Shown here: positions 1 through 64,000 of the stretch, piece by piece
Position numbering within the stretch: position 1 is the first letter of the stretch
Layout of the letters: every line of letters starts with the position of its first letter
NCBI GenBank assembly: GCA_023105745.1
Contig: JALGQZ010000011.1
Location: 35,096,594-35,160,593 of the forward strand
Direction: 5' to 3'
DNA: 64,000 nt
Origin: Austropuccinia psidii
Lineage: Eukaryota; Basidiomycota; Pucciniomycetes; Pucciniales; Sphaerophragmiaceae
The notes under the pieces: model-generated
What the model saw: only the letters and a program-made list of their open reading frames with translations
Databases searched by the model: none
What the model was told of the DNA's origin: nothing
Made by a program: the position numbers and the translations under genes

Positions 1-339
1 GGTCATCCCAACACTTGCAAGTTACTCAATGGATGGCATCCATTGATGGAAAAGAAGAATATGATGCTTTTAACAGCAGAATGGAGGAAAAACAACCCTC
101 CACCACCAAAGAAAGTGCCAAGACCAGCCCCAGTGGCCAGAAGCAGCAATTCCAATGTGAAAAAGCAACCACAAGCTCAAAACAAGGGCAAAGGGAAGGC
201 ACCAGCCCCAAATCCTTACAGCCAGGGATACAGGATTCCAAAGATTCAGAAGGATGCCATGGAAAATGTATTTCAGATGGTCAGAACCATGATGGAATTA
301 CAGAAGAAGGAGGAAGCCAGATTAAGAATCCAGAAATGA
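1..339 (+). pseudogene. E1 gag, first reading frame (C-terminal part)
   Basis: The frame is open from the window start to TGA at 337-339; its beginning is upstream of the window. The product is basic and rich in Pro, Lys, Gln and Asn, then carries a helical segment around YRIPKIQKDAM that recurs in the first gag frames of E2 and E3. This is the N-terminal domain of a Ty3 structural protein, probably RNA-binding and disordered. The stop overlaps an ATG in the next frame (ATGA at 336-339), and the remaining gag continues in the -1 frame. The same relative frame change occurs in E2 and E3. The other long frame over this segment (15-335) lacks the conserved residues and is treated as a shadow. 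Confidence 0.72.
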
Positions 340-1700
340 TTCCTGACATATTTGATTCCATCCCAGAGTTGTATGAAGCTATAAATGACATGAAAAAACA
401 TCTTTCTGATAAAAATTGAACCATTAGTAACAACATTAAAACAAACAGCTTGAGTCTGTGCCAAATTAATGAAACACTTATGTGTTTTGAAAAAGTTTCA
501 AGAAAAATTAAAGCTTCCAATAATGATAATTCTATTGGCAATAAAATAAATGACCAATCTGCCATTATTAAAGAGTTAACAGACAAATATTCTAATTTCA
601 ATATTGACAACATAATTGAAACAAGAATTAAACAAGCCATAAATATTACCAAGACAGATAACAAGAAAGTCCTTGATGACATTTCAAATTTGTTTACTGA
701 AGTAAAGACATATACCATTTCCTTGAAAAAGTGTTTTGATGCTTCACAAGAAGAAGTATCAAAATTATCAATGAAATTTAATCAAGTCACTGCTGATAAT
801 ACAAGACAGACAGAGTTATGGCAAGAACTGACACATAAAGAAGACATGTATAAAGCTTAAGTAATAAACTTAATACAAGCCTTCCAACATGAATACAGGA
901 ATTCCCAAAGGTGTAACAACAGTAAAATGAATGATATTGAACAAATACTGAACACCTTACCAAGAATGTCTACACCTCTGAATCAAAATGAGGGCACAAT
1001 AATCCCAAATCCACAAGTATTGTATCCTGATAATTCACAGTTAAAAAATGAATTATCCACTTCTTTTCATAACTTGGAACCATCAATGGGCCAAGCAATT
1101 TTGAAAGAAGTACCAAAACTTAAAGAATGGCCTCACTTCAGTGGTGAAGGAGAATATGACCATATGGAATTAATCAGAGGAATTGAAATGATTAAAGAAG
1201 ATTTTTAATTACCAGACAGATAGGTAACAGCAAGATTTAATACCTTGTTTACCAGATCAGCTCACAGATGGTATATCAAATTAAGACAAGCACATGGACA
1301 CCAAAGTTGGACTTGGTGGAAAACCCAAATTAGAAAAAATGGGCCAATGATTCTTGGAGATTTAAAGTGGAGACGGCCTTTGAATCTGCCAAATTTAATG
1401 CTGATAAAGACAAAGCTTTACCATGGTTTTGCCAACAAAAAGACAGACTAACAGTATTATACCCCAACATGTCATAATTTATGATCCACAGAAAGATTCT
1501 GAGACAATGTGAAGGTGACTTAGAGCATGCTTTCAAAAGCAGGACTACTGAACAATCTTCAGCAGAGGATATTATCAATATATTAAAAGAAGTAACCACC
1601 AGAACCAAAATTGGTTCTAGTAGGATGAATCTCAAAACAAGGTCTAATACACCTTGGAAAGATTCTGTGGACAAAAACCCCAAAGAAAATTCTAATAATA
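336..1700 (+). pseudogene. E1 gag, second reading frame (coiled coil and capsid-like region)
   Basis: Starting at the ATG at 336, the frame carries a coiled-coil-like region (about 450-860) rich in Lys, Asn, Ile and Leu, then a capsid-like region. Recognisable blocks are WPHFSGEGEYDHM (about 1128-1166), RWYIKLR (about 1269-1289) and a tryptophan-rich WTWWKTQI block (about 1312-1335). It is homologous to 24974-26188 in E2 and 46030-47250 in E3. In-frame stops lie at 417-419, 858-860 and near 1206, and there is a one-base frameshift near 1340 in an A run. The protein would form the retroelement particle. The Harbinger element cuts the gene at 1700, just before the CCHC knuckle, which lies at 7783-7824. 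Confidence 0.78.
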
Positions 1701-1727
1701 GGGGGTGTCAAAGTTACCAAATCCCAC
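1701..1727 (+). repeat. Harbinger left terminal inverted repeat
   Basis: This matches the reverse complement of 7722-7748 at 26 of 27 positions. It begins GGGGGTGTCAAAGT and ends in AAATCCCAC, which is also the first copy of the subterminal motif. Confidence 0.95.
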
Positions 1728-1885
1728 ACTCAAAATCCCGAGTTTTTTTTGCCAAAATCCCGCATTAATTTTTTGGGATTTTAGAAATCCCACACCTCAA
1801 GAGGTGAGGTATTTTGGGGTACAAAAACACAGGTTTTTTGGTACCAAATACCATGTTTAAATACCAAAATCCCACCTTTAGCTTC
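1715..1885. repeat. Harbinger left subterminal motif cluster and 5' flank of the transposase gene
   Basis: About six copies of AAATCCCR or its complement YGGGATTT fall within 170 bp of the left end. The same motif crowds the right end (7595-7735). Such subterminal arrays are typical binding sites for the transposase or its MYB-like partner. The rest of the stretch to the transposase start at 2040 is AT-rich with no gene. Confidence 0.7.
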
Positions 1886-2039
1886 CCATAAAGGCACATT
1901 TTTCAAACACACAACTCAGTAAGGGCATGTTAAATTGCATAAAAATTTCCTTCTCTTGCATAAAATCTAAATACGCTCATCATTTATTAAGTTATTTGAT
2001 TTCAAATTGCATTTACTACCAGCCTTTTCTTCATTTACC

Positions 2040-3286
2040 ATGCCCAAGGCATCGCAAAGGATACCTTTACTTCAGAATTTGAGCTCACTTCAGTTCATTG
2101 ATGCTCTCAGCTCTGATAGTGATTCTGATATCCAGGAAGATATAATCTTATTAGATATGATAACATCACAAAGATACATCAATCCTCGTAGAAGATATCC
2201 ATCTCATTACATGTATACAATGAATGATTTACAGAAATTATCATCTGAAAAGTTTCGGCAGCTATGTAAGACCACACATGAATCATTTGAAAAATTGGTT
2301 TCACAAATTCAAGCTGATAAAACCTTTTGAAACTCATCACAAAACAAACAACACAATCCTGCCATCCAATTGGCTGTGGCATTATCAAGGCTAGGATCAA
2401 ATGGAAATGGGGCCACTTTGGGAAAGATTGAAATGTTGTTTGGAATTAGCCATGGGGCTATTGTGTTGTACACTCAAAGAGTCATCCAGATATTAATGAA
2501 GTTGAAGTGCAAAGTGATTGTGTGGCCAACAATAGAACAACGCAGAGAGATGTCTCAAGTAATGCAAGAAGAAGGCTTCCCTGGGTGCATTGGGTTTATT
2601 GATGGGAGTCTCATACCATTATCACAACGTCCTCCCAATGATGGTGAAGCGTATTTTGATCACAAAAAAAGGTAAGCTGTTGAATCTTTATTCTTTATTT
2701 CAATCTTACTGATGGTTTACATATAAGGTATTCTATGTCAATACAACTGGTTTGCGATATCAACAAACAGTTCACTGCTCTGCATGTTGGTTGTACTGGG
2801 TCACTTCATGATTCGAATGTCTATCAACATATGAAAATAGCACAAACACCTCAAGAGTTTTATGAAAAGGATCAATACTTACTTGCAGATTTGGCATATG
2901 CAAGCTCTCCTTGGGTTGTTCCAGCATATAAGGGAGCTGTAGCACATAATGAAGACAACCGTTCTTTCAATTACTGTCTAGCAAAATCAAGGGTCAGAAT
3001 TGAGCATGCAATTGGAATTTTGAAGGGGAGGTGGTTTTCTCTAAGGGAAATGCGAAATTAAATGAGGGATAATCATGAAATTGAATATTTTGTTAGTTGG
3101 GTTGTGTCTTGCACGATATTACATAATATGTTAGCTCAAATTGGTGATGAGTGGTTTGAGTTATATGAAGATGATGATCCACCACATGCGGAAAATCTGG
3201 CCAACAATGACATTGGGGAAGATGTGGTAAATATGTGTGAAAAAATTAAACCCATCACTTTGGCATGGAAAAATAGTCTATTGTAG
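2040..3286 (+). pseudogene. PIF/Harbinger DDE transposase (DDE_Tnp_4 type), two nonsense codons
   Basis: This is the endonuclease that cuts and joins the element's ends. The first exon is 2040-2671, the intron 2672-2727 (56 nt, GGTAAGC..TAAG), and the second exon starts at 2728; the reading phase is kept across the junction. The catalytic acids are the first Asp in GFIDGS (about 2603), the second in LLADLAY (about 2880) and the Glu in RVRIEHAIGILKGRW (about 3005). TGA at 2328-2330 and TAA at 3059-3061 lie in frame with conserved sequence on both sides, so this copy is inactive but recent. A Ser/Asp-rich N-terminus precedes the helical region. The ATG at 2040 (MPKASQR) is the first in frame near the conserved part. 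The gene ends 87 bp from the convergent dioxygenase gene. Confidence 0.92.
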
Positions 3287-3373
3287 ATTTCATCAGGACC
3301 AATGTTTCATAAACTTAATTTATTGGCATACAACGGAGTGGAGATGTTATTCATAAAATAAAAGTATTTATAA

Positions 3374-4632
3374 TTAAGATTTTTTAGTTCTTTTTTGATC
3401 CTGCATATTTCTTTCAAAGTACCCATTGAATCTTGAATTAATTTCGGTGGGTGTCATTTTCAATAATTTGTCACCTACATTAAATAATTTATGGTTTATT
3501 TGAAAAGAACATCAAAAATGAGCAATTTCATCATGATTGATAATTTCTGGAGGTGGTTTTGTTGTATGATGAACCATTGTTGATGTCTTCCAAAGAATTT
3601 CCATGATTCCAGGTTTTTTTGAAAAATTGATCTCCATTTTTAATTCGGGGAAGTGTAAGCCATGTCCAGAGGGGGTGAAGATAGTAGGAAGTGGAAGGAA
3701 ATATTTTTTTGATACAAAAGAAAATATACCATAAGTCCAGGCATTGAGATTGTTTAAATCTTTGTGTGGCTTATTGAAAAATCCATCTTGGGTGACAATG
3801 ACATTGGTAAAAAATTTAAATTCTTCCTTGGGATTGGAAGAAGTCCATTCAAGTTGACTGAAGTTGGGTAATTGGGCTGCTTCCATTAATGATTGATTTT
3901 CATTTTCTGCTAATTTTGAAAAATGGGAGATTCTTGAGTAAACAAATTCGTCATATTGATGAAGCTTGATCCATTTATTGTTATCTGTTTCAATTTGATG
4001 AGGAGTTAAACCGGGTTTTCTAGAGTAAACACCTAATAATTTTGTAATTAGTCAGTAATTATTAAGGTAATATGCCAAAAATATGACACACCTGCAGATT
4101 TTCCAGCATCAGAACAAGATCAAAACCCAATACCTTTCATAATTCCACCTTGGAGTTGCTTATTGGTTTTAATTTCTTGTTGATTTTGAGATAAGGACAT
4201 TAATGTCATGATGATGTTTTGCAGAATTTGAGAGTGGCCAGAAGAATTATCAAATGGGGTTATTTCATATATGATTACAGGAAAAAACGGCTTGGATGTT
4301 TTATTAATGAGGATATAAGGATGGGGGAGAGTGTTAAGTGATGGAAGTTTTAATCATGAGGCATTGGAAGATTTCTTGTCAATCGAAATTGTTGAAAAGT
4401 TTTTAAATTCATTTTTGGAATGGCCAAGGTGAGACATTATTTATTTTGAATCATGGATGTGTTGTCTTTGGCTTTGGGTGAGCTTTCTTTTATTATTTAA
4501 TTTGGTATTATTATCCTCATGATGTTCTATATTTGGTTTAGTCCTAACCATTACATCAAGAGGAGTAATATGAGCTTCATCATCTTTCAAATCACTCTGA
4601 TGATGTGCTGAGTCTGGTTTAGTCCTAACCAT
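3374..4632 (-). pseudogene. TET/JBP-like 2-oxoglutarate/Fe(II) dioxygenase carried inside the Harbinger element
   Basis: Enzymes of this family oxidise methylated or thymine bases in DNA. Read on the minus strand, exon A runs from about 4632 (or the ATG at 4437) to 4092, the intron is 4091-4033 (GTGTGT..TTAG), and exon B runs from 4032 to a TAA at 3374; phase is kept. Family marks: a PFDNSS block (about 4280), GGIMKGIGF, then the core GFFNKPHKDL holding the iron-binding His-x-Asp (His 3764-3766, Asp 3758-3760), WTYGIFSF, FPELKMEINFS, GIMEILW and VHHTT with the distal His (3566-3571), and CSFQIN near the end. In-frame stops occur at 4443-4441, near 4345, near 4113 and at 3514-3512, all inside otherwise conserved sequence. 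The N-terminal part repeats MVRTKP twice and may not be translated. The family call is from motif memory, not a search; activity of intact copies is inference. Confidence 0.75.
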
Positions 4633-5160
4633 GACATCATCAAAATGATTGGAAGAATGAGAGGGAGGAGGAGATTTTTTTTGATTTTAAGGATGATGGA
4701 AGGGATGGGAAATGAAATGACATTTCAAAATAAATTCTATTAATTAATCCTCCCCTATATGAACAAATAAATAAAAAAGAGAAACAAAAATTAAAATAAA
4801 AAATCAATCAAGGGTCAGTAATGATTATAATCCCAAAAAATTAAAAAAAGGAAAAAAAAATATCATTATCAGTAAATGATTTTTGAAATAAAATAAAAAA
4901 AAATCATCAGTGTTAAATAAATCATTATCAGTCATAGATTTTTGAAAGAAAATAAATGAATAAAAAAAATCCAAAAAAAAAAATTAGTAAGATAGTATTC
5001 AAAGTCAATAAATGAATAATAAGAAAAAAAAATTGAGATCAGTTTCCAAATTCCAGAATCGAAAAAGAAAAAAAAGAGTAATGAGAATTTTAGAAAAAAA
5101 AAAAAACATCAGTATAATTTTTTATTTAAATGATATAATTAAAAAAAAAATGAAATAATC

Positions 5161-5328
5161 ATTCTAATGGCCTCTAGGGGCCATTAGAGTGATGAAGAAG
5201 TAAAACAATGCCCAATCAATGTGGAATCAATTTGGGAGGCCTTCTGAATCGATTCCAAATTGATTCGGATTGATTTTAAGGTCTCAGGCCCTGGAACCTC
5301 CCAGGAGCCTATTTGGGAGGTTCCAGGG
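5161..5328. repeat. Cluster of three consecutive inverted repeats
   Basis: First: ATTCTAATGGCC (5161-5172) with its inverted copy at 5179-5190 (11 of 12). Second: GAATCAATTTGG (5224-5235) with a perfect inverted copy at 5255-5266. Third: CCCTGGAACCTCCCA (5289-5303) with a perfect 15-base inverted copy at 5314-5328. Spacers are 6, 19 and 10 bases. The island is GC-richer than its surroundings. It could be the remnant of a nested small element or a cis-acting structure of the transposon. Confidence 0.85.
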
Positions 5329-5339
5329 TTAGTGAGGTG

Positions 5340-5392
5340 GATGGTGATGGGTGGGTGAGTTGTGAATGATGATGGTGATGGGTGGGTGAGTT
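5340..5392. repeat. Two-copy direct repeat, 31-bp spacing
   Basis: A 22-base G-rich unit beginning GATGGTGATGGGTGGGTGAG occurs at 5340-5361 and again, identical, at 5371-5392, with a 9-base spacer. Confidence 0.9.
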
Positions 5393-6250
5393 CGGGAGGT
5401 GCAAAAAATTGAATAAAAAAAATTACCTATATAAAACTAAAAAAAATTTAGCAAAAGATGGTTATGATTAAACAAAAAGAAGAGAAATTCACTTACCTGA
5501 ATTTTAAAAAAAGTGGGTTTTTGTTTAGAGGGAAGTGTGAAGAGTGAAATTAGAAAAAAATTAATTGAGAATTAAAAATTAAAATTTAAAAAAAAAAATT
5601 AAAAAAAATTGGTGATTTTTTTTCAAGAGGGAGGGGTAAAAAGTCAAAATGATAAAAAAAAAGTGAAATTTAAGATTTGAAATTAAAAAAAAAAATTAAA
5701 AAAAAGGTGTTTTTTTTTTAAATTGGAGAGGTGAAAAGTAAAAATAAAAAAGAATAAATTAAAAGAAATTAAAGAAAAAAATCAACTTTAAAAAAAAAAT
5801 TAAAAATTAAGAATCAAAAATCAAAAATCAACAAAACAAGGGACATTTCCCAATTAAAAGTTGAAACCCTTCAAACTGAAAAAAACAAAATAACCATTAA
5901 ATTAAAAAAAACATATAGAAAAAGATGAAAAAATTAAAAAAAAACCATAAAATGACATTTTCATAAAAAAGGAAAAAAGCCATCATCAAATTTGATCTTT
6001 GAACAGACTTCATATAAGTTCTCAATGCAAAACTTGCCCAAATTTTCCAATCTGTCTGAAATTGAAAATAAATGTCATATGAAATTGAAATTGCAAGTTG
6101 GTGCCCCAATTATGCGTAAACATTGAAATTTCCACTTGGTAATAAAGTGGAGTTAGATTTCATGACATAAGATCAATCATTAAACATAAACATAAGATTT
6201 ATTGAACAAGCACCACATATAAATTGATCACATTACATATATGTAATAAG

Positions 6251-7470
6251 TTATTTTTTATTGATTAATGCCAGAATGCGTTCCAGCTCCCTGATTGGCC
6301 TGCTTGATGACAATGTTGCTATAGTGAGATCCATCTGGCATTGCTTTTCCTTCAATTCCAATTCACGATTCCACTTTTCTTTTTCAAATTCATATTGCTT
6401 TGCATGTTGCTTCTCCTCAAACTCCATTTGCTTTTGCAACTTGACTTCTTCAAACCGTTGCTTGCTTTCTCTTCATTCCACCTCTCCCTGTCCCACTCCA
6501 AACGAGCATTGTCACTGGTTTCACGGGCTACAAATCATGAATTTAGTCAGTGGGATTGATCAGAGTAGCCATAATTCCAAAACATACCCTTTTGCCATGA
6601 TTCAAGCAAACTGGCATATGTTGGTGCAAACATATCCATTGGCCTTTTCCTAGAGCCACTCTTGTCATTCAAGTTGGGTGTCAATGCTCAATTACGCTTT
6701 TGTGTTGAATGTATTATGGATTTAATTTGCTGTTCAAAGGAGAAATAATCAACAATGGATTTCATAAGTATCAGGCTTAAACATACTTACTGATTCATCT
6801 TGAAGGTTTTCCGCTTGAATCAAGTCATCTTCATTATGAACCAAAGGAACAAGATTGAGAGGTGATTCCAATCCATTATTCTCCTTTAAAAAGCACATGA
6901 ACTTTAATTATCACAGGTGAAAAAGGAAGAGACAATAACTTACCTCATTGGGAAAAACATCATCATCATCACCATTTAAGCTGTCTTTTGCTTGTGAATC
7001 ATAGCTTGCAACCGGAGTGACATTGGGCTTGTGGCCAAAGAGCCCATCCATTTCAGCATAGAAAGGACACATACTTTCAAGCTTTTCACTCATTGACTTT
7101 ATTCCTTTACTCTCATCTTCTTCCGTTATTCCAGCCCCAGTTAAATTCTCAAATTTCTTTGCTGCCATATATTTCTTTTTATATGTTCTCCATTGATCTC
7201 GGATGCTGCTTGAACTAAGGTTTAGTCAATTACGTGATTTTTTGTTGACCTCAATCGCCATAAGCTGAAATCCATGCTGCTTTGATGAGGGAGGTCTTCC
7301 AATAGTTGTTGAACCACTAGTACCAAAACATGACTCTAAATTGGCTTTGACTGAAAGCCAATTAATTATGGTTAAATAATCTGTACGTATTAAGTGACCT
7401 GATGGATGAGGCAGGCTAGAGGTGATCTTCATATCTGTCTTGATTTGTCTTGCTTTGGATTGAGGCATTA
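6251..7470 (-). pseudogene. Harbinger MYB/SANT-like accessory protein gene
   Basis: In Harbinger elements the second protein binds the element ends and brings the transposase to them. On the minus strand exon 1 starts at about 7470 (MPQSKARQ) and ends at 6944; the intron is 6943-6884 (GTAAGT..AAAG, 60 nt); exon 2 is 6883-6791, with a good GTAAGT donor at 6790. Later exons lie at about 6730-6595 and 6530-6251. Marks: a DYLTIINWLSVKANLESCFG helix, SSSIRDQWRTYKKKY (third SANT-like helix region), then CPFYAEMDGLFGHKPNVTP and an acidic tail. The C-terminus is a charged coiled coil rich in Glu, Lys and Gln, ending at 6251. TGA at 7228-7226, a TGA in the third segment and a one-base shift near 6470 break it. 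It is close to and points away from the right end. Confidence 0.8.
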
Positions 7471-7589
7471 TTATATGGATGAAGAAGTATAAATGGACTG
7501 TAAGCTGTTTGTTCAGATTGTCCAAAATGGAGTGTAGAAGAATATGTTGTGCAGGTATGAATTGTGAGTACTATTTTGGGTTAGGTTTC

Positions 7590-7735
7590 AAGCTGAAATC
7601 CCAGATGCATGGGATTTGGTCAAAATACCAGGGGACTCAGTTAAAATGCCATGGGATTTACACATAAAAAACCCGGGATTTAGTGTTGGGATTTGGGGTC
7701 CAAATCCTGTGTTATTTTAAGGTGGGATTTGGTGA
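7590..7735. repeat. Harbinger right subterminal motif cluster
   Basis: TGGGATTT or its complement AAATCCCA appears about seven times, mirroring the left end. With the left cluster it gives a symmetric array facing inward from both terminal repeats. Confidence 0.7.
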
Positions 7736-7748
7736 CTTTGACACCCCC
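7722..7748 (-). repeat. Harbinger right terminal inverted repeat
   Basis: The reverse complement begins GGGGGTGTCAAAGTCACC and matches the left terminal repeat with a single T/C difference. It is followed directly by the target copy TAATA and the resumed E1 gag. Confidence 0.95.
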
Positions 7749-7753
7749 TAATA

Positions 7754-9036
7754 AGTATAAATCTGCAGATACAGTCAGAAAGTGCCATATTTGCCAAAGC
7801 ACCACCCATCTAACCAATACATGTCCAAAAAGGGGGAAAATGAATGAAATTGATATTGAAAAGGAACCTGATGTTGGAAAAGATGACATAATTGAAGACA
7901 ATTCAGATGATAAGTCATCAATATTTTCTGAATCTTCAAAAGCTATAGAAAATATTAATGCCACTTTTGACATCATGGAATCTTATTCCCACTTGCCACA
8001 ATTGAGCAATGGTCAACTTGATTTATCAAAAGTTCAAGATGCACAACTTATGAAAACAAAACCAAACAGGGGGAAAGGTTATACAGCTGGTAACTCCTGT
8101 ATAACAGAAGTGGTGATTGACAATAAGCCCACTAAACTTTTGCTTGACCCAGGAGCCTTCTGCTTTTGTGTTGGTAAATCTTTTCTTAAAACTTGTGCAA
8201 CAAATTTTGAAGACCAATTGTTACCAATTGATGGTATAAAATTCAATAGTGCAAGTAATCCAATGAAAGAATTGGAAACTTTTGAGACCAATGTCATATT
8301 CCCACACATTAATGGGAATTTAAGAATCACAGTTGAATTTGTTGTTATTGAAAACTGCTCTAGTACCCATTTTATATTGGGAAATGATTATTTAATCATG
8401 TATGGGATAGATTTTCATAAAAACAAATACAGATACTTTACTATTGGAGACAATAAGAATCAGAAATTTTCCTTTTTATCATTTAAAAGACAAATTACAG
8501 TAAATAAAGTATCACCAGTCAACTTAGAATTGGAAAAATTCAAATCTGAACAGTTGAGGGAGGCTGAAATAAGCCTTCATCTGACTGATAAACGAGAAAA
8601 TGAACTTTCTTCCCTTTTGTATGACCACAAAAGAGCATTTGCTTCAGAAAAAGAACCTCTAGGAGCAATTATTGGTCATGAAGTAGACATCAATCTTAAT
8701 ATTGAAAGACCTTATCCACCACTCTTAAGGAGACCTGCATACCCAGCAAGTACCAAGTCAATAGAAGCTCTGGAAACGCATATCAAAGAACTTCTAGACC
8801 TTGGTGTAATAAGAAAGGTTGGCCACAATGAAGAGGTAGAAATAACTACACCAGTCATAGTGGCATGGCACAACGGAAAATGCAGAATGGTTGGAGACTT
8901 TAGAGCTCTGAACACTTACACTGTTGCAGATAGGTACCCAATACAAAATATCCAAATTGCCCTTACTCAAATATCTCAAGCAGTGTATATAACAACTATG
9001 GATTCCCTAAACGGATTCCATCAAAATTTAATACAG
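7754..9036 (+). pseudogene. E1 nucleocapsid, aspartic protease and N-terminal reverse transcriptase
   Basis: The frame is open without a stop from the Harbinger junction to about 9060. A CCHC zinc knuckle (CHICQSTTHLTNTC, 7783-7824) packages RNA. An acidic linker follows. The retropepsin region has LLLDPGAFC at 8137-8163: the catalytic Asp-Thr-Gly is Asp-Pro-Gly here (8146-8154), which should abolish or impair cleavage. The flap and the second conserved block IILGNDYLIMYGID-like (about 8363-8412) follow. The RT begins with the conserved YPPLLRRPAYP block (about 8711-8743), DLGVIRKVGHNEEVEITTPVI, then GDFRALNTYTVADRYPI and MDSLNGFHQN. At about 9037 the sequence jumps to the end of RNase H, so the RT palm with its catalytic YxDD is missing. 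Confidence 0.92.
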
Positions 9037-10753
9037 AGGCAATATGACTATTGTTCATAAAGATGGGAATATTCATAAAAATGCAGATGGACTAAGCAGA
9101 TGGCCATTACCAAATGATATTCATAATCCTGCTTATGTGCCAGAAGAAGCTCCACCACATATCCCAATAGGAGAAATAAGTGTTACAGACGCAAACAGCA
9201 CCTTCTTTGAAGAAGTAAGAAACAGTTACACTCAGGATAGGAATTGTAGCATCTTATGCCAACTACTTAACAAAGACTGTAAAGACAACTCTCTAATACA
9301 TGCCTTGGATGAAGTATGGAAGAAATCTTATGATGAAGGAAGATTTCACCTGCTGGATGGTATAATTTACCACAGGACCAAGCACACATGTGTCATGACA
9401 GTTGTGGACAGGTCATTAATCAATCTTGTACTGAAAGAATGCCATGACAGCCCCTTTTCAGGACATCTGTCTGAAGACAGAACAAGAGAAAAAGTGAAAA
9501 CCTGTATATGGTGGCCAATGTGGCAGAACGATGTTGCAGAGTATTGCAAAACCTGTGACAGATGCCAAAAGGCAAATAAATCCACTGGCAAGAGACTTGG
9601 AAATATGATCAAAATACAAGAACCCAGCAGACCTTGGGAGATTGTCCATATAGATTGGCTAACTGGCCTACCACCAGGGGGTGACAGAAGTTATAACTCT
9701 TGCCTAGTGACTGTAGACAGATTCAGTAAAATTCCAATCTTTTTACCATGTCACAAAGATGATACAGCCATGGATACAGCTCTTCTAATATGGAATAGAG
9801 TAGTGTCATGGACTGGAATATTTACAAATATCATTAGTGACAGGGATCCCAAATTCACTTCAGCACTATGGACAAATATTCACCAATTATTTGGCACTAA
9901 GGTGTTTTTCTCTACAGCCTACCACCCACAAACTGATGGTCTGGCTGAAAGAATGATCCAGACCTTAGAGGACATGGTAAGAAGATTTTGTGCATATGGC
10001 CTTGAATTCAAAGATTGTGATGGATTTACCCATGATTGGTGTGCTCTGTTGCCAGCACTGGAATTAGAATATAAAATTTCAATCCATGCCAGTACCAATC
10101 AAACTCCTGCTATCCTAGAAAATGGATGGAACCCCAAATTACCTCAAGATTCCTTGAGGGAAGATTTGATTGAAATACATCCCACAGCTGCTAGCTTCAA
10201 GGGAATGCTAGAAAAAGCTAGAAAGCATGCAGTAAGGTTCATGGAAGACTCTTTTGCATATGCTAACAACAAATGGGATAAATCACATACAACTCCAGAT
10301 TCCAAAGTGGGGGATTTAGTTCTTGTATCCACCACTAACTTCAATAACATCAAAGGATGTAAAAAACTGAAAGACTCCTTTGCAGGACCTTTTGTTATTA
10401 AGGCCCTCCATGGAGAAAATGCGGTTTAAGTAGAGTTATCTGAAGAACTTAGCAATAAGCATCCCACATTTCCAGTAAGCTTGATAAAGCCATATAAATC
10501 TAGTGATTCTGAAAGATTTCCCTTGAGGAATAGAGTTCCCCAAGCTATACCTCCTATTGAGTCATCTGGTAGTAAGAAAATTACCAAAGTTCTCAAAGAA
10601 AGGAAGTTGAGAACCGACAAAGTAAGGGAATATCTTGTTAGGTACAGTGACCCAACTTGTGAAGATGAATGGTTGCCAGCAAAAGACATACCTGAAGCTA
10701 CTAAACTTCTCAGAACGTTCAGGCACACTAGAAATAACAATATTACACAGTAA
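9037..10753 (+). pseudogene. E1 RNase H tail, integrase and chromodomain
   Basis: The frame picks up at [22 protein letters not shown], the RNase H end. The integrase zinc domain (His-His-Cys-Cys around [20 protein letters not shown], about 9440-9570) and the catalytic core are intact: Asp at 9653-9655, Asp at 9839-9841, Glu at 9947-9949, giving D-61-D-35-E spacing. The C-terminal part has a chromodomain-like block REYLVRYSDPTCEDEWLPA (about 10627-10683) that in chromoviruses guides insertion to marked chromatin. One TAA (10427-10429, from a likely Gln codon) interrupts an otherwise open frame of about 570 codons. It is frameshifted relative to the upstream protease-RT frame by the RT deletion. 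Confidence 0.93.
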
Positions 10754-10764
10754 TATTCATTTTT

Positions 10765-10776
10765 AAGGGGAGGGAA
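10765..10776 (+). promoter_or_regulatory. E1 polypurine tract
   Basis: AAGGGGAGGGAA sits directly before the LTR start TGTGAGCC at 10777. This is the expected place and composition for the plus-strand primer of a Ty3 element. Confidence 0.88.
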
Positions 10777-11548
10777 TGTGAGCCTTAGAGGTATTTTCAT
10801 ATACCCAAAAGATCACAAATGATAAATTAAGATACAAATATAAATAAAAAAAATTATTTATATAATAAAATTAAAAATTGAAATATAAATGAAAATTTAT
10901 ATTTAAAAATCAAAATTTAATTATAATTTAAAAATAAAATTACAATAAAATTTAAAATTATGAAAATAAATTTTTACTTGAAAAAATTAAGTAAAAATGA
11001 ATTTTTAATAAAAATCATGAAATTAAAATGTTTTTGGTAAAAAGTTATATAAAATATATTATAACTTTTTATCCAATAAATAAACATAAAGAAATTACCA
11101 CACCATTGGATTCCTCATTAGAAATAAAGTGGGGTCACCTCTAGATGAAATTTCTGTAACTCAACCCTAATAAGCTTAAATTAAGTTTTTACTATTTTTG
11201 TACAAAAGTACAAAAATCCTCAAAACCTTAATTTAATTCACACCACATGTGGTGTTAATCATCAATTTTTGTGATAAAATTGAGGTGTTGTGTTTAGTTT
11301 AGAAGCTATGGGGAATTGAAGTATTTTCAATTGAAATGTCAAAATGTGTGCATGTATTACATAAGTGAACTTTAATTTACATATGAGGTATCAATTATCA
11401 TAGATGTGTAATTAAAAACTCAATTGAATTACATATGTAAATTTTAATTGTATTACATGATGAGGAATTGCAAAAAATACATAAATTGGAAAGATTAATT
11501 CTGGGGGGGAAAAGACACTCTAGCTCTAAGGGTGAGCTAGACCCCCAA
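10777..11548 (+). repeat. E1 3' LTR, first part
   Basis: It starts TGTGAGCCTTAGAGGTAT and has a similar first 40 bases to the other Ty3 LTRs here, but diverges after that. It includes a perfect 14-base palindrome CACCACATGTGGTG near 11241. At 11549 a solo LTR of the E2/E3 family interrupts it. The continuation should lie after 13541, but I cannot place its end. Confidence 0.75.
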
Positions 11549-12601
11549 TGTGAACCTTTGAGATATGACCACATACCCAAAAAGGTCACAAGAAATATTT
11601 TATATAATTATACATTAAAAATAAGTACCTTAAAAACTATAAAAATACCATAAATTGGTACAAAATTTGGTTTAACTTAAAAACCACTGAATAAACATGT
11701 GAAATAAATTACACCATTGGATTCCCCATGGTAAAATACACATATACCATTTTTATGGCATATCTGTAAAGTCAATATTTAATAAGTTATAAGTAATAAT
11801 ACCTTATAAAAACCACAAATCCTTATTTATTTAAAACACTAATGAAACAAAATGTAAAATAAATTGTACCATTGGGTTCTCCATACAAATCCACACATAA
11901 AACAATTAATAAGCTAAGCTTCAAAACCAATACTTAAGGAATTAACCTGAATATATGCACTTTTTTGGTCAATGCATATATTCAAGGATTTTAGCTAATA
12001 TCTCTTGAATTATACATGATAGAGTGATGAACCAAAAATGAAGTCATCACTTAATTACTGTAGGAACACAGATATGAAGCTTATTCTACAAGTTATAAAC
12101 AAGATTAAAATCTGTAAGGAATTATTGATTAAAATCAACAGAGCTGTTGACCACTTTGTTTTGAAAGTGGTCCAAACTTCAAAATAAGTAGAAAGTTGGA
12201 TTCTACTAGTTTATTCGTGAAGAATGGTATATTTTTTATTATAATATTCAAGGTATAACCCCTTGAAATCATAGTTTGAAGTTTAAAATATTAAATTTCT
12301 ACAGAAAAGATAAGTTACAAGAAAAATCATCAAAAATAGAGTTTTGATGATGTAATGAAATGCTCTCGGAAGCATAATAAGGTTCTTTCAAGCTATCAGA
12401 ATTCACTCTCTGAATTGCTGTAGCATGTAAATCTTAAAAGTTATTAAGGGTCAAAGTTTGAGCTTAATATGATCATTTATGATCATACACTGTAGCCTTA
12501 AATTAAGTTTAACAGTCATATAAGTGTTAAAATTGGTGAACACTATTAGTTTATGATTAAAACTAATACAATTCACGAAATTTGGGGTTTTGCCAAGCCT
12601 T

Positions 12602-12609
12602 TGACGTCA
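12602..12609 (+). promoter_or_regulatory. Perfect CRE palindrome in the solo LTR
   Basis: TGACGTCA, the ATF/CREB-type bZIP site, lies about 170 bp upstream of the TATA box. The E2 5' and E3 5' LTRs have TGATGTCA in the same place, a C-to-T change at the CpG. Confidence 0.6.
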
Positions 12610-12615
12610 TCAAAC

Positions 12616-12639
12616 TTAGAGTTATAGTGATAACTCTAA
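12616..12639 (+). promoter_or_regulatory. U3 inverted repeat shared by LTRs
   Basis: TTAGAGTTAT, a 4-base spacer AGTG, then ATAACTCTAA: a perfect 10-base stem. It recurs at about 22725 (E2 5'), 31180 (E2 3'), 43779 (E3 5') and 52959 (E3 3') with zero to two changes, always upstream of the TATA box. It is a candidate binding site. Confidence 0.65.
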
Positions 12640-12778
12640 ATAATGGCGTAATAGTGATGTAATGAGGTTTGATCATGATGTAATCATCACCAAACCTCAA
12701 AATATTGGTCAATTCTAGTGGATATGATCAGTAAACGTTTACTAGAAGCCTGTTGGACTCTAGGAGGGAGGTATCTAC

Positions 12779-12787
12779 TATAAATAG
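12779..12787 (+). promoter_or_regulatory. LTR TATA box (solo LTR)
   Basis: TATAAATAG followed by AGCTC. The same box is at 22893-22901 and 31342-31350 (E2), and at 43924-43932 (E3 5'). In the E3 3' LTR it is TATGAATAG (53117-53125). It marks the U3 to R boundary region; a CCCCTCAGACGCATCAAAA segment follows about 25 bases later in most copies. Confidence 0.75.
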
Positions 12788-13231
12788 AGCTCCTTCTGCT
12801 TTGTTTTCCCCTCAGACGCATCAAAAACATTAAATAAATACAAACAAAAAGGTAATATCTTTATTCTTTATATATAAAACTTTTATATTATTAAAGACCA
12901 AAGTTCATCTTTATTATAATCATCAATTTTGACATGATTAAGTCATTTGTTTAAATGTTTTTGTTAAAAATCTCTCTAAAACTCATTTCCACGTAAAAAA
13001 TCAAGAATATTTGTAATTTCTCTATTTTTTATTGTAAATAAAATTTGTATAAGCTGTATTTATATTATTTGGCGTAAAATATCTCAAAATTATTATATTA
13101 AGTGTTAAAAGTGGGTTATTTTCTCTTGTATTAATAATTTTCTCTATATTATTCTTTTAATAATTCTTTAATTAATATAAATAGTATTTATATTAATTTA
13201 TAACTTTAATACTAGTAATATTATTGTTATT

Positions 13232-13259
13232 AATTGTTTTTTATTAATAAAAAACAATT
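13232..13259. repeat. Perfect 28-bp palindrome in the solo LTR
   Basis: AATTGTTTTTTATT followed immediately by its exact reverse complement. Identical copies lie at 23339-23366 and 44366-44393; altered ones at 31793-31820 and 57978-58005. An AATAAAG follows about 20-30 bases downstream in each, so it sits near the presumed polyadenylation region. Confidence 0.9.
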
Positions 13260-13541
13260 TTTTACGCCTTTATTATTTGTTTGTAACAATAATAAAGTGC
13301 TTTTAAATATATTAATTATTTCATATTAATATATTTATTTTATTATATTATATTTTAAAATATAAATTATATTATTATATTTTTATTAATAATAGAATTA
13401 TTTTTACACCATAACTAAAAGAATTCTTTATTATTATAATTATTTTATCTTATTTATTTCATTCATAAGGACATTCATAGTACAATAAGTTAAATATTAG
13501 TAATTTTTACTTATTGTTTCATAGTAAAGCCTTACACCCAA

Positions 13542-13894
13542 AATCCTTCCTGACTGGTGTGGGATGTCAAAATCCATGCAAACGTTCATTAATTTTGGCC
13601 TGGATTTGAGTCACAGGGTCTTTGACTCAATTGATGATGAGGTTTTGATACCAACCAGGGTAGTTTTAACTGCTTCCAAGAGGGTAAGACTACCCTTAAG
13701 CTAAAACAATGTTAGTAAAAAAAGTTTTAACTTGTTTCTACGCCTCATACACACATTATGACGTGTTTTGAAGGCTCTAGACCAGGTATTGCTATAGTAA
13801 TGGCTGATTTAAGGGTCTAAAATGGCTAAAAATAGCAAAAAATGGCTGAAACCAGCCCTTTTTTGGTCTAAACCAGGCTTCAATGATGCCATAA
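13542..13894. other. Unassigned stretch, probably the rest of the E1 LTR
   Basis: No gene is visible. By the target duplication at 13537-13541, sequence immediately after should be the interrupted E1 LTR. Short words such as AATGGCT recur near 13800-13850. I cannot define the boundary with the minus-strand E5 debris. Confidence 0.4.
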
Positions 13895-15135
13895 TTAAAT
13901 TTTCTGTTTTTCACGACTAACAAGATTAAATTTCACTTTTGGAGTAAGAAAATTGATGGCTATAAAAGAATGTCTTCTTTGCCCCACTTTTCTCTTTATG
14001 TTAGAATCTTTTCCCTTTATAATTAGTTTAAACACTGTTAAACCAATCAATAAAAGATTCCAACCACCCTTTTTTAAACATTTTGAAACTTTTAACAACG
14101 TGAAAAAATTATTATAATCATTTTTTGTAACTCTTATAATCATTTTTACCCCTGAACCACCCCAAAAGTTAATTAAAGCATCTTTCATTACTGTTAACTT
14201 TGTCACTTTGTTTCCAAATTCACTCTGGTCACTTTTGGGCATGTTTTCTCTTTAAATATATCTTTAAAGACTTTCTTCTTTAATTAATTTCTTGCAGTTT
14301 TTTGCTCAATTAATTCCAATTGAAATTGCTCTCGAAGAAATTTCTTTTGTAGCCTTAAATATCTCTTGTAGAGTATTTTTGGATAAATCTTTATTGTTGG
14401 TAAAACAATGAATTTTTATTATATTATTGTTTTTTACTTCAAAGGTTGAAAAAAATAAAATTGGCTTTTTTTCTCTTTAAAAATACTATTTCATACTATT
14501 CTTGAATAATTTTACCTTATACAAATTTTGAGGACAGGAAAAGTACTTGATATTTTATCAAAGTTTCATATCCACACCTTACACCCAGAAAGCTCTTGAT
14601 GTGTAAGTAGGAGTTCATGGCCCCCTTCCAAAGGCTTGAGCAAATTTCCCACTCCTCTTTTTTGGCTACTCTGACCCAATTTCTGTATTGGAATTGATAA
14701 ATTTCTATTGCTGCCACTTGAAAGTTGTTCAGCCCTTAAAATATTATCATGAATCAGTCCAGATTCAGAATTCATGTCAAAGCTTGTGGGTAAAGACCTT
14801 GAGGAATGGGGGGAAGTTCTGGCATCCTCCATATGTGTCTTTCTTGAGGAAGATTTGACACTTCTGGATTTGGTCTTGCCTCTTTCTTGTCCACATCCAT
14901 CTGGGTGGACTGAATAGTTGCTTCCATTTCTGGTATGCACCTCTTTAACGTCATTTCAAGATAAAATAAGAATTTAAAACAGAAAACACACACCTTTTGG
15001 TGGTTGTTTGGATTGTCTTGTCTTAAACAAAGCTTCTATTTTAGCTATTTGCACTTCAATACTGTCTTCAGATTCTGGACTGGTAATGTATCTTTTACTG
15101 AGTCTGTTCCCTGCTGCACAGTATTTGATTAAAGA
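13895..15135 (-). pseudogene. Minus-strand Ty3 gag fragment (E5)
   Basis: Read on the minus strand, a first exon begins near 15135 after a TTTTTCTAG acceptor. It runs to a GTGTGTG donor near 14993 and continues after a TTAAAG acceptor near 14943. The protein pieces parallel E3 gag: SSGSNRNLSIPIQ matches the E3 segment near 45560-45600, and the frame at 14717-14517 (IEIYQFQYRNWVRVAKKEEW) matches the E3 segment from about 45570. As in E3, the two pieces are one frame apart. The region 14242-13895 is a Lys-rich frame that may be the following coiled coil. No pol is present, so the element is truncated at its 3' side. Confidence 0.6.
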
Positions 15136-15508
15136 CACTAGAAAAAGAATTTATAAGAGAAAATTTATAATTTTTTTTCATACTTTTAAGATATTTTTAA
15201 GAATTTTTGTGAAATTTTGATTTTTTTAATAAAAAAATTATCCTTTTTAAAGGAAAAAAAATAAAATTTAAGATTTTGAATCAAAATTAATTCAGAGTAA
15301 CTCAAAGAATAATTGTGTAATTTTTTGGATGTGAAAAAGCCACATGTAAAAACAGTACAAAATTGAACCAAATTCCTCAATGAAAAAGGCTTTAAGACAA
15401 TTTCAAGAATATAAATAATATCAACTTTAAATTGAAAGAAAAAAATTATTAAATTAACATATTCTAGAACTTAAAAATATATTAATTAAGGGTACAAGGT
15501 TCAAAAAA

Positions 15509-15526
15509 CACGGCCAGGCCCCCAAA
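15509..15526 (-). promoter_or_regulatory. E5 primer-binding-like site
   Basis: On the minus strand it reads TTTGGGGGCCTGGCCGTG directly after the LTR end ..ATCTTACA. The same 18-mer, with up to three changes, follows the 5' LTRs of E2, E3 and E4. Confidence 0.7.
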
Positions 15527-17420
15527 TGTAAGATGTGTTTATGAAAATGTTGATAATATTATTATTAATCAACGGTACTATGACTGTTCTTATGAAATAT
15601 AATACTAAAAATTATTATAACCAAAATTAAATAATTAAATAATTATTTCTTTTACATGTCATACACTACTAGTTATTATAACAGTAAGCAGTAATTGTCT
15701 AAAAGAATCAATTACAAGAAGAATTTAATGATAAAAACTTCTTTTATTAATATAATATAATTATCTTTTACAAGAATAATTATAAAGATAATTCTTGAAG
15801 AAAACTATTACTAAAGAAAAACTTTAAGAATTGAGATAAATTACTCACTATTAATCAAATGAACCTTTTTAGAAGATAATAGTAGAGAAATTTGACGTGG
15901 AATTGTGGATTTAATGGAACAAGATTGATTGATAACAGTATTACAGCAAAATATAGTTGATTTCTATGATTTAAGGTCTTTCTGGTTGATTTCTGAAAGA
16001 ATAAAATACTTAATAAATAGCTTTAACTAATACTTGTTTGGTAATAAAGGTATAATATAATAATGTGATGATATGGAAAAAACAGCAAGAGGAGGCCTCT
16101 TTTAAGTCTAAGACAGCTCACAGAGGCATTTCTTTGAGCAAAATGAAGAGCCAATGAGTGAGAAAACAATAAACCTTTTTGGATTTTTGATTGCATCATC
16201 TATTGTCATGTAAGATTAACATAATTACTTAATTGAGGCTTTTACATGACTACCAACACATTTATAGTTAAGAATAAAAGGATTAACAACTGTAAATCTT
16301 CTTTTATTCCAAAATAATCATTTATTTCTCAAAGTTATAAATGTTATTGGAAATTTCATTGCAGAATGTATTTACTGTAAATTTTTAAAGATTCTGTGTT
16401 TCACGTGGAATCATCAAAAATGGAGTGGAAGTAAAACGTTCAATTTTACATATAAAAGTATGATTATTTTTGGTTTTTCTATGAATTATACAGTTTTTCA
16501 ATTGGTCCTGCAAGCTTCAGAAAGATTAATCAAGACTTGTATTTTTAATTAATTTTTGAAGTTTTTACCTCATTTCTATGTAGAATTGCAAATAGCAGTA
16601 TATGGTTGGTTTCTATGAGGTAAATCAATGGATACTAGTCCAAAAAGGGTCTTAATTACTCTTTTGGGGTTTATCCATGGCAAGTAATTAAGAATTGACA
16701 TGGTTACAGGAGTCTAAGTTGTTCTTTACCTCCTTGGCATGTCAAAATAGCAGGTTATTTGCTATTTTCTTATGTTTTACTGAAGTTGTAACATGGTAAC
16801 CAAGTTCCCAAAAGGTTTTAGTTTACTAATTGAGCCAAGATCAGCCATGGATCCAAGCTTTGGAGCTGTTCACACCTCAGAGGCCTCAGAAGTGGGGTAC
16901 CCTGGCTCCCTTTGATGTCTTTTGCCCCTTGCCTATTTTTATGTCAAAATAGAATTTGAAGCTCTGAAGCTCAAAGTGAGATATCCACTATGGGTGTACC
17001 AATAGTGCATGTAATAATACCATAATATTAAGTGCCCAAAACATGAATAACACTATTCTTGGTGTATATGTAACATTGGATTTCTCACATTCCCATTATT
17101 TTGGTGTGAAATAGAGAAAAACAAAAATTTTCAGGGATCTTTTATGTGGTATTGAAGTATTTTCCATATTACCACCTCAAAGAGCTGATTTGAGCTTATT
17201 CACTCTATGGAGCTACCCTAGGTGAATTTTTGTGTAGAATCCAAATCTGGCCTTAAATCCATGGATTTACCTACTCAATAAAATGTTAGACATCTTTTCT
17301 GAAATCAAAAATGATGGATTTTGAATATATGCATGACTTATGGGTTATGCATAGTTCAGAATTTATTTTTAAGATAATTGTGGCCTATTTGGGTATGTAA
17401 AGTATACCTCAAGGCTCACA
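15527..17420 (-). repeat. E5 5' LTR
   Basis: 1894 bp on the minus strand, from TGTGAGCCTTGAGGTATAC (at 17420) to ..CTTACA (at 15527), immediately followed by the primer-binding-like site and gag leader. Beyond the conserved terminal 40 bases it differs from the E2/E3 LTR family. Confidence 0.75.
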
Positions 17421-19136
17421 ATAAAGCTTATTGAAGTAATGTTGAGCTATTTCAATAAATGATTCTCTTTTTAAAGTGTAATTAGTTTAAAATCTTGAAG
17501 ATGAAATATGGAATCCTGAAAGAAAACCTCAATAATAATACCAAAAAAAAGGGGTTGAAATAATTTGAAAGGGGTTTTGACAGACTATTTGTGGTATTAA
17601 AGGGGAAAGAGCAGATGAAATATTAGTGACACAGATACTCTAGCTAAAGAACTGTTGGAAATAGAAACACTATACTAATTAAGCTCTCCATAATGTATTT
17701 AAAGTATTAAAAGCACTAAAGAATGATTCTAAAGTGAATATGGAAGATTTTCTCAATAATATATTAATCTTAATGATTGATAGTTTGCATATTTCAGAAA
17801 AACAGTGTCTGTAGAGCCATTTAAATTCCACAGAAGCTCACACAGGACTTTGAAGGAGTCAGCTGAGAGAAAAATAGGTAATAAATTGATTAATTTACTT
17901 AGATCTATTATTATATCACTTCCTGTGATGTCAAATCAAATTAATTACTTAACTATGTGATCTTGAATGGATACGAGCCCATTTATGTATAACAAAGGAT
18001 ATTATTATAAACTCAAACCCCCTTTTGTTCGAAGATGAATATTAGTTCATAAAAGGTATCAATTTCATAAGAAATTCAATCAAAGTTTATATTTTATATG
18101 TATTTTTGAATATTCAGTATTTCAAATTGAATTATGAAAAATGGACTCTAAGTGAACCTTTCAATTGAGCTTATGAAGTCATAAGTATTTATGTATCTAA
18201 CTGGGTATCACCACTTTCTCAATTGGTTTGTTAAGTTTTAAGTTTCTTAATTAAGAGCTTTATTTTGAATCAATTTTTCAATTTCTACCTCATTTTCTAT
18301 GCGGTGTATTCTGATAGCAAGATAACAGATTTTCATCATGGGGTGATTCCATGGAGACTAGCTCAAAGAGATTTTAATTTATTTTTTTAGTTTATCCCTC
18401 ATGAATAATCAAGAAATTTGATTTTTTCAGGATTTAGAAGTGCTAATTAATCCTTGGAATATTAAAATAGCAGCTTACTTTCCATTTTCTGAAGATAAAA
18501 TTGCACTTAGCCTTAGTGATAAGGTTCCAAAAAGGTTTTTATCAACCAACTGGGTTTTTATCAAAAATGTATACCAGCTCTGGGGATGGCTATACCTAAA
18601 AGACATCAAAAATTGGTGTCTCTTGGCCCTTTTTAATTTACTTTTTCCCATTAGCTATTTTTATGTGAAGAATAAAAATTTCTTCTTCAAGGATGATATT
18701 AAGTATGGGTGTGGAAAAGCTTTATGTAATAATACAGTAGTTTAAGCTTAAAAAACATGCATAAAACTAATTTTTGTGCATATATAACATGTATTTCTTG
18801 CAGAATCCCATCATTATTGAATGAAAATGGATACAGAAAGAATTTTCACAATTATTTCATGTGGTATTGATAAGGAGTTTTTGAAGTTTTCTCCATTTAG
18901 ACACCTCAAAAGGTTTCCCTTTTTTACCCATTATGGATCAACCATAAGCAAGCTTTTATGTAGAATACAAATCTGGTTCAAGTCCATCTATTTCATTCCT
19001 TAAAAGCTATTAATATTTCTCTTTGTGAAATATTATAAGCTTTGGGTATACACATGACTTGTGAGTTTTTAGCTTGGAAAATTAATGCGAGTTATTTGTG
19101 GCCTATTTAGGTATGTAAGATATACCTCAAGGCTCA
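17421..19136 (-). repeat. Second, degraded LTR related to the E5 LTR
   Basis: From about 17800 to 19136 the sequence follows the E5 LTR in order. Examples are the poly-pyrimidine CTACCTCATTTTCTATG block near 18285, matching about 16569, and TACCTCAAGGCTCA at the end, matching 17407-17419. The left boundary is unclear and 17421-17800 is unassigned. The 101-residue plus-strand frame at 18440-18745 falls inside it and is not a gene. Confidence 0.55.
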
Positions 19137-19244
19137 AACTAGAGATATTATATTCAGTATTACTATTAATGAAATATCATAAATGGAAATATTTAAATTC
19201 TACAGTTAAACATTACTCAATAATGAATTAATTAAGCTATACTG

Positions 19245-19530
19245 GAGCCCAAACTTCCAATATTTGTAGAATAAACATGGTGTTAAATTTCAGAAAGAAA
19301 TCCTTGAAGAATATTTCCACTTGCAATTCCATCTTTCATCAAATTGCAGATAGCTTCTCTAACTCAATCTAATTATTAATGTAAGCTCAATAAATGTTTT
19401 TTGTAATACTTTCAAGGATATTCTCTTGTAATTGCTGGGCATCTATACCTCAACAACTTATGTTTTATTGTTTTATTTATATATTTGTGACAATAGCTTT
19501 TCCTTCTAGTTAAATTTCCTATGCTTCACA
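19245..19530 (+). repeat. Copia 5' LTR-like block
   Basis: It aligns with 59837-60110: both contain CATGGTGTTA, ATCCTTGAA, CATCTTTCATC, ATAGCTTCTCTA, ATATTCTCTT and ACCTCAACA in the same order, ending near CTTCTAGTTA. The ends are approximate. Confidence 0.65.
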
Positions 19531-20906
19531 TGTTAGTCCTTCATGTTTTAGTTTTCTCTTCTCAAGAAATTTCATCTATATGTGAGAGGAATATTTCTTC
19601 TATTAAACTTCCTTAAAATTTGCAGGTTATGGCCCCAATGCTTGTTTTGAATAAATAGACTTATTCTTTCTCTTTCAAATAGATAATTATACAATGAAAA
19701 GAACAATATTCTTTAAAATTCTTAAAAAGACAAGAAGACCATTCTGATATTTTAAAACAGGACTATTCCAAAATTTAGCTCACCAAAATACTTCACAAAC
19801 ACTTTAGTAAGCTTTAGATATTGAATTTCTCACAAAGGAAAGCTATCTGAAGTGGCAAGAGCGTATATATTTTGAATTCAGAGTGTGAAGAATTTACTGC
19901 TTCCTTGATAGTAGTTGGATAAAACACTTCCCAGGGAATACGAAAGAGAGAGAAAGAGCTAAAAGATTTCTAGAAGGATTGAAAGAAATATTCTAATGGC
20001 CAGTATCTAATATGAATGAGAAAAATATGATAAGCTATATGTTCAAAATCATGTTTACTGAAATACAGCTAATCTGTGGGAAAAGGTCAAATAAAAATAT
20101 ACCTCCACTTCAGAAGAAGATTGCTCTAATATCATCATTAAATTCTTTAATTGAATAATGGGAAAAAATCTGATTTATCTAAATTAAATTAATGCAACTA
20201 TCTTGTAATTAAACTTTAAATGGTAGGAGATCTGCTATTTAGAAAAGATATCATGCTCCAGATTTCATCTTTTTATACCATAAAGTTACTTACCTAGCTT
20301 CAGTTTGTGGAAAAAAATGTTTATCAAGCCACAAGGATGTCTGGAAATATGCCAACAGGCAAGGAGATATTCTCTCAAATTTAAATTTATATGACACAAA
20401 AAATGAAAACACACTGAAAGAAGAGGCACTAGAGCTAAGGGCAAAAGTAAAGAAAATTAAATTAATTTGAGGAAAAAATAACCCAAAGGCACCACATAAA
20501 GTGTTGGAATTTTTCAGTTGTATCCAGAAAAAAAGGAAGCATTTAAAAAATGAAGAAAGGAAGAGGGGGAGAAATAAAGGGAAAACTATGCTTATCCATA
20601 TACTCAGCTTCTACAGGAGACAACTCTGATATTCTCAACAATGTAGCCACATTTTCTCTTGATGAAAATCCTGAAAAAGTGATATTTAATTACAGCTGAA
20701 AGATGGAAAAAAGAATTTCAAAACATGCTCTTGGTACCTCTGTGGTCTGATGTGATGCTATTTTTCAAATTTATCTCAGAAATTCTTTGGTCCTACCCTC
20801 CATAATATTATCTCCTTTCCTCAAAAAGAGCTTCTTCTTCGAAAGAGAAGCTGATAAGGAAAAGGTATACAGATAAAATAGTTAGCTACTATTTAATGGA
20901 GCTGTT
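19531..20906 (+). pseudogene. Copia leader and gag debris
   Basis: A gag start resembling the family is suggested by ATGGCCCCAATGCTT near 19630. No long frame survives: stops occur every few tens of codons. Assignment rests mainly on position between the LTR-like block and the integrase remnant. Confidence 0.4.
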
Positions 20907-21657
20907 GTGGAAAATATAATTACATTCAGGCTCATTTCTACATTAGCTTCAAACGTAAAGACCAGTTCCAATCCAATTATACTACATCAAGCACTAGGGA
21001 ACCAAAGTGTAATATGTTCCTTGGCGGTATGTGCTTTAGTAAATCGTTTTTTGAGTAATTATGAGGCATTTTTCAAATTTAACTGCCACAGAATGCCTTT
21101 CAAAGGGGGATCTCTAATACTCAAGTATCCTCTTGAGATAATACACATAGACCTTTGTTTCCCCATTAACCCAAGATCCAGGGGTAATAGCTGATAAATA
21201 ATGCAAATAATAAATGGTTTTTTTTATTTCATTATGTATACTTTATTTCCCTCAAACTGAAAGAAACTTAAAGCACTTAAAAAGATCAAAATATTTGAAA
21301 GATATTTTAAAAAACAGACAGTTTGTGAAAAAAGGAGTATAGTATCTGATAATGGAGGGTGGTTTACAATTAAATACTTCAAAAATTACTTAATAGAGAA
21401 TGTGATTAAACTGATCTCAACAGCCCCTTAAACACCTCAAAAAAGCTCAATTTCCAAAAGAGCCAACCAAATATTGATGCAAAGACCTGGGTTATTTCCT
21501 TTTCATTCTCAACTATCAATTTTCTGGTTGGGAGAAGCATCTTCTACTGAAGTTTATTTACTCAACAGAACACCATCTAAAACACCTTCCAAAGAATATT
21601 ACAATCAGCAGAAAAATTGTGAAGATCTTCATCCTTTTGGACTTGAATTCTAAATAA
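20907..21657 (+). pseudogene. Copia GAG-pre-integrase and integrase remnant
   Basis: The open piece to 21194 has a LHQALGNQSV block, then CHRMPFKGGSL..PLEIIHIDLCFPI, matching the end of the pre-integrase zinc region and the first catalytic Asp segment of copia integrase. Further on, broken frames show IVSDNGGWFT (near 21340, second catalytic Asp) and a YSTEHHLKHLPKNI block (near 21560-21600). E2 cuts it at 21658. Confidence 0.72.
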
Positions 21658-21662
21658 ATGTT

Positions 21663-23608
21663 TGTGAGTCTTTGAGATATGACCACATATCCAAAAAGTT
21701 CACAAGAAAACTTTATAATAATTATACTTTTAATAACTATCTTAAAGCCAGTTGAAATTTCATAAATAGGCATAAACTTTGAATTACCCTATATTCTAAT
21801 TGGTGATCATGTGAAATAGAATACACCATGAGATTCCTTATGGTACAATACACATATATCATTTTTATGAAATATCTGTAAAGCCAATAATTACTTAATA
21901 ATAAGTAAGAATACCCTGAAAAAGGCATAAAATTGTATTCAACTCAGAACAAAATGAACCAGAATGTTAAATAAATTACTCCATTTGATTCCACATGAAA
22001 AGCTACACACAGAAAATTTTTGTTCCATATTTGTAAAGTCAATATTTAAGGAAATAACCTGAATATATGCACTTTTGTGATCAGCACATATATTCATGGT
22101 TTTTAGCTCATATCTCTTAAGATATATATGATAGAGAGTTAAACCAAAAATGAAGTTACCACATACCTACTGTGAGAATACATATATGAACCTTATTTGA
22201 CAAGTTATAAAAAAGGCTATAGCTTGTAAGGGTTTATTGAACAAAGTTTCTGGAGCTGTTGACCACTTTGTTGTGAAAGTAGTCCAAAATTAAAATGAAG
22301 TGGATATTCAAGCTCTAAAGGTTCATTCTATGAGAATAATTTATTTTTTCTCTTAATATTCAAGGTACAACCCCCTTAAATCATGGTTTGAAGTTTAAAA
22401 TAGTAAATTTTGACAGAAAAGATGAGTTACAAGAGAAATAATCAAAAATAGAGTTTTGATGATGTAATGAAATGATCTTGGAAGTTTAATGGGAATATTC
22501 CAAGCTATCTGAATTCACTCTCTTAATGGCTTTAGCATGTATTACTTAAAAGTTATTCATGATCAAAGTTTCAGCTTAAAATTAATCATTTATGATCACT
22601 CACTTTAATGTTATTTTAAGTTTAACAGTTAAATAGGTGATAAAAACTGGCGAATACTATTAGATTAGAATTAATAATAATAAAATACACAAAGCTTAGG
22701 CTTCTTTCAAGCATATGATGTCATCAAAATTAGAGTTATAGTGATAACTCTAAATAATGGGGTAATTATGAGATAAGATGGTTTAATTATGATTTAATCA
22801 TCACTAAACCTTGAATTACTGATCGATTACAGTTGATAACATCAGTAAGCGTCTACTAGGAGCATTATGGACTCCAGGAGGGAGGGATTTACTATAAATA
22901 GAGCTCTTTTTACTCTATTTCCCCCTCAGGTGCATCAAAAAAAATAAAACACTAAATCCAAAGGTAAGATCTTTATTCTATATATAAATCTTTTATATTA
23001 TAAAAGATCAGAGATAATACTTATTATAATCATTAATATCAATGTGATTACTCCAATTGTTCATTTGTTTTGTTATAATTCTCTTAAAATCTTATTTCCC
23101 CATAACAATCAAGAATAATTGTAATTTCTTTTATTTCTATTTTTAAATACAATTTAAATAAGTTGTATTTACATTATTTGGCATAAGCCTCTCAAAATTA
23201 TCATATTAAGTGTTAAAAGTAGGTTATTTTCTCTTATTATAATAATTTTTTCTATTATTATTCTTAATAATTATTTCATTAATATAAATAGTATTTATAT
23301 CAATACATAACTTTTATATTAGTAATATTATTGCTATTAATTGTTTTTTATTAATAAAAAACAATTTTTTAGGCCTTTCTTATTTGTTGGTAGCAAGAAT
23401 AAAGTGTTTTTAAATAATAATATGTTTATTTATTAAATTATTTTTTTATAATATAAATTATATTGGTATATTTATTTAATAATATAATTGTTTTTACACC
23501 ATAATTAGAATAATTTTTATATTATTCATTTCATTTATAATGACATTGAGAGTACAATAAGTAAAATATTAGTAATTTTTACTTATTGTTCCATAGTCAA
23601 ACCTTACA
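21663..23608 (+). repeat. E2 5' LTR
   Basis: It runs from TGTGAGTCTTTGAGATATG to ..CAAACCTTACA. It contains the U3 inverted repeat (about 22725), a TATA box (22893-22901) and the perfect 28-bp palindrome (23339-23366). Its start defines the left end of E2 beside target copy ATGTT. Confidence 0.93.
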
Positions 23609-23626
23609 TTGGGGGCCTGGCCGTGA
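23609..23626 (+). promoter_or_regulatory. E2 primer-binding-like site
   Basis: TTGGGGGCCTGGCCGTGA directly after the LTR end. Near-identical sites follow the other 5' LTRs in the window: 44630-44647 (E3), 41914-41932 minus (E4), 15509-15526 minus (E5). I cannot name the priming tRNA. Confidence 0.75.
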
Positions 23627-24086
23627 TATTTAATCAAAAAGACCTTTAAAAAATATTCAAATTGGGTTTATCCAAGAATATGTTGCCTTTATAATTATAA
23701 AATTATATAATGAATCTTTATTCATCAATTTTAAAAGCTATTGAGGCATTTGGAAAGGTATTGTACTGTCTTACATGTGGTTTTTTACATCCTTAGACTT
23801 GCAAGAAGTTTCTTTGAGTGATTCTAGTGATTAAAAAGATATTTGTAAATTAAAAATAAATTTTTATTATAGTTTAATTCTAAAAAAGAATCATCTTCAT
23901 TTTTATTTTATTCTTTAAAAAGAAAAATAATAAAACATATAAAGGACCAATAAAATAGTTATTTTTATTCATTTTTCCCTTTATACATTTACTTTAAGAT
24001 AAAAAAGCAATTCTTACATGGAAATTTCCTTATCTTATAAAAATAACACTTCCTTATGAAATACTTATATTTATTTGTCTTTTCAG

Positions 24087-26275
24087 TGTTTGCAGACAAC
24101 CAATTAGAGAACAACCAGACCACTGTTGAAAGATTGGTGGAAGAAATTTTCCCAAGTTCCCCCAACACCAATTTTCACTAAGAAAAAAGAAAGCTGAGAA
24201 ATTAAACCTTCCAGGACCCACCATTCAGGACTCTGAAGGTGAGTACCTCCTTTTTGAAATTTCCATAAAAAGAAATTCTTAACCTGATTTTTTTATTTTC
24301 TTAAATTATGACTACTAGAAGAGGTTCCCAATAATACATCCAATAAGATGAAGCTGGACTCAGAAGTAGAGTTGATTCCTCAAAAGGGAAAAGAAAGGGT
24401 GAAATACCCAGCGGAACATAATGCACACAAGGAAGTGCCATATCCCAAAGGCAAGTCCCAGAAATGCCCATGATTTCTGAACCAGAGTTGGAACTAAGTA
24501 TGAGTAACTCCAACAGCAACAAATCACATTCCAAGGGCTCAAATACACATTTAAATGAGGCAGTACAAACAGTACTACACCATTTACAAGGACCAAGCAG
24601 TGATGAACTCCTGGAATATCCTCAAAATGTTCCTCAAAGATGATGAAATAGTGAGATACTCCAATGGATGGAATCCACTATCATCCAAACCTCAAATCAA
24701 AAAGATCACAGAATACCATGCCAAAAAGAGGGAGGGAACCAAGGAAGAAGCCCCAGTAGCTTCTACCAGCAAGCCTCACGCCAACCAGCTTCTACAAGAA
24801 GGGAAGAAGAACAAGAAAAGGAACTGGAGGAAACCATATTCCCTAAGTTAGAAAATACCAAATATCCATAAAGATGCCATGGAAAATGTTTTCAACATGG
24901 CCAGAACCTTGATGAAATTCAACAAAAAAGAGGAACAAAGAATGAGACAACCTCATTTCCCAAGGGAACAACATTGTCCCCTGATGTTATAAATACTTTA
25001 TCATACATTAAAAATAGTATTTTACCTCTTAACAACATTCAAAATAGTTTATTATATTTACAAGAAATAAATAATAGCTTATCATCTTTAACCAATATTG
25101 TTGTAGAAAATAAAAAAGAAATTGATAACATTAAATTCATGGTTGAAAATAATAAACCAAAAGTTATTAATGGACAATACTCAGAAATTAATACAAGGAC
25201 AACAGGAATTGTATAAATACATAAAAGATATCAAAGAAAAAACTTTGGCAATCAATTATGATGTGAGTATTGATAATCATACAGAACAATTAAATGAATT
25301 AAGTATTTCTGTAGAAAGATTTGAAGAAAAGACTTCATCATACCAAAAATTGCTTCTAGACCATGTGGAAAAAAGTGATGAAGCAAGAATGAATCTGAAA
25401 TATGACATTCAAAGTGAAATAAGGCTTATTACTGAGAAAATGAATAAAATAAATGAGACTAAATTAAATATGCCAAAGTTATCAACCCCATTTTCTCACA
25501 TAAGAAGTACTATTGAACCAAAAGAGTAAATAACCAATCCATTAATTACAGACTTGAGTCACCAAGACAATAACCAAGTCTTAATGAAGGAATCACTTCA
25601 ATTGGAGGAATGGCCAACATTCACAGGAGAAGGTGAATATGACCACATGTCATTTATTAAAACAATTGACATATTACAAGAATATTATGCCATACCAGAT
25701 CAATCAATCACTGCTAGATTACACTCATTATTTGAGAAATCTACAAAAAGATGGTATTATGGCATAAGGAAAATAAATGGCAAAAATACCTGGTCTTGGT
25801 GGAGACAAGAAATAATCACCAAGTAAGATAATGATGCCTGGAGGTACAAAATAGAAAATGCATTTGAGAATTCCTTCTTTGACCCAGACAAGGATAAAAC
25901 TTTAACTTGGTTCTTAAAACAAGTTGAAAGGTTAAATGCACTGTACCCAGAAATGTCACAAAACTTGGTGCACATGAAAATACTTAAGAAATGTGAAGGA
26001 GAATTGGAAGATTCCCTGAAAAGCAGGTGCATAGAACCATGCTCCACAGAAGAGTATATCAATGCACTAGAAGTCATAGTGACAAGGGCAAGAATTGGAA
26101 GAAGTGGAAGAAATTGGACATCAAAAGTTCAAATAAACCAAGAGAACCTTTCAAGTCCAATAAATCAAACAGGAATGAGAAAATAAAGTGCCACAAATGT
26201 GGAGGTCTTGGACACTTAGCCAATAATTGCCTTAAAAAAGAAAAAATCAATGAAATTGTGGAAACAGAAGGCTAA
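24087..26275 (+). pseudogene. E2 gag (spliced, two frames, ends in a CCHC knuckle)
   Basis: A TTTTCAG acceptor at 24085-24086 starts exon 1, which ends at 24238 before GTGAGTACC; the 80-nt intron ends with CTAG at 24317-24318. These splice sites match E3. The first frame (VMNSWNILK, YSNGWNPLSSKPQIKKI, about 24600-24960) gives way to the -1 frame at CCCAAGG (24959-24965). A coiled coil then follows, with the capsid blocks WPTFTGEGEYDHM (about 25611), KRWYYGIRKINGKNTWSWW and SFFDPDKDK, and the zinc knuckle CHKCGGLGHLANNC (26189-26230). Stops at 25527-25529 and 25824-25826 and shifts near 25160 and 26180 disable it. Confidence 0.85.
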
Positions 26276-27060
26276 AATAACAAAGAAGAAGAATCTGATT
26301 CAAGAACTTCTAAAAGTGATGAAGTTAATATAATTAATGCAAAAACTAATGATATTGATTTGATATATGAAGTACTTGATGTTAATTCAAACTTACCCCA
26401 ATTTGGAACATATGACGCAAGTCTAACAAACATACAAGATGCTAAATTTGATAGAACCAAACCAGCAAAAGCAATGGGATATACAGCTGGAAAATAAAGT
26501 ATAAGCATTGTCATGGTTGAAAACCAAGAGGCAAAAGTGAACTTAGATACAGGAGCATATTGTACCTGTGTTGTGAAGGTTATTTGAAAACAGTTGTACC
26601 ACATTGGGAAAAAAACGTATACCAATACAAGGAGTAAAATTTAGTAGTGCAAGTGAAAGCCTGAAGCCTCTTGGAATAATTGACTTAACACTCATTTTTC
26701 CTCACCCTTCACAATGTGTCAGAGTGAAAGTAGAGTTTGGGGTAATGGAAAACTGTACTAGTAAACATTTCATACTTGAAAATGATTACTTTTCAATTTA
26801 TGGCATAGATATCTCTAATCAAAAAGACAGATATTTTACCATAGGAGACAATAAAAGACAAAAATTTGGCTTCTTAAATAACAAAAAACAAATTAAAGCT
26901 ATTAATAATGAAGAGAAAAGCCCAAAAAAGATTTTTTCATAGCAGAACAACTTAAAGAGGCAGAATTTAATCAAGAATTAACTGAAAAACTGAAAGAAAA
27001 GTTGATTGACCTCTTATTTAAATATAAAAATGCCTTTTAAACTGACAAAGAGCCACTAGG
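26276..27060 (+). pseudogene. E2 aspartic protease
   Basis: It follows an acidic, Ser/Asp-rich linker. The catalytic LDTGAYCTC has Asp-Thr-Gly at 26546-26554. The folded region continues with IPIQGVKFSSASESLKPLG and HFILENDYFSIYGID (about 26768-26812). Stops near 26496 and 26585 and a shift break it. A homologous, equally broken copy is in E3 at about 47360-47990. Confidence 0.85.
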
Positions 27061-28400
27061 TGCCATAATTGAACATGAGGTGTACATTATTCTTAATGTG
27101 GAAAACCATTATCCACCCTTATTAAGAAGACCAGCTTACCCAGATAGCCCAAGAGCTAGAGAAGCTTTTGAGCTACACAGTAAAGAGTTAATGGACCTTG
27201 GAGTATTAAGGAAAGTGGGACATAATGAACAGGTAGAGGTCACTACACTCGGCATAATGGAAAATAAAGGATGGTAGGAGACTTTAGAGCTCTAAACCCT
27301 ATAATATCCCTGACAGATATCCAAAAATCAGAATCCATGAAACATTAACACAATTGTTACAGGCTAAGTTCATCACAGCCATCTATGCTCTAACAGGTTT
27401 CCATAAAAATGTCTTAACAGAAAATGCAAAAAGACTACTGAGGATAATAGTCCACTGTGGAATTTTTGCATATTTTCAAATTCCATTTGTTATAAAAAAA
27501 TGCACCTTCCTATTATCAAAGGATGATGAACACCATCTTTCCTGAAGAATTGTCAGAAGGATGGTTGATTATCTATATTGATGATATCATAGTTTGCTCA
27601 GAAACTTGGTAAAGTAACTTAAAAAGACTAGAAAGAGTATTGCAAAAAATAGTAAAAGTAAACATGAAGATTTGCTTGAAAAAGTGTCATTTTGCATACA
27701 GTGAACTGAAAGCACTAGGAAATGTTGTATCTGGACTGAGTTTGGGCATAGATAAAAACAAAGTAGCAGAAGTATTATTGAAGCCAATGCCTCAAACCAA
27801 AAAAGAAATGCAATCATTTCAAGAATTTTCTGGTTATTACAGACAGCATATAAAAAACCTTTCAAGAATTGCTAAATCATTGTATAAGCTCTGTGACCAA
27901 TGGAAAGTCTATGAAATGACCAAAGAGAGAGTCAAGGCATATAGAAAGCTGAAAGATTACTTAACAAATGTCCCATTTCTTCTAATTCCAGATTGGAAGC
28001 TACCCTTTAAACTATACATTTATGCTTGTGGAGAAGGGCTAGGTGCTGCAATACACCAGACACAAATAATCAATGATAAACCCATTGAAGGAGAAATTTG
28101 CTTCATTTCAAGACAAATACAGCCAACAGAAGTAAGATATGGAGCAAGCCAAATGGAATTCCTTTGCTTAGTGTGGGCTTGAGAGAGATTACACTATTAT
28201 TTGGATGGGACAGTGTATTATGTAATTGCAGATTGCAATGCTGTAAAATCTTTATTAAACATGAAAACCCCAAATGGACATATGCTCAGATGGCAACTTG
28301 ACATCCAGAAATATAGAGGAAATATGACTATAGTTCATATATATTGTAATATTAATAAAAATGCAGATGGGCTCTGGCAAATAAACATAAAAATCCAGCA
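27061..28400 (+). pseudogene. E2 reverse transcriptase and RNase H
   Basis: RT blocks in order: YPPLLRRPAYP (about 27111), DLGVLRKVGHNEQVEVTT, FITAIYALTGFHKNVL (about 27369), and the catalytic YIDD at 27574-27585. A connection segment with [14 protein letters not shown] and [16 protein letters not shown] follows. RNase H starts near [17 protein letters not shown] (about 28000), where the usual Asp of the first motif reads Tyr, and ends with [19 protein letters not shown]. There are several frameshifts between 27270 and 27540 and a TGA at 28180-28182. The tip of the RT palm is kept, unlike in E3 and E4. Confidence 0.9.
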
Positions 28401-30000
28401 TGGGTACCACAGGAAGGGCACCATATAGAAGGCATATATGTCACATATACTGGCACAGAATTCTTTAAGCAAGTTAAAGAAAGCTATAAAATGGAAAAAA
28501 TCTGTCACATCCTATTACAAGTTCTAATGAAAGACTTCAAAGACCCATCACTTTCATCAAAACTAGATGAAATATGGAAAAAGGAATATGATGAAGGAAG
28601 GTTCCACCTCCTTCATGGAATGCTCTATCATAGAACTATACATAAATGTGTTATGACTTTAACAGATGGAACACTGGTAAATACTATACTACATGAATGT
28701 CATGATAGTGTTGCAGCTGGACATCTCTCAGAAGAAAGAACACTAGAGAGGGCAAAAACCTGCTCTTGGTGGCCAAATTGGAAGAAAAATGTTGCAGAAT
28801 ACTGCCAAACCTGTGACAGATGTCAGAAAGAAAACAAAGCCACAGGAAAGAAATTTGGAATGATTATTCAAATCCAAGAACTAAAATCCCCTTGGGAAAT
28901 ATTTCACATGGATTGGGTAACAGCCTTACATCCAGGAAGAGACAGAAGTTATAATGCATGCCTAGTATTAGTTGACAGGTACAGAAAAACTGCAATGTTC
29001 TTACCATGTCACAGAGATGACAAAGCTATGGATACAGCCATAATGATATGAAATAAAGTTATTAGACACACAGGCTTATTCCAAAATATCATAAGTGATA
29101 GAGACCCAAAATTCACTTCAGCATGATGGACAAGCCTCCATAACTTTTTCAGAAAAAAATTATCATTCTCAACAGTTTACCACCTACAAACTGATGGTAT
29201 AGAAGAAAGGATGATACAGAACTTAGAAGACATGATCAGGATATTCTGTGCTTATGGACTAGGATTCAAAGATTCTGATGGCTTTACTCATGATTGGTGT
29301 ACATTGATACCAGCTCTTGAGCTGGAATATATAGCATCAATCCATTCTTCAACTGGCAAAACACCAGAAATGCTAAAAAAAGGTTGGAATCCAAGACTTC
29401 CTTAGGACACCCTCAAAAATTACTTAGTGGATATACACTCAACAGCAAGTAGTTTCAAAATAATGCTTGACAAAGCAAGACATCATGCAAACAGATTTAT
29501 GCAAGATGATTTCAGATATGCAAAAGAAAGATGGGATAAAAGTCATAAACCACCTTAAAAATAGGAGACTTAGTCTTAGTTTCAACTCTAATTTTGAATA
29601 ATATAAGAGACCACAGAAATTGAAAGATTCCTTTGCAGGACCATTTATCATTAAAGCACTACATGGACCTAGTTCTGAGCAACTAGACCTCACAGGTGAA
29701 TTAATGAACAAACACCAAGCTTTCCCTGTAAGTGTGATAAAACCTTAAAGCTCAAGTGACAAGGAATGATTTCCATTAAGAAATAAACCCCCACTTGAAA
29801 TACCCCCTTTAGAGGAGGGAGAAGAAAAGAAAATTGTAAAAGTCCTTAAAGAAAGAAGGACAAGAAACAAAAAAGAAAGGGAATACCTTGTAAGGTATAG
29901 AAACCCAACTCAAGGAAACAAACGGCTACTTGAGAAAGATATAATAAATGGTGATAAACTGTCAAGAAGGTTCAGACATGAAAGAAAACCTAAATAATCA
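28401..30000 (+). pseudogene. E2 integrase and chromodomain
   Basis: The integrase zinc domain is HECHDSVAAGHLSEE..CQTCDRC (about 28690-28825). The first catalytic Asp is in HMDWVTALHPG, the second in [10 protein letters not shown] (about 29096), and the Glu lies in a TDGIEERMIQ segment (about 29190-29220). Stops occur near 29049, 29124 and 29403. The C-terminal end keeps the GREYLVRYRNPTQG-like chromodomain block (about 29880-29920). The open piece 28491-29051 is the longest intact part. Confidence 0.88.
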
Positions 30001-30117
30001 AGAATTAAGCATTATTGAGCTTCAAGACTAACAAAGTCTATTGAAGAGGTAGGACAGTGGATGATACCCCAATTAACTAAATCAAATTGTGGTACAATAT
30101 TTTTTGGTGGTAGGGAA

Positions 30118-32085
30118 TTTGAGCCTTTGAGATATGACCACATATCCAACAAGGTCACAAGAAAACTTTATAATACTTATTCTTTTAATAATTTTCTTAA
30201 AACTAGTGAAAATGCAATAAATAGGCATAAAATTTGAACTAAACTGGAATCTAATGAGTGAGAATGTTAAATAAAATAAAACATTAGATTCACCATGGTA
30301 CAATACACATATATCATTTTTATGAAATATCTGTAAAGCCAATAATTACTGAATAATAAGTAAGAATACCCTCAAAAACGCATAAAATCTTATTTAAATC
30401 AAGAAAAAATGAAACAAAAAGAGAAATGAATTACAAAATTGGATTCCCCATGAAAAACCACACATATAACATTTTTGTTCCATATTTGTAAAGTCAATAT
30501 TCAAGGAAATAACCTGAATATATGCCCTTTTATGATCAGCACATATATTCATGGTTTTTAGCTTGTATCTCTAGAATTATAAATGATAGAGCATTAAAAA
30601 AAGATTTACCATGTGACTACTGTGAGAATACAGATATGAAATTTATTTGACAAGTTATTAACATGGTTAGAACTTGTAAGGGTTTATTGAACAAAATTGC
30701 TGGAGCTGTTGACCACTTTGTTGTGAAAGTGGTACAAACTTAAGATAAATTTGATATTAAGGCTCTATTGGTTCATTCTATGAGAATAATTAATGTTTTC
30801 TCTTAATATTCAAGGTAAAACCACCTGAAATCATGGTTTGAAGTTCAAAATGGTAAATTTGGACAGAAAAGATGAGTTACAAGAGAAATCATCCAAAAAG
30901 GATTTTTGAAAATATAATGAAATTATCTTGTAAGTTTAATAATAATATTCCAAGCTATCAGAATTCACTCTCTGAATTGCTGTAGCATGTATAAATTAAA
31001 GGTTTTTCATGATCAAAGTTTCAGCTTAAAATTGATCATTTATGATCACTCACTTTAATCTTATTTTACATTTAACAGTTAAATATGTGATAAAGCTGGT
31101 GAATACTATTAGATCATGATTGATACTAATAGAATACACAAGTTTTAGTCTTCTGCCAATCCTATGATTTCATCAAGCTTAGAGGTATAGTGATAACTCT
31201 AAATAATGTGGTAATTATGAGATAAGATTGTTTAATTATGATTTATTCATCACTAAACCTTAAAATACTGATCAATGCCAGTGTTTACCATCCGTAAACA
31301 TCTACTATAAGCCTGTTGGACCCTAGAAGGGAGGAATTTAATATAAATAGAGCTCTTTTTACTCTATTTCCCCCTCAGACGCATCAAAAACAATAAAACA
31401 CTAAATCAAAAAGTAAAATCTTTATTCTCTATATATAAATCTTGTATATTATAATAGACCAAAGGTAATCTTTATTATAATCATCAATCTTGATGTGATT
31501 CCTCTAATTTTTTAATTTTTTTTGTTATATTTCTCTAAAAATCTCCTTTCCACGTAAAATTCAAGATTATTTGTAATATCTTTTATTTTTATTTGTAAAT
31601 ACAGTTTAAATAAGTTGTATTTATATTATTTGGCATAAAGTATCTCAAAACTATTATATTAATTGTTCAAAGTAGGTTCTTTTCTCTTATTATAATACTT
31701 CCTCTCTATTATTATTCTTAATTATTCTTTTATTAATATATATAGTATTTATATTAATACATAACTTTACTATTAGTAATATTATTGTTATTAATTGTTT
31801 TTCATTAATAAGAAACAATTTTTTACGCCTGTATTATTTTTTGGTAACAATAATAAAGTGCTTTCAAATATATTAATTCTTAAATATTAATATATTTACT
31901 CATTATATTATTCTTTCATAATACATATTATATTATTATATTTATTTAATAATATAATTATTTTTATGCCTTAATTATAATAAATCTTCATTATTATAAT
32001 TATCTTTATCTTATTTATTTCATTTAGAGTACAATAAGTAAAATATTAGAGAATTTTAGTTATTGTTTCATAGTCAAACCTTACA
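30118..32085 (+). repeat. E2 3' LTR
   Basis: 1968 bp. The first bases are TTTGAGCC rather than TGTGAGCC, a point change in the terminal TG. It is preceded by a purine-rich GGTGGTAGGGAA (30106-30117). TATA box at 31342-31350; the 28-bp palindrome at 31793-31820 carries two changes. It ends ..CTTACA before target copy ATGTT. Confidence 0.92.
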
Positions 32086-32090
32086 ATGTT

Positions 32091-33915
32091 AGAAAGAAAA
32101 AGATAAAGTCAAAGCTCAGCTCCAGGGCTTAAGGAGGTTTCTTCTTAGGGTATGTAGAAGGGCACAAAAGGATAAAAGACTTGAATAATGAAACCTTTAA
32201 GCTCCTAATTACTGATTTTTGATCTTTCTTGATAAAGGAATTAGTAGTTTGAAGAAATAGGAACTTAATGATCTCAAATTTCCTAAATGTGATTCCTCTT
32301 GTACATTAGATTGGCATCAGCATATTAGATGCAGCTGCAATAGCTTCTCCTAGTCTATCCCATCTCCTGATAAGATCATTAACTACAAATCTTTTATTTC
32401 CTCAAAAAATTCTATCCATTCCTCCTTTCCACAGGTTCATGAGCTAACGGAACAAATAGATCCTCAGCAGAAAAATGAAGAAATCCCATAAGAGAAATAT
32501 AATGCACATTCTTATCCTGATCCTAACTCACAATTATGCTTTTATAGACACTTGTTGCTTGATATAACCGCAGAAATACCAGAATAAGGTCTTTCTGGTG
32601 TTCCTCTTTCTTACTTACCAGGTGGAGAAATAGAAAGTGAATCTATAGCAGAAAAATACCTTCACAAGAGCTGTATCATGGAGAATGTTCCTTGAAGAGA
32701 GCCTCACAATCTTTCAGGAAGGATAAATGGAAAAGATATAATAAATGGGAAAATGGAACACAAAAACCCTGTTTATTTTTCCACAAGTACCTGCATTCTT
32801 CCTAAAAACTATCAGCAAGCCATTAATAATACAACATCCTCTGAGGGATCAATTCCATAAATTAAAAAAACACTCTGCATTTAATACTGTTGAAATTCCT
32901 CAAAATTGTAATACTTTGGGACATATGTGGGTGTTCAGAGAAAAAGAAAATAGTGAAGGGTTAATTTTGAGGCACAAGGCTTGGCTGTATGTGCGAGCGT
33001 TTGCTTAAATTGAAGGAATCAATTTCAATGAAACACTTGCACTTACTGGAAGACTTAACTCTCTAAGATTCATCATTTCTTATTGTTCTCATAAAGACTT
33101 TGAAATACATTAAATGGAAATAAGAATGTTACTTCTGTTGGAGCGTGTTATAGATGCGCTTAAGCATTTTTGCACAACTTCTTCACCATGATTAGGGAGG
33201 GCTAATACATGGTCAAAATCAGCAATTGTTTCTCCACCAAAGACTAATTTGCAACGAGCCCTTAGCACAATCAGAAATAGAATGGCTAATGAATCTCAAA
33301 GATGAGGGCTTGAGTCTCTCAGTGCTTGATATTCTTGGATTAAGGTGGAGAGCCCAAACCTAACTCTGAAATAGTAGCAAGAGTTTATTTCTTCAATAAA
33401 AGCTCTAGAAAGTGGAAGCATTCCACTTTCCAAATGCGAAAATCTCCCAAAAGATCCATCAAATTCCATCAAATATGACGTTGCAACCCTGCACATAACA
33501 AAGAGGAGTGTTGGAGTGTGTTATGGCTTCTCTTGAGCATGCTCGCATAACAGCTTCACAATGATTAGGCAGGGCTAATAAATTTTAAAAAACAGTAATT
33601 GTTTCTTCACTCATGGCTCATTCTTAACAAGCACTTAGCTCAATTGGAAAGAAAATTTCTCATGAATTTTGAAGATAAGGTTTTAAGTTCTTCAGTGCTT
33701 GGTATTCTTGAATTAAGGTGGAGAGGCCAAAACCCACTCCGCAAACTTTTCTATGGAAAGCCTGAAGAAGATATTTTTATGAAGGATATACACATGAGAA
33801 GAAGAAAGGAGCATTTATGCAATTAGAAAAATTTCCTTATGGCTTAAAGAAGAGTCCAAGATGTTGGCATCAAAATCTGGCCACTGTATTCAAGGAGCTA
33901 GGTTTCTGTCAAATC
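32091..33915 (+). pseudogene. Copia integrase C-terminus and reverse transcriptase N-terminal half
   Basis: It starts with a KVKAQLQGL-like block (near 32110) that closes copia integrases. The RT part begins near 32845: HKLKKHSAFNTVEIPQNCNTLGHMWVF, then KAWLYVRAFAQIEGINFNETLALTG-like (about 32970-33050) and RFIISYCSHKDFEIH. The TRIM-like element interrupts it at 33136; GKPEEDIFMK resumes at about 33756, and it ends at FKELGFCQIK, where E4 cuts it. Many stops. Confidence 0.78.
33136..33744 (+). mobile_element. TRIM-like miniature LTR element
   Basis: Two direct repeats of exactly 236 bp (33136-33371 and 33509-33744) begin TGTTGGAG and flank 137 bp. After the first comes TAGTAGCAAGAG, similar to the initiator-Met-type primer site TGGTAGCAGAG. 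Before the second is the purine run AAAGAGGAG. The flanks are ACTTC (33131-33135) and ACTTT (33745-33749), a 5-bp target duplication with one change. It has no coding capacity. It is inserted in copia RT, whose frame resumes after it. Confidence 0.8.
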
Positions 33916-33920
33916 AAGCT

Positions 33921-35358
33921 TGTCAGGCTGAGTCTATGATGGAGCTAATAAAGACTAAGTACAAGCTTTTCCTATGACTGTGACACAGTGAAAATTATTA
34001 AAAAAGGATTGGTTGATTATAATAAGGGTTGATGTTGAGGTATACAGGGATTTACTAGTGAGGAATAGTGGTGGTGAGCGCTGCTGAAAGCCCTGGGTGA
34101 AATAGTTATCAGTTGGTTTACTATAATAACTACTACAATAGTTAATATTATAGTTACAACCTGATTATTTTACAAGAGTAGAATTGTTTTTGACAGTTGT
34201 ACTACTTAGGAACTTGAGAGCAGGATAAGGAAACCTTTTCTGGTGGAGAAAAGGTCTCCTTTTATCCTAAAACTGGGTGGAAAGGCTTCTAGACCTTTCC
34301 ACATGGAGGAAAGTGAAGATTTTTCACTTCCAGGGACTGGATTGTGGTTTTCACAATTCCTGTATAACCTGTATTGGGCTCCGATGTGGTTTTAAAACCA
34401 CATCTGGGCATTTTTCACCAATACAGGGTGAAAGGTTTCATCTGGGAACCACACAGCCCTCTTCTGACGTGAATTATGCATAGAATGCTTTACAGAACCT
34501 GCATGGGACCCCATTATTGTCCAAACTATGGGGTATTGAAGTATAAACAAGCTTCTTTGTCTGTTTGACACCTCATAATCAGGGCTATGGGATATTATCC
34601 CACAGTAAGGCTGTATTGGTCTAACTGTGGGATTTTGATCTTAAAGCTTCCATAGCTGTGTCAGTATTTGAGATATCATGCTCAACCTTGGTTTGTTTTG
34701 TAGCCCTGGATGTTCTCTACACAATGGTACCTTATTTGATATGGCCATCATTAAATATGGCAAAGTTATGCCATGTACAAGATTTTTGTATGTATGTGTG
34801 ATATGTTTTAAAATCTGTATGGAGCTTGTTTGCCCCATAACCTTTGCTCTAAATGAGATATGGGGAAATGGATTGCACCATAAGGTATCCTGGCTTGTGC
34901 GCTTTGCAAAAAAAGCCCACTTTAGTCATCTCACACAAAACTGTAGAAGTCAGATGAGAGGTGAATATTTTATTCCCCCTTATTTGACCTTATTTTGGTC
35001 ATAACTTCAGCAATTCTGATGCTAGCTCAATTTGGCTAGTACCATTAGATATCCCTGACTTGAAGCTTCATTTTCAATACCCATTCAATGGGGTTAAGCC
35101 CCTTCCTCTGGATTTCAGATGGTAGGTGAGAATTAAGGTTTATGCTCAGCATCAACTTTGAGCAGGAATAACTTTGTTATTATTTTTCCTATGATGATGG
35201 GACTTTTATATTTGGAAAGAGGTGAGTTTCCTCTTTATTTTGATAATTTTTGAGCTGGTTTGGCTCAGCTCCATGTTTTGGTGGTATCTTGGCTTTACCA
35301 TTGGTTTATGGTATATGGCTGTCATGCTTGTGATCTGGTTTTGAGTCACATGCCAACA
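33921..35358 (-). repeat. E4 3' LTR
   Basis: 1438 bp, preceded on the minus strand by the polypurine tract GGAGGGAGGGTA (35359-35370). It holds a perfect 22-bp palindrome at 34383-34404. It also preserves the uninterrupted version of the site where E3 entered the 5' LTR (around 34690-34705). Plus-strand frames here (34277-35004) are not genes. Confidence 0.9.
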
Positions 35359-35370
35359 TACCCTCCCTCC

Positions 35371-36900
35371 AAAAAAGGCTCATCATTGACAAAACGTTTC
35401 AGTCCTCCTAGAGGCCCTGAATCTCCTTAGATGAAGGTTCCCATCTGGTATGGCATCTTCTTCCAACCATTTGTGTGTATCTCCTGTTTGGTTTTTAAAT
35501 CTGACCAAGTACTGTCTCTGGTCTTTACCATTCAGTCTAATATTCCTGGCCTTGGTGGTTTTCATAACAGGGCCAGGGGAGTCTTTCACCTCCACTATCT
35601 CTGGTGGAGTGGGATTTGTCTTCCTGGAGGGGAACTTATTCTCCTCTGTATGGAAGTATGGCCTAACCAAGCTCACTGGGAACACTGGGTGTTTTCTAGA
35701 AAATTTCTCTGTGAGTTTTACTTCCACTGCATTTTTCCCTATCAGCTTTATGATAGTGAAGGGACCTACAAATTAGTCTCTCATCTTCTTTTGTCCCTTA
35801 AGATTGTTGAATCTGAGTGTGGACACTAACACCTGGTCCCCTTCTTTGAAATCAGGTTCCATGTGACATTTCTCCCACCTCTGTTTGTTGTATTCTTTTG
35901 CCTCAGATATGCATCTAGAAGATGTATTACAAGCCCTCTTTCACATATCCTGAAAGTCTTTGGCTGTTGGGTGGATATTCAGAAGATTTTTCTTCAGGTG
36001 ATCCACAGGCAATAGGGGGTTCCACCCTTTCTCTACCAGTGAGGGTGATTACCCTGTGGTGGAGTTCTGGCTTGTGTTGTAATCCAGTTGGACTTCTGGT
36101 AAAAGGGTAACCCAGTAATTGGTGTATCCTTTATGGTTCTTGTATTCCATGCCATATGCACAGAATCTTCTGATGAGGTCCTCCATTTTTTGAATCATCC
36201 TTTAAGCTAAACCATCTTTCTGTGGGTGGTAAGCTATGGAGAATGCAAGTTTAGTACCAAGAATTTCATACAAGTTGGTCCAAAATTCTGATTTGAACTT
36301 TGGGTCCCTATCACTAATGATAATTTTAGGGACTCCACAGGTGGATATTATGTTATTTCAAAATAACAAGGAAGTATCCATTGCTGTGTCCTCCTTGTGA
36401 CATGGTAGGCACATCACACTCTTGCTGAACCTATCAACTATGATTAGGAAAGCATTGTAGTTTTCTTTTCCTCCTGGGACAAGTCCTGTAAACCAGTCCA
36501 TGTTAAGAGTTTCCCATGGGTTTTTGGGTTCTTCTATGTGTTAAAGTAGCCCATACTTCTTCCTATGTTTTCTTTTTTCCTTCTGGCATCTTTCACAAGT
36601 GTTGATATGCTCACTCAGCTCTTGTTCCAATTTGGGCCACCAAGCTGTGCTTGCTACCATTCCCTTGGTCCTGTCTTCACTCATGTGTCCCATATAGCGG
36701 AAGTCATGGCATTCCTGCAAGATCAGGGATATATGGTCCCTTTCTACTACTGTGAGTGCACTTGGGTGCTTATCTTTATGGTAGAGAAGGCCAGCTATAA
36801 GGAAAACCTTGTTGTACTTATAGTCCCTCAACCAGGGTTCCTATAACTGGGATTCCAGTTCTGGGCTCCTGTACTTTTGTTGAAGGAGTTTCAACAGTAT
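35371..36900 (-). pseudogene. E4 integrase and chromodomain
   Basis: On the minus strand the zinc-binding part is open at 36831-36541, with HDFRYMGHMSEDR..CERCQKEKRKH. The core is broken by several stops (36540-35800). The C-terminal part 35727-35383 is open, with KLTEKFSRKHPVFPVSLVRPY and a chromodomain-like block RQYLVRFKNQTGDTHKWLEE near 35560-35500. The ATG of the open piece is internal, not a gene start. Confidence 0.85.
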
Positions 36901-38592
36901 TCCTCACTGTTTGTGTTTGGCCTATGTATTTATTACTGCAATGAAGAACTCATTATGCAGTTGTGAGGAATCTATTCCCAATATGGGAGTTTCTATTCCT
37001 TCTGAATCAGTGTCTCCATTGTCTGGTGCCCATTCAGAAAATCTGAAGTTCTTACTCCTATCTATCTCCATGAAATGGATAGGAATCTTGGCTGCTACTT
37101 CAGGGTCATAGGCTGGGTTGCTTTTGACATTTTCTAGTGGTCATCTGCATTGGTGTGGCATTTGCCTTCCTTGTATATGATGGTCATATTGCCCCTATAC
37201 TCTTGGAGGGCTATTTTTCACCTCAACATGTGTCTATTTGTAGTCTTCATGTTTAGTAAATAATTCAAGGCTCTGCATTCTGTGTAGACTTCAAAGACTG
37301 CACCCTCCAAGTAATAGTTGACTTTCTCTAGAGCCCAGATTAATCATAGGAATTCAGTCTGGGTGGCCCCATACCTGGCTTCTGAGTCTTTCAGTTGCCT
37401 AGAGATGTAGCATATAACTCCTTCTCTTGGTTCACCATATACAATTTGTCTCTGGTGAAGGGCTGCCCCTAAGCCTTGGCTACAGGATGCATCTATATAT
37501 AGCTTAAATGGTAGTTCAAAGTTGGGTAAGATGAGCACAGGTGCATTGGTGAGTTCATGTTTGATCCTCCCATATGCATCCCTTCTTTCCTTGGTAATTT
37601 CAAAAACTACATCTTTGGAACATAACCTTTATAGACTACTAGTTATGTGGGCAAAATTTCTGATGTGGTTTCTGTAGTAGCTAGAAAGCCCAAGGAAAGA
37701 TTTCATCTCTTTGATGTTATTTGGTACTGATTTCAGCAGTACTGCTCCTACTTTATTCTGGTATATGGCCAGACTAAGACCTCAGCCTTTGTGTCCCAGT
37801 TCCAGTAATTCTTGTTGGCAAAAATTGCACTTCTTAAGTGAAATTTTCAGATGGATGGGTGTGCATTTACTTAGGACTCTGTTTATGTACTGCACATGGT
37901 CTTCCAATGTTTCTGATTATATAAGTATGTAATTAATATATAATACCATCCGGGCTTCTAATATTTCTTCTTGAAATATTTTGTCCATCATCCTTTGGAA
38001 GTGGGCTGGTGAATTTTGGATGGCAAATGGCATCCTGGTGTACTCATATATGCCAATATGGCATATGATTCTGAGTAATTTGATTCAGTTTGGTTTAACT
38101 CCATTCTTGTGAAAGCCTTTCATACAATCCATCTTGGTTATGTATTTGGCTTTTTCCAGTTTATCTAGGGCATGAGGTATCCTAGATATAGGGTGCCTGT
38201 CAGCTTTTGTGTAGTTTTTCACGGAGCTGAAATCTCCACATAGTCTATATTTGCCATCATTCCAGGTGATAAGGACAGGAGTGGTGATTTACACTATTTC
38301 ATTGTGTCCTATCTTCCTGATAACATCCATGTCTAGGAGTTCATTGACATGTTTTTCAATTTCCTTCCTAGTTTCCAGACTTTATGGGTATGGAGGTCTT
38401 CTCAGCATGGGTGGGCAGGGTCTTTCCACATCCAAATTCAATTGTATATCATGGCCTCTTATTTTGCCTAATGGTTCTCCACCAATGGCAAATTCTGGTC
38501 TATTTTTCCTCAGCATCTTCAGTAAACTAACTTTTTTTTACTGGTGAGGGTAGTGCTGAATTGGCCCTCCCTGAATTCATCCAGTAATTCTT
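36901..38592 (-). pseudogene. E4 reverse transcriptase and RNase H
   Basis: Minus-strand blocks: ITTPVLITWNDGKYRLCGDF (near 38300-38230), MDCMKGFHKNG (near 38130), RMPFAIQNSPAHFQRMMDKIF (near 38040-37975). The catalytic site reads YINY instead of YIDD at 37940-37929, the same double change as in E3. Next come the thumb and connection (SFLGLSSYYRNHIRNF, near 37700) and RNase H with LPFKLYIDASCSQGLGAALHQ (37538-37344 open). Several stops. Confidence 0.86.
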
Positions 38593-39190
38593 CTCAAGGG
38601 TCATGGGTAGATATTTGGTATATGTCAAGTGAAAATTTCTTTTCCTTGTTTGTACCAATAGTAATATGCCTGTCTTTACTATTGTAAATATCAATGCCAT
38701 ACATCCTCTGGTAGTCTGTTACCAGTAAAATCCCTTGGATGTGGGCATTTTCAAGCACAACAAACTCTGGGTTGAGTCTGATATTACCTTTCCCATGGGG
38801 TATAATTGTCTCTTTGAGAATTTTCCCAATGGATTTCATCTTTCCTGATGCAATTTTGAAGTTCTTTTCCTTTATTGGCAAGAGCTTTTTTTCCCAATTC
38901 GGGAAGTGATGATCCAGATAATTTCTGGCCACTATTTAGCAGTGTGCTCCACTGTCAATGATCAATGGGTGTTGAGCATTGTCTATGCAGAAAGTCATCT
39001 TTGTGGCTGTTCCATGTATGTATGCCATTCCTTTAGTTGGTGCAACTAGGAATTTTTGTGCATTTTGTGTGTGTTTACACAAGTTTTTGTTTGCAGTGTC
39101 TTGTGGCATGCCTGCTTCTAACTGTATGTCCTGAATTTCTAGTGGAATTTCCTCTTAGTACTCCACTAGAAATGCCTCTCTTGGGTGTTG
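38593..39190 (-). pseudogene. E4 aspartic protease
   Basis: The catalytic block LIIDSGAHC, with Asp-Ser-Gly, lies near 38960-38940 on the minus strand and is followed at once by a stop. The open piece 38932-38594 covers the rest, with IPHGKGNIRLNPEFVVLENAH and the LVTDYQRMYGIDIYNSKDRH block equivalent to the E2 and E3 proteases. Confidence 0.84.
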
Positions 39191-41890
39191 TTATTCATTA
39201 TATTGTTCTCTGATGACATCACCCAGAGAGTCTGATTCAGAACCCTCTGGGGGATTTCTCCTCTGGGACTTTCTCAATAGCATAGGCTTTTTCTTTGCCT
39301 TTAGAAAGCTATTGGAATAATGGTCTGATGAACCACAATTGTTACAAGAATTCTTCTTCTTAGTCACTTCTGCCACTCTTTCTCTAGGTTTGTCTTTAAA
39401 CTCCACCCTGAAAGGTTGTTTCTCTCTGAAACCACTGCTTTTATATGGGGAATATTTCCCTATATTTGTTCTTTTCCTTACATCTTGTAAGGTGTTTGCA
39501 ATGTCATCTAGAGTGCAACTTTTGTTGTATCTGAATTTTACTGCATGCTCTAGTTCTCCTGGAGATTGTATCAGGAGTTTGTGATTCCTCATCTGAATAT
39601 TTGTTTGAAGATCAATGGCTTTAAGTCTTTTAGACTGTCTGAGACACCACTAATATAGATCTTTGTCCACAAAGTACTTTTCATTTTCAAATGACATGAT
39701 CTTCTGCCATATCCAAGTACCATTGCTGTAATTTTGGCTGATTTGACTATTCCACCATGGATTTCTTTCATCTATGTGTACCAAATACTAGCATGTCCTT
39801 TAAATTCTGTATTCAATCTAGCAGTAATCCAGTAGTCTGGTATACTTGATACATCAATGAAGAGTCCATCAATATAATCAATGAGTTCCATATGATCATA
39901 TTCTCCTGTGCCAGAGAATTTGGGCCAGCTTGAGGCTTCTGGAAGCTGTTTTAATGCTTCCTTCTCAGAATAAGACATTTTTTCTTCATCTTGGTATTGA
40001 GATGGAGACCTTGCCTTATTCTCCAAAAAGGAAACTGGTTTTATGTCTTCTTAGTGATATGGATTATTTAAAAAATGGCCTTGTGGTTGGGGCTTCATAT
40101 TTTGGTAGACATTGGACAGTGTGTTTAAGTCTTGATCCAGACAATCCCTACCCCTTTTTCAGTGGTGCGGCTCTTCAAAGACTTGATTCAGTCTTTTATT
40201 GGTTTCTTCAGAAGCCTTGCTCAATTGAGCATGGCCTTCTTGAAGGGTTTAACAAGTTTGTCCATGGAGGATGTCAATGTTTTCATCCTCTCATGGCTTT
40301 CTTGGGGCTCTGAAAACTGCTTTTGAGTTTGCTCTGCAAATTGGGACATTTGTAACTACAGTGCATCACTGCTTAAGTTACCCTCAGGTGTAACAACATT
40401 ATGTTCTGTCTGAGTGGGGGTGATATTTGTATTAGTGGGGCTACTAATTTTAGAAATATTTACAACTATTTCTGGATATTTTATACTTCTTTCACCAAGT
40501 CCAACAGCTTCTGGATAATTAAGTCTGACTCTCTCTGCCTCTGGTTGAAAGAGGTCTTGTTTTTGCCCCTGAATCCTTTTCCTCTCTTGGAAAATCCCTG
40601 GGATTGTGAGGAATGTTTACTTTTAGCTACTTATCTGTTGGTTCCTGAATGGTGTGAAGCCACTGGAGAGCTGGTTTAGCCTACTCCTTGTGAGCCTGAA
40701 GAAATCTGAGTATACCCTGTCTGGGTCAGCTGTTCTTCTATAGCTTGGATAGTGGATTGATTCTCCCTTATTCTCATTGCCCTCTCCTCCAGGAGTCTGA
40801 ACTTCATGGTGGGGTTCCAACCTTTGGTAATTACCATAAGGTTATTGAAGTCTATTATTTAGGAAATATCTTCTGGAAACTTTCTCCAAATTCTGCCCAG
40901 TGGAATGCTAGGTTTAACCTCTTGTTGTCCATGCTCCATTGAAAAAGGTCTTTGAGGAGTTGGTGGAGCTGAAGAACTTGATCCATATCCTTCCTGTCCT
41001 CTGGTTTGAGGCTTCTGTTGAATTGGAAAGTGAATGGCAGAGTGGGAATAATTTCCCTCAATGTCTTGCAATCCACCACTGTGTGTAATGTTTCCTCTTC
41101 CAGGTCTCCTGGTTCTGGACAAGCCTTCTCTGTCCTCTGGCTGGTTCCTTGAGATTCCAAGGTTTCTGAGGTGTACAGGTGACATATCAGTGTTTGCAAG
41201 AAGTCAACACCTTAATGTTCTTAGGGTATTTAACTTTGACTTTGCCTTGTACAAATTTATTTTCTACTGCTTTAGTAAATTTGCCTTTAGAGGTTACAAC
41301 TGAGTTAATTATTGTAATCTTCCCTGTACAAGTGATTAAGGTTGGTTTACCTTGTATTGAGGCAGATTTTTGTGACTTTCTACTTCTCTGGGCGGCAATT
41401 TGTGTCCACTTCTTTGCTGTAATGGGGCCTTCACTATGCCTCTTTCCCTTGCCCTTGCTTCCCTCTGGTTCTGAGGGTGTCACTGCTATGTTGGCCTGTG
41501 ACTGGGTTTCAAGTGGTATTAAATTTTATTCCACTGAATCAAAAAGGAAAAAGAGGGCTTATTGTCAGTTAAGACTTCTTAAAATGCTGTTGGTTGACAG
41601 TAAGAGAGGTGTCCTTCTTAATCAAAAAAGGACATTACTGATGCCTTAAAGTGTTATAATATGTCAAACACACCAAAAATAAAGGTTTTGTGGAGATTAA
41701 ATTATAATTAACCATCCAACAAGGCAATTAAAATAGAAAAACACAGTGGTATATAGTAATATACCACTCAAAAAAATAAATATAAGATATGTGTTATATT
41801 ATTTTTTGAGATATTTACTCCTAAAAAAGAAACAATAGTGTCAGAATTTAAGAAAATTGAAGAAAATACTCCCTTTTTGCATAAAAAAGG
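39191..41890 (-). pseudogene. E4 gag
   Basis: Minus-strand pieces run from a basic N-terminal segment (41483-41187: SKGKGKRHSEGPITAKKW) through broken frames to a capsid-like region: LPEASSWPKFSGTGEYDHMEL (40026-39772) is the counterpart of WPTFTGEGEYDHM in E2. The knuckle at 39592-39191 reads CNNCGSSDHYSNSF; its last Cys is changed to Phe. Divergent from the E1-E3 gag but the same plan. Stops and shifts throughout. Confidence 0.8.
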
Positions 41891-41913
41891 TCTAAAAATC
41901 CAAAAAAAAAAAC

Positions 41914-41932
41914 CACGGCCAGGACCCCAAAA
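41914..41932 (-). promoter_or_regulatory. E4 primer-binding-like site
   Basis: On the minus strand it reads TTTTGGGGTCCTGGCCGTG, directly after the 5' LTR end ..CCTGACA. It closely matches the sites of E2, E3 and E5 although the LTRs differ. Confidence 0.72.
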
Positions 41933-42710
41933 TGTCAGGCTGTGTGTATGATGAAGCTAATAAAGACAAGTTACAAGCTTTAACTATGACTATGACATGG
42001 TTAAAATGATTCAAAAAAGATTGGTTTATTATAATAAGAGTTTATGTTAAGGTATACAGGGCTTTACTATTGAGGAATAGTGGTGGTGAGTGCTTCTGAA
42101 AGCCCTGGGTGCAATAATTATCTGTTGGTTTACTATAATAACCACTAAAATAATTAATAATATAGCTATAACCTGATTATTTTCCAATAGTATGACTATT
42201 TTTGACAGTTGTACTATGTAGGAACTCCAGAGCAGGGTGAGGAAACCTTTTCTGGTGGAGAAAAGGTCCGCTTTTATCCTAACACTGGGTGGAAAGCCTT
42301 CTAAACCTTTCCATGTAGAGGAAAGTGAAGATTTTTAACTTCGGGGGACTGGATTGTGGCTTTCACAATGCCTGTATAACCTGTATTGGGCTCAGATATG
42401 GTTTTGAAACCACATCTGGGCAGTTTTCACCAATACAGGGTGAAAGGTTTCATCTGGGGACCACACAGCCCTCTTCTGACGTGAATGACGCATAGAATGC
42501 TGTACAGAACCTGTATGGAACCCCAGCATTGTCCAAACTATGAGGTATTGAAGTATAAACAAGCTTCTTTGTCTGTTTGACACCTCATAATCAGGGTTAT
42601 GGGATATTATCCCACAGTAAGGCTGTATTGGTCTAACTGTGGTATTTTGACCTTGAAACTGCCATACATATGTCACTTTTTAAGATATCAAGCTCAAATT
42701 TGGTTCATTT
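41933..42710 (-). repeat. E4 5' LTR, 3' portion
   Basis: 778 bp homologous to 33921-34700. The remaining 658 bp lie at 58248-58905; together they give 1436 bp against 1438 in the other LTR. E3 is inserted between them. Confidence 0.92.
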
Positions 42711-44629
42711 TGTGAGCCTTTGAAATATGACCACATATCTAAAAAGGTCACAAGAAAAACTTTTATAATAATTATACTCTTAATAATTACCTTAAAGCCA
42801 ATGAAAATGCCATAAATAGGTATAACCCTTTAATTAACTCAAAATATAATGAGTAAAAATGTGAAATAAGTCAACCCATTGGATTCCTCATTATACAATA
42901 CACATATATCATTATTATGGCATATCTTCAAGGTCAATAATTACTGAATAATGAGTAATGATACCCTAAAAAACACATTAAATATTATTTAATTTGGAAG
43001 CCAATGAAACAAAATGTGGAATAAATTGCACCAATGGATTCCCCATGAAAGCCTACACATAAAGCAATTATATGTCAATTCTCTAAAGTCAATACTTAAG
43101 GAATTAAGCTGAATATATGGACTTTTTTGGTCAGTGCATACATTCATGGTTTTTAGCTAATATATCTTGAAATATAGATGATAGACTGTTGAACAAAAAA
43201 TGAAGTCACCACATAATTACTGTAAGAACACATATATGAGCTTCATTTGACAGGTTATAAGCCAGGCTATAACTTGTAAAGGTTTATTGAACAAAATTAC
43301 TAGAGCTGTTGACCACTTCGTTGTGAAAGCGGTCCAACCTTAAACCAAAGTGGATATTCAGATTCTAATATTCAATAAATGAATAATTACTTATTCTATA
43401 TAATGATATTCAAGGTAAAACCCCCTGAAATCTAGGTTTGAAGTTCAAAATATTGAATTTCAACAGAAAAGATGAGATACAAGGAAAATCATCAAAAATA
43501 GAGTTTTTATGATGTAATAAAATTCTCTTGTCATTTTAATGGGTACATGTCAGGAGATAAGAGCTCACTCTCTGAATAGCTGTAGCGTGTATAACCTAAA
43601 GGTTATTAATGATCAAAGTTTAAGCTTAAAATTGATCATTGATGATCACTCACTGTAATCTTATTTCAATTTTAAAACGTATATAAGTGATACAGCTGGT
43701 GAATACTATTATATTATGATTAATAATAATAAAATCCACAAATTTTAGGCTTCTTCCAAGCCTATGATGTCATCAATCTTAGAGTTATAGTTATAACTAT
43801 AAATAATGGTGTGATAATGAGATAAGATGGTTTGATCATGAAATAATCATCACTAACCCTTAAAAAACTGATCATTTCCAGTGGATACCATCAGTACACG
43901 TCTACTATAAGGGAGGAATTTACTATAAATAGAGCTCTTTTTACTCTTTTTTCTCCTCAGACACATCAAAACAATAAATAAATCAAAAGGTAAAATTCTT
44001 ATTCTTTAACTATAAATCTTTTATATTATGAAAAATCAGAGATAATCTTCATTACAATCATCAATCTTGATGTGATTACTACAATTGTTCATTTTTTTGT
44101 TATAATTCTCTCAAAATCTTATTTCCACCTAAAAATCAATAATATTTATAATTTCTTTCATTTTTATTTATAAATACAATTTAAATAAGTTGTATTTACA
44201 TTCTTTGTCATAAACCTTTCAAAATATCATATTAAGTGTTAAATGTAGGTTATTTTCTCTTATTAGTATAATTTTTCTCTATTATTACTATTGATAATTC
44301 TTCAATTAATATAAATAGTATTTATATTAATATATAGCTTTGATATTAGTAATATTATTGTTATTAATTGTTTTTTATTAATAAAAAACAATTTTTTATT
44401 CCTTTATCATTTGTTAGTAACAATAAGAAAGAGCTTTCAAATATATTTATTATTTAAATATTAATATATATATTTATTATATTATTCTTTTATAATATAG
44501 ATTATATTATTATATTTATTTTGTAACATGATTTTTTTTATCTCATTTATTTCATTTATAAGGACATTAAGAGTACAATAAGCCAAATATTAGTGATTTT
44601 TATTGATTGTTTCATAGTCAAACCTTACA
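42711..44629 (+). repeat. E3 5' LTR
   Basis: TGTGAGCCTTTGAAATATG to ..CAAACCTTACA. TATA box 43924-43932, U3 inverted repeat near 43779, perfect 28-bp palindrome 44366-44393. It retains TATTTATA once at 44319-44326, the unoccupied counterpart of the MULE target in the 3' LTR. The primer-binding-like site follows (TTTGGGGGGCTGGCCATG). Confidence 0.93.
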
Positions 44630-45112
44630 TTTGGGGGGCTGGCCATGACATTTACTTTAAAAGACCTTTAAAAATATTCTAATTGGTTTTATCCAATAAT
44701 AAATCAGAATTATAATCATAAAATCATATAATAATTTCATATTTATTGATTTTACAAGCTATTGAGTCATTTGGAAAATAATTGTACTGTCTTACACATG
44801 GTTTTTCACATCCTTGAACTTTCAAGATTTTGCTTTGAGTGACTCTAGTGATTAAAATGAATTCTTATAAAGTTGAAATAATTTTATATTATAAATTATT
44901 TTCATAGAAGAATCATCTTCATTTTTATTCTATTGTTTAAAAATAAAAAATATTACAAACCCATAAAAAACTCATTTTTATTCATTTTCTTAATTTCTTT
45001 AGTCATTTCATTTATTCTAAGATATAAAAGCAATTTTTACATGTAAAATTGCTATATCTTACCAAAAACAACACTTTTTATATAAAAGACTTCTATTGAT
45101 TTGTCTTTTTAG

Positions 45113-47349
45113 TGTTTTTAGACAGCCCAACAGAGGACAACCAGCCCATTGTTGAAAGATTGGTGGAAAAAATTTCCCCAAGTTCCCCAACTTCAATTGT
45201 AATTAAGAAAAAGAAAGCTAAGAAATTAGAGTTTCCAGGACCCACCATTCAGGACTCTGAAGGTGAGTACCTCCTTTTTAAATTTGCCATAAGAAGAAAT
45301 TATTGTCCTCAAATCTTTTTATTTCTTATTTCTTAAATTATGAATACCAGAAGAGGTTCCCAATAATCCATCCAATAATATGAAAGTGTACACAGAGTTG
45401 GAATTTATCCATCAAAAGGGAAAAGAAAGAGCAAATCCCCCCGTGGAAAAGAATCCACACAAGGATGTGCCTTATCCCAAAGGCAAGTCCCAGAAATTCC
45501 CATAATATCTGAACCAGAGTTAGAACTAAGTATGAGTGACTCAAACAGAGATAAATCACATTCAGAGGGCTCAAATAGACATTTACATGAGCCAGTACAA
45601 GCAGTACTACACAGTGTACAAGGACAAGGATTGGGAAATGTTGCCACAAATGGACCAAGGAGTGATGAACTCCTGGCACATCCTCAAAGAGGAGGAAATA
45701 GTGAGATACTCCAATGGATGGAATCCACTATCATCCAAACCTCAAATTGAAAAGATAAAGGAATACCATGCCAAAAAGAGGGAGGCAACAAAGGAAGAAG
45801 CCCCAGTAGCTTCTACCAGCAAGCCTCAAGCCAACCCACTTCCCCAAGAAGGGAAGAAGAACAAGAAAAAGAACTGTATAAAACCATATTCCCCAATTTA
45901 CAGGATTCCAAAAATTCAAAAATATGCCATGTACAATGTTCTCAACATGGCCGCAACCTTGATGGAATTCAAGGACAAGAAGGAGCAAAGAATGCGACAA
46001 CCTCATTTCCCAAAGAAATAACTTTGTCTCTAGATGTTGTAAATACTTTAACAGAAATTAAAACATTATTTAGCCTCTTAAAGAAATTAAAACCAGTTGA
46101 TTATATTTACAAGAAATAAATAATAATTTATCATCTTTAACAAAAATTGTTGTACAAAATAAAAAGGAAATTGATAACATTAAATTTATTGTTGAAAATA
46201 ATAAACCAAATGTTTTAATTGACATTACTCAAAGATTGAGACAAGGGCAACATAATTGTATAAATATATAAAATATATCAAAGATGAAATGTTGGCAATC
46301 AATCATGACATGAGTATTGATAATCTTACAGAGAAATTAGACAAATTGAGTATTTCTGTAGAGAAATTTGAATAAAAGACTTCATCACACCAAAAATAAC
46401 TTCTAGACCACGTGGAAAAAAGTGATGAAGCAAGAATGAATCTGAAAGATGGAATTCAAAGTGAAATAAGGCTTATTACTGACAAAATGGATCAAATAAA
46501 TGAGACTAACTTAAATATGTCAAAGTTATCAACCCCATTTTCTTACATAAGAAGTACTGTTAAACCAACAGAGGAAATAACAAATCCATTAATTACAGAC
46601 TTGAGTTATCAATACAATAACCAAGTCTTAATGAAGGCAGCACCTCAATTAAAATAATGGCCAAAATTCACAGGAGAAGGTAAATATGACCATATGTCAT
46701 TTATTAAAACAATTGACATGTTACATGAATATTATGCCATACCAGAAAAATTAATCACTGCCAGATTACACTCACAGTTTGAGAAATATGCAAAAAGATG
46801 GTATTATGGCATAAGACGAATAAATGGCAAAAATACCTTGTCTGGGTGGAAACAAGAAATAATCACCAAGTGGGCTAATGATTCCTGGAGGTACAAAATA
46901 GAGAATTTATTTGAAAATTCCTTCTTTGACCCAGACAAAGATAAACCTTTGACTTGGTTCTTAAAAAAAGTCAAAATATTAAATGCACTGTACCCAGAAA
47001 TGTCACAAAAAATGGTACACATGAAAATAATTAAGAAATGTGGAGGAGAATTGGAACATGCCCTGAAGGCAGGTCTATAGAACCATGATCCACAGAAGAG
47101 TATATCAATTCACTAGAAGACATAGTGACAAGGACAAAAATTAGCAGAACTTGGAAGAAATTGGACATTAAAAGCTCAAATAAACCATATATCAAGAAAG
47201 ATGAACCAATAGAACCTTCCAAGCCCAAAAATTTCAACATTAATTATCAAAGAAAGTGTCACAAATGCGGAGGTGTTGGGCACTTAGCCAATAATTGCCT
47301 TAAAAAAAGCAAAAATCACTTAAATTGTGGAAAAAGAGGACCACAATGA
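45113..47349 (+). pseudogene. E3 gag (spliced, two frames, CCHC knuckle)
   Basis: The acceptor TTTTTAG at 45111-45112 starts exon 1 (45113-45262). The intron 45263-45350 (GTGAGT..CCAG) is followed by exon 2. The first frame runs through MDQGVMNSWHILK and YSNGWNPLSSKPQIEKI to HFPKK and TAA (46019-46021). The -1 frame then opens at LDVVNT (46030). A canonical slippery heptamer C CCA AAG (46009-46015) lies just before the stop. The second frame has a coiled coil, capsid blocks (MSFIKTIDM, KRWYYGIRRINGKNT, SFFDPDKDK) and the knuckle CHKCGGVGHLANNC (47257-47298). Several stops and shifts are present. Confidence 0.86.
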
Positions 47350-48428
47350 TAAAGATGAAGAATCTTAATCTGAAAAGGACACTGAAGAATCAGAAACTTC
47401 TGAAAGTGAAAAAATTAATAATATTGATTTAATATATGAAGTAATGGATGTCAATTCAAACTTACCACAAGTTGGAACATCTGACACAATCGTGACAAAC
47501 ATACAAGATGCTAAATTGTATAGAGCCAAACCAGAAAAAGGGATGGGATATAAAGCTGGAAAATCAGGTATAAGTATTGACATGGTGGAAAACCAAGAGG
47601 CAAAAGTGAGCTTAGATACAGGAGTATATTGTACCTGTGTTGGTTAGAGTTATTGAAAATAATTGTACCAGATTGGGGAGAAAAACTTATACCAATACAA
47701 GGAGTCAAATTTAGTAGTGCAAGTGAAAGCATGAAGCCCCTTGGAATAATTGACTTAACACACATTTTTATCATCCTTCACAATGTATTGGATTGAAAGT
47801 AGAGTTTGTTGTAATGGACAACTGCACTAGTAACCATTTTATACTTGGAAATGACTACTTGTCAATTTATGGCATAGATATCATTAACCAAAAAGATAGA
47901 TATTTTACCATAGGAGACAATAAGAGATAAAAATTTGGCTTCATAAAAAGAAAAAAACAAATTAAAGTTATGAAGAATGAAGAAAAAAACCAGAAAGGGA
48001 TTTTTTCATAACTGAACAACTTAAAGAGGAAGAATTCAATCAAGAATTAACAGAAAAGATGAAAGAAAAATTGATTGACCTCTTATTGAAATACCAAAAT
48101 GCCTTTGCAACTGACAAAGAACCACTAGGTGCCATAATTGGACATGAGGTAGACATAATCCTTAATGTGGAAAAACCTTATCCACCCTTATTAAGAAGAC
48201 CAGCTTACCCAGATAGCCCAAGAGCTAGAGAAGCTTTAGAGGTACACATTAAAGAATTGATGGATCTTTGAGTATTAAGGAAAGTAGGACACAATGAAAA
48301 GCTAGAGGTCACTACACCTGTCATTATAACTTGGCATAATGGAAATACAAGGATGGTAGGGGACGTTAGAGCTCTGCACACCTATACTATCCCTGACAGA
48401 TATCCAATACCCATAATTCATGAGACAT
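47350..48428 (+). pseudogene. E3 aspartic protease and start of reverse transcriptase
   Basis: The protease Asp-Thr-Gly is at 47615-47623 in LDTGVYCTC. HFILGNDYLSIYGID (about 47837-47880) is the second block. The RT begins with YPPLLRRPAYPDSP (about 48179), a TGA near 48269, VTTPVIITWHNGN, and RYPIPIIHE up to the solo LTR at 48429. Confidence 0.85.
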
Positions 48429-49091
48429 TGTGAGCCTGAAAGCATGAAAAGAATTACATTCTACACAAGTTCCAAACACTTTCATTAAATTTTCTTTGAA
48501 TTATTTCAATTCATCTGTGTAAATTCACTTTTAATTTGGTTTTCTTCTATTTTTGCTTACAAGGCACTCATTCAAGATCTGTTGCTATAATAATCTTGTT
48601 ACCAAGTCAAATATTCAAGACTTGTAGTTATAGGAATATTGTTTCTATAACACCATTTGACTTTGTTGATATAGTAACTTTGCTTCTATAACAACAGCAT
48701 ATGCTTGGTTACATATCTTGTTACTATAACAATACCCTTTCTGCTAAAAAATAATAAAAAATGTATTAGTCCATTTGTGTTTTATTTTGATTTTGCACCT
48801 ACAGAATTTAAAGAGGAACATTCTCCTTGAGAATTATTCCTTAGAGCTCTTACAAATATATTTTTTTTCAAATAAATCCATAACAAATGTTTGTTATTAG
48901 ATCTCTCAAATATAAGTGATAAAAATTATGTTCAGTATTTTTCATATTGGTGAAGCTCATTACACCAATTAAATACCTTTTTAATAGTGACGTCTCTATC
49001 AATGTAACCTGATAGTATTCTACTGCCTTTTTAGTCTATTGAAATTACTAAAAATTAGACTGGAAGCCACGTTAGAGGCCCCAGGCTAACA
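48429..49091 (+). repeat. Solo LTR of another family inside the E3 reverse transcriptase
   Basis: 663 bp from TGTGAGCCTG to CAGGCTAACA (ends inverted, 9 of 10), flanked by the perfect target duplication GACAT (48424-48428 and 49092-49096). E2 keeps the uninterrupted site at about 27341. No internal genes. It contains several short repeats of the form TTRCTATAACAA. The parent element is not otherwise in the window. Confidence 0.92.
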
Positions 49092-50150
49092 GACATTAAC
49101 ACAATTTTCACAGGCTAAGTTCATCACAGCCATGGATGCTCTAAAGGGTTTTCATCAAAATGTCTTAACAGATAATTCCAAAGGACTACTAAGGATAATA
49201 TTCCACTGTGGAATTTTTGGATATCTGAGAATGCCATTTGGTATAAAAAATTGCCCTTCCCATTATCAAAGAATGATTAATACCATATTCCCTGAAGAAT
49301 TGTCAGAAGGATGGTTGATTATCTATATTAATTATATCATAGTTTTCTCAGAAACTTGGGATAGTCACTTAACAGGACTAGAAAGAGTCTTGCAAAAGAT
49401 AGTACAAGTAAACATGAAAATTTCCTTATTAAGGTTTAACTTTGCATACAGTGAGCTGAAAGCACTAGGACATATTGTATCTAGACTAAGTTTGGGCATA
49501 GATAAGAACAAAGTAGCAGGAGTACTATTGAAGCAAATTCCCCAAACCAAAAAAGAAATGCGATCATTTCTTGTATTTGCTAGTTATTACATACAGCATA
49601 TAAAAGAATTTTTGAGAATTGCTAAATCCTTGTATAGGCTCTGTGACCAACAGACAAGCTATGAAATTACTGAAAAAAGAGTCAAGGCTTATGAAGAACT
49701 AAAAAATTCCTTAACAAATTCCCCATTTCTTCTGATTCCAGATTGGAAACTACTCTTTAAAGTATACATTCATGCTTGGGGAGAAGGGCTAGGTGCTGCA
49801 CTACAACAGACACAAATCATCAATTACAAACCTGTTGAAGGACCAATTTGCTTCATTTAAAGATCAATAAAGCCGACAGAAGCAAGGTACAGAGCAAGCC
49901 AAATGGAATGCCTCTGCTTAGTGTGGGTTTCACAAAAATTACACTATTCTTTGTATGAGACAGTGCTTGATGTAATTACAAATTGCAATGCTGTAAAATC
50001 TTTATTAAACATGAAAACCCCAAATAGACATATGCTAAGGTGGCAAATTGCCATCCAAGAATATAGAGGAAATATGACTATAGTTCATAAATCTGGTAAT
50101 ATTCATAAAAATGCAGATGGTCTTAGCAAATGGGCTCTGGCGAATACACC
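49092..50150 (+). pseudogene. E3 reverse transcriptase (palm onward) and RNase H
   Basis: It resumes at [12 protein letters not shown] (about 49132), then [15 protein letters not shown]. The catalytic motif is YINY at 49324-49335 rather than YIDD, so no polymerase activity is expected. Then come [15 protein letters not shown], an RNase H start [17 protein letters not shown] with its first Asp replaced by His, and [20 protein letters not shown] near 50080-50140. The frame is open from 49132 to 49860. Confidence 0.9.
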
Positions 50151-51770
50151 TGAAAATCCAGAATGGGTACCACAGGAAGAGAACCATATAGAAGGCATAT
50201 GTGACACAAATATTGGCACAGAATTCTTTAACCAAGTTAAAGAAAGCTATAAAATGGACAAACACTGTCACATCCTATGCCAAATTCTAATGAAAGACTT
50301 TAAAGACCCATCACTTTCATCAAAACTAAATGAAATATGGAAAAAAGCATATGATTAAGGAAGATTACACCTCCTTGATGGAATCCTCTATCATAGAACT
50401 AAACATACATGTGTTATGGCTCTAACAGATAGAACACTGGTAAATACTATACTACATGAATTTTGTGAGAGTGTTGAATCTGGACATCTCTCAGAAGAAA
50501 GAACACTAGAGAGGGCAAAAACCTGCTCTTGGTGGCCAAATTGGAATAAAGATGTTTCATAATACTTCCAAACCTGTGACAGATGTCAGAAAGCAAACAG
50601 AGCCACAGGAAAGAAATTTGGAATGATGATCCAAATCCAAGAACCAAAATACACTTGGGAAATAGTTTGCATGGATTGGGTAACAGCCTTACCTCCAGGA
50701 GGGGACAGAAGCTATAATGCATGCCTAGTATTAGTTGACAGGTACAGAAATACTGCAATGCTCTTACCATTTCACAAAGATGACAGAGCTATGGATACAG
50801 CCATAATGATATGGAATAAAGCTATTAGCCCCACAGGCTTATTTCAAAATATCATAAGTGATAGAGACTGAAAATTCACTTCAGCATTGTGGAAAAACCT
50901 CCATATCCTGTTTGGAACAAAATTATCATTCTCATCAGCTTACCACCCTCAAACTGATGGTCTAGCAGAAAGAATGATACAGACCTCAGAGGACATGATC
51001 AGGAGATTCTGTGCTTATGGACTAGAATACAAAGATTCTGATGGCTTTACTCATGATTGGTGTACATTAATACCAGCTCTTGAGCTGGCATATATAACAT
51101 CAATCCATTCTTCAACTGGCAAAACACCATCAATTCTAGAAAAAGGTTGGAATCCAAGACTTCCTTATAACACCCTCAAAAAGGACTTAGTGGATATACA
51201 CCCAACAGCAAGTAGCTTCAAATTAATGCTTGACAAAGCAAGACACCATGCAAACAGATCTATGCAAGATTCATTCAAATATGCAAAAGAAAGATTGGAT
51301 GAAAGCCATAAGCCACCTGACTTCAAAATAGGAGACTTGGTCTTAGTGTCAACTCTAAATTTCAATAATATAAAAGGCCCAAAGAAATTGAAAGATTCCT
51401 TTGCAGGACCATTTATCATAAAAGCACTACATGGACCTAGTTCTGAGCAACTAGACCTCACAGGTGAGTCAATGAGCAAACACCCAACATTCCCTGTAAT
51501 TCTGATAAACATTTACAGATCAAGTGACAAGGAATTATTTCCATTAAGAAATAAACCCCCACTTGAAATACCCTCTTTAGAGGAGGAAGAAGAAAAGAAA
51601 ATTGTAAAATTACTTAAATAAAAAAGGACAAGAAACAAAAAAGAAAGGAAATACCTTGTAAAGTATAGAAACCCAAATCAAGAAGATGAACGCCTACTTG
51701 AGAAATACATAACAAATTTTGATAAAATATGAAGAAGGTTCACACATGAAAGAAAACCTAAATAATAGAA
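50151..51770 (+). pseudogene. E3 integrase and chromodomain
   Basis: The zinc part is degenerate (the usual His-Asp-Ser reads FCESV near 50460; a stop near 50560). The core has [15 protein letters not shown] (about 50672), then SDRD immediately followed by TGA at 50869-50871. An open stretch 50887-51621 has the catalytic Glu in [10 protein letters not shown] (near 50955-50985) and the C-terminal HIPTASSFK-like and [16 protein letters not shown] blocks. The chromodomain-like YLVKYRNPNQED follows near 51650-51690. Confidence 0.88.
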
Positions 51771-53526
51771 AATTAAGCATTATTGAGCTTCCATACTAAC
51801 AAAGTCTACTGAAGAGGTAGGACAGTGGATGATACCCTAATTTACTATATCAGATTGTGGTACAATCTTTTTTGGTGGTAAGGAATGTGAGCCTTTGAGA
51901 TATGACCACATATCCAAAAACATCACAAGAAAAACTTTTATAATAATTATACTCTTAATAATTACCTTAAACACAATGAAAATGCCATAAATAGGTATAA
52001 ACATTTGATTAGCTTGTATTCTAATGAGTAAGCATTTGAAACAAATCACACCATCAGATTCCCTATGGTAAAATACACATATATCATTTTTATGGCATAT
52101 CTGTAAAGTCAATAATTACTGAATAATAAGTAATAATACCCTAAAAAAGACATTAAATATTATTTAACTTGGAAACCAATGAAACAAAATGTGGAATGAA
52201 TAGCACAATTGGATTCCCCATGAAAGCCTACACATAAAGCAATTATATTTCAATTCTTTAAAGTTGATACTTAAGGAATCAAGCTGAATATATGGACTTT
52301 CTTGGTCAGTGCATACATTCATGGCTTTTAGCTGATATCTCTTGAAATATAAATGAGAGATTGTTAAGGAAAATATAAAGTCACCATGTAATTACTTTAC
52401 AAACACATATATGAATTTTATTTTACAAGTTATAAACAATGCTATAATCTGTAAAGGTTTATTGAACAAAATTACTAGAGCTGTTGACCACTTTGTTGTG
52501 AAAGTGTTCTAAACTTAAAACAATATGGATATTCAGATTCTAATAGCTCATACATGAAGAACGATGTATTTTGTATCATAATATTCAAGGTAAAACCCCC
52601 TGAAATCAAGGTTTGAAGTTTAAAATATTGAATTTTGCCAGAAAAGATGTGATACAAGAAAAATCATCAAAAACAGAGTTTTGATGATGTAATAAAATCC
52701 TGTTAGCAGTTTGATAAGGACATTTCAGGCTATCATAATTCACTCTCTGAATAGCTTTAGTGTGTAAAACTTCAAAGTTATTAATGATCAAAGTGTAAGC
52801 TTAAAGTTGATCATTTATGATCACTCACTGTAATCTTATTTTAATTTGAACAGTTATATAAGTGATAAAACTGGTGAATACTTCTATATTATGATAAATA
52901 CTAATAAGAACGACAAAGTTTAACCTTCTTCCAAGCCTATTATGTCATCAAACTTAGAGTTATAGTGATAACTCTCAATAATGGTGTAATAATAAGATAA
53001 GATGGTTTTATCATGACATAATCATTACTAAACCTTAAAGCACTGATCATTTCCAGTGGATACCATCAGTACACATCTACTAGAAGCCTACTGGACTCTA
53101 GAAGGGAGGAATTTACTATGAATAGAGCTCTTTTTACTCTCTTTTCCCCTCAGACACATCAAAACAATAAAACAATTAAATCAAAAGGTAAAATATTTAT
53201 TCCTTATATATAAAGATCTCATATTATCAAAGATAAGAGATAATCTTTATTATAATAATCAATCTTGACATGATTACTGCAATTGTTTATTTCTTTTGTT
53301 ATAACTCTCTTAAAATATTATTTGCACATAAAATTCAAGAATATTTGTATTTCTTTTATTTTTATTTGTAAATACAATTTAAATAAGTTGTATTTACATT
53401 CTTTTGAATAACATCTTTCAAAATTATTATATCAAGTGTTAAAAGTAGGTTACTTTCTCTTATTATAATAATTTCTCTCTATTATTACTATTAATAATTC
53501 TTCAATTAATATAAATAATATTTATA

Positions 53527-53635
53527 GGGTATTGGTAAAAACACGTAAGAAAATTGGTAAAAACACGTAAGAGCTTATGTGTTTTTACTAAAAACTTACG
53601 TGTTTTGGCCATAAATTGGTAAAAACATGTAAGGG
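53527..53635. repeat. MULE left end: array of a TTGGTAAAAACACGTAAG motif
   Basis: Copies of TTGGTAAAAACACGTAAG occur at about 53532 and 53556 and, with one change, at about 53615. Between them are inverted versions (CTTACGTGTTTT). The stretch can fold into several alternative hairpins. Such arrays suit cooperative transposase binding. Confidence 0.88.
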
Positions 53636-54137
53636 GTGCCCTGGGCCCATTTTTAATTAAAAATGAAACACAATCACACCTGTATTGGGCCAAAACATGC
53701 CCAAAAGAGGTTTTTTCCCTACAATACCTCTCTAACTCCAAATGTTTTCAGATTTTTTTGCCCAGCCCCCCCCCCAAAAAAACAAGCCCAAACACCCCAA
53801 TAATCCATATTATCCCCACCCCAAACCATTGTTTTTTTTTGAAGAAACAGCATTACCAAAGCCATTTTCAAAGCTTTTCACACTTTTTTTTCTCTTTTTC
53901 ACCCAAAGACTGCATTTTCCACCACAACAACCTGCTTTCAAGCCTCCAAATTTCCAATTTTTTACCTTCCCTCATCCATTAATCCCACATTTAAGCCACT
54001 TTCTTTCACTCTTAACCCCTTCTGTTCATTTTTCACACCTTTTTTCACCTCTTTTTCACATTTCGAAAGGTTCTTACCCCATTCCAAATCGCCAAATCCC
54101 CCCTTTTTTCACTTTTACACATATTTTTCATTCAAAA
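53636..54137. other. MULE 5' non-coding region
   Basis: Pyrimidine-rich (C and T) on the plus strand, giving an open frame (53742-54137) full of Phe, Pro and Ser. I take it as leader because composition is monotonous and family conservation begins only after MLQPPTEGK at 54138. Confidence 0.6.
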
Positions 54138-57083
54138 ATGCTCCAACCCCCCACTGAAGGTAAATTTCAGACCCTTGAGGTTCTTTGGCAACATGTGCAT
54201 AATGTTGCCAGGGCTCAGGGGTATGCTGTGTCCACCTTGAGGTCCAATATGACCCAAAACCAAATTGAAATATGTTGTGACAGGTCTGGCACCCCAAATC
54301 CCAACAAAAGCCCCTCCAAAAAAGTCACCTCAAGAAAGCTTGACTGTCCTCTTAAACTTTATGCCAGGAAATATGCCAAGAGTACCACTTGGACTCTTGA
54401 AGTCAAAAATTCTGGACATAGCCATGATGCCACTGAAAGTATCATGTCACATCCTGCTTTCAGGAAATTCAATGAGCAAGAAACATCCCAAATTGCTCAA
54501 ATGTCTGAATCACTGCTCATGCCAAGGCAAATTCAGGCCCAATTATGCAGCCAGAGAGAATCTGACAGGCCTGTAATCCTTCAAGACATTTACAACCAAG
54601 TCAAGAAAATCAAGAAAGACAAACTGCAAGGCAGAAGGCCCATTGATGCTCTTATTGACACTCTCAAAGAAGAAAATTTTGTTTGGTCCTCTGCAAGGGA
54701 TTCTGAGGGACACATTACCTCCTTGTTTTTTACTCACCCCCTGGCCATAAAGCTTCTTCATGGCTTTCCTCATGTCATTCTTATGGATTGTACTTATAAA
54801 ACCAATAAGTACAAAATTCCCCTTTTTCATATTGTTGGATTCAGCTCAGCCAATAAGACCTTTTCTGGGGCTTTTTGTTTGATGAAGAATGAAAATGAAA
54901 CTTCATATACTTGGGCATTAAATCAATACATTGAAAAGGTCCTCAACAACACCAATCTTGTTCCCCCTCCAGATATTGTTATTGACAGGGATCTGGCCTT
55001 GAAAAACTCTATTAATAAGCTCTTCCCAGACTCCAAAGTCATGCTATGCATTTGACACATCAACAAGGATGTATCTGCTCATTGTATGAAGAATTTATGG
55101 GCCTCTGGAATCAAGTAATATACTTCTTCACTTTATTTCACGTTTTTTTACTTTTTTCCTTATTATTGTCTTTATTAATGACTTTGGGATTCATTCCTCA
55201 GCTTATGTATTCATCCACTGAAAAGTCTTTCAAAGACAACTGGAAGAAGCTTCAAAAGCAAGTTAAAGACCCTGAGGTCTTGCAGTATTTGAAAAATACC
55301 TGGCTTCCTCTAAAGGAATATTATGTGCCAGCCTGGACCAACCACCATTGCCACCTGGGTGTGGGCTCCACCTCCAGAGCTGAAGGTGTCCATGCCATGG
55401 TTAAAATTTGGCTCCAAAGGTCCACTGGTACTCTCCTGGAGGTAGTCAGGGCTCTGCACATGGCATTCAGAAAACAATTCATTGAAATAATCAACAGAAT
55501 CTCCAAAGAAATGATTGTCCATGTCAAGAATTTTCCTCCACACATCTGTGCCCTCAATGGCAAGGTGTCTCATTATTCTCTTCATATTTCCTTTGAAAAT
55601 TTCAAAACAAAACTTCCTCCAAATGAAAAATGCATTAACAAATACAACAATTATAAAGGCATTCCTTGCAAGCATAAGACCCAAAAGGCATTTTCCAAGC
55701 GCCAAAGGCTGGAATTATCAGACTTCCATCCTCAATGGCATTTGAATTTGCCTGGGAGGGTTTTTTAATTTCTTATTATTATTATTTTTCTTATTAACTG
55801 ATTTTATTTGTCATATTCTTCTCAGGCTGGTTTTCAAGGTGATGATGAAAGTGTTGAAAAAGAAAGAATGAATGAAGCCAAGAAAATATTTGAAGACATT
55901 GGGGAAGACCTGTTTCAAAGACCAATGGCAGAAATCATTCCAATACTTCAACATTTTCAAGATGTTTTGACTGGAAAAGTCCCATTTGATCAAATTGCTA
56001 AGAGTCAAGAGGATGATCAATATTATGAATACCCTCTAGAAGGCAAGAATATCCGTGGAAGACCCCAAGGAGCCAAGAATAAAAACAAAAATCAAAACAA
56101 AAGAGAACCTTCAAGATTTGAAATTATTGAAAGTCAATCCAAGAGAAGAGGAAGACCGCCATCAAAGGTGACCAGCACAACAACATCAAGATCCCAGTCA
56201 AATGTCCCCTCTCCAATTATGGAAGTGGACTCATCTGAAGATTCTGAAGATTCTGAGAACTCATTATCTAAATCCATCAGTTCATCAGATTCACTAACCT
56301 CAGCAACTGAATTAAATAAATCAGAAGTAACCCTTAGAAGGTCCAGAAGATTGGCAATTGGAAGCAAAACCTCACAAAGAAAATCACACAAGCCCGCCAC
56401 CAGTTTGAATATCTATGATGCAATTGACTTGACCTGTGAGCATTGTCAAAGCAATTATCACACAAGTGATGAATGCTCCAAGCTGTTTGTGAGTTTCTGA
56501 TTCTTTTTATTGTAATTTTATGTGGTTTATTTTGATCTTTGTTCATTTTTTGAACTTATTTTATCAGATAACTGGCGCAGAAGACTTGCCCAAGTTTATA
56601 TTGAAATACACCTTCAAGGCCATCAATGTCCAGGGTGATGGAAACTGTGGCTACAGAACAGTATCCCACTTCATTTACAAGACTCGAGATCAATTGGCTG
56701 ATGTCAGAGGTGACTTGGCTGAAGAAATTCACCAAAATCAAGACCTTTATGAAGCCATGAACACCTTAATTCCCTCAGTACCCTCTTATTTGGAAAGAAT
56801 TAAAGGGTATGAAGATGTTGGCCAGGCTCCAAAAAGCAAGTGGATGTCCATGCCTGACGTGGGGGATCCAATTTCAAATAAGTATAAAAGACAAGTCTTC
56901 TTTTATTCCAAAGCCCAATCTTTTTCTTTTTTCCCTTATTTCTGTCCTCCCAATGATAATCCCCCCATTTTCATCTGCTTCTCGAATAGTTGTGCTCATT
57001 TTGTTCCTTTGGACATCATCATTTCTAAAGTTTATCCAGTCCCCCCCATTACTGTGAGCTGGGAGATTCATGCCCAAAAATAA
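54138..57083 (+). pseudogene. MULE transposase fused to AT-hooks, a zinc knuckle-like motif and an OTU cysteine protease
   Basis: Exon 1, 54138-55114, has a FAR1-like zinc region (CDRSG..LDCPLK..GHSHD, near 54280-54430) and the MULE core with Asp in LMDCTYKTNKY (54786-54788) and Asp in VIDRDLAL (54984-54986). Exon 2, 55202-55759, has the catalytic Glu in SRAEGVHAM (55382-55384) and a SWIM-like GIPCKH. Exon 3, 55826-56488, has two RGRP AT-hooks (near 56055 and 56150), a Ser/Asp-rich stretch and CEHCQSNYHTSDEC. Exon 4, 56568-57083, is an OTU domain: GDGNCGYR with Cys 56646-56648 and CAHFVPLD with His 56997-56999. Introns are 87, 66 and 79 nt. TGA at 55053-55055 (a likely Trp) and a phase error at the first donor (AAGTAATA, one G short) disable it. 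OTU proteases cut ubiquitin chains; its role in transposition is unknown. Confidence 0.9.
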
Positions 57084-57842
57084 GCCCTGGGGTGGGCTGA
57101 TAAATTTAAGAAACACAGAATGTTGTATTTGTCCAATCTTCCTCCCCCCTCTCAGGAAAAACCCACTATTTTGGAGGTTGATTCTGATTGAATGATTTTT
57201 GTATATACAATTTATGCCAATTATCCCCCTCCTCAGTCATTTTTATTGCTTAAATCCCACCTCAGTCTCCTTTTTTATCAAACATGTGGAGGTTTTGTAC
57301 TTGAAAATAGTCATATTACACACAAGAAAAAAACAGTGTAAAAAAAACACTCATTGCGCCTTCACTTGTTGTCCCACCCAAAACTTTTCCCAATTAATGA
57401 GCTTCTGGTTCTTTATTGTCTAGATTGAACCCTTTAATTTAAAAAAATTAAGGAAATTCATAAGTGGGAAGTTATTAAATTCACTTTTTAAAAATAGGCA
57501 TATTACAATGACGGGAAAAAACATTTGAAAAAAAAACCTTTTTTGCGCCTTCACTTGTCCCACCCAAAAAAATTCCCAAAATTATGGAATTCTGGTGCTT
57601 TATTCTTCACATTGAACCCTTCATTTCAAAAACAAATCAAGGAAATTCATAAGTGGGAAGAATTTAAATGAATTTTTGAAAAAAAATGCCATTTTGGCAT
57701 ATTGGCCAAATTTTTGAAATGTGGCAACAAAAAAAACTGAAAAAATTTGTGCTTATTGACATGCCAAGTCAGGAAAAATATGGCAAAAAAAAATTAAAAA
57801 AATCCTCAAAACTGAGCCTGAGGAATATTTTTGGAAAAATAA
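57084..57842. repeat. MULE 3' non-coding region with a two-copy tandem repeat
   Basis: Two adjacent units of about 187 bp, 57305-57491 and 57492-57680, share TGCGCCTTCACTTGT, TCCCACCCAAAA, TTGAACCCTT and AAATTCATAAGTGGGAAG in order. They are diverged. The rest is AT-rich with no gene. Confidence 0.8.
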
Positions 57843-57932
57843 GGTCACTTACGTGTTTTTACCATAAACTTACATGTTTTTACCATAAATTGGTAAAAAA
57901 ACGTAAGGGCTTACGTGTGTTTACCAACACCC
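57843..57932. repeat. MULE right end: inverted motif array
   Basis: CTTACGTGTTTTTACCATAA and a CTTACATG variant, then TTGGTAAAAAAACGTAAG and a final CTTACGTGTGTTTACCAAC. It mirrors the left end. The last 13 bases match the left terminus at 12 positions. Confidence 0.88.
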
Positions 57933-58247
57933 TATTCATATTAATAAAGCTTTGATATTAAAAATATTATTGTTATTGATTGGTTTTTATTGATAAAAAA
58001 CCATTCTTATGCCTTTATAATTTGTTAGTAACAATAATAAAGAGCTTTTAAGTATATTAATGTATTTATTTCTTATATTATTATATTTATGTAATAATAT
58101 AGTTATTTTTATGCCATAATTATAATGAATCTTTACTATTATAATTATTTTTATCTTATTTATTTCATTTATAAGGACATTCAGAGTACAATAAGTAAAA
58201 TATTAGTGATTCTTAATTATTGTTTCATAGTCAAACCTTACACAATT

Positions 58248-58905
58248 TGTAGCCCTGGAGGTGCTCTATACAATGGTACCTCATTTGATATTGATATCAT
58301 TAAATAAGGCAAAGTCATGCCATGTACAAGATTTTTGTACATATGTGTGATTTGTTTCAAAATCTGTATGGAGCTTGTTTGACCCATAACGTTTGTTCTA
58401 GATGAGATATGGGAAAATGAATGGCACCATCAGGTAGCCCAGATTGTGCTCTTTCCAAAAATACACCACTTTAGATATCTCACACTACAGCTGTAGAAGT
58501 TAGATGAGAGGTGAATATTTTATTCCCCCTCATTTGACCTTATTTTGAGCATAACTTCAGTAATTCTGATTCTAGCTCAATTTGGCTAGTACAATTGGAT
58601 AGCCCTGACTTGGAGCTTCATTTTGAATACTCATTTGTTGGGGTTAAGCCTATCCCTCTGGATTTCAGATGAGAGGTGAAAATTAAGTTTTATGCCAGCA
58701 ACAACTTTGAGCAGGAATAACTTTGTTATTCTTTGTCCTATGATGATGAGACTTGTATATTTTGAAAGGGGTCATTTTCCTCTTTTTTTGATACCTTTTG
58801 AGCTGGTTTGGCCCAGCCCATGTTTTGGTGGTATCTTGGCTTTACCATTGGTTTATGGTATTTGGCTGTCATGCTTGTGCTCTGGTTTTGAGTCACAGGC
58901 TGACA
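58248..58905 (-). repeat. E4 5' LTR, 5' portion
   Basis: It continues the LTR broken at 42710 and is homologous to 34701-35358. It ends on the minus strand with TGTCAGCCTG at 58905, beside target copy AAGCC. Confidence 0.92.
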
Positions 58906-58910
58906 AAGCC

Positions 58911-59835
58911 GATCTATTTTTTTCTAAAAGGACACCAATTTATTGCATGTTTTATGTTAATTTGTATTAAATTATAATAGGGGGACAATTAGAGGAGGTT
59001 TTCATGTTTGAAAATATAATAAAAAAAGATTTCAACATGGAGGAATTAGGAGAAGAAATGTTTGCTTTAGGAATCAATATTTTAAGGAACAGAAATTAGA
59101 AGCTGATATATATGGCGGAAAAAAATTATATAAACAAAATACTTTGTCAATTTGAAATGATAAATTGCAAATCTGTGTTTACACCCATGATACCAAATCA
59201 AATCCTATTTTCCATTTAAACCAATGAAAAAGCGCTGAATTTGGCTATCAACAGGCTGTTGGACTCTGGAAATATTCAGTTTCATTTACTAGACAAGACC
59301 TGGATTTTTTTACATCCGCTTTATCTCAGTTCTTGGAAAAACCATAAAGTGATAATGTGCAAGAAGTATGAAAGGTTTCTTAGACTCAGATTGGGGTATC
59401 AATCACAATGGACAATATTTTTCTGTATATGGGGAAATGTGGGAGGGTTAATCTTCTTTAAATACAAGAAGTAGCCCATTGATGCTCTATCATCAACAAC
59501 CTCTTAATTAACATCTATTTCTGATCTATTGGAAGATTCATTATGGCTTGAAACTTTCCTATAAGATTTAAACCTCACCATTCCAATTGAACTATGGTGT
59601 GAAAGTCAAGGGGCTATTTCTCTCTGAAAGAACCCTCTATATAGTCATCATACTCGACACATAAATGCATTAATTAATTGGATCCAAGATACACTCAAGG
59701 GTAAGAAGATCTCAGTAAGTTATATTTACACCAATTAAATGTGGGAAGATATGCTCACCAAGCAATTAGGATGATTAAGAAATGAAATTCTTTTCAAATA
59801 ACTAAATCTCATTTCTTAAACGAGCGTGAGGGGGT
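58911..59835 (+). pseudogene. Copia reverse transcriptase C-terminus and RNase H
   Basis: It continues the RT cut at 33915: DLFFSKRTPIYCMFYVNLY, where the usual catalytic Asp-Asp reads Asn-Leu (near 58960). Next are EELGEEMFALGINILRNRN (59040-59097), NYINKILCQFEMINCKSVFTPMIPN and LNLAINRLLDSGN. Late blocks ELWCESQGAISL (near 59600) and STHKCIN..WIQDT belong to RNase H. Stops and shifts are frequent. Confidence 0.8.
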
Positions 59836-59836
59836 G

Positions 59837-60110
59837 TCAAAATTTGAATAATCACCATGGTGTTACTATTAAGAAAGCGATCCTTGAAAATGATTGTCAC
59901 TGGCAGCGCCATCTTTCATCCCATTTTAAATAGCTTCTCTATCTCCATTTATCCATCCCTTTTAGGTTAAGAAAGCTGTGTTGTAATAATGTCAGGAATA
60001 TTCTCTTCTAATTTCTGGGTAGAAATACCTCAACAGCCTATGTTGTATTAGCTTTCTTTATCTATTTGTGAAAGTAATTTTACTTCTAGTTAGATTTTTT
60101 TAACTTAAAA
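59837..60110 (+). repeat. Copia 3' LTR-like block
   Basis: It starts TGTCAAAATTTGAATAATC right after the RNase H end and a GGGGG purine stretch, and aligns with 19245-19530. The end is approximate (near TTCTAGTTAGATTT). Confidence 0.65.
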
Positions 60111-63100
60111 AAACAAGAACGTATTAAAATTGATATTAATTATTTAATAAATTAATAATAGAATCAAATCATATAGTATTGGTTTGTAATGTAATTAAGA
60201 AATATCTTTCAATCAAAAGACAATGATGTGTATTATGAGATACTTATTGAAAAAAGTTGATAATAAAATAAGCACTCAGGTAGCATTTTTTGAGTAAAGG
60301 AGAAATAATATCTCAAATACATAGAGATAGGTTTTAATAAATTTGAATCTGCATGTTTCAAATAAAGAATCTCTATAAAAGGGAAATTAATTCAGAAATA
60401 CTACTAAGATAATGCCAGAGATTCAAACATTTTGTAATATAGACTAGTTATTTCTCCGTGTGTTTTTCCTTTCAAATGATATTTTTAAAAGATTATACTC
60501 AGTAAAGTCTTTGAATGAAATTGAGATGGAGAATTATAGCCTATTTATTTTTTTCAAAAATAAAAGATTTCTTATAATATGATATTAGATAAATTTTAGC
60601 TGAGCTTTATCAAAATAGATAATAAGAGGTCTTGAGATGTTTTTTAGGAGATTTTTGTTTCCTCAATAGGAAAATAGTATTTAAATATACTGATAAAATT
60701 TTACTTTGAAAGGAATTTGATATCGAAATCTGAAAACATACTTCCCTGTTATATTAAAGTTGAATACATTTGATGAATAACTTCACTTTGAAAAAAAATT
60801 ATCAGATAAATGCAACAATTGATTTAAGATACTAATTAAGGAAGAAAATAAAAACAAAAGCATGAAATACCATTTGACCCAAGTATTTTCCAGATCAAAT
60901 CGCTCAAATTCTTGGATACTTAGATTAAGGGGACTTGAATGAAATAGAAAATTTTGAAATTAATATTTTTCAAAATTAAAAATATTTTAAAAAGATTCCT
61001 TTTTCTTGGGAATGTAAATAGATATCTAATATGTTGCATATTCAATATAGTAGAAAGAAGAATATTATGAACATTATTATTCATTATTTTTTCTAATCAA
61101 CTGAGTATATTTCTGAATTATTACAAGCTTCAAAAGGGTAAAATTAAAACAAATAGAAGAATAGATGAATTGAAGTGGGATATTAATTTGATAATTCAGC
61201 TTTAAATGTTTTTTCAATGATGATATTCAAGAATCTCTATATTAAAGCTTCTATATTTAAGATTAATAAAGTTAAAATTCTTACATAATAATAAATTACT
61301 ATTCATCTTGATGGAAAATTTCAGTATGACATAATGAATTTCCCTCCAATCTAAGTTTTGTAAAGAATTAATTTTGCAATTCTTAATCCTTGAATATATG
61401 CATATATGTGTGCTCTTATGACGTAAAGATTGGTATATTTTGCTTTTGAAAGGAAAATTGTTCATTAAAACCACTTTTCTCATCAATATTCCATAAAATT
61501 ATGAATTTAATAAAAATAAAGCCCATTTTATTCTTGAAATTAATTTGTATTATGTTGAACTTTTCTTATTTCATGATACTTAATAGAATAATTTTATGAT
61601 TGGAGCTTTATCTTATAATCCAAAAGTTTGAGAATGGAATTACAAACGCAGAGTCCTGCAAATCAAGAATTTTCAGCTTTTTTTGGAAAATAAATGAAAG
61701 GTCTATGTCAAAAAGCATTCCATATTTGAAAAGAGAAGGTTGTCTCTTTTAGAGATTGTTTTGAAATATTCAAAGCTCTCAAATTGTAGTTTTCAAAACA
61801 TAGGTCTAGTTACTGATTCAGGTAAGTGCAAAGATATCGAATTAATGAACCCCTAATTCTAAAAATCTAGGTTTTCTGTGGTATCTGGGACGTCAATTTC
61901 AAGGGGATAATGAGAAATGATTTAAGGTTACTTTTAGAAAGTACAATTGGATATGTGTTCAGGAAATAATTTATGAATAGTGGGATGAAAATTATTTCAT
62001 TATCTACATTGCTTATGGCATGGAACCCTAGCCCAGAGAAAGTATTTCAATGTATCATCAAGAAAAGCTAGGATTATTCTTAGTAAAAAAAAAGGTAGAA
62101 CAACTGAAAAAATCTTTTGAAGACTGTAAATGAATTCTTATCATAACAAACCAGATCAAGAATCTTCCTTTGAAGCAAGGCCATCTTCTGCCTACTAGGT
62201 AAAAATAATGGAATAAATACTTTAAACGTCCATTGATTTTTCATATAAAAAATGGAATTGTGAGCCCAATGGAATAATTTAAATTCCAAACAGACTCATG
62301 AAATTCCTCACTAAAAAGTTTCTTTTACTCAAAAGTGAAAATAATTAGGTTGAAACTTCCATTAAATATTTAAATATTCAATTTGAATTTTGAATAATAA
62401 ATCCATATAACACTTTATTGTACCCTTGGAATATATCAAATTCTACCTAGGGTCATACAAAAGGGTATTTTGCCTTGAATTCAATATTTTGGCCTACAAA
62501 GACCAAAATAGTATTTTAGTGTAAAATGATATTTTTTGAGAATTTTGATTTGAATTAAACTTTATCAAGGTTAAGCCATGTATATCCTAGCTTACCAAAA
62601 AAGTGGGAAAATTAAGGCGTGGTGTGTAACTTAAAAATTAGCCTTTGATTTATCATACAGGTGGAAATCTTGTTATGTATAGATTTTGATAAGTACACAA
62701 GGCACAAGCCATAAACAAATGTGGGAAAAAAGTGTTCTGGGAAAAGATTCCAGGTTACCCAGCTTTTTGGATCTGCATAAGGTGGTTTTTGAATTTTTCC
62801 AACCTTGATCAAGTTTCTGAATCCAAAAAGTAATTCAGATGAGGTTGTAAATTTTATTTGATTTTAAGCTAATGAAAAATAAAGCTCAAAGTGTATTTAA
62901 GCTTATTTAAGTTTTAATTAATATTTGAACTTAAAGAACCCACCAAAGTGAAAGTTTTGAGTAAAAAAATCAAATTTTCCCCAGAAGTGAGTTTTTTTAC
63001 TTATGGATTTTCATTAGAATTAAAGAGGTTGTGTTTTATGCTAAAAGCCGTTCTCATCCCAATTTTGGAGTCTAAGTATGGAAAATTAAAGGAGTTTCAC

Positions 63101-64000
63101 ATACAGTGAAAATAAAGCCCTTTTCCTTATATAGTAAGCTTACAATTGAAACTAACTCATACATGAAATGTTCTTGTTTACTTATGAAAATTCCCCAATA
63201 TTTAATCAATCATATTTTATGTGTTGAAGTGTAATAAAACCAAATTTGAGGAATCTTGAGATTAAACTGTGAACATTCTCTCATTTTGAAAAATTGGACA
63301 AAGGTTCAAAATAGCATTGAATGTTGAAGAATATTGTTATAACTCTAAACAAAATGAGTTTAAATACCTTATTTGTTCTTGAATAAGATATTATAATGTA
63401 TGATAAGAATCTTTTATCAGCTTATCTCATCATAGAATCTTTTCTTGTCTTCATAACCTTTGAAAATAGCCGCTAAGATTTGTTAAAAGATTAAATTTAG
63501 TGTTATTAAAATTTAAAGCTCTAAATTAAGATAATTGAGAATATTCTGGAAGTGTGAACCAATGGTGGTTATATTTATAATCTTGGAGGACTTTGGTTTG
63601 GATAAAATGACCTTCTAAGACTGCTGAAGATTCTCAGAACTAAACCCATTTTAAATACAATCTAATAAATAAAATGAATATTTTTAATGATAGCTGTAAT
63701 AAATTATTTCTATTGCAATTGAATAAAAAATATTATTTAAATTTTTTATTTCTAATAGGAATATTTTATTATAGATTAATATATTAATCTATATCATTAT
63801 ATTTGTGTTACTTTCAATTTAAATTCACTTTTATTTATATTTCTGAAGGTTTTGCTTAGAAATTATCCTTAAAATACTATTTTCAGCATTTTGTGAAATA
63901 ATAATATTTTTTTATCAACCAGTAGGTATTTTTCTATTATAATTCATTCTTCATTATAGAAATCTCTAGCCGTTTTTTTAGAAATAACTCATTTCAAAAT
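60111..64000. other. AT-rich stretch with no recognisable gene
   Basis: No long open frame, no transposon protein motif and no LTR boundary that I can defend. The longest frame (61214-61486, minus, 90 codons) is Lys/Asn/Ile-rich without a motif. It may be ancient transposon debris or intergenic DNA. Confidence 0.55.

Follow-up and report, generated by a model that had tools for sequence, protein, structure and literature searches.

A TET/JBP-type gene with histidine at the presumed 2-oxoglutarate-binding position in a PIF/Harbinger-type transposon family of Austropuccinia psidii

Transposons that carry TET genes are informative about how mobile elements survive silencing by the host, here in a gigabase-sized fungal genome whose transposons are methylated. 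PU-type TET/JBP genes have been described in seven transposon lineages of rust fungi, and that work lists fifteen TET-bearing families of Harbinger elements, found in P. graminis, P. striiformis, P. triticina, P. coronata, P. hordei and A. psidii (Kojima, Biology, 4 December 2025; PMC12730594). The PHISTA elements, named after their TA duplications, also encode a third protein, which according to the same paper has a Myb/SANT domain in none of them, and the role proposed there for the PHISTA TET is escape from methylation-based silencing (PMC12730594). The pairing of TET and Harbinger, for which the original prediction made on the locus analyzed here knew of no description, is therefore already known, having been published in 2025 for A. 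psidii and five Puccinia species. Beyond that paper, no other on TET-bearing Harbinger elements was found among the matches listed in the open-licence PMC literature.

The family described here resembles TET+ PHISTA in combining a PIF/Harbinger-type DDE transposase with a TET/JBP gene and one further gene, in the TA at its junctions, in its host and in the function proposed for the TET. It differs in that its empty sites mostly favor a 3-bp AWT duplication and its third protein looks Myb/SANT-like by fold. The likeness is to the published description and not a family-by-family match to the fifteen. With CcTET of Coprinopsis cinerea and the AG-type TETs of KDZ transposons it shares the TET/JBP superfamily, the HxD...H triad and the link to a transposon, but KDZ is a different transposon superfamily, and CcTet has Arg385 for 2-oxoglutarate (2OG) where the presumed equivalent here is His. 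In the cited sections of PMC11040006, R385 of CcTet forms salt bridges to the carboxyl numbered C1 in that paper, and the R385A form is inactive. R1896 of TET2 and R289 of NgTet1 hold the C5-carboxyl of a 2OG analogue, and CMD1 of Chlamydomonas, a TET homologue that lacks a usable Arg at this place, uses vitamin C (PMC7854593, sections cited). The present family is like CMD1 in apparently having no usable Arg for the 2OG C5-carboxyl; it differs in that CMD1 has an aligned Arg410 pointing away and Trp358 in place of the Arg. Nuwa and canonical PIF-Harbinger elements likewise join a DDE transposase to a Myb/SANT-type partner and make a 3-bp duplication (here probable), whereas the present family carries a TET gene in addition, and the Myb/SANT similarity of its partner lies under the Pfam cut-offs.

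The window, a stretch of 64,000 nucleotides from A. psidii, contains a 6,048-bp element nested within a Gypsy-type LTR retrotransposon (Table 1). The two 22-bp ends of the element agree at 21 of 22 bases, and siblings read through to both ends measure 6,058–6,264 bp (n = 5). The interrupted Gypsy copy gives, over 9032–10426 and together with Integrase_H2C2, an rve match (E 6.1e-7) slightly below the cut-off. Three genes lie in the element, the transposase on the plus strand and the TET/JBP-type and third genes on the minus strand, with the TET/JBP-type gene in the middle. The transposase, with a probable intron near 2671–2727, scores 67.5 bits against DDE_Tnp_4 (cut-off 24.8), as expected of PIF/Harbinger transposases, and this match and the 22-bp terminal repeats bear out the 6.05 kb Harbinger element of the original prediction. 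The other mark of the superfamily, terminal repeats with a duplication of 0, 2 or 3 bp, is also present, flank bases being repeated in 18 of 18 insertions. As had been claimed, the TET gene lies inside both terminal repeats (3374–4632 within 1701–7748) and is convergent with the transposase, the stop codons (3284–3286 and 3374–3376) being 87 bp apart. The window copy is inactive, for both frames are interrupted, that of the transposase by two in-frame stops and that of the TET gene by four, none of them noted before. The A-rich non-coding middle (4690–6200), which holds repeats of ~95 bp at about 5500–5800, diverges far faster than the coding parts.

Table 1. Positions of the transposon, its genes and its surroundings in the window
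Feature	Position	Strand	Basis or remark
Gypsy retrotransposon, 5' part, interrupted by the element	1..1700	+	L056 flank contains a relative of this site that is not interrupted
Left AAT of probable 3-bp target duplication	1697..1699	.	Element then starts with A at 1700
PIF/Harbinger-type (PHISTA-like) DNA transposon, inactive copy	1701..7748	+	22-bp terminal inverted repeats GGGGGTGTCAAAGTTACCAAAT
Left terminal inverted repeat	1701..1722	+	Search with first 200 bp: best 40 of 1,583 first-look candidates scored
Transposase gene, DDE_Tnp_4	2040..3286	+	Pfam E 1.3e-18 on 2684–3061
TET/JBP-type gene (PF20515), two exons, four in-frame stops	3374..4632	-	Pfam E 6e-25 on 3512–4051
Longest open stretch of the TET gene	3512..4051	-	Contains HxD and distal His
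Third gene, with a probable Myb/SANT-like domain at the N-terminus and a long helix at the C-terminus	6251..7468	-	Open frames compared with relatives
Right terminal inverted repeat	7727..7748	-	
Gypsy retrotransposon, 3' part of the same copy	7749..10753	+	Integrase_H2C2 E 8.9e-19
Right AAT of probable 3-bp target duplication	7750..7752	.	Element then ends with T at 7749

In a search of the 1.015-Gb genome (84 contigs), the first 200 bp of the element yielded 1,583 first-look candidates, the best 40 of which were scored, with 41 matches listed at 89–100% identity; for the TET exon, the best 40 of 1,635 first-look candidates were scored. Among the matches listed, left ends and TET exons are 95–100% identical, apart from one left-end neighbor at 89%. 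From the 40 other left ends, seven copies were fetched nearly whole and 20 for the right junction, 13 being left out; with the TET interval fetched for eight of the 20 as well, 15 siblings were available for the TET gene, those scoring highest against the window copy and not a random sample. TET pieces stand at the expected place in 14 of these 15, and the transposase, TET and third genes are all present in the seven copies fetched nearly whole. The exception, L041/L090, lacks element positions 237–2644 through an internal deletion that took most of the TET gene along with the transposase. The flanks of L066 and L089 are the same, and the two are probably a single insertion in a duplicated stretch, which makes 13 of 14 distinct insertions with TET. 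Several siblings also have in-frame stops in the gene. In the copies sampled, the TET gene is a stable part of the element and not a chance insertion in a single copy, and a TET/JBP gene inside the element, the feature that marks TET+ PHISTA, is thus found in 14 of 15 siblings. The same count, from a sample picked by similarity, addresses the earlier question of how many full-length relatives carry the gene in the same place. Of the 163 inverted-repeat pairs, the 25 longest include none that would form the ends of another element around the gene.

The junctions were read in 18 distinct insertions, the window copy and 17 siblings. Of 27 sibling insertions tried (seven nearly whole, 20 by the right junction), seven were dropped for want of a right end in the interval, L061 and L064 because they run past the end of the stretch, and L040 as a duplicate of L066. 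All 18 have TA at either junction, and in 17 the base that follows is shared as well; if the element is taken to start with A and end with T, 16 show a 3-bp duplication of AAT or ATT. On the published TA reading, the window junctions would be TA at 1699–1700 and 7749–7750. Uninserted paralogues of the L056 site (two) and the L063 site (three) are gapless on the 3-bp model, and on the TA model they require a gap of 3 bp. One more paralogue of the L063 site (L074, 75%), the fourth, fits the 3-bp join alone and was left out of the count. The sole paralogue of the window's own site fits TA in length and lies in an AAT-rich stretch. Four ambiguous empty sites were assigned to neither model: L044 and L048 because of simple or tandem repeats, L067 at 74% identity, and L052, which is one base longer than the 3-bp model and two bases shorter than TA. 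A target duplication of 3 bp (AAT/ATT), rather than the published TA, is therefore what we consider probable.

In the window copy the third gene is interrupted by a frame break and by one or more in-frame stops. The original prediction had called it MYB-like; its place is as described and the predicted fold and structure matches are Myb/SANT-like, but the match to Pfam Myb_DNA-bind_4 is below the cut-off. On the predicted fold, the third protein is a probable Myb/SANT-like DNA-binding partner of the transposase. With a 3-bp duplication and such a partner, PHISTA may be an ordinary Harbinger and not a separate TA-duplicating lineage. Just past the right end of one sibling (L065, 6889–7359) lies a more divergent gene related to the third gene (41–43% identity), perhaps part of another Harbinger family.

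The profile search agrees with the TET/JBP-type gene predicted at 3374–4632 on the minus strand: PF20515 (2OG-FeII_Oxy_6) matches 3512–4051 with 88.9 bits against a cut-off of 27 (E 6e-25), and the motifs quoted in the prediction, HxD and the distal His among them, are present as described. The predicted product is a member of the TET/JBP superfamily, with 110 relatives of the main exon from 118 candidates, 108 named Austropuccinia psidii MF-1; its modelled structure is poor (pLDDT 40.6). Residues were aligned against another TET lineage of the A. psidii genome (loci L001–L030), with which the HxD and the distal His align, so that the HxD...H iron triad is kept. The Arg of FTRLSMS in that lineage, however, aligns with the His of ITHFGCSFQ in the Harbinger lineage, and the longest open stretch of the window copy terminates right after this His. 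This Arg is found in 26 of the 30 loci, many of them near-identical copies of a few subfamilies, the remaining four lying outside the motif pattern. The His, encoded by CAT, is present in all 15 DNA copies (window and 14 siblings), and the relatives with a readable motif (n = 38) have His (32), Asn (2), Tyr (2), Pro (1) or Gln (1), and never Arg. Because the spacing after the distal His equals that of the residues equated in the papers, we infer that the position corresponds to R1896 of TET2, R289 of NgTet1 and R385 of CcTet. The alignment of the family position with human TET2 itself is our assumption. The Arg for the distal 2OG carboxyl expected of 2OG-using TET dioxygenases thus appears to be absent, its equivalence being drawn from alignment and spacing. 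Since this Arg is His in the family (15 of 15 DNA copies, 32 of 38 readable proteins), even though the iron triad stays, "5mC eraser" is an unsafe label; the substitution could mean altered or no oxygenase activity. The eraser of cytosine methylation that the original prediction saw here is accordingly at most a putative one, given four stops in the window copy and the family His at the 2OG-Arg position.

Indications, not proof, that selection has retained the TET gene come from the main exon, with a dN/dS of 0.35 in the window and 14 siblings (40 codon bootstraps, 5–95% range 0.22–0.59), compared with 0.67 and 1.16 for its shifted frames and 0.58 for the antisense control, which the bootstrap range just reaches. 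Its coding bias is near that of the transposase core, with a dN/dS of 0.27 (eight copies; 0.17–0.52; antisense 0.52). The short N-terminal piece, at 0.52 (0.33–0.95), is indistinguishable from its own +1 frame (0.50; +2 frame 2.17), and a non-coding stretch treated as codons gives 1.26; all values come from pairs of copies, which are not independent. Mean identity among eight copies is 0.972 for the main exon versus 0.884 for the non-coding stretch 4690–5400.

Six whole copies were compared, a position being counted as a CpG site when two or more of them have CG there. Of 71 such sites, 54 read TG or CA in some other copy, compared with 46 of 783 other C sites that read T. Of the counted CpG positions, 29 survive in the window copy and 32 are lost; the other copies keep 47–55. 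Within the TET domain, a codon containing CpG is preserved in five of 15 copies, a stop in six and another residue in four, the latter two being the products expected from deamination on either strand. A. psidii transposons are 5mCpG-hypermethylated, with 5mCpG measured in young ones (PMC12774611, sections cited), as the original prediction had supposed of the host, and in the light of these measurements we read the decay as a methylation scar. The CpG observed/expected ratio is 0.25 in the element and 0.02–0.09 in the flanking Gypsy parts, a difference that is no evidence of protection because the element inserted later than the Gypsy. As the copies have decayed at CpG, protection of inserted copies by the TET gene is not visible.

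We regard it as likely, although unproven, that the window holds a dead copy of the published TET+ PHISTA kind and that the TET of this family is a self-serving anti-silencing enzyme. Members of the family code for a DDE transposase, a putative iron oxygenase of the TET/JBP superfamily and a probable DNA-binding partner that is Myb/SANT-like; in an active copy, the TET-like protein would oxidise or otherwise engage 5-methylcytosine on element DNA, methylation-based silencing would thereby be delayed and transposase expression made possible, and after silencing the copies would decay via CpG deamination. The PF20515 and DDE_Tnp_4 matches, the 14 of 15 siblings, the main-exon dN/dS and the CpG hypermethylation of the host count for this reading, as do the same element type, host and functional idea in the cited sections of PMC12730594. 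The His at the 2OG-Arg position, the heavy CpG decay, a bootstrap range that reaches the antisense control, an N-terminal piece no better than its +1 frame and the low pLDDT count against it. To the published link are added the apparent lack of the 2OG-binding residue, which casts doubt on the eraser reading, the CpG decay documented in copies whose own element encodes the supposed eraser, and the signs of a 3-bp duplication and of a Myb/SANT-like partner.

Of these points, the His substitution could change the anti-silencing reading. A TET-like protein that is no longer a 2OG oxygenase, and either uses another cosubstrate, as CMD1 uses vitamin C (PMC7854593), or binds 5mC and hides the mark, is a less likely alternative but one to be taken seriously: His stands in every DNA copy and in 32 of 38 relatives with a readable motif, 26 of 30 loci of the other lineage in the same genome have Arg, R385A inactivates CcTet (PMC11040006, in the sections cited), and the coding bias of the exon speaks against a dead gene. 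His may, however, carry a positive charge and might still hold 2OG, and the correspondence to TET2 R1896 comes from alignment and spacing, not from a structural model. If true, the Harbinger-borne TET would be a CMD1-like or non-catalytic 5mC protein acting against silencing, and not a standard eraser. That the gene is passive cargo, spread with the element and functionless in its life cycle, seems to us improbable. Stops in the window copy and in several siblings, a short piece with the dN/dS of a shifted frame and the reach of the main-exon range to the antisense control would fit such cargo, but a main-exon dN/dS near that of the transposase, the higher identity of the exon than of non-coding DNA and the finding that several transposon lineages have captured related genes (PMC12730594) do not. 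Nothing was found in favor of an independent TET-bearing element having landed in the window copy by chance, an idea to which we give practically no weight: 14 of 15 siblings have the gene at this very position, the 25 longest inverted-repeat pairs include no further pair of ends around it, and insertion into a single copy is ruled out by the siblings.

Genome-wide, PF20515 gave 7,499 first-look candidates, and all 150 that were scored exceed the cut-off; TET-like loci in A. psidii may number in the thousands. The highest-scoring and mostly uninterrupted genes (L001–L003, L016 and L096, the last lying with L001 at G000:C5:15824800-15833424) belong to the other lineage, are about 24–27% identical to that of the window, and form single-exon open reading frames of about 390–396 residues adjoining pieces of cellular genes. 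Beside L001, on one strand, are a Cys/Met PLP enzyme, a GHMP-kinase piece, which by its motif we take to be mevalonate kinase, and VPS13. L002, L003 and L016 also have the Cys/Met piece next to them, the stretch in common being >99% identical, and the loci of this lineage look like parts of a gene-capturing TET+ element. Other TET loci, L012 (1–306) and L026 (2940–3449), are flanked by a piece of a sterol-sensing domain (1.2e-5) and by a START-like piece whose match is weak and under the cut-off (0.004).
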